Shown piece after piece: positions 1-15,335 of a DNA stretch of 15,335 bases. The DNA comes from Gammaproteobacteria bacterium. Lineage in GTDB: Bacteria; Pseudomonadota; Gammaproteobacteria; Xanthomonadales; Xanthomonadaceae. A program made the position numbers and the translations under genes. The notes under the pieces are model-generated. The model worked only from the letters and a program-made list of their open reading frames with translations, had not been told where the DNA came from and searched no databases. The stretch spans positions 1-15,335 of the forward strand of contig JAPLSI010000222.1 of NCBI GenBank assembly GCA_026398715.1. The letters run 5' to 3'. How positions within the stretch are numbered: position 1 is the first letter of the stretch; the number at the start of each line of letters is the position of its first letter.

Positions 1-1509
1 GTGCACGTGATCGGCGTACCGCTGACGGAAATCTGCAACGCCGCCTACAGCGAGCCGAGGCAACGCCAGTTGTTCAAGAACATCGTCTATGTCGGCGCCC
101 TGTCGGCGCTGCTGGACATGGATGCCGCCGTCATCGAGAAATTGATCGGCGAACAGTACAAGTCCAAGCCCAAGCTGCTCGACTCCAACGTGCAGGCCCT
201 GCAGATGGGTCGCGAATACGTGCGGCAAAACCTGGCGCATCCGATTTCATTGCGGGTACGCCCTGCCGACGAAGTCGGCGACCGTATTTTCGTGGACGGC
301 AACAGTGCCGCGGCGCTGGGCTGCGTGTACGGGGGCGCCACCGTCTGCGCCTGGTACCCGATCACGCCGTCATCGTCCTGCGCCGAGGCGTTCCAGTCCT
401 ATTGCCAGAAGTTTCGCGTGGACAAGGCCACCGGCGAACACCTGTACGCCATTGTCCAGGCCGAAGATGAAATCGCCTCGATCGGCATGGTCGTTGGCGC
501 CGGCTGGAACGGCGCACGCGCCTTCACCGCCACCTCGGGCCCGGGCGTGTCGCTGATGACGGAGTTCCTCGGCCTGGCCTACATGGCCGAGATCCCGGTC
601 ACCATCATCAACGTCCAGCGCGGCGGCCCGTCCACCGGCATGCCCACGCGCACCCAGCAGGCCGATATCCTGAGTTGCGCCTACGCCTCGCACGGCGATA
701 CCAAGCACGTGTTGTTGTTCCCGCAGGACCCGCGCGAGTGTTTTGATTTCTCCGCCGCCGCGCTCGACCTGGCCGACCGGCTGCAGACGCCGATCTTCGT
801 CATGAGCGACCTGGACATCGGCATGAACCAGCGCCTGTGCGCGCCGTTCACTTGGGATGCGACGCGTGGTTTCGATCGCGGCAAGGTGATGACGGCCGAA
901 CAACTGGACTCTGGCAAGGAATTCGGCCGCTACCTCGACGTGGACGGCGACGGCATTCCCTATCGCACCTATCCCGCCACGCACCCGTCGAAAGGCAGTT
1001 ACTTCACGCGCGGCACCACCAAGGATGCCTATGCGCGCTATTCCGAAGCCGGACCCGACTACCTGTACAACGTGCATCGGCTGCTGAAGAAATTCGATAC
1101 GGCCAAGTCGCTGGTGCCGCAACCCGAACAACGCGATGCCGCGCAGGCGACCCGCTTCGGCGCGATCTATTTCGGATCGACCAGCCCGTCCATGGACGAG
1201 GCCGTCGCGGCGATGGAAGCGACCGGCATACACATTGACACGCTACGTGTCCGCGCCTTCCCGTTCCCGGACAGCGTGGCTGAATTCATCGCGGCACACG
1301 AAATGGTCTTCGTCGTCGAGCAAAACCGCGACGCCCAGTTGCGCAGCCTGCTGGTCAACGAATTCGGCATCGACCCCGCCCAGCTGACGCCCATCCTGCA
1401 TTACGACGGCACGCCCATCACCGCCCGCTTCATCGCGGCCGCCATTGCCCAGCGAATGCCTGCATCGGGGCCCGTCGCGGCGCCCGCGCACCCGGAGCCC
1501 CGGCCATGA
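1..1509 (+). CDS. korA: 2-oxoglutarate:ferredoxin oxidoreductase, alpha subunit (gamma-alpha fusion), 5'-partial
   Basis: This subunit works with KorB to decarboxylate 2-oxoglutarate oxidatively to succinyl-CoA, passing electrons to ferredoxin in the cytoplasm. The first ~75 residues are the end of the gamma (POR) domain, so the gene starts upstream of the window and the GTG at base 1 is not a reliable start. The alpha pyrimidine-binding domain begins near residue 95. It shows YPITPSS (119-125), EDE (155-157), the SGPG turn followed by a hydrophobic helix, and GGPSTGMPT (from 208), all typical of the family. A C-terminal transketolase-like domain (about 385-480, ending near FIAAAIAQ) and a short Ala/Pro-rich tail follow. 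The stop overlaps the korB start as ATGA, which indicates translational coupling. The family is clear. The exact oxoacid (2-oxoglutarate rather than pyruvate or a branched-chain acid) is inferred from this fused architecture and the KorB partner. Confidence 0.93.
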   Translation: MHVIGVPLTEICNAAYSEPRQRQLFKNIVYVGALSALLDMDAAVIEKLIGEQYKSKPKLLDSNVQALQMGREYVRQNLAHPISLRVRPADEVGDRIFVDGNSAAALGCVYGGATVCAWYPITPSSSCAEAFQSYCQKFRVDKATGEHLYAIVQAEDEIASIGMVVGAGWNGARAFTATSGPGVSLMTEFLGLAYMAEIPVTIINVQRGGPSTGMPTRTQQADILSCAYASHGDTKHVLLFPQDPRECFDFSAAALDLADRLQTPIFVMSDLDIGMNQRLCAPFTWDATRGFDRGKVMTAEQLDSGKEFGRYLDVDGDGIPYRTYPATHPSKGSYFTRGTTKDAYARYSEAGPDYLYNVHRLLKKFDTAKSLVPQPEQRDAAQATRFGAIYFGSTSPSMDEAVAAMEATGIHIDTLRVRAFPFPDSVAEFIAAHEMVFVVEQNRDAQLRSLLVNEFGIDPAQLTPILHYDGTPITARFIAAAIAQRMPASGPVAAPAHPEPRP

Positions 1510-2561
1510 CCTATATCGCGAAGCCCAAGCTGCATCATCCGTCGCTGACCACCAACAAGGCCTGCCACACGCGCCGCGACTACGAGGGCAAGATTTCCAC
1601 GCTGTGCGCCGGCTGCGGCCACGACTCGATTTCGGCGGCCATCATCCAGGCCTGCTTCGAGATGGACGTCGAGCCGCACAAGGTCGCCAAGCTGTCGGGC
1701 ATCGGCTGCAGCTCGAAGACGCCCGACTACTTCCTCGGCCAGTCGCACGGATTCAATACCGTGCACGGCCGCATGCCTTCCGTGCTGACCGGCGCCAACC
1801 TGGCCAACCGCGAACTGCTGTACCTCGGCGTGTCGGGCGACGGCGATTCCGCGTCCATCGGCATCGGCCAGTTCGTGCATGTGATGCGGCGTGGCGTGAA
1901 CATGGTCTACATCGTCGAGAACAACGGCGTGTACGGCCTGACCAAGGGCCAGTTCTCGGCGACCGCCGACCAGGGCTCCACGTCCAAGAAGGGCGTGGTC
2001 AATGCCGAAACGCCCATCGACATGGTCAGCTTGGCCCTGCAGATGGGCGCCACCTTCGTGGCGCGCAGCTTCTCGGGCGACAAGCGCCAGTTGGTTCCGT
2101 TGATCAAGGCAGCCATCGCGCACAAGGGCGCGGCCTTCCTGGATGTCATCAGCCCCTGCGTGGCTTTCAACAACCACCCGGGCAGCACCAAGAGCTACGA
2201 CTACGTGCGCGAACACAACGAAGCGGTCAACCGCATCGACGTCATCGCCGCCCGGCAGGAAATCGTGGTGGACTTCGCCGAGGGCGAACTGGTGGAGGTC
2301 GAACAGCACGACGGCAGCGTGCTGCGCCTGCGCAAGTTGAATGCGGACTACGACCCCAGCAACCGGATCGCCGCGATGAACTTCATCCAGCAACACCACG
2401 CCATCGGTGAAGTAGTGACCGGCCTGCTCTATGTCGATCCGGATGCGGTCGACCTTCACCAGCACCTCAACACCAGCGCCACGCCCTTCAACCGGCTGGA
2501 GGCCGGGCAGCTTTGTCCCGGCCCCGAGGTCCTGGAGCGTTTGAACGCCGCCCTGCGCTAG
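1506..2561 (+). CDS. korB: 2-oxoglutarate:ferredoxin oxidoreductase, beta subunit
   Basis: KorB binds thiamine diphosphate and an iron-sulfur cluster and completes the KorAB enzyme that makes succinyl-CoA and reduced ferredoxin. The 351-residue length is normal for the family. Cys34 and Cys37 in CAGCGH, Cys68 in GIGCSSK and Cys218 in ISPCVAFN fit the four cluster ligands. The thiamine/Mg site is visible as GDGDS (111-115) followed by NNGVYGLTKGQ (from 139). The ATG at 1506 overlaps the korA TGA, so the pair is one operon. The gene ends in TAG at 2559-2561, which shows that TAG is a normal stop in this genome and matters for the pnp entry. A 62-base gap with a possible promoter separates it from the kinase gene downstream. 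Confidence 0.94.
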   Translation: MTYIAKPKLHHPSLTTNKACHTRRDYEGKISTLCAGCGHDSISAAIIQACFEMDVEPHKVAKLSGIGCSSKTPDYFLGQSHGFNTVHGRMPSVLTGANLANRELLYLGVSGDGDSASIGIGQFVHVMRRGVNMVYIVENNGVYGLTKGQFSATADQGSTSKKGVVNAETPIDMVSLALQMGATFVARSFSGDKRQLVPLIKAAIAHKGAAFLDVISPCVAFNNHPGSTKSYDYVREHNEAVNRIDVIAARQEIVVDFAEGELVEVEQHDGSVLRLRKLNADYDPSNRIAAMNFIQQHHAIGEVVTGLLYVDPDAVDLHQHLNTSATPFNRLEAGQLCPGPEVLERLNAALR

Positions 2562-2587
2562 GCCGTCCTGCCTGCAGGGCAACGTTG

Positions 2588-2593
2588 TATAGT
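2588..2593 (+). promoter_or_regulatory. possible -10 box for the kinase gene
   Basis: TATAGT lies in the short gap after korB and would place a transcript start near base 2600, about 24 bases before the proposed GTG start of the kinase. No convincing -35 box is seen 16-18 bases upstream. This is a pattern match only, but it agrees with a start near 2621-2627 rather than at the ATG at 2513. Confidence 0.35.
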
Positions 2594-2623
2594 CTTTGCA
2601 GTCGCCCCCTACGGACACTGCTG

Positions 2624-4966
2624 GTGTTGGAAATCCCCGGCTACAGCATCCAACGCATCATCGGCCATGGTGGCATGGCCACGGTCTACCTTGCCGTGCA
2701 GGAGTCGCTGGGACGCGAAGTCGCATTGAAGGTGTTGCTGCCATCGCTGGCCAAGGACCCGGTCGCCACCGAACGCTTCCTGCGCGAGGCTCGTTTCGCC
2801 GCGCAGCTGCACCATCCCAATATCGTCGCCATCCACGATGTTGGCGTGCACGAGGGTAGTCCCTACATGGCGATGGGCTACGAGCCCGGCGGAACGATCG
2901 CGAACCTGATCGAAGGCCGCGAGGACCCGCGTTTCGCCCTGCGCGTGGTCCGCGACATCGCCGGCGCACTCGACTACGCGCACGGCAAGGGCGTCGTGCA
3001 TCGCGACGTGAAGCCGGAAAACATCCTTCGTCGCCTCGACGGCAGCTGCGTGCTGTCCGATTTCGGCATCGCCCACGCCCTGGCCACGCAGACCGGGCTG
3101 ACCACCGAAGGCAGCAGCATCGGCACCCCGCACTACATGAGCCCCGAACAACTGCGCGGCGAAAAAGTGGATGGTCGCGCCGATTTGTACAGCCTGGGCG
3201 TGGTCTTCTATCAATTGTTGACCGGCCACCTGCCCTACCAGGGCACCGACGGCTGGGCGATCGGCATGCAGCACATCAGTGCACCCATCCCACGCCTGCC
3301 CGAACACCTGGGATACCTGCAGCCCCTGGTGGACGCCTTGCTCGCCAAGGACCCCGCCCACCGGGTGCAGACCGGCGGCGACCTGGTGCGCCGCGTCGAG
3401 GCGGCCATTTCAGGCAACCAGCCGCTGGTTTCCGATTCGCAGATAGACCTGCGCAGCCAGCCCGCGCGACGCAGCAGCTGGCTGATCGCGCTGCCCATCG
3501 GCGTAATCGTCATCGCGACGATGATGTTCATGGAAAACCGCGAGAACAAGCGCGTGGCGCTCGCCGCGGCGGCCGTGGTCGCTGCCGACATGCAAGGCGC
3601 CGGGAAGCCCTCCATCGCCGTGCTGCCGCTGGCGGACATGAGCGAAGGCAAGGACCAGGAATATTTTTCCGACGGCCTGTCGGAGGAACTCATCAACCTG
3701 CTCGCGCAGGTCCCGGAACTGCAGGTGGTCGGCCGCACCTCCGCCTTCAGCTTCAAGGGCAAGAACCAGGACCTGAAGGACATCGGCCGGAAGCTCGGCG
3801 TCACCAACCTGCTGGAAGGCAGCGTGCGCAAGACCGGCGACAAGGTCCGGATCACGGTGCAGCTGATCAATGCGCAGACCGGATTCCACTTGTGGTCGCA
3901 GACCTACGACCGCGACTTGACCGATGTCTACGCCGTACAGGACGAAATCGCGGCAGCCGTGGTATCGGCGCTGAAGCTGGAATTGCTCGCGGACGCGACG
4001 CCCGCGGCGCATCGCGCGGTGAATCCCCAGGCTTACACCGCGTTCCTGCGCGCGCGGCAGATCAAGTCGCGTGGCACGCCCGATACCGCGCGCGAAGGCG
4101 TCGAGGCGCTGCAGGAGGTGATCCGGCTCGATCCGGGGTTTGCCGCGGCGCATGCGCAACTCGCGGTCAGCCAGGGCTGGGCCGCCGACTATGCACAAAC
4201 GCCGGCAGACGTTGCCGAACTCCAGCGTCGCGCGCTTGCGGCCGCCGACAAGGCGATCGAACTGGATCCCAATCTCGCCGACGGTTACTGGGCCCGCGGC
4301 AACTTGCGGGCCACGGTCACATGGGACTGGGAAGGCGCGCGATCCGACTTCCAGAAAGCAGTCGCGCTCAATCCCGGCGATGCCCGGATCCTGCAAGGCT
4401 ACGGCGCCCTGCTCGCATCACTGGGGCGCCTGCCCGAAGCCATCGAGACGACGCGCAAGGCAGCGGAAGCAGAACCCCTGCTGTTCTCCGTATGGCAGGC
4501 GCTGGGCTACTACCAGGAAGGCGCGGGACAACTCGACCAGGCCCGGCTTTCGCAGGAACGCGCGCTTGCCCTGAAGCCGAAATTCCCGTTCGTGCATTTC
4601 CGCCTGGGCGTGATCGACCTGCAACAGCACCAACCGAAGAATGCCGCGCGCGCCTTCGCGGCATCGGGCTACGAGCCTTTGCAGTTGCTGGGCGCGGCAC
4701 TGGCCGAACATGACCTTCGCCGCGGCTCGGAGTCGCAGCACGCCCTGGATGCGTTGATCAGGGACTACGGCCACAACGCCGCCTACCAGGTCGCGCAGGC
4801 CTATGCGTGGCGCGGGCAGAAGGACGAAGCGTTCCAGTGGCTCGACCGCGCCTTCGCGCAACGCGACGGCGGCCTGGCGGAAGTGAAATACGATCCACTG
4901 CTGCGCAGCCTGCGCAAGGACCCGCGCTACCGCGAACTGCTCGGCAAGATGGGCCTGCCGCAGTAA
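2624..4966 (+). CDS. membrane-anchored Ser/Thr protein kinase with TolB-like domain and TPR repeats
   Basis: The N-terminal ~280 residues are a Hanks-type kinase: glycine loop GHGGMATVY (14-22), Lys36 in VALK, HRDVKPEN (126-133), DFG (146-148), and GTPHYMSPEQ after a Thr/Ser-rich activation loop. A proline-poor hydrophobic segment at about 286-304 is a single membrane span. Residues ~328-450 match the TolB N-terminal/FlgO-like domain seen in adenylate-cyclase-like proteins (IAVLPLADMS... EYFSDGLSEEL), and the remainder to residue 780 is TPR-like helical repeats. The kinase should face the cytoplasm and the rest the periplasm. The frame stays open back to an ATG at 2513, but that lies inside korB and gives a low-complexity Arg/Pro leader. 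GTG 2624 (or CTG 2621, TTG 2627) starts just before the kinase fold (LEIPGYSIQRIIG). No clear ribosome site helps decide. Targets are unknown. Confidence 0.88.
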   Translation: MLEIPGYSIQRIIGHGGMATVYLAVQESLGREVALKVLLPSLAKDPVATERFLREARFAAQLHHPNIVAIHDVGVHEGSPYMAMGYEPGGTIANLIEGREDPRFALRVVRDIAGALDYAHGKGVVHRDVKPENILRRLDGSCVLSDFGIAHALATQTGLTTEGSSIGTPHYMSPEQLRGEKVDGRADLYSLGVVFYQLLTGHLPYQGTDGWAIGMQHISAPIPRLPEHLGYLQPLVDALLAKDPAHRVQTGGDLVRRVEAAISGNQPLVSDSQIDLRSQPARRSSWLIALPIGVIVIATMMFMENRENKRVALAAAAVVAADMQGAGKPSIAVLPLADMSEGKDQEYFSDGLSEELINLLAQVPELQVVGRTSAFSFKGKNQDLKDIGRKLGVTNLLEGSVRKTGDKVRITVQLINAQTGFHLWSQTYDRDLTDVYAVQDEIAAAVVSALKLELLADATPAAHRAVNPQAYTAFLRARQIKSRGTPDTAREGVEALQEVIRLDPGFAAAHAQLAVSQGWAADYAQTPADVAELQRRALAAADKAIELDPNLADGYWARGNLRATVTWDWEGARSDFQKAVALNPGDARILQGYGALLASLGRLPEAIETTRKAAEAEPLLFSVWQALGYYQEGAGQLDQARLSQERALALKPKFPFVHFRLGVIDLQQHQPKNAARAFAASGYEPLQLLGAALAEHDLRRGSESQHALDALIRDYGHNAAYQVAQAYAWRGQKDEAFQWLDRAFAQRDGGLAEVKYDPLLRSLRKDPRYRELLGKMGLPQ

Positions 4967-4972
4967 TCGGGC

Positions 4973-5428
4973 TCAGGGTTTCGCGCCGGCCTGCGGCCTC
5001 GGCCACGGCCACCAGCCGCGTCCCGTCATCGCATACCGGTCGGCCGCCTGCTCAAAACGGTTCGATGCCGACACGCCGCCAAAGGCGAAATACAGCGGCA
5101 CGAACAAGGGCCCCAACACCAGGTACTGGTATACATGCGCGCGCTCGTGGTCGCCGATGCGTACGCAATCGTCGCCGCCATGGGCGCGACAGGCATAGGT
5201 GGGCGCTGTTTCGTCCAGGCTCTTGCCGGTGTGCAGGATGACGTTGCCCAAAGTCAGCGCACCGCCGGGACCGAAAGGCACGTGGTGGAAGACCAGGGCG
5301 CCATCGGAGAACTTCGCGCGCGCGCCCAGCGCCAACGCAGCCATTCCGGCGACCATGCCCGCCAGCGTGTAAGGGCTGGCCCAGACCGCGCCAATTCCCT
5401 GCACAAGGCCCAATGCGAATCGATTCAA
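4973..5428 (-). CDS. small membrane-associated protein with HExxH zincin-like motif
   Basis: With a TTG start at 5428 this is a 151-residue protein. The TTG shares three bases with the RpiR stop (TTGA) and has a GGGGAG ribosome site about 8 bases upstream. The frame is open upstream to 5623, but only inside rpiR, so that extension is rejected. A hydrophobic segment (about 19-34) precedes a short domain. HERAH at 94-98 is an HExxH metal-binding motif, followed by a hydrophobic stretch (VLGPLFVPLYFAF, about 104-116) and FEQAAD, with Glu126 a possible third zinc ligand. I recall a family of uncharacterised proteins with this HExxH...GPLFVP pattern. Peptidase activity is inference. It ends 6 bases from the converging kinase stop. 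Its coupling to the regulator gene suggests co-expression, but its role is unknown. Confidence 0.7.
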   Translation of the reverse strand: MNRFALGLVQGIGAVWASPYTLAGMVAGMAALALGARAKFSDGALVFHHVPFGPGGALTLGNVILHTGKSLDETAPTYACRAHGGDDCVRIGDHERAHVYQYLVLGPLFVPLYFAFGGVSASNRFEQAADRYAMTGRGWWPWPRPQAGAKP

Positions 5429-6285
5429 GGCTGCCGCTCCCCGCCGAGCATCGTTTCCAGTTCCTCGATGCGGCGCCGGCTCTTGTCCCAACCCTGCCGG
5501 CTCACTTCGGCCAGCAACCATTCCGACAAGGCCATCAAGGCGGTGCTCGAATCCCAGACCGAAGGCACCGCCACGCGCGCCGACAGCACATGGGTGGCGA
5601 CCCGGACGATGGGCGATAGCCATTGGTCGGTAAGCAGCACGATGCGCACCTGTCGCGCCGCCGCCGCGTGCGCGAGCCGCTGCAGGCTGGCCTGGTATCG
5701 ACGGATGTCGAATATGACCAGTACGTCGCGCTTGCCCATGTCCAGCAGCTGGTCGCGCCAGTTGGATTCCTGTTCCTGCATGTGGCTCACGCCCGGCCGC
5801 AGGATGCGCAATTGCACCGACAGGTACAGGGCCAGCGCGTCGGTGAAACGACCACCGATCAGGTGGATGCGAAGTCGCGGGTCGGACACCAGCCGCACGA
5901 TGTCGTCGAACTCGCCAGGCGGGACGCCGGCAAAGGTTTCCTGCAGGTTGCGAAGGATCGCATCGGAGAATCCGGCATGCGCCGGCTCCGGTTTGCCTGA
6001 CCGGGCCTTGCGAACCGGCGACGGCTGCTTGGCCAGGGGCGAACTGAGCTGCGCGGAAAGCTCGTCCCGCAGGCTGCGCTGGAAAGCGAGGTAGGACGCA
6101 AACCCGAGCCGCCCCACCAGGCGCAGCACCGTCGGCGGGCTGACCCCGACGGCGCGTGCCAGGTGGGTGGCGCTCTGCAGGCCCGCCACCGGGTATTCGG
6201 CCAGCAGTTGGTGTGCGACCCGCCGTTCTGTCGCCGGAAAACCATCCAGGCCGTCACGCAGGCGTTCCACTATGGTCTGGCCCAT
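5425..6285 (-). CDS. RpiR/MurR-family transcriptional regulator (HTH plus SIS domain)
   Basis: This is a DNA-binding regulator of 286 residues, normal for the family. Helices with ATERRVAHQLL (18-28) lead into the RpiR helix-turn-helix at about 36-62 (HLARAVGVSPPTVLRLVGRLGF). A C-terminal SIS ligand-binding fold runs from about residue 140 (LIGGRFTDA, Gly144-Gly145) to 265. The ATG at 6285 is preferred because GGAG lies 5 bases upstream; a TTG at 6303 would add six residues without a better site. It is transcribed away from the gamma-glutamylation operon, and two palindromes lie in the shared upstream gap, so it most likely controls that operon and itself. SIS domains of this family usually sense phosphosugars; here the effector may be an intermediate of the amine pathway, which is inference. 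Confidence 0.9.
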   Translation of the reverse strand: MGQTIVERLRDGLDGFPATERRVAHQLLAEYPVAGLQSATHLARAVGVSPPTVLRLVGRLGFASYLAFQRSLRDELSAQLSSPLAKQPSPVRKARSGKPEPAHAGFSDAILRNLQETFAGVPPGEFDDIVRLVSDPRLRIHLIGGRFTDALALYLSVQLRILRPGVSHMQEQESNWRDQLLDMGKRDVLVIFDIRRYQASLQRLAHAAAARQVRIVLLTDQWLSPIVRVATHVLSARVAVPSVWDSSTALMALSEWLLAEVSRQGWDKSRRRIEELETMLGGERQP

Positions 6286-6304
6286 CGCTGCTCCATGGAT
6301 CAAC

Positions 6305-6310
6305 TTGACA
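6305..6310 (+). promoter_or_regulatory. perfect -35-like hexamer TTGACA in the divergent region
   Basis: TTGACA matches the sigma-70 -35 consensus, but no good -10 box follows at 16-18 bases. The nearest candidate, TTAGAG at 6325-6330, is only 14 bases away. It may belong to a repressed or activator-dependent promoter, or be a chance match. Confidence 0.25.
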
Positions 6311-6322
6311 ACCTGAACAGTT

Positions 6323-6338
6323 TGTTAGAGCTTTAACA
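6323..6338. promoter_or_regulatory. putative operator 1 (imperfect 16-bp palindrome)
   Basis: TGTTAGAGCTTTAACA is symmetrical apart from one mismatched pair (bases 6 and 11 of the element). It shares the outer TGTWA/TWACA arms and 16-bp length with the perfect palindrome at 6362-6377. Its position between the divergent regulator and catabolic operon, and the similarity to TGTAA...TTACA sites known for the RpiR-family regulator HexR, make it a likely binding site for the neighbouring RpiR protein. Confidence 0.55.
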
Positions 6339-6349
6339 CCGCAAGTGAC

Positions 6350-7186
6350 ATGAAACACCGCTGTAATAATTATTACAACTGGTTTTCGGGAAATCACGCT
6401 ATCGCCCCCCAGCTCGCCAGCGCCGAATTGGCATTGAAGAACCCGCCCGTGGCGGTGCGAAACCTGCACGGCCGCGGCCCGGTGGTCCTGATCTGCGAGC
6501 ATGCCAGTCGCTTCATTCCGGATTCGTACGAGGCGCTCGGGCTGTCTGCGCAGGACCAGGCCAGGCACATCGCCTGGGACATCGGCGCGCTGGGCCTGGC
6601 AGATGAGCTTTCCGAAATGCTCGACGCGCCGCTCGTGCACGCCACCTACTCGCGGCTGCTGCTGGACTTGAACCGGCCCATCGACGCTCCTGACTCCATC
6701 GTCGAGACCAGCGAAGGCACGCCGATACCCGGAAACATCGGAATCGACCTTTCGCAACGCGAGCTGAGGCAGCGGCAGATCTACGCCCCGTTCCATGCCG
6801 AACTCGACGCGCTGGTGGATAGGCGCATCGCGTCGGGACTGCCGACCTGCGTGGTATCCATCCACTCGTTCACCCCGCGCTACCACGGCGTTGACCGCCC
6901 CTGGCACGTAGGCGTCATCTCCCGGAACGACCGGTCGCTGGCTGATGCCTTGCTGGCTGCGCTTCGCGCCGAACCGGGACTGTGCGTCGGCGACAACCTG
7001 CCCTATGGTCCGCAGGATGGCGTGTACCACAGCCTTGAACGCCACGGCGAAGCGCGCGGCCTGCGCGGCGCGATGGTCGAGGTCCGCAATGATTTGCTCG
7101 ACGATGCCCCATCGCGAAGGCGATGGGCCCAGACATTGCGCAGGACGATCGAATCGGCGCTGCGCGAAATTGCAGCCACAAGCTGA
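6350..7186 (+). CDS. N-formylglutamate amidohydrolase-family hydrolase, probable gamma-glutamyl-amide hydrolase
   Basis: The protein belongs to the N-formylglutamate amidohydrolase family (PF05013), zinc-type enzymes that cleave an amide on glutamate. Visible family blocks are CEHAS (49-53), SRLLLDLNRP (Asp106, Arg109), SIHSFTP (His172) and EVRNDLL (Glu244), numbered from the ATG at 6350. That ATG has a weak ribosome site, the first ~35 residues are not family-like, and a perfect palindrome lies inside them. TTG 6428 or 6434, or GTG 6449 or 6455, may be the true start. No histidine-utilisation (hut) genes are nearby. It is first in an operon with a gamma-glutamyl ligase, two dehydrogenases and a permease, so I infer that it hydrolyses the final gamma-glutamyl intermediate and regenerates glutamate. 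An ordinary formylglutamate deformylase remains the alternative. Confidence 0.85.
   Translation: MKHRCNNYYNWFSGNHAIAPQLASAELALKNPPVAVRNLHGRGPVVLICEHASRFIPDSYEALGLSAQDQARHIAWDIGALGLADELSEMLDAPLVHATYSRLLLDLNRPIDAPDSIVETSEGTPIPGNIGIDLSQRELRQRQIYAPFHAELDALVDRRIASGLPTCVVSIHSFTPRYHGVDRPWHVGVISRNDRSLADALLAALRAEPGLCVGDNLPYGPQDGVYHSLERHGEARGLRGAMVEVRNDLLDDAPSRRRWAQTLRRTIESALREIAATS
6362..6377. promoter_or_regulatory. putative operator 2 (perfect 16-bp palindrome)
   Basis: TGTAATAATTATTACA is a perfect inverted repeat in an otherwise GC-rich region. Its centre is 39 bp from the centre of operator 1. Because it is symmetrical, each strand also reads TGTAATAAT, which resembles an extended -10 element, so a bound regulator could block RNA polymerase in both directions. 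It falls within codons 5-10 if the hydrolase gene starts at 6350, which argues for a later start of that gene. Confidence 0.65.
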
Positions 7187-7203
7187 CCAGCCAGGAAACA
7201 GCG

Positions 7204-8574
7204 ATGACTTCACCCTCGTACACGATGGAACAATTGCGAATCGACGTCGCTGCAGGAAGCATCGATACGGTGCTCGCCTGCATGGTGGACATGCAGGGCC
7301 GGCTGATTGGCAAGCGCTTCCAGGCCGAATATTTCCTCGACAGCGGCCACGAGGAAACACATTGCTGCAATTACCTGCTGGCCAACGACATCGACATGGA
7401 GCCGGTGCCCGGCTATGCCGCCGCCAGCTGGACCAAGGGCTACGGCGACTTCGTGCTGAAACCGGACATGGCGACGCTGCGCAAGGTCGGTTGGCTCGAA
7501 AACACTGCGCTCGTGCTTTGTGACGTGCAGGACCACCACGGCCACGACTTGCCGCACAGCCCTCGCGGCATCCTCAAGAAACAGGTGGCGCGCCTTGCCG
7601 ACCGTGGCTACACCGGCATGTTCGCCTCCGAACTGGAGTTCTACCTGTTCAACGAAAGCTACGAGGACATCCACGAAAAGAATTACCAGAAGCCCAAGAC
7701 CGCCGGCCATTACATCGAGGACTACAACATCCTGCAGACCACCCGCGAAGAGCCGGTGATGCGGGCAATCCGTAAGCACCTGCAGGCCGCGGGCGTACCG
7801 GTTGAAAATTCCAAGGGCGAATGGGGTCCGGGCCAGGAAGAGATCAACGTGCGTTATTGCGAGGCGCTGGAGATGGCCGACCGGCACGCCATCATCAAGC
7901 ACGCCTGCAAGGAAATCGCGTTGCTGCAGGGCAAGTCCATCACCTTCATGGCCAAATGGCGCTACGACCTGGCCGGCTCGAGCAGCCACATCCACAATTC
8001 GCTATGGGACCGCGACGGCGCCAAGCCCCTGTTCTTCGCACCCGAAGCGGAATTCGGCATGTCGGCTCTGATGCGTTCGTGGGTGGCGGGCCAGCTCAAG
8101 TACGCAAGCCACATCACCGGCTTCCTGGCGCCGTACATCAACTCGTACAAGCGCTTCCAGGTCGGCACCTTCGCGCCGACGCGCGCGATCTGGAGCCGCG
8201 ACAACCGCACCGCAGGTTTTCGCCTGTGCGCCGAAGGCAGCAAGGGCATCCGCATCGAATGCCGCATCGGCGGCGCCGACCTCAATCCCTACCTGGCATT
8301 CGCCGCGCTGATCGCGGCGGGCCTGGCCGGCATCGATGAGAAACTCACCCTGGATGCGCCCTTCGAAGGCGATGCCTATTACGGCGAGGCGCTTCCGGAA
8401 GTCCCCAAGACCCTGCGCGAGGCGACGGCGGCCATGCGCAGCTCGGCGATGTTGCGCACCGCCTTCGGCGACGAGGTCATCGACCACTACGCGCATACCG
8501 CCGACTGGGAACAACTGGAATACGACCGCCGGGTGACCGACTGGGAATTGCGCCGCGGCTTCGAGCGTTATTGA
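7204..8574 (+). CDS. glutamine-synthetase-family gamma-glutamylamide ligase (PuuA/GlnA4-like)
   Basis: A 456-residue type I glutamine synthetase fold. The expected ATP-dependent reaction joins glutamate through its gamma-carboxyl to an amine. Visible are the N-terminal DMQGRLIGKRF, ELEF (143-146), GPGQEE (208-213), SHIHN (261-265), APTRAIW...NR (324-335) and IECR...ADLNPYL (from 351). These supply the metal, glutamate and ATP ligands. The GKRF block and the lack of an adenylylation-site loop are like PuuA and GlnA4 rather than true GlnA. The ATG at 7204 has AGGAA about 6 bases upstream; the frame stays open further upstream, but into the previous gene. It lies 17 bases after the hydrolase stop. 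With an alcohol dehydrogenase instead of PuuB downstream, the substrate is more likely an amino alcohol such as ethanolamine than putrescine (inference). Confidence 0.9.
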   Translation: MTSPSYTMEQLRIDVAAGSIDTVLACMVDMQGRLIGKRFQAEYFLDSGHEETHCCNYLLANDIDMEPVPGYAAASWTKGYGDFVLKPDMATLRKVGWLENTALVLCDVQDHHGHDLPHSPRGILKKQVARLADRGYTGMFASELEFYLFNESYEDIHEKNYQKPKTAGHYIEDYNILQTTREEPVMRAIRKHLQAAGVPVENSKGEWGPGQEEINVRYCEALEMADRHAIIKHACKEIALLQGKSITFMAKWRYDLAGSSSHIHNSLWDRDGAKPLFFAPEAEFGMSALMRSWVAGQLKYASHITGFLAPYINSYKRFQVGTFAPTRAIWSRDNRTAGFRLCAEGSKGIRIECRIGGADLNPYLAFAALIAAGLAGIDEKLTLDAPFEGDAYYGEALPEVPKTLREATAAMRSSAMLRTAFGDEVIDHYAHTADWEQLEYDRRVTDWELRRGFERY

Positions 8575-8581
8575 GGACAGC

Positions 8582-9973
8582 ATGAGCACACAGGTACAAC
8601 TTGTTTCACCCGTGGACGGCCTGGTTTACGTCGAACGACGCAATGCCTTTGAAAGCGAGGTGGAGGCTGCGCTGCAATCCGCAGCGAGCGCGCAGGCGCA
8701 ATGGAAGCGTCGCCCGCTGTCGGAACGCGCGGCCTTCTGCACCGCTGCGGTCGATGCGATGTTGTCCATGCGCGACCAGATCGTGCCCGAGCTTGCCTGG
8801 CAGATGGGCCGACCGGTTCGCTATGGCGCGGGCGAGCTTCGCGGCTTCGAGGAACGCGCGCGCTACATGATTGCCATCGCGCCCGAAGCGCTCGCGTCGA
8901 TCGACCCGGGACCAAAGCCCGGCTTCCATCGCCTCATCAAGCGCGAGCCGCTCGGCACGGTGCTTGTCATTGCGCCTTGGAACTATCCCTACCTGACGGC
9001 GGTGAACTCCATCATTCCGGCCCTGATGGCAGGCAACAGCGTCATCCTCAAGCACGCTACGCAGACCTTGCTGGTCGGCGAGCGATTTGCCGAAGCGTTC
9101 CGTCTCGCCAAACTCCCCGAAGGCCTGTTCCAGAACCTCGTGCTCGACCACGGCCAGACCGCGGCGATCATCGGCTCGGGCCGCGTGCAGCAGGTCAACT
9201 TCACCGGCTCGGTCGCCGGCGGCCGGGCGATGGAATCCGCAGCGTCCGGGCACTTCCTCGGCCTGGGCCTGGAATTGGGCGGCAAGGATCCGGCCTACGT
9301 GCGTGCCGATGCCGATCTCGCCCACAGCGTCGAAAACCTGGTCGATGGCAGCTTCTTCAATTCCGGGCAAAGCTGCTGCGGCATCGAGCGCATCTACGTG
9401 CATCGAAGCGTGTATCCCGAATTCGTCGACCGCTTCGTCGCACTCACTCGCCAATACGTGCTGGGCAGTCCCTTGAACGAGGCCACGACACTTGGGCCGG
9501 TAATCAAGCCGTCGGCGGCGGAATTCATTCGCCGCCAGATCACCGACGCGGTCGCCATGGGCGCGCGCGCGCTGATAGACCCTGCGGACTTTCCCGCCGA
9601 TCGGCCGGGCTCCGCCTATCTTGCGCCGCAGGTTCTGGTGGATGTGGACCACCGCATGTCGGTGATGCGCGACGAAAGCTTCGGCCCGGTGGTCGGCATC
9701 ATGGCGGTGGATGACGACGAGGAAGCGATCGCGCTGATGAACGACAGCGAGTTCGGCCTGACCGCATCCATCTGGACCATGGACCTCGAAGCAGCCGAAC
9801 GGATCGGCGACCGCATCGCGACGGGTACCGTCTTCATGAATCGCTGCGACGCGCTCGACCCGGCCCTGGCCTGGACCGGCGTGAAGAACACCGGCCGAGG
9901 TGCCACGCTTTCCCGCGTCGGCTACGAAACCCTGACCCGCCCCAAGTCCTTCCACCTTCGCCACGAGATCTGA
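8582..9973 (+). CDS. NAD(P)-dependent aldehyde dehydrogenase
   Basis: A complete aldehyde dehydrogenase of 463 residues that oxidises an aldehyde to the acid. PWNYPY (cofactor/active-site entry, near 130), the LELGGK block with catalytic Glu231, and GQSCC with nucleophile Cys265 are all present, as is ESFGPV toward the C-terminus. The start ATG is 7 bases after the ligase stop, and the ribosome site GAGGA overlaps that TGA, so translation is probably coupled. It resembles the semialdehyde-oxidising branch (as in PuuC or succinate-semialdehyde dehydrogenase). In this operon it would oxidise the gamma-glutamyl-amino aldehyde made by the alcohol dehydrogenase. Substrate assignment rests on context, not on sequence. 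Confidence 0.92.
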   Translation: MSTQVQLVSPVDGLVYVERRNAFESEVEAALQSAASAQAQWKRRPLSERAAFCTAAVDAMLSMRDQIVPELAWQMGRPVRYGAGELRGFEERARYMIAIAPEALASIDPGPKPGFHRLIKREPLGTVLVIAPWNYPYLTAVNSIIPALMAGNSVILKHATQTLLVGERFAEAFRLAKLPEGLFQNLVLDHGQTAAIIGSGRVQQVNFTGSVAGGRAMESAASGHFLGLGLELGGKDPAYVRADADLAHSVENLVDGSFFNSGQSCCGIERIYVHRSVYPEFVDRFVALTRQYVLGSPLNEATTLGPVIKPSAAEFIRRQITDAVAMGARALIDPADFPADRPGSAYLAPQVLVDVDHRMSVMRDESFGPVVGIMAVDDDEEAIALMNDSEFGLTASIWTMDLEAAERIGDRIATGTVFMNRCDALDPALAWTGVKNTGRGATLSRVGYETLTRPKSFHLRHEI

Positions 9974-9977
9974 ATCG

Positions 9978-11141
9978 ATGCCTCCGTCAGCCAACTGGAA
10001 CTACCCCACCACCGTCCGATTCGGCGCCGGCCGCATCGGCGAACTGGCGGACAACTGCAAGGCGCACGGCATCCTTCGTCCGTTGCTGGTCACCGACAGC
10101 GGCCTCGCACGCGCGCCGATCACCGTGGCCGCGGTCGAATCGCTTCGCGCGGCCGGCCTGGGCGTGGGATTGTTCTCGGACCTCAAGCCCAATCCGGTCG
10201 AAGCCAATCTTCGCGACGGGCTGCAGGCCTATCGCGATGGCGGCCACGATGGCGTGGTCGCATTCGGCGGCGGCAGCGGCCTGGACATGGGCAAGCTGAT
10301 CGCCTTCATGAGCGGCCAGTCACGGCCGGTTTGGGACTTCGAGGACATCGGCGACTGGTGGACACGCGCCGACCCCGATGGCATCGCGCCGGTCATCGCC
10401 GTGCCGACGACCGCGGGCACGGGGTCCGAAGTCGGACGCGCCGGTGTACTCACCGACGATCGCACGCATACCAAGCGCATCATCTTCCACCCGAAGATGA
10501 TGCCGAAGGTGGTGATCTGCGACCCCACGTTGACGGTGGGCATGCCCTCGAAGATCACCGCGGGCACGGGCATGGACGCGTTGTCGCATTGCCTCGAGGC
10601 CTACTGTGCGCCCGGTTTCCATCCCATGGCCGACGGCATCGCCGTCGAGGGCATGCGCCTGGTCGCCCGCTCGCTCGTGCGCGCCGTGCAGGCGCCCGAA
10701 GACCTGGATGCCCGGTCCGACATGATGGCGGCGGCCCTGATGGGCGCCACGGCCTTCCAGAAGGGCCTGGGCGGCATGCACGCGCTGTCGCACCCAGTGG
10801 GCGCGCTGTACGACACCCACCACGGCATGACCAACGCGACTTTCATGCCGTACGTACTGGACTTCAACCGCGACGCCATCGCCGGGCGCATCACCCGGCT
10901 GGCCGCCTACCTGGACCTGCCGGAGCCTGGATTCGAGAGCTTCCAGCGCTTCGTCCTGGACCTGCGGCGGACCATCGGCGTGCCGCATACACTGCCCGAA
11001 TTGGGCGTGGACGATGCCCGGGCGGGACTGGTCGCCGAAATGGCGATCGTCGATCCCTCGGCGTCGGGCAACCCGGTACCGCTTGACCTCGCCGGGGCTG
11101 CGAGTATTTTTTCAGCGGCGACACAGGGTCGATTGCGCTGA
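9978..11141 (+). CDS. iron-containing alcohol dehydrogenase (group III)
   Basis: A 387-residue iron-type alcohol dehydrogenase, the usual length. The NAD-binding GGGSGLDMGK starts at residue 97, and TTAGTGSEV follows. The metal ligands expected from FucO are Asp200 and His204 in GMDALSHCLE, His268 in MHALSHP and His282 in THHG; the spacings fit. It starts 4 bases after the aldehyde dehydrogenase stop. In Puu-type pathways this step is an amine oxidase (PuuB). An alcohol dehydrogenase here means that the gamma-glutamylated substrate carries a hydroxyl group, for example gamma-glutamylethanolamide, oxidised to the aldehyde that the preceding gene's enzyme then takes. The family is certain; the substrate is inferred. 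Confidence 0.92.
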   Translation: MPPSANWNYPTTVRFGAGRIGELADNCKAHGILRPLLVTDSGLARAPITVAAVESLRAAGLGVGLFSDLKPNPVEANLRDGLQAYRDGGHDGVVAFGGGSGLDMGKLIAFMSGQSRPVWDFEDIGDWWTRADPDGIAPVIAVPTTAGTGSEVGRAGVLTDDRTHTKRIIFHPKMMPKVVICDPTLTVGMPSKITAGTGMDALSHCLEAYCAPGFHPMADGIAVEGMRLVARSLVRAVQAPEDLDARSDMMAAALMGATAFQKGLGGMHALSHPVGALYDTHHGMTNATFMPYVLDFNRDAIAGRITRLAAYLDLPEPGFESFQRFVLDLRRTIGVPHTLPELGVDDARAGLVAEMAIVDPSASGNPVPLDLAGAASIFSAATQGRLR

Positions 11142-11235
11142 TGGAGCAAGGTTGATCGCGTTCGCTCGAGCGCGATGCCAAGGGAGTTTTGCAAGCGGGG
11201 ATAGACGTGTGACTTAACCTTTCAAGGGGAACGAC
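11142..11235 (+). other. 94-base gap between alcohol dehydrogenase and permease, with hairpin
   Basis: ATCGCG at 11155-11160 pairs with CGCGAT at 11171-11176 around a 10-base loop, and CGCTCGAGCG at 11164-11173 is a competing perfect palindrome. Only a short run of four T follows (11187-11190 region), so this is not a strong terminator. It may stabilise the upstream message or lower permease expression. AAGGGGA at 11224-11230 is the permease ribosome site. No clear promoter is seen. Confidence 0.4.
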
Positions 11236-12789
11236 ATGAATCCTGAACAACCCGGCGCCGGGTCGGCGCACGACGAGGACACCAAACAGCTGCACGCCAT
11301 GGGCTATGCCCAGGAACTGGCGCGAAGCATGGGCGGGTTCTCGAACTTCGCAATATCTTTCTCGATCATCTGCATCCTGTCCGGCGGCATCAACTCGCTG
11401 GCACAGGCCACCTCGGGCGCGGGTGGCGCGGCCATCGGAATCGGCTGGCCCCTGGGCTGCCTGATTTCCGGCGTGTTCGCCATCGCCATGGCGCAGATCG
11501 CATCCGCCTATCCGACGGCAGGCGGCCTTTATCACTGGGGTTCGATCCTGGGCAACCGGTTCACCGGCTGGCTGACGGCATGGTTCAACCTGCTCGGGTT
11601 GGTGACGGTGTTGGGCGCGATCAACGTCGGCACCTATTATTTCTTCCTCGGTGCTTTTGGCGCGCAATTCGGCATCACTGATTCGATGACGACGCTGGTC
11701 GTATTCCTTTCGATCATCACCGGCGCGATGGCCCTGATCAACCACTTCGGCATCAGCCTGACGGCAAAGCTCACTGACTTCTCGGGCTACCTGATCTTCG
11801 CAACGGCGCTCGGACTGACGGCAGTCTGCCTGGCCTACGCGCCGAGCTACGAGTTCGGACGCCTGTTCACCTTCTCCAACTATTCGGGTGAAGCCGGCGC
11901 CAACGTCTGGCCGGAAGTGTCGGGTGGCTGGGTGTTCGCGCTCGGTTTGTTGCTGCCTATCTATACCATCACCGGATACGACGCCTCCGCGCACACGGCC
12001 GAGGAAACCAAGAAGGCATCCCACTCGGTTCCGCGTGGCATCGTCAGCTCTGTCTTGTGGTCGGCCTTGTTCGGCTACGTCATGCTTTGCTCCTTCGTCC
12101 TGATGCTGCCGAACATGGATGACGCCGCCAAGCAAGGTTGGAACGTATTTTTCTGGGCAATGGACACCCAGGTCCAGTCACCGATCAAGACGGTCCTGTA
12201 CGCCGCGATTGCCATTTCGCAGTTCCTGTGCGGACTGGCGACGGTCACTTCCATCTCGCGCATGATGTTTGCTTTCTCGCGCGATGGCGGCTTGCCGTTC
12301 TCCAAATCGCTTGCGTCCGTTTCCCCGAAGTACCGCACGCCGGTGCACGCGATCTGGGCAGGCTCCATCCTGTCGGTGCTGTTCGTCTGGGGCGCGAAGG
12401 CGGTGGAAGCGGGCGGAGTGACGCCGGTTTACACCATCGTCGTATCCTGCACCGTGATCTTCCTGTTCTTCTCCTTCGCGATACCGATCGCGCTGGGCCT
12501 GTTCGCGCATGGCACCTCCAAGTGGCCGGTGATGGGCCCCTGGGACCTGGGTCCGGCAGTGTTCAAGCTGTTCGCCTTCCTTTCCATCGTCGCGATGGTG
12601 CTGATCTTCGTGATCGGCGTGCAGCCGCCCAACGCCATGGCCTTGAAGATCACCATCGGCTTCTTCATCCTGACCGCCATTGTCTGGTTCGCGCTCGAGA
12701 ACAAGCGATTCCAGGGCCCACCCATCGGCGACATGATCGCCAAGAAGCAGGCAGAAATTGCAGCAGCGGAGGCAGCGCTGAACCGCTGA
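11236..12789 (+). CDS. APC-superfamily amino acid/amine permease (GABA/choline transporter-like)
   Basis: An inner-membrane transporter of 517 residues with about 12 hydrophobic segments and a short polar N-terminus. The start of the fold (GYAQELARSMGGFSNFAISFSI), YPTAGGLYHWG after the second membrane segment, and GYDASAHTAEET at 247-258 are typical of the amino acid-choline transporter branch of the APC superfamily, which includes GABA and choline permeases. A strong ribosome site precedes the ATG. As the last gene of the operon before an intrinsic terminator, it most likely imports the amine that the ligase glutamylates. Ethanolamine or a related amino alcohol fits the branch; GABA or an amino acid cannot be excluded. 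The C-terminus is a short Lys/Glu/Ala-rich cytoplasmic tail. Confidence 0.9.
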   Translation: MNPEQPGAGSAHDEDTKQLHAMGYAQELARSMGGFSNFAISFSIICILSGGINSLAQATSGAGGAAIGIGWPLGCLISGVFAIAMAQIASAYPTAGGLYHWGSILGNRFTGWLTAWFNLLGLVTVLGAINVGTYYFFLGAFGAQFGITDSMTTLVVFLSIITGAMALINHFGISLTAKLTDFSGYLIFATALGLTAVCLAYAPSYEFGRLFTFSNYSGEAGANVWPEVSGGWVFALGLLLPIYTITGYDASAHTAEETKKASHSVPRGIVSSVLWSALFGYVMLCSFVLMLPNMDDAAKQGWNVFFWAMDTQVQSPIKTVLYAAIAISQFLCGLATVTSISRMMFAFSRDGGLPFSKSLASVSPKYRTPVHAIWAGSILSVLFVWGAKAVEAGGVTPVYTIVVSCTVIFLFFSFAIPIALGLFAHGTSKWPVMGPWDLGPAVFKLFAFLSIVAMVLIFVIGVQPPNAMALKITIGFFILTAIVWFALENKRFQGPPIGDMIAKKQAEIAAAEAALNR

Positions 12790-12814
12790 TCCCCTGCCGC
12801 ATTGCCTGACACAG

Positions 12815-12842
12815 AACGGGGCGCGCAAGCGTCCCGTTTTTT
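12815..12842 (+). terminator. strong intrinsic terminator of the catabolic operon
   Basis: AACGGGGCGC (12815-12824) pairs with GCGTCCCGTT (12829-12838), a 10-bp stem with one G-U pair closed by a GCAA tetraloop, and is followed directly by more T residues (six T in a row from 12837). It lies 25 bases after the permease stop and ends the operon. Confidence 0.9.
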
Positions 12843-12882
12843 GTTGAGATAACATTCCTCCGTATTCCCGGAGGCAAGACGG

Positions 12883-14169
12883 ATGACGGAACCAGATGCG
12901 GCGAACCAACCCGGGCTTTCCACGCGTACCACGCCGACCTGGGAAATGGAGTTGCTGGTTTCGGCCGGCACCATCGTCGGCCTGTTGCAGCTACCGTCCC
13001 TGCTCGACGTCGTGCACACGCCGCTGCTCAACGGCAGCTCGGAGGCCTTCAGCTTCCTGATCTCGGCGACCTGGGCCTACTGCAACCTGGTCCTATACAC
13101 GCTAATCGCCACCTTCCTGGCGCATTTGTGCCTGCGCGCGTATTGGGTCGCGCTGGTGGGTATGGACTCGGTTTATCCCGGAGGTATTCGCTGGGAAAAA
13201 ATGCGCATGGGCCCTGTGTCCCGCGCACTCGCCGCGAGCAACTCCACGCCAGTGCCCGACGCGATCGAAGCGGCCGACAATCGCGCCACGCGCGTCTTCG
13301 GCATAGGCTTCGGTGCCGCGATGATCCTGTTGATGCCGGTCGTGCTGGCCCTGGTCGGCATGCTGGTGGCATGGATGCTGGACGCGGTTGCCGGCCCCCG
13401 GTTGGCCGCGCTTTCGTTCTACATCGTGTTTGGCGTGGTGCTGGTTCCCCTGCTCACCGCTCAACTGCTGGACCAGCAACTGGGCAAGCGCCTTGACCCG
13501 ACGGGTTGGCCTGCCCGCACACTCACGCAAGTGCTCCGCCCTTACCGCAGCCTGGGTCTCGACAGCAGCGGCAACTTGCTGGTAGCGCTGTTCGCAAGCC
13601 ACGAGGGCGGCCGTCGGGCCGGCCTGATCGCCGCAGCCTTTATGGCCCCCGTGGTGGGAGTGCTGATGATTTCGGCGTTGGCCAATTCTGGTCGCCTGCA
13701 ACTCGGCGACGATGCCGGCTGGCCGCGGGCGGATCCCAGCGGAGGGCGTAGCGTCGTCAATGATTTCTACGGCAGCCTGCGCGGCGACCTTGGCACACGC
13801 AGGCCGATGCCCTTCATACCCGACCGCGTGGCCTCGGGTGACTACCTGCCCTTGTTCGTGCCTTTCATCCCGCGCCTGCATACGCATGTCATGGAAACAG
13901 CCTGCCCGGATGTGCTGGCAGCCAACCGATCGACGGCCGACTCCGTCGCCAGCCTGGATTGCCTCGCGCGCATCAGCGCCATCGAACTGGATGGAAAACC
14001 AGTGGTGGTTGTCTTCGAGGCGAGCGCCGACCCAGCCAGCGGACAACGCGGCATGCTGGCGATGCTGCCCGTGGCCAGCCTGGCGAGCGGTCGCCACGAA
14101 ATCAGCCTGGGCGCACCTGTAAAACGTGGCGAAAAGGCAAAGCGTTACCGCATTCCGTTCTGGAAGTAG
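12883..14169 (+). CDS. polytopic membrane protein of unknown function
   Basis: I do not recognise this 428-residue protein. Hydrophobic segments lie at about 24-41, 60-90 (possibly two spans), 138-163, 174-197 and 247-266. A polar C-terminal part (267-428) contains two Cys residues (in ACPDVL and LDCLAR) and ends in a basic stretch. The C-terminal part may be a periplasmic domain. The ATG has GGAGG 8 bases upstream, and the gene follows the operon terminator, so it should have its own promoter; a weak TAACAT at 12850-12855 is the only candidate. The 3' end overlaps the end of the minus-strand pnp frame by 25 bases. Nothing ties it to the catabolic operon. Confidence 0.8.
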
Positions 14170-15335
14170 TCGCCCCGCAGCGGTGATGAATGCATAAAAA
14201 AAGCCGCCTTGATCATCGACAGGCGGATGCGGCCCTGCTTGTCGACTTCAAGCACCTTGACCTTGACCAGGTCGCCTTCCTTCAACTTGTCGCCGACTTT
14301 CTCGACGCGCTCGTTGGAGATCTGCGACACGTGCACCAGGCCATCCTTGCCCGGGGCGATGGTGACGAATGCACCGAAGTCCATGATCTTGGCGACCTTG
14401 CCTTCGTAGATGCGACCCGGCTCGACGTCGGACGTGATCTGCTCGATGCGCGCCTTCGCGGCCTGGGCAGCGGCGGCGTTGACCGACGCGATGACGATCG
14501 TGCCGTCGTCCTGGATGTCGATCTGGGTGCCGGTTTCCTTGGTGATCGCCTGGATCACGGAACCGCCCTTGCCGATCACTTCGCGGATCTTGTCCGGATG
14601 GATCTTCATGGTCAGCAGGCGCGGCGCGTATTCCGACATTTCAGCACGCGGGGCGCTGAGTGCCTTGGCCATTTCGCCGAGGATGTGCAGGCGGCCCTGC
14701 TTGGCCTGGGCCAGCGCGACCTTCATGATCTCTTCGGTGATGCCGTCGATCTTGATGTCCATCTGCAGCGCGGAAATACCACCTTCGGAACCTGCGACCT
14801 TGAAGTCCATGTCGCCCAGGTGATCTTCGTCACCCAGGATGTCGGACAGCACGGCGAAGTCGGAACCTTCCTTGATCAGGCCCATCGCGATACCCGCGAC
14901 CGGCGTCTTCACCGGCACGCCGGCGTCCATCAGGGCCAGCGACGAACCGCAGACCTAAGCCATCGACGAGGAACCGTTCGACTCGGTGATCTCCGACACG
15001 ACGCGAATCGTGTACGGGAAGCTCTCCATCGTCGGCATGATCGCCTGCACGCCGCGGCGCGCGAGGCGGCCGTGGCCGATTTCGCGACGCTTCGGACCCA
15101 TCATGCGGCCCGCTTCACCGACCGAATAGGGCGGGAAGTTGTAGTGCAGCATGAATTGCTCGCGGTACTCGCCCTCAAGCGCGTCGATGATCTGCTCGTC
15201 CTGCCCGGTACCCAGGGTGGCCACGCACAGCGCCTGCGTCTCGCCACGGGTGAACAGGGCGGAACCATGGGCACGCGGCAGCACGCCCACTTCGGCGACG
15301 ATCTGGCGCACGGTCTTGGTGTCGCGGCCGTCGAT
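14145..15335 (-). pseudogene. pnp: polynucleotide phosphorylase, 5'-partial, interrupted by in-frame TAG
   Basis: This encodes the C-terminal ~400 residues of PNPase, the 3'-to-5' phosphorolytic exoribonuclease of RNA turnover; the 5' part lies beyond base 15335 (the first visible residues are [12 protein letters not shown]). Seen in order are [47 protein letters not shown], then a TAG at 14955-14957, then [14 protein letters not shown], the catalytic [16 protein letters not shown], a KH domain (GKGGSVIQ) and an S1 domain (FGAFV...GLVHVSQI). Both halves are in the same frame and highly conserved. The stop replaces the Ser of SMASVCG; TCG to TAG is one base change. The tail after RIRLSM is short and unusual and contains a terminator-like hairpin. 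It could be a recent nonsense mutation or a sequence error. The Met at 14930 is not a true start. Confidence 0.88.
14196..14226 (-). terminator. intrinsic-terminator-like hairpin at the pnp 3' end
   Basis: On the minus strand CCGCCT (14226-14221) pairs with AGGCGG (14209-14204) around an 11-base loop, followed by C and seven T (14202-14196). It is a good terminator in shape but lies inside the open pnp frame, about 18 codons before its stop. It cannot serve the plus-strand membrane protein gene, because no T run follows on that strand. Confidence 0.65.

Follow-up and report, generated by a model that had tools for sequence, protein, structure and literature searches.

A putative cobalamin-independent gamma-glutamylation operon for ethanolamine catabolism in a gammaproteobacterium

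Described routes and their likeness to the present locus

The Puu pathway of Escherichia coli proceeds by gamma-glutamylation, an aldehyde dehydrogenase step and a hydrolysis that recovers glutamate. This logic is shared by a five-gene operon in the DNA analysed here (the window, i.e., the whole stretch of 15,335 nucleotides, contig JAPLSI010000222.1 of assembly GCA_026398715.1), although the window holds no match to PuuB (at E 1e-6, the E. coli control being detected), PuuD or PuuE, and its ligase falls into a different clade. Systems for ethanolamine have been described in Streptomyces coelicolor, Phaeobacter sp. MED193 and Chromohalobacter salexigens, the last of these belonging to the Gammaproteobacteria.

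In S. coelicolor, GlnA4 glutamylates ethanolamine and the later steps are proposed in the same work, the accessible part of which describes the cluster as being without an ethanolamine transporter (PMC6529630); a transporter in the cluster accompanies the pathway but does not define it. The steps proposed for SCO1611-1615, including a last enzyme of the formylglutamate-amidohydrolase family, are the same as those proposed for the window (PMC6529630, accessible part). The ligase SCO1613 was likened to that of the window through its actinobacterial relatives in Embleya and Nonomuraea, which are 48–50% identical to the window ligase and form its sister clade. The regulator of the S. coelicolor pathway bears the name EpuRI (PMC9397018, accessible part); the window encodes a member of the RpiR family. 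For ethanolamine use in C. salexigens, the families PF00120, PF00465, PF00171 and PF05013 are tabulated (Table 2 of PMC9397018), and all four are common to the window operon. The best solved relatives of the window ligase are 11zs and 5dm3, the latter being Csal_0679, to which it is homologous over its length (573 bits, 55% identity across 370 aligned residues). The adjoining locus number, Csal_0678, is named together with an ethanolamine-binding protein in the accessible text of PMC10132767; according to the same text, C. salexigens binds ethanolamine via a TRAP protein, whereas the window operon ends with an APC-superfamily permease. In Phaeobacter sp. MED193, the genes MED193_10021-10056 encode RpiR, GGAH, EtoVWX (TRAP), ETAGA, GAADDH and GETADH, the operon is induced on phosphorylethanolamine, and EtoX binds ethanolamine with a Kd of 7.9 μM (PMC10132767, accessible text). 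Compared by layout alone, the order RpiR, GGAH, ETAGA, GAADDH, GETADH is that of the window, but EtoVWX lies between hydrolase and ligase, while the APC permease of the window follows the alcohol dehydrogenase.

The initial annotation of the locus, which cited the Streptomyces work and omitted the proteobacterial operons, had presented the route as new to gammaproteobacteria. This claim falls, because the known proteobacterial operons include that of a gammaproteobacterium, and the Phaeobacter operon has nearly the same layout. In its function, the operon is very probably a new example of a route already described in other bacteria, and the new details are small: a likely operator, a probable transporter exchange, a bhc neighbour and Pseudomonas loci without a hydrolase match. 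A literature search by title, with most subscription papers outside its reach, returned nothing on the route in Lysobacterales and nothing on a link to bhc genes.

Operon structure and proposed pathway

All five operon genes lie on the forward strand and encode a hydrolase of the N-formylglutamate-amidohydrolase family (FGase family; 6350-7186; PF05013, 145 bits), a glutamine-synthetase-like ligase (7204-8574; PF00120, 330 bits), an aldehyde dehydrogenase (8582-9973; PF00171, 393 bits), an iron-containing alcohol dehydrogenase (9978-11141; PF00465, 156 bits, and PF25137, 134 bits) and an APC-superfamily permease (11236-12789; PF13520 (AA_permease_2), 167 bits), with all Pfam matches above cut-off. 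The ligase frame sits within a longer listed frame beginning at 7123. The genes are separated by 17, 7, 4 and 94 bases, and the operon is closed by an intrinsic terminator (12813-12840, forward strand) with a 12-pair stem, a 4-base loop and a 3' arm running into T6. The interval 12800-12850 folds at –25 kcal/mol, compared with an average of –12.3 for shuffled sequences (z –4.45, equalled by 0 of 200 shuffles); the hairpin was missed by a simple terminator scan. Open reading frames, Pfam matches and hairpin thus bear out the five-gene operon and its terminator as first annotated. The five families stand as well, whereas the hydrolase is not HutG, its start is doubtful and the RpiR gene had been omitted.

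This RpiR-family regulator (HTH_6 + SIS; 5425-6285, reverse strand; PF01380 61 bits and PF01418 32 bits, scored on a protein scanned from a longer start at 6303) is encoded divergently and is part of the operon system. A perfect 16-bp palindrome, TGTAATAATTATTACA (6362-6377), is identical in L001, a MAG titled Gammaproteobacteria bacterium RIFCSPHIGHO2_12_FULL_63_22 that is the closest among the matches listed. We take the palindrome to resemble HexR/RpiR-family operators and predict that it is likely the RpiR operator. A search of the window with TGTAATNNNNATTACA, allowing up to one mismatch, gave a single match (6362-6377), and none was obtained in 200 shuffles. Among 33 inspected intervals between RpiR and hydrolase genes, TGTA-N8-TACA was present in nine, the window counted, several of which are close kin and so not independent; it was missing from the other 24, L031 included. 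Since the palindrome common with L001 falls within the first codons of the hydrolase, the start at 6350 is doubtful and the true one may lie downstream of 6377. The promoter scan was uninformative (2 sites vs. 0.9 expected); TTGACA is conserved upstream in the window, L001 and L130.

The aldehyde dehydrogenase carries the motifs LELGGK and GQSCCG, and the alcohol dehydrogenase carries GMDALSH, GMHALSHPVG and THHG (residues 198, 266 and 280), which we take to be its metal site. Family models were uninformative as to the substrates of both enzymes, the nearest being 4-hydroxybutyrate dehydrogenase for the alcohol dehydrogenase (336 of 500 bits required) and succinic semialdehyde dehydrogenase for the aldehyde dehydrogenase (311 of 521 bits required).

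We consider, with a probability of roughly 0.87, that the operon represents the known, cobalamin-independent gamma-glutamylation route of ethanolamine catabolism. PF00465, PF00171 and PF05013 are encoded together with a PF00120 ligase that is separate from GlnA and PuuA and groups with the ligases of this pathway. The APC permease would import the amine; the ligase (proposed gamma-glutamylethanolamide synthetase, ETAGA / GlnA4 type) would couple ethanolamine to the gamma-carboxyl group of glutamate in an ATP-consuming step, giving gamma-glutamylethanolamide, the hydroxyl of which would be oxidized to an aldehyde by the iron alcohol dehydrogenase (proposed gamma-glutamylethanolamide dehydrogenase, GETADH). 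The aldehyde dehydrogenase (proposed GAADDH) would then form gamma-glutamylglycine, from which the hydrolase (proposed gamma-glutamylglycine amidohydrolase, GGAH) would release glycine and recover glutamate, the whole operon being under the control of RpiR, probably via the palindrome. We infer substrate, reaction order and regulation in the source organism from sequence. Homology and neighbourhood lend good support to the initial proposal of amino-alcohol gamma-glutamylation, most likely of ethanolamine and independent of cobalamin.

Neighbourhoods of related loci and exchange of the transporter

One genome was scanned for each species, which revealed at least 582 places encoding a relative of the ligase; the best 80 of these were analysed by tallying neighbours within ~6.5 kb of the ligase at set identity thresholds (≥ 55% for relatives of the APC permease). 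As the closest matches, these 80 loci are an uneven sample, consisting mainly of Pseudomonas (38) and Hyphomicrobiales. A recurring neighbourhood of the kind first envisaged was found for the aldehyde and iron alcohol dehydrogenases (74/80 each) and in part for the FGase-family hydrolase (30/80, and thus absent from 50, including 38 of 38 Pseudomonas loci, four of which, L008, L011, L028 and L040, have < 6 kb upstream of the ligase); an RpiR match occurred in 29/80 (all counts for the best 80 of at least 582). In the Pseudomonas locus L004, neither an FGase nor a GATase was present among 10 chosen ORFs. The Pseudomonas loci among the best 80 otherwise encode both dehydrogenases (36/38), the APC permease (26/38), TRAP (5/38) or an EAT-type permease (1/38). 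Near the Embleya ligase, queries with the proteins of the window found neither FGase nor iron alcohol dehydrogenase. Complete sets of RpiR, FGase, TRAP, ligase and both dehydrogenases were present in six of the best 80 loci, and those whose positions were inspected (L060, L070, L073) have the Phaeobacter gene order.

In the family of genome G002 (record titled Lysobacteraceae), the ligase was found at E ≤ 1e-100 in 6 of 198 genomes, and the distribution of the pathway there is patchy. Four of the six ligases (76–82% identity) have an EAT-type permease gene directly upstream. The order is RpiR-FGase-EAT-GS-ALDH-FeADH in L031 (genome G002), where an in-frame stop interrupts the permease gene as recorded; FGase-EAT-GS-ALDH-FeADH is present in L128 and, with RpiR in addition, in L130, and L129 begins at a contig end. 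The other two (59–60% identity) are without operon neighbours, L131 ending just past the ligase.

One transporter type was recognised in 61 of the best 80 loci, i.e., the APC permease in 42, TRAP in 13 and an EAT-type ethanolamine permease in six; two types together occurred in none of the 80, and none was recognised in 19, some of which lie on short contigs. The window, which holds neither a TRAP EtoVWX nor a TIGR00908 permease, encodes an APC permease with TIGR00907 as its best NCBIfam model, below cut-off. In L001, the flanking genes and operon enzymes are as in the window (identity of 93% for RpiR, 88% for FGase, 98% for the ligase, 97% for the aldehyde and 86% for the alcohol dehydrogenase), and the permease position is taken by a protein with TIGR00908 (ethanolamine permease) as its best NCBIfam model; the TIGR00908 scores of L001, L128 and L130 (368, 371, and 372 bits) are all just below the curated cut-off of 381.75. 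DNA similarity between window and L001 ends at 11075 and starts again at 12909. The alcohol dehydrogenases of the two are 91, 96, and 90% identical over the first three hundreds of residues and 63% over the last 87, where Pseudomonas loci (70–73%) and L031 (69%) are closer to the window than L001 is. This pattern suggests that the permease was probably exchanged, with a breakpoint within the alcohol dehydrogenase gene. The last part of this enzyme is less conserved in every comparison made, so that the sign of a breakpoint is modest.

The exchange bears on whether the same chemistry serves another amino alcohol, e.g., 3-amino-1-propanol yielding gamma-glutamyl-beta-alanine, with the APC permease marking a change of specificity. 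The TIGR00907-like permease of the window and of 42 of the best 80 loci is not a recognised ethanolamine transporter, and 24 of the best 80 combine APC permease and both dehydrogenases without FGase or RpiR, both of which speak for such a change. Against it, permease types interleave across the ligase tree, and L001, which has the ethanolamine-type permease, encodes a ligase and an aldehyde dehydrogenase that hardly differ from those of the window. On a plasmid of Paracoccus pantotrophus (L097), moreover, a divergent RpiR gene, an IS5 transposase gene and genes for FGase, ligase, aldehyde dehydrogenase and iron alcohol dehydrogenase are followed by bhcB, bhcC and bhcD, annotated for glyoxylate/glycolate breakdown; bhc genes lie beside the ligase only in this locus among those searched. 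As the beta-hydroxyaspartate cycle uses glycine, this neighbour suggests a C2 product and fits glycine as the end product, which in turn fits ethanolamine as the substrate. Another amino alcohol is unlikely, and of the two substrates named initially ethanolamine is the more probable, nothing having been found that indicates 3-aminopropanol. That APC-type operons were retargeted to another amino alcohol, the exchange replacing the permease along with the C-terminal portion of the dehydrogenase, is also improbable; if true, it would amount to modular retargeting of a gamma-glutamyl amine pathway.

The genomes of L001 (G001, a MAG and the nearest), L031 (G002) and L060 (G004) gave no EutB match, and that of P. 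fluorescens C8 (G003) encodes EutB. Because of the latter and of the 50 loci without an FGase match, 38 of them from Pseudomonas, ethanolamine is not certain as substrate for every related locus. In L041 and L079, an aminotransferase class (30% identity to PuuE) is encoded directly upstream of the ligase, which counts against the ethanolamine reading.

Identity of the ligase and the hydrolase

Gene content, homology, neighbourhood and clade were established by computation, and the last of these separates the ligase from its better-known relatives. It forms a clade with EAT-, TRAP- and APC-linked ligases (support 100/100) in a tree for which the program flagged long branches and which did not have Csal_0679 among its rows; PuuA and GlnA lie outside, as the initial annotation had anticipated. 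Likewise, the ligase scores under the cut-offs of the GlnA, type III glutamine synthetase and GGputSyn models.

An operon combining a glutamine-synthetase-like ligase, an aldehyde dehydrogenase, a hydrolase and a permease could also be read as a Puu-type pathway for putrescine or another polyamine, and the ligase does reach 188 bits on the GGputSyn model. The cut-off of that model is 650, however, and E. coli PuuA is only 29% identical and belongs to another clade. Among the best 80 loci (of at least 582), PuuD was found in none, PuuB in one (L022, ~7 kb from the ligase) and PuuE-like proteins (~30%) in three, in two of which they are encoded directly upstream of the ligase; a PuuB-type oxidase, which was to argue against the original proposal, is likewise absent from the window. 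On clade, model scores and a window without PuuB and PuuD, we rejected this highly improbable reading.

Public records label the ligase merely glutamine synthetase or glutamine synthetase family protein. A true glutamine synthetase accompanied by HutG, serving nitrogen assimilation or histidine catabolism, as these names and that of PF05013 (N-formylglutamate amidohydrolase) might suggest, is very improbable and was rejected on model scores (226 vs. 429 bits required for GlnA; 26.3 vs. a cut-off of 278.75 for HutG, TIGR02017). Each of the 4 genomes searched also encodes a ligase clustering with E. coli GlnA and has a far stronger FGase match (246–252 bits), perhaps HutG. The best solved relative of the window hydrolase is 2odf (Atu2144; 191 bits). 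The flap glutamate of E. coli GlnA (E of GYEAP) is replaced by F323 in the window ligase; GlnA4 has F331 at this position (PMC6529630, accessible part).

If the ethanolamine reading holds, the chemistry of the pathway opens no new question. A function is proposed for a gene that public records call only glutamine synthetase, and a cobalamin-independent ethanolamine route would be placed in a gammaproteobacterium whose nearest genome examined shows no EutB. Within this route, uptake may be the exchangeable part.

Apparent transporter exchange next to the alcohol dehydrogenase

When the window (9978-12789) was compared with the corresponding stretch of its closest relative, the metagenome-assembled genome (MAG) locus L001 (10775-13510), the transporters appeared to be exchanged, a TIGR00908-like permease standing in place of the APC permease, while the operons were otherwise near-identical. 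The iron alcohol dehydrogenase shared 90-96% identity between the two, dropping to 63% over its last 87 residues, on the side of the exchanged permease. The EAT-type (ethanolamine-type) permease gene of a Lysobacteraceae MAG (L031:6457-7929) carries an in-frame stop near 7245, which reflects either real decay or an assembly error.

Hydrolysis step and variant neighbourhoods

The ligase was present in 38 Pseudomonas loci (L002-L030, L032-L040), accompanied by both dehydrogenases in 36 of them, and no FGase match was detected near the ligase in any of the 38; the P. fluorescens C8 genome encodes a single PF05013 protein. In two Hyphomicrobiaceae MAGs (L041:6747-7943 and L079:6650-7852), a PuuE-like aminotransferase (30%) is located directly upstream of a ligase 74-75% identical to that of the window, an arrangement that possibly represents a pathway variant or the use of another amine. 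The ligases of L131, L132, and L094 form a sister clade (59-65% identity to the window ligase) with no dehydrogenases found nearby, the L131 stretch stopping just past the ligase. This clade may serve another amine, as a gamma-glutamyl-GABA hydrolase family gene lies near its ligase in Paraburkholderia phymatum.

Flanking genes and a possible glycine outlet

The predicted protein at 12883-14169 had zero matches in Pfam and NCBIfam and an L001 counterpart with 89% identity; its gene separates the operon from one that, on visual inspection, looks like polynucleotide phosphorylase. The large ORF at 2513-4966, which on visual inspection resembles a Ser/Thr protein kinase with repeats after the kinase part, is kept in L001 (95%); it adjoins genes (1-2561) reading by eye as 2-oxoacid:ferredoxin oxidoreductase subunits.

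On a Paracoccus pantotrophus plasmid (L097:6145-14125), bhcBCD of the beta-hydroxyaspartate cycle directly follows the ethanolamine operon, an adjacency by which glycine release would be coupled to glycine assimilation.
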